Assembly: GCA_030044375.1 (NCBI GenBank)
Contig: JASHVX010000055.1
Span: 1 to 9,125 of the forward strand
Direction: 5' to 3'
From: Nitrososphaerales archaeon
Lineage (GTDB): Archaea > Thermoproteota > Nitrososphaeria > Nitrososphaerales > Gagatemarchaeaceae
Length of the DNA stretch: 9,125 nucleotides
The notes under the pieces were generated by a model. That model worked only from the letters and a program-made list of their open reading frames with translations. It was not told where the DNA came from and made no database searches. Positions 1 through 9,125 of the stretch are shown here, one piece after another; within the stretch, counting starts at the first letter, position 1; the number at the start of each line of letters is the position of its first letter. The position numbers and the translations under genes are program-made.

Positions 1-296
1 GAAGTCGTCGTAGGATAGGTCTCAGTGGAGGTCGTGGAAGTGGAAGTCGTCGTAGGATAGGTCTCAGTGGAGGTCGTGGAAGTGGAAGTCGTCGTAGGAT
101 AGGTCTCAGTGGAGGTCGTGGAAGTGGAAGTCGTCGTAGGATAGGTCTCAGTGGAAGTGGTCGAGGTCGAAGTCGTCGTAGGATAGGTCTCAGTGGAAGT
201 GGTCGAGGTCGAAGTCGTCGTAGGATAGGTCTCAGTGGAGGTCGTGGAAGTGGAAGTCGTCGTAGGATAGGTCTCAGTGGAAGTGGTCGAGGTCGA
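1..296 (-). repeat. Seven tandem 42-bp repeats coding for STSTTSTETYPTTT
   Basis: Seven head-to-tail 42-bp units fill 1-294, with the codon phase offset by two bases. Every unit encodes the same 14 residues, STSTTSTETYPTTT. At DNA level there are two versions. Units at 1-42, 43-84, 85-126 and 211-252 share one coding of the STSTTST half; units at 127-168, 169-210 and 253-294 share another. The two versions differ at five third-codon positions and at no amino acid. The array touches the window edge, so the total copy number is unknown. A more diverged Ser/Thr stretch precedes it (297-722). Confidence 0.95.
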
Positions 297-1499
297 GGTA
301 GTGGTGTGACTGGTGGAAGTCGAGGTCGTGCCCGTAGTGGTAGTGGTGGGTGACGTGGAGGTGGAGGTCGTTGAGGTGGTGGTAGTGGTAGGCGAGGTCT
401 CCGTCGACGTGGTGGACGTCGTTGTGTGACCCGTAGACGTCGAGGTGGTTGACGTCGAGGTCGAAGTGGTCGTAGACGTCGTGGAGGTCAGAGTCGAAGT
501 AGTCGTTGTCGTAGTGTCGGTCGAGGTCGAGTGCACCGAGGTCGACACAGACGTGGTCGTCGTCGACGTCGGAGTCACCGAGGTGGTCGTCGATGTCGTA
601 TGGGTAGTGGTATCCGTAATACTCGTCGAGGTCTCCGTAGAGATGACGGTCGACGGGAACGTGGTGGTGGTCGTCGTTGTGGTCGTGGTGGTTGTCGAGG
701 CCGACGTGCTCGTGCTGGTCGTCGGGCCCGCGAATTGCACGCCCAGGTCGACCCATGGGACGTCTGTTGCCGGCGTCCCGGTTATCGTCATGGCAAAACT
801 GGTGCTGCCAGCGGAGGTAGGCAGGTCATACTCCATCAACTCCGGCGTGCCTGCAACTCCCGTGTGGCTCACCGTGAAGCCGCTCGTCCCTGTGCCCACA
901 TAGAGGGTGCTGTTGGCAATCTCGCCGACGGCCACCAGGAACGCGCCGCTTGACACCGACAGCGTCGTGGTCGACATCGCGGTCGAGGTGCTTCCTGAGG
1001 AGTCGCCTGACTCGTAGTTGACGGACGGGCTCGCACCGAGCCCGCTGATCTCGTAAGCGTACGCCGTCGCAGAGTTATCAGTCCCGGTCAAGGTTATCGT
1101 GATGGTGTCAGTCGCCGCGCTCGCGGTGAGTGTCTCGTAGTACACCGTGGCATAGGCGCAGTGATTCGTGTCCGAGCCGATTCCGGACAGTGTCGCCACT
1201 TGGGTGTAGGTCCCCTGACTGTCCGAGACAGTCGCAGTCTGGCAGGAAGAGCTTGTCTGAATCTGAGTGCCAATCACGACGATGATCGTGTCACCTTCTG
1301 TCACGGCGCCGAAACCGTACGTGTGAGCCCCTGCGGCCTCCGTCTCGCCGTTAAGAATCAGCGCGCCTTTTACGAAGGTGGCGTCGGCGTTGCTAACAGG
1401 GACAGGCGCCGCGAAGAGTACGATGGCAATCGGAGCCAGCACAAGCAAGATGATGGAAATCGCGACGAAGGGCTTCTTGCCCCTCCTCATACTAGCCAT
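1..1499 (-). CDS. Membrane-anchored or secreted protein with beta-rich domain and long Ser/Thr tail (partial, C-terminus off window)
   Basis: I do not recognise a named family. The frame is open for 499 codons from the ATG at 1499 to the window edge. Residues 1-9 are basic (MASMRRGKK), and residues 10-33 form one hydrophobic helix, so it is a signal peptide or membrane anchor; a type IV pilin-like leader is a weaker alternative. Residues about 38-258 look like a beta-sandwich, with alternating hydrophobic strands such as DTITITLTGT and AYAYEISGLG, similar in style to bacterial and archaeal surface modules. Cys86 and Cys114 could form a disulfide, and Asn196-Ser-Thr is an N-glycosylation sequon. 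From Pro259 onward the chain is almost entirely Ser and Thr, as in O-glycosylated stalks, and it ends in seven identical 14-residue repeats. The start is chosen because TAG lies three codons upstream; TTG at 1505 and ATG at 1490 are alternatives. A role as a cell-surface or adhesion protein is inference. Confidence 0.8.
   Translation of the reverse strand, partial: MASMRRGKKPFVAISIILLVLAPIAIVLFAAPVPVSNADATFVKGALILNGETEAAGAHTYGFGAVTEGDTIIVVIGTQIQTSSSCQTATVSDSQGTYTQVATLSGIGSDTNHCAYATVYYETLTASAATDTITITLTGTDNSATAYAYEISGLGASPSVNYESGDSSGSTSTAMSTTTLSVSSGAFLVAVGEIANSTLYVGTGTSGFTVSHTGVAGTPELMEYDLPTSAGSTSFAMTITGTPATDVPWVDLGVQFAGPTTSTSTSASTTTTTTTTTTTTFPSTVISTETSTSITDTTTHTTSTTTSVTPTSTTTTSVSTSVHSTSTDTTTTTTSTLTSTTSTTTSTSTSTTSTSTGHTTTSTTSTETSPTTTTTSTTSTSTSPTTTTTGTTSTSTSHTTTSTSTTSTETYPTTTSTSTTSTETYPTTTSTSTTSTETYPTTTSTSTTSTETYPTTTSTSTTSTETYPTTTSTSTTSTETYPTTTSTSTTSTETYPTTT
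297..722 (-). other. Low-complexity Ser/Thr-coding tract
   Basis: This is the irregular part of the Ser/Thr tail of the surface protein, residues 260-401. It is built mostly of ACN and TCN codons with scattered His, Gly, Val, Glu and Pro. The coding strand is rich in C and A, so the plus strand appears rich in G and T, which is the base-composition anomaly seen here. It is coding sequence, not a separate element; Thr/Ser runs of this kind are typical of glycosylated linkers that hold a domain away from the membrane. Confidence 0.85.
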
Positions 1500-1705
1500 A
1501 ATCAACTAAATTGTCTCCAAGTTACACTAGCTCGCAGTCAGTCTTTGCTTCGCCTTTTAAGTCACCCTATTAAGTGTGTATAACGACGGCCGTGAAAGCC
1601 GCGACCTGGTCTTGGTTCCACGAGACATGGAGCCTCGGTGCTTTGGATTGCATCCTGTCGTGAAGATATTGCAATGTTTCGCCGCACCGGACGCGGGGAC
1701 CTCGG
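1500..1705. other. Intergenic region between acnA and the surface-protein gene
   Basis: This stretch of 206 bp lies after the aconitase stop and before the surface-protein start, both read on the minus strand. It is more AT-rich near 1500-1580 than the genes around it. I see no tRNA, no convincing coding frame, and no GC-rich hairpin followed by a T-run that would mark an intrinsic terminator for acnA. The only signal with some support is the AT-rich element at 1555-1560. Confidence 0.6.
1553..1574 (-). promoter_or_regulatory. Possible archaeal TATA-box promoter for the surface-protein gene
   Basis: On the minus strand the AT-rich words TTAATA and TTAAAAGG lie about 55-75 bases upstream of the ATG at 1499. 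If the host is an archaeon, a TATA box at 1555-1560 would place transcription start near 1530 and leave a leader of about 30 bases. A GGAG sits in that leader, but about 15 bases before the ATG, further than usual. The call rests on position and AT content only. Confidence 0.3.
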
Positions 1706-4700
1706 TCACGAGGCCTTGGCTATCTTGCCGAACACGTAAGGAAGGACGCCCCCGCTCTCGACGTACCTCATTTCCGTGGCATTGTCGATCCGACAAAGCA
1801 CTCTGAACCTCTTCTCGCCTCCTTCCCCCCTCGCGACCACGTCCAGGGTCTGACGCGGCCCGTCCATCTGGGATACTCCCAGGATGTCGAAGCTCTCTGT
1901 TCCTATCAGCCCGAGCTTGGCCACGCTCTCTCCTTCGGTAAACTGGAGCGGGAGGACCCCCATCGCCACGAGGTTGCTCCTGTGGATCCTTTCGAAGTCT
2001 TCGGCTATCACAGCCCTGACACCCAGGAGTTTAGGAGCCTTGGCCGCCCAGTCCCTCGAACTCCCCATCCCGTACTGCTTCCCCGCAAGAACGATCAGTG
2101 GCGTCCCCTCCTTGACGTAGGCGACTGACGCGTCGTAGATTGACATCTCATTCCCCGAGGGTATGTGTAGTGTGAATCCGCCCTCCTTCTTGGCCAGAAG
2201 ATTGTGGAGCCTTATGTTGCTGAAGCCTCCTCGGACCATTACCTCGTCGTTTCCACGTCTTGCTCCGAAGGAGCTGAACTGGAGCATCTGGACGCCGTGT
2301 TCGAGAAGATAGATACCGGCGGGGCCATCCACCGCTATTGTTCCCGCTGGGGATATGTGGTCAGTGGTGACCTTGTCCTCGAGGAGTGCGAGGGCGCGCG
2401 CTCCTAGGATGTCGGCCTTGGCGCTCGCCGACTGGTCGGCGTCGAACCACGGAGGGCGCCTGACATAGGTAGACTGGGCCTCCCAGTGGAACAGGGGGTC
2501 AGAGTAGGAGGCGAGAGACTCCCAGCGGGAGTCTCCCTTGGCGGCGCCGGCGTAGCGCGAGGCGTAGAGGTCAGGAGTGAGCGAGCTTTGCACCGACTCC
2601 TTGATCTCGTCCAGCTTGGGCCATACGTCCCTGAGAAACACCTGCCCGCCCCGCGGCGACTCGCCGAGCGGCGTGCGCTCGAAGTCAAAGTCGATGTTCC
2701 CCGCCAGGGCGTACGCGACCACCAGCATAGGGGACATCAGGAAGGAGCCCTTGACCAGCGGGTGTATCCTGCCGTCGAAGTTCCTGTTGCCGGAAAGCAC
2801 GGCCACTGCGTAGGTGCCGTCCTTCTTGACCGTCGCCTCCACCTCCGGCGAAAGAGGACCACTGTTGCCAATGCAGTTGTGCACTGCCACCGTCCCGGCG
2901 ACGAAGGCGTGGATGTCATCAACGGCCAGGTCGTAGACGTGTCTCCTCCCAGCATCCCTCCGGGCCACAACCTTCAGGCTGAAGGCCGGAAGAGACGTCG
3001 ACTCCTCTTCGACGGCACATCGCCCTGACTCAGACGAGCCGCCCTCGCGTGGGGAAGAGAACCAGTCCAGCACCCCCATCTCACGGAAGAGCCTCGTAGG
3101 CGACGGAAAATCGCAACCGTCTCGGCGCATCGGCCTGAAGTGGCGGCCGGCTTCGTTCGGCAGGCGCGAGAACCTGTCATGTCCTTCGAGGAGGGCGTAG
3201 TGGGGCGACACGACCGCTGGCAGGGACGCCTCCTCCTCGTGACCCAGCAACGAGGCGACAACAGCCTGTCGAGCCTGAGGGAAGGTCATGCTGGGGAAGC
3301 TTGCCTTGGCCTCTCTGATCGCAGATCCCATCCACAGCCGTTGTTGGTCGACCCCCCTGACCAGGCGCCAGTAGACAGCCGCGGAAGACGCCCGCGCCAT
3401 CTTGTCTACGCAGTATCGAAAGCCCACTCGCTCCACGAAAGAGAGACCATCGGGCAATTCCAACCTGACCTCGACCCTCGGGATGCCGTCCTGCGCTGGA
3501 GGATAGGTCGACTCGCCCCTCCTCGTAGGATAGTTGCGGACCTTGGCCCCATTGGTGGCCACCCCGCAGCGGTCGAGCAGGCGAACCAGCTCGCGCATAA
3601 CGTCCTCTGCCGCCGGCAGGTCCTCTGGAACCGTGCTGAAGGAGAACGCCGGCGGCTCCAGACCAGCTTCGTGCTCCTCGCTGCCCCAGCGGTGCAAGGA
3701 TGGGGAGTGCCCATCGGCGCCGAAAGCGCCTCCCAAGAACTCTCTGACCACGGCGACCGGGCAGGAGTCCTCCTTAACGAACAGAGGAATGGCCGGCGGC
3801 TGCAGCATGCGCCTGCCCACCTGCACCCCAGCGAGTGAGGCGATGGCTCTGGTGAGCGACACCGGGAGAACGATCGACCGTTTGCGTTCGTCGTACCGTT
3901 TGGCCGCAGGCCTGACTCCGGTCAGGAGCTCCAGGTCTGCCAGGACCATCTCGCGGTCCATCGCTTGGCCGACGTTCATCCTCCCCTGACCGTAGACGCT
4001 GATCGAACCGTCGTTCAGGAAATGCCCGACCAGGCGCGCGAAGGCGAGCATCCTGGCCCGCTGAGAAGGAGAGTCCATGCTGAATAAGGCCTCGCCTGCT
4101 CTGAGGACGTAGCCTTCCTCGTCCGCCCCGGGAGCGTTCCGCGGTCCCTCTATTCCTACGGTGACGCGGTCCTCTCCAGGAGTGAGCTCATCCGCCCTGG
4201 CCCACCTCCCGTCGGAGCGCAGTATCATGTGGTCGGGCGTGCAGACAAGGGAGCGACCATCCTCAAGCACCAACCTGACGCAGTCGCGAGCCCCCCTGTC
4301 CATGAGCTGCGACTGGACGGCGACTCGCAGGGCCGCACTGCCGACCGGGCCGAAGAGGCGGGCTCCCCCGCCCGACGGCAGGCTTTCGATGGGGCGGGAC
4401 GTACCGTCAGCCAGGAGGACCGGCGTTCCAGCCGCGATGCATGTAGTGCACCCGTAGCCCACGAGGGAGAATCCGAGTTGGTCCAGATAGCGCGAAAGGC
4501 CTGCCTTCTGCAGATAGTCAGTGACCACGGTGGAGCCAGGAGCGAAGCTCGGCTTGACCCAGGGCTTCACCCTAAGGCCCATCTCTACGGCCTTCTTCGC
4601 CACGAGCGCTGCGCCCACCATGACCGTGGGGTTGGAGGTGTTGGTGCAGCTCGTTATCGCACTGATGACAACGGCCCCGTCTCTTAGTCGCCGGCCGTCA

Positions 4701-5896
4701 GACCCCGAGGACGTGCCCGCCAGCAGCTGCTGACCGCCGCCGGCAGTAACTCCCACAGCGTGAGGGGCCGCCCCCTTCTCTCCGAGCAGTTGCCTGGCGA
4801 AGGTCGGCATGGTCCGGAGAGGCCTGCGCTCTTCCGGGTTGCGAGGGCCTGCGACAGAAGGCTCGACGTCGTCGAGGTCGACCACGACGACCTCCGAGTA
4901 CCTGGCCTCCTTCTCCGAGTCGGCGAAAATCCCGACGAGTTTGGCGTATCTTTTCACGAAGTCCACGTGCTCAAGCGGCCTGGCAGTGCCTACGAGGTAG
5001 TCTAACGTGGCTTGGTCGGGGGGGCAGAAACCCACTGTGGCCCCGTACTCCGGGGACATGTTCCCGAGGGTCGCCCTGTCCTGCGCCGTCAGCCTGCGGT
5101 ATCCTTCGCCGAAGTACTCGACGAACGAGCCCACGACGTTCTTGCCTCTCAACTTCTCCGTCACAGTGAGCACCAGGTCCGTGGGCGTGACACCCTCCCT
5201 GAGGTCGCCTACCAGTTTGACGCCGAAGACCTTCGGTATCGGCATGTAGTACGGCTCCCCCAACATCACAGCTTCGGCTTCGATGCCCCCTACTCCCCAA
5301 CCGAGGACGCCGATACCGTTCACCATTGTCGTGTGGGAGTCGGTGCCGATTAGAGTGTCCGGGAACGCGAGCAGCTCGCCCCCTTCCGACGACGTCGTGA
5401 CTACCTTCGAGAGGTATTCGAGGTTGAACTGGTGGCAGATCCCCTTGCCCGGAGGGAACACTCTGAGCCCCTCAAAAGAGGACTGGGCCCACTTGAGCAG
5501 CGCGTATCTCTCAGAATTGCGCCCGTACTCCTTCTCGAGGTTGACGCCGAAAGCGAGCTCGTTCCCCCACGCATCGACCTGGATGGAATGGTCGATCACG
5601 AGGTCGATAGGGACCTTCGAGTTGACGCGGGAAGGGCTCAGTCCCGCCTTGCTGGCGGCGTCCCTCATCCCGGCCAGGTCGACTATCAGGGGGACGCCGG
5701 TATAGTCCTGGAGCAGGACCCGGTAAGGCATGAAAGGAGTCTCCGAGTCGACGGTCGCGGGCCACCGCGCCAACGCATGCGCAGCTTCCAGGGCGCCGTG
5801 CACCTTGCCTGCGTTCCTCGCGGCATTCTCCAGAAGAACAAGTATCGACGCGGGCATTCGCTCGACGTCATATCCAAGCTCCCTGAGCTTCATCAC
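1706..5896 (-). CDS. acnA: Aconitate hydratase A (AcnA/IRP1 type) precursor interrupted by an intein
   Basis: Aconitase interconverts citrate and isocitrate through cis-aconitate in the cytoplasm, using a [4Fe-4S] cluster, as a citric acid cycle step. The precursor is 1396 residues. Removing the 522-residue intein (486-1007) leaves 874, close to the roughly 890 usual for AcnA. The N-extein carries LLQDYTGVP (61-69), VIDHS (100-104), GTDSHTT (184-190), NMSPEYGAT (279-287) and the first cluster ligand Cys417 in SAITSCTNTSNP. Cys483 in GYGCTT is the second ligand; Cys1008 in CIGNSGPL, first residue of the C-extein, is the third. The swivel domain has DHISPAG (1179-1185), GSSRDWAAK (1278-1286) and FERIHRSNL (1301-1309). 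The start used is GTG at 5896, with ATG next. Aconitase-like sequence continues upstream in frame, so the true start may be CTG at 5968, just after the transporter stop. Without splicing the cluster site should be broken. Confidence 0.95.
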   Translation of the reverse strand: MMKLRELGYDVERMPASILVLLENAARNAGKVHGALEAAHALARWPATVDSETPFMPYRVLLQDYTGVPLIVDLAGMRDAASKAGLSPSRVNSKVPIDLVIDHSIQVDAWGNELAFGVNLEKEYGRNSERYALLKWAQSSFEGLRVFPPGKGICHQFNLEYLSKVVTTSSEGGELLAFPDTLIGTDSHTTMVNGIGVLGWGVGGIEAEAVMLGEPYYMPIPKVFGVKLVGDLREGVTPTDLVLTVTEKLRGKNVVGSFVEYFGEGYRRLTAQDRATLGNMSPEYGATVGFCPPDQATLDYLVGTARPLEHVDFVKRYAKLVGIFADSEKEARYSEVVVVDLDDVEPSVAGPRNPEERRPLRTMPTFARQLLGEKGAAPHAVGVTAGGGQQLLAGTSSGSDGRRLRDGAVVISAITSCTNTSNPTVMVGAALVAKKAVEMGLRVKPWVKPSFAPGSTVVTDYLQKAGLSRYLDQLGFSLVGYGCTTCIAAGTPVLLADGTSRPIESLPSGGGARLFGPVGSAALRVAVQSQLMDRGARDCVRLVLEDGRSLVCTPDHMILRSDGRWARADELTPGEDRVTVGIEGPRNAPGADEEGYVLRAGEALFSMDSPSQRARMLAFARLVGHFLNDGSISVYGQGRMNVGQAMDREMVLADLELLTGVRPAAKRYDERKRSIVLPVSLTRAIASLAGVQVGRRMLQPPAIPLFVKEDSCPVAVVREFLGGAFGADGHSPSLHRWGSEEHEAGLEPPAFSFSTVPEDLPAAEDVMRELVRLLDRCGVATNGAKVRNYPTRRGESTYPPAQDGIPRVEVRLELPDGLSFVERVGFRYCVDKMARASSAAVYWRLVRGVDQQRLWMGSAIREAKASFPSMTFPQARQAVVASLLGHEEEASLPAVVSPHYALLEGHDRFSRLPNEAGRHFRPMRRDGCDFPSPTRLFREMGVLDWFSSPREGGSSESGRCAVEEESTSLPAFSLKVVARRDAGRRHVYDLAVDDIHAFVAGTVAVHNCIGNSGPLSPEVEATVKKDGTYAVAVLSGNRNFDGRIHPLVKGSFLMSPMLVVAYALAGNIDFDFERTPLGESPRGGQVFLRDVWPKLDEIKESVQSSLTPDLYASRYAGAAKGDSRWESLASYSDPLFHWEAQSTYVRRPPWFDADQSASAKADILGARALALLEDKVTTDHISPAGTIAVDGPAGIYLLEHGVQMLQFSSFGARRGNDEVMVRGGFSNIRLHNLLAKKEGGFTLHIPSGNEMSIYDASVAYVKEGTPLIVLAGKQYGMGSSRDWAAKAPKLLGVRAVIAEDFERIHRSNLVAMGVLPLQFTEGESVAKLGLIGTESFDILGVSQMDGPRQTLDVVARGEGGEKRFRVLCRIDNATEMRYVESGGVLPYVFGKIAKAS
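2870..2881 (-). other. C-terminal splice junction; +1 Cys is an Fe-S ligand
   Basis: The codons are CAC AAC | TGC ATT: intein His521 and Asn522, then Cys1008 and Ile1009 of the C-extein. The +1 cysteine is the nucleophile for transesterification and, by alignment with AcnA, the third ligand of the [4Fe-4S] cluster in the mature enzyme. Confidence 0.9.
2948..3454 (-). other. Unassigned C-terminal segment of the intein between endonuclease core and block F
   Basis: Intein residues about 330-498 follow the endonuclease core and precede splicing block F. I cannot match them to a standard intein block. The segment includes a helix-rich stretch with Gln and Arg (TFPQARQAVVASLLG, about 386-400), then a part rich in His, Arg and aromatic residues (HYALLEGHDRFSRLP), and ends in a Ser/Glu-rich linker near 462-481. 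It could be an extra DNA-recognition domain for homing or simply an elongated linker. Confidence 0.5.
3542..4054 (-). other. LAGLIDADG (DOD) endonuclease core of the intein
   Basis: This covers intein residues about 130-300. Block C is ARLVGHFLNDGSI with acidic Asp144. Block D is probably PPAIPLFV near 215-222, matching the IP-containing element that precedes the second motif in this family. Block E is REFLGGAFGADGH with acidic Asp243. Block H resembles EDVMRELVRLLDRCGV near 279-294. In this family the two aspartates bind the metal ions that cut the intein-free allele of the host gene, and repair then copies the intein in. Both aspartates are present, so an active enzyme is plausible; activity itself cannot be read from sequence. 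Confidence 0.85.
4439..4450 (-). other. N-terminal splice junction inside the Fe-S ligand motif
   Basis: Read on the minus strand the codons are TGC ACT ACA | TGC: cluster ligand Cys483, Thr484, Thr485, then intein Cys1 (precursor residue 486). The extein cysteine is at position -3 relative to the splice site. In unspliced protein Cys1 sits exactly where the third cluster ligand would be, so the precursor shows a mimic of the normal CTTC sequence. Confidence 0.9.
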
Positions 5897-5968
5897 GTTG
5901 AACGCGGTCGCCTTCCCGGCCGGGGCCGCGATGGTCTCGCGGATCCTGTCGAAGCTCTCTAGGGCCAG
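5897..5968 (-). other. Upstream in-frame aconitase N-terminal sequence with CTG start candidate
   Basis: In the acnA frame, the 24 codons above the GTG at 5896 read LALESFDRIRETIAAPAG and then KATAFN. Together with the following MKLRELGYDVERMP they line up with the N-terminal segment of AcnA proteins that leads into the LLEN motif. No ATG, GTG or TTG occurs between 5896 and the upstream in-frame TAG near 6030. A CTG at 5966-5968 lies one base after the transporter TGA (5970-5972), with GGAG four bases ahead of it. Initiation at CTG by coupling to the transporter is my inference; starting at GTG 5896 would give a shortened but possibly functional N-terminus. Confidence 0.5.
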
Positions 5969-5969
5969 C

Positions 5970-7445
5970 TCACTCCGCCGTGAGTTCGGCGCCTCTGCCT
6001 CTATTTGAGTTTGAGTCGGGCGACGGGCCGTCTACAGGGACCCTCCTCCCGCGGAGCACCGAGGGGATTATCGCGACCGTGTTCACGCAGGCCAAGACGA
6101 TGTAGACGAAGTGCAGACCCCCCGCGAACGCTGTCCTGTCGGCCGAAGACAGCGACGACGGGTTGACAGACGAGATGACGGAGGTGATGAGCGAATAGGG
6201 GACGCGGAGCGTCATCAGCAGTATCACTGCGTTCACGCTTATCGTGTATCCCACGTTGAAGAATGTCGCGCGGAGAGCCGAGCCGACCGCCCTTTCCTTC
6301 GCAGGGACGGCACCCATCACCGAGCTGATGTTGGGCGAGGCGAAGAGGCCTGTGCCGACTCCGCCCAAGACCAGAAACAGCGCTATCAGGGCGTATGGCG
6401 CGTTGACCGCAGACTGCGAGAAGAGGAACAGCGAGACAGAGATCACGGCTATGCCGGTGGTGGTGAAGGGGATCACGCCGTACTTGTCCGAGAAGTGCCC
6501 GCTCAGGGGCCCTGCGACGAGGAACCCGGCGTCGAATGGCAGCAGTGCGATCCCGGCCTGGAGAGGCGACATGCCGTCCACGAGCTGGAGGTACAGGCTG
6601 ATCACCAGGAGGAAGGCTCCCCAGGCGATCGAATTGATCATCTGCGCAAGGCAGCCTCCGGTGAACTCCCTGATCCTCAGGAGCTTCAGGTCGAGGAGAG
6701 GATACTTGTTCCTCCTCTCCTCCCTGACGAAGGCGAGCAGGGAGGCCGCGGAGAGCGCGGCGAGGGCGACCGCGAGGTAGTAGTCGACGAATCCGTAGGC
6801 CGCGAAGGTCAGAGCCAGGAGCAGAGAGGTGATGAACACTGTGAAGGTGGCGAGGCCGACCCAGTCCATGGGGTCGGGATGCTCCGGCTTCCCTATCTCC
6901 CGCAGGCGTCTGTACGCCCAGACAGTGCCGAAGATGCCGATGGGGACGTTGATGTAGAAGAGGTACCTCCAGTCGAGCACAGCCAGGATGAGGCCGCTCA
7001 GCGTGAGGCCGCCGACCGCCCCTGCCCTGAAGGCGATCTGGTTGATCCCCAGCGCCGTCCCGAGCTGACCGCTGGGGAAGGCGTCGGTGATGATCGCCGC
7101 GCTGTTGGCGAACAGGGCTGCCGACCCCAGGCCTTGGAAGATCCTCGCGGCTATGAAGGCGTCCGGGGTGCCGGTCGACGCCGTAAGGAAGGAGCCTACG
7201 GTGAAGATCGTGAACCCGGTCGCATAGACCTTGACCCGGCCGAACATGTCGCTGATCCGGCCGATGAACAGCAGGGCGATCGTGCTCCCTATTGTGTAGG
7301 CTTGGGTGAACCAAATCGCCTGCTCGGCGTCCGCGTGCAGGGCGGCCGCGACCGTGGGCAGACCCACTATGACGATCCTGCCGTCGATCCCGCTCATCAG
7401 GACGCCGACGGTGGTAACGGTCAGAACGGTCCACTTGTACTGCAA
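5970..7445 (-). CDS. Major facilitator superfamily transporter, DHA2 (14-helix, EmrB/QacA-like) family
   Basis: This is an integral membrane drug:proton antiporter-type carrier of 491 residues, the usual DHA2 length. About 14 hydrophobic segments are visible, near 5-27, 43-62, 73-91, 97-118, 132-155, 160-180, 195-215, 218-240, 267-290, 297-315, 326-345, 350-370, 395-415 and 444-464. Loop 2-3 has motif A (GRISDMFGRVK, 62-72). Helix 1 carries SGIDGRIVIVGLP, corresponding to the DHA2 signature LDxTIVNVALP. WRYLFYINVPIG (159-170) is a second strong family signature. The start is TTG at 7445, the only ATG, GTG or TTG after an in-frame TGA; a GGAAGGA lies about 14 bases upstream. The gene ends within bases of acnA and is probably co-transcribed. 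Family members export drugs, dyes or metabolites; the substrate here cannot be told from sequence, and neighbouring aconitase only weakly hints at organic acids. Confidence 0.92.
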   Translation of the reverse strand: MQYKWTVLTVTTVGVLMSGIDGRIVIVGLPTVAAALHADAEQAIWFTQAYTIGSTIALLFIGRISDMFGRVKVYATGFTIFTVGSFLTASTGTPDAFIAARIFQGLGSAALFANSAAIITDAFPSGQLGTALGINQIAFRAGAVGGLTLSGLILAVLDWRYLFYINVPIGIFGTVWAYRRLREIGKPEHPDPMDWVGLATFTVFITSLLLALTFAAYGFVDYYLAVALAALSAASLLAFVREERRNKYPLLDLKLLRIREFTGGCLAQMINSIAWGAFLLVISLYLQLVDGMSPLQAGIALLPFDAGFLVAGPLSGHFSDKYGVIPFTTTGIAVISVSLFLFSQSAVNAPYALIALFLVLGGVGTGLFASPNISSVMGAVPAKERAVGSALRATFFNVGYTISVNAVILLMTLRVPYSLITSVISSVNPSSLSSADRTAFAGGLHFVYIVLACVNTVAIIPSVLRGRRVPVDGPSPDSNSNRGRGAELTAE

Positions 7446-7549
7446 GATGTTGGCTTGCTTCCTTCCTATCCTTCAGTCCCTGCCGCTAGAAGGCGTGGTG
7501 TTAAGGATGCCGAAAAGGTTGAATCATCAGGAGGCCCAGGCGGGACCAC
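7446..7549. promoter_or_regulatory. Divergent intergenic region between transporter and DUF255 gene
   Basis: These 104 bases separate two outward-facing genes and should contain promoters for both the transporter-acnA unit and the DUF255 gene. Short AT-richer words (GTTAAGG near 7500, GAAAAGGTTGAATC near 7512-7525) are possible TATA-like elements, but none is strong. AGGAGG at 7529-7534 is Shine-Dalgarno-like yet 15 bases from the TTG start at 7550. No operator palindrome was seen. Confidence 0.35.
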
Positions 7550-9125
7550 TTGCCCCGAACCCCGAACGCGCTCATCAAAGAGAAGAGCCCCTATCTCCTC
7601 GAGCACGCCTACAATCCTGTGGACTGGAACTCGTGGAACGACGCGGCGCTCAGGAAGGCGAAGAACGATGGGAAGCCGGTCCTCCTTAGCATAGGGTACT
7701 CGAGCTGCCACTGGTGCCACCAGATGGCCAAGGAGTCCTTCGAGGACGAAGCCACGGCCGCCCTGATCAACAAGAGCTTCATCCCGATCAAGGTCGACAG
7801 GGAAGAGAGGCCCGAGGTCGACGCCTACTACATGAAGGCCGTGCAGGCCATGACCGGGTCCGGAGGGTGGCCGCTCACGGTCTTCCTGACGCCCGACCTG
7901 AAGCCATTCTATGGCGGGACCTACTTCCCGCCCGAGCCGAGGAACGGCATGCCCAGCTTCAGGCAGGTGTTGGAGTTCGTGGCGACCCTGTGGAAGGACA
8001 GGAGGGCCGAGGTCATGGGAGACTCGGGGCGCGTCGTCGCGGCGATACTGGAAGAGGGAAGGCAGGGCGCTGCGGGGCAGCTAGGTCCCGCCGTGCTAGA
8101 CGACGGGTGCGCCTCCCTTCTGTCGTCGTTCGACCAGGCCCATGGGGGGTTCGGCGTGGCGCCCAAGTTCCCGTTGCCCCTGGCATCGAGCTATCTGTTG
8201 CGATACCACTACAGGACAGGCAAGGCTCTGGCGCTGTCAGGCGTAGTGAAGACCCTGGACGAGATCCAGGCAGGAGGGATCCGCGACCACCTGGGAGGCG
8301 GCTTCCACAGGTATTCGACCGACAGGGTGTGGCTCGTGCCTCACTTCGAGAAGATGCTCTATGACAACGCGCAGCTTGCCAGGCTGTATGCCGAGGCGTA
8401 CCAGGTCACGGGCGACGCCGCGTACGCAGAGACGGCCAAGGAGACGTTCGCTTGGATGTTGCATGAGATGAGGGACGAGGGCGGAGCCTTCTACTCGTCA
8501 CAGGACGCCGACACGGGTGAGGGCGAGGGAGCATACTACACCTGGACCCCAGCCGAGGTCAGAGAGGTGCTCGGGGAGGCAGACGCCTCGACCTTCTCCA
8601 CGGAGTATGGGGTCACCACCAAGGGTAACTTCGAGGGCCGCTCGATCCTGCATAAGGCGGTCGCCCCCTCGTCCCCGGAACGGGCGACGATGAAGGAGCT
8701 GAAGGGTCGGCTGTACGCCCGTAGGCTGAGGAGGCCGAGGCCCGCGGTCGACACCAAGGTCCTGACCTCCTGGAACGGCCTCGCCATATCGGCCCTTGCC
8801 TTTGGAGGGGCGGCGCTCGGCGACGGGGGCCTGGTGGCTGCCGCGGAAAGCGCCGCCGGCTTCATCCTAGAGCACAGCGTCAAGGGAGGCCGGCTGCTCC
8901 GAAGGTACGCTGGAGGCGAGGCCGCCATCGACGGGACGCTCGAGGACTACTCATTCCTGGTCCAGGGCCTGGTAGACCTCTTCGAGGCGTCGGGGACGCC
9001 CGGCTTGCTCTCGGAGGCTCTCCGTCTCACCGAGACCATGCTGGGCGACTTCGAGGACAAAGAGAGGGGCGGCTTCTACCTCACCGCGGGCGACGTCCCG
9101 GCGAGGCTGAAGGAAGGATACGACG
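7550..9125 (+). CDS. DUF255/YyaL-type protein: thioredoxin-fold domain plus (alpha/alpha)6-barrel-like domain (partial, C-terminus off window)
   Basis: This belongs to the widespread YyaL/SPATA20-like family (thioredoxin domain-containing protein). Its biochemical role is not well established. The visible 525 codons are roughly three quarters of the usual length near 680-700. The N-terminal thioredoxin-like domain opens with [21 protein letters not shown] and has the Cys53-His-Trp-Cys56 motif in [11 protein letters not shown], then [22 protein letters not shown] and GGTYFPP. The following part resembles N-acylglucosamine 2-epimerase/cellobiose epimerase barrels, with [56 protein letters not shown] and [13 protein letters not shown]. 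The start is TTG at 7550, which fits the family's short leader; an in-frame TGA at 7520 excludes anything much longer. No frameshift is seen. The gene is divergent from the transporter and nothing links it functionally to acnA. Confidence 0.93.

Follow-up and report, generated by a model that had tools for sequence, protein, structure and literature searches.

Class 1 inteins with LAGLIDADG endonucleases, such as TliVMA, PI-SceI, and PI-PfuI, combine the HINT fold with Cys1, a TxxH motif, a terminal His-Asn followed by Cys+1, and two LAGLIDADG motifs. Exact empty sites and a patchy distribution are also common to them. Cys1 is the usual first residue of inteins, which prefer conserved motifs as insertion points, and one host, MoaA, is a radical SAM protein. 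The P. abyssi MoaA intein is reported to carry a native disulfide between Cys-3 and Cys1 that is able to control splicing, and the Pab PolII intein to be blocked by a disulfide between Cys1 and Cys+1 (PMC3922620, PMC10663303); the SufB intein is reported to be oxidation-sensitive (PMC8529194).

The 522-residue insert described here shares all the features listed for TliVMA, PI-SceI, and PI-PfuI. It differs in its host, aconitase A (AcnA), a predicted [4Fe-4S] enzyme of central metabolism. We read it, with a probability of about 0.92, as a class 1 intein that is predicted to excise itself and rejoin the AcnA halves as a working enzyme.

The acnA gene and its insert

The window, that is, the whole 9,125-base stretch analyzed, is a complete contig from a probably archaeal genome bin of 943,725 bases (166 contigs, 72% complete). 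Its acnA precursor ORF lies on the minus strand (1706..5896) and encodes 1396 aa from a GTG in one open frame. The true start is probably about 20-25 codons upstream of this GTG, because the frame stays open in that direction and the proteins of relatives start about 20-25 residues earlier. The NCBIfam AcnA model TIGR01341 matched with 1171.2 bits (cut-off 945), and the Pfam families PF00330 and PF00694 matched around the insert. The N-extein (4442..5896, minus strand), assigned from PF00330, TIGR01341, and an alignment to IRP1, holds the aconitase family domain and ends in GYGCTT; the C-extein (1706..2875, minus strand, stop included), assigned from PF00694 and the IRP1 alignment, begins with CIGNSG and forms the aconitase C-terminal domain. 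Once joined, these flanks give the unbroken motif of relatives, and the predicted ligated junction peptide is GYGCTTCIGNSG. Masses computed from the listed GTG are 56.8 kDa for the intein and 94.2 kDa for the ligated product. On the same contig, acnA is accompanied by an EmrB-like MFS transporter (5970-7445, minus strand), a DUF255 thioredoxin-domain protein (7550-9124, plus strand), and a possible secreted or surface protein (3-1505, minus strand) whose long Thr/Ser-rich repeat tail exits the contig.

Translated on the minus strand, 2876..4441 yields 522 stop-free residues (CIAAG...AVHN); the plus-strand translation is interrupted by stops. The initial annotation had proposed a full-length intein inside AcnA at this place, and its coordinates proved exact: the insert is in frame, starts with Cys, ends in His-Asn, and is followed by Cys. 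The strand, which it had left unstated, is the minus strand. Cys1, the TxxH of block B, the terminal Asn, and Cys+1 are all present, and relatives carry the exact empty allele of this in-frame insertion. An AlphaFold2 model of the intein, folded together with 14 N-side and 12 C-side extein residues, reached a pTM of 0.89 and predicted a HINT splicing domain and an I-DmoI-like endonuclease. The N-terminal part of the HINT domain (4112..4441, minus strand) contains block B as TPDH at residues 68-71, and splicing blocks F and G (2876..2983, minus strand) contain Asp504, His511, and His521-Asn522. Between them lies the LAGLIDADG homing endonuclease domain (3419..4060, minus strand; residues ~128-341), in which both LAGLIDADG helices have a catalytic Asp (Asp144 and Asp243) and DNA cutting is predicted. 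Past the endonuclease, the predicted secondary structure places a helical extension (3017..3409, minus strand; residues ~345-475), which received no family of its own in the Pfam profile search and is possibly a DNA-binding part.

Intein profiles scored on both sides of their cut-offs: PF14890 (Pfam) reached 30.9 bits against a cut-off of 35.8 and TIGR01445 (NCBIfam) 21.7 bits against 24.5, both below, and TIGR01443 (cut-off 15.6) reached 20.6 bits with the extein flanks and 15.3 bits without them. The splicing domain is nearest to the Mtu RecA and cyanobacterial DnaB mini-inteins, and the AcnA intein sequence is only distantly similar to those of all solved inteins (best phmmer E 1e-5). Cys67, Cys227, and Cys292 inside the intein are invariant in 36 of 36 family members. 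Ser replaces the penultimate His (SN/C) in three of these 36 inteins (L048, L056, and L057).

The junction at the predicted cluster site

When the precursor was compared with human IRP1 (2b3x) in phmmer, the alignment fell into two segments adjoining at the junction. In the N-extein, Cys417 and Cys483 are each matched to a cysteine of IRP1, and a third IRP1 cysteine is matched twice, by Cys486 (intein Cys1) and by Cys1008 (Cys+1). Cys417 (codon 4646..4648, minus strand) falls on 2b3x chain residue 436, which we take to be the cluster ligand Cys437, the [4Fe-4S] ligands of IRP1 presumably being Cys437, 503, and 506. The alignment thus gives AcnA three predicted cluster ligands: Cys417; Cys483, which is Cys-3 of the junction (4448..4450, minus strand; invariant in 36/36); and Cys1008 (2873..2875, minus strand; invariant in 36/36), which is also the predicted splicing acceptor. 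That the intein sits between two [4Fe-4S] ligands, as had been proposed at the outset, agrees with this alignment to the IRP1 cysteines, the ligand roles being predicted.

The accompanying claim, that a normal cluster site should be lacking in the precursor, is sound only in part. The third predicted ligand, Cys+1, is indeed 522 residues off, but a look-alike CxxC pair had been overlooked: in Cys-3-Thr-Thr-Cys1-Ile, Cys-3 and intein Cys1 (4439..4441, minus strand) keep the CTTC spacing in the precursor. This C-3xxC1 pair is present in 36 of 36 inteins. Cys1 itself, the predicted splicing nucleophile, was found in 117 of 117 parsed database proteins as well as in all 36 of these inteins. Judging from the conserved residues, Cys1 would form a thioester with Thr-1, Cys+1 would attack it, Asn522 would cyclize with the assistance of His521, and the freed exteins would close the CTT-C bond. 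Splicing would thereby create the CTTC ligand pair and should precede normal cluster assembly.

Distribution and probable movement of the intein

Of the 890 proteins that a protein search found at E <= 1e-3, the best 120, the window's own protein included, were examined; this list favors intein carriers because the query is mostly intein. Among these 120, 117 parsed with an intein at the AcnA site, each beginning with Cys, ending in His-Asn, and followed by CIGNSGP; the remaining three also contain the intein, with GLGC replacing GYGC/GFGC. The initial annotation had called the insertion site possibly rare. This is not supported: beyond the carriers in all of the best 120 of 890 matches, nine of the 31 genomes of the window's genus contain the intein, as do 16 of 400 and 7 of 47 genomes (one of the 7 a partial match) sampled from two bacterial phyla, those of G451 and G456, respectively. 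It is scarce in the archaeal phylum sample (2/398) and in the phylum of G459 (1/398, namely the center genome itself). Within the genus, acnA was found in 27 of the 31 genomes, interrupted in nine and with the exact empty site in 18. Two genus genomes (G004 and G006) each have two acnA-type copies in separate places, and the match coordinates there show no intein.

A scan of the genome_contigs collection yielded 40 loci with the AcnA intein, all titled as metagenome-assembled genomes. Their titles name Nitrososphaerales/Thaumarchaeota, Chloroflexi, Ktedonobacteria, Gamma- and Deltaproteobacteria, Polyangiaceae, Omnitrophota, and Eisenbacteria (phyla Nitrososphaerota, Chloroflexota, Pseudomonadota, Myxococcota, Omnitrophota, and Eiseniibacteriota), and protein database names add Pyrinomonadaceae and Steroidobacteraceae. 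These taxon titles are the depositors' own and not fully reliable, since L042, titled Proteobacteria, was drawn in the phylum of G451. Both junctions could be parsed in 32 of the 40 loci. Four (L059, L066, L074, and L075) show the N-side junction only; L069 lacks the end pattern, though its intein match spans 522 residues; the frames of L061 and L072 are broken; and L067 has no parsable frame. In L072 (2492-6621), the AcnA intein shifts the frame and a second copy of the empty-site extein follows, so that this locus is likely an assembly chimera of intein-bearing and empty alleles in one population. Two relatives were named "aconitase A/intein/homing endonuclease" by the JGI annotator; automatic annotation has therefore already seen an aconitase intein.

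Intein and extein trees were built from 36 rows, with L036-L039 left out as duplicates of same-genus loci and with partial exteins in five rows (L010, L011, L049, L051, and L071). Within the genus, the median intein/extein distance ratio was 1.66. Medians of 1.87, 1.91, and 2.37 were obtained for the Gammaproteobacteria/SZAS rows, one Chloroflexi group, and Eisenbacteria, respectively, and the single pair L040-L043 gave 3.85; in the Omnitrophota (0.67) and Ktedonobacteria (0.78) rows, the intein was not faster than the extein. Across domains the ratio fell to a median of 0.53 (range 0.35-1.03) for the genus versus bacteria and of 0.38 for the genus versus the Chloroflexi locus L041, and three comparisons between bacterial groups gave medians of 0.65-0.80. 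For an element with a higher rate of change than its host gene, a smaller difference between domains most likely means that it moved after the divergence of the host genes, and these sequence distances suggest intein transfer between domains; at depth, part of the drop could also come from the faster intein being more strongly saturated.

The intein data rejected one extein clade (p-AU 6e-5), and the extein data did not reject the intein grouping of L001, L005, and L010 (p-AU 0.225) or all archaeal rows together (p-AU 0.079). Because the extein data do not reject the intein's own groupings, the case for transfer comes mainly from the distance ratios. Two narrower events were considered and set aside. 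Unlike the extein tree, the intein tree joins the window with L005 and L010 (100/100); as the extein data do not reject this grouping (p-AU 0.225), an intein swap inside the genus is not claimed. Likewise, the p-AU of 0.079 is not decisive for two Nitrososphaerales AcnA lineages sharing one intein, namely the window's genus and the lineage of L040 and L043, which are archaeal by title (the genome of L043, G453, measures 3.7 Mb).

The target DNA reads TG.AC.A..|TGCAT.GG.AA, the positions given being conserved in at least 90% of 45 interrupted rows (some duplicates), so one endonuclease could meet many hosts. The LAGLIDADG endonuclease likely cuts intein-free acnA at this same highly conserved site, whereupon the intein would be copied in, and such homing would explain the one exact site, the patchy presence, and the movement between archaea and bacteria. 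The AcnA intein is likely a widely traveling mobile element, since inserts of the same family occupy the same spot in genomes labeled as bacteria of several phyla. The endonuclease looks intact in 35 of 36 intein copies; the exception, the 443-aa intein of L073, has lost both LAGLIDADG aspartates and retained the splicing residues, a form that the homing cycle predicts. No phage or plasmid carrier was found at the sensitivity of the tblastn and IMG/VR searches: the intein matched four phage and eight plasmid records in tblastn, none covering 80% and all below 40% identity, and IMG/VR gave a single partial match (37% over 90 residues).

Probable splicing and a possible redox gate

Conserved residues and gene content indicate that the AcnA intein likely splices, and that splicing is very likely functional, because in the single-contig relative G005 the only AcnA is interrupted and no other aconitase appears. 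PF00330 finds no AcnA besides the interrupted gene in six of the nine intein-bearing genus genomes (G000, G005, G012, G016, G023, and G027), and none of the nine showed an acnA with an empty site. Another intact aconitase, which the initial annotation had named as a finding that would overturn its claim, was thus not found in the six genomes in which this could be judged. In the other three (G018, G020, and G026), acnA is spread over overlapping pieces at contig ends, which may represent one split gene or two copies. A LeuC-like PF00330 protein occurs in G000 and G020. Eleven bacterial genomes were also inspected; a second AcnA-like frame occurs in one of them, G452, and further PF00330 proteins in several, so bacteria may depend less on the interrupted gene. 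Intein dN/dS was 0.13-0.18 in the five of nine pairs with a computable dS (dS was not computable in four of nine pairs for the intein and one of nine for the extein, and several values exceeded 1, near saturation).

With every splicing residue intact and dN/dS low in intein and extein, it is very improbable that the intein is splicing-dead, or acnA a relic, with another aconitase doing the work. What speaks for such a loss is that most of the genomes are incomplete, the window's among them, that the window's genome has a LeuC-like PF00330 protein (C125), and that a second acnA copy could exist in three carriers; against it, the interrupted gene is the sole AcnA in the six genomes named above. 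An assembly or binning artefact deserves almost no weight. The window is the whole contig of a fragmented bin, and the L072 locus resembles a chimera, but the same arrangement recurs elsewhere, including on contigs of 1.50 Mb (G005) and 5.07 Mb (G551); for the family, these other assemblies, with G005 as a single contig, refute the artefact that had been raised as an objection. A further proposal concerns why the intein is kept: it could be useful as a redox or iron sensor, holding back splicing of aconitase during oxidative stress, which would destroy the cluster, and releasing the enzyme in reducing conditions. In its favor are the C-3xxC1 pair of all 36 inteins, the reports of disulfide-controlled MoaA and Pab PolII inteins (PMC3922620, PMC10663303) and of an oxidation-sensitive SufB intein (PMC8529194), and a radical SAM intein that apparently also sits directly before the final Cys of a CxxC motif for cluster binding. 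A selfish element would fit the patchy presence (9 of 27 acnA-bearing genus genomes) and the almost always intact-looking endonuclease just as well, and close relatives live without the intein; we therefore consider the sensor role doubtful.

The P. abyssi MoaA intein and the AcnA intein have in common cysteines at -3 and 1 and an oxygen-sensitive host enzyme; the Cys-3/Cys1 disulfide is reported to control splicing in MoaA, whereas for AcnA it is inferred. Cysteines of this redox-trap type are present at both positions in 36 of 36 AcnA inteins, the disulfide block being a prediction. If the pair were oxidized to a disulfide, splicing would stop, by analogy with the MoaA intein. That AcnA matures only under reducing conditions through this disulfide is conceivable, though we would not expect it; conservation of the pair proves nothing, because the enzyme keeps Cys-3 anyway and Cys1 is the usual intein start. 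The mycobacterial SufB intein, reported to be oxidation-sensitive, likewise resides in an iron-sulfur protein, but its host is a cluster-assembly protein.

NF038136, the Rv2578c-family radical SAM intein, was the best-scoring NCBIfam intein model for the window. Its score rose from 36.6 to 44.8 bits (+8) when 14 N-flanking and 12 C-flanking extein residues were added, and the match with flanks starts at extein Gly-4 and includes GCTT. All 36 members of the AcnA intein group matched it (best E 6.9e-16). The model matched 67 genomes, none of them above the family cut-off. Six intein-free homologous loci from this set were inspected, and in all six the alignment to the model picks up again at position 335, on the final Cys of CxxxCxxC; judging from this point of resumption, a second intein apparently lies inside a CxxC cluster-ligand pair. 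The NF038136 host has a fold unrelated to that of AcnA, and in the window's best stretch the alignment is confined to roughly the first 92 residues of the intein. A special kinship to the radical SAM intein was rejected, as the RtcB (NF038162; 35/36, best E 6.7e-17), DnaB (PRK07773; 36/36, best E 1.1e-14), and RecA (36/36, best E 1.3e-11) intein models match the group about equally; only the shared kind of site was kept. A broader idea, which we regard as slightly less probable still than the sensor role, is that the AcnA, Rv2578c-type radical SAM, and MoaA inteins form one class placed between [4Fe-4S] CxxC cysteines, with Cys1 standing in for the missing ligand and Cys-3/Cys1 acting as a redox or iron gate. 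If true, the enzyme would be ligated and cluster-loaded only while the cell is able to preserve the cluster, and entry into the citric acid cycle would be under protein-splicing control in microbes of several phyla.

LAGLIDADG-bearing class 1 inteins are already known as a kind of element; the aconitase host, the cluster-site position, and the breadth across domains appear to be new. In keeping with the earlier suggestion of an undescribed host site, no description of an aconitase intein was found among the matches listed in the open-licence literature. The word stem "aconit" is absent from the intein reviews examined, and NCBIfam offered no intein-containing aconitase model among the best 25 of 33 matches or in a second profile search with flanks. 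Because the carriers bear labels of two domains and several phyla and every one of the 40 loci is titled as a metagenome-assembled genome, intein catalogues built mainly from cultured species may have missed a frequent host. AcnA is a central metabolic enzyme, and in some genomes the sole AcnA found would need splicing to work. Half of the predicted ligand pair is the splice junction itself, so a single bond links splicing to redox state and cluster assembly; this makes the disputed idea that inteins regulate their hosts directly testable at the AcnA junction.

Other inteins were met in passing. In the window's own genome, an MCM helicase-like gene on the minus strand of C47 (L003) contains an intein ending HN/CIDEFDKM, and a V-type ATPase subunit A-like gene on C164 (L004, 796-3345) contains one between GTGK and TVTLHS. 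Two apparent inteins lie in one archaeal peptide chain release factor 1-like frame (L097; G031, C78:2500-7500), and an apparent intein occupies PPG/TGD in an Mrp/Nbp35-like P-loop ATPase (L098; G009, C20:58500-63500).
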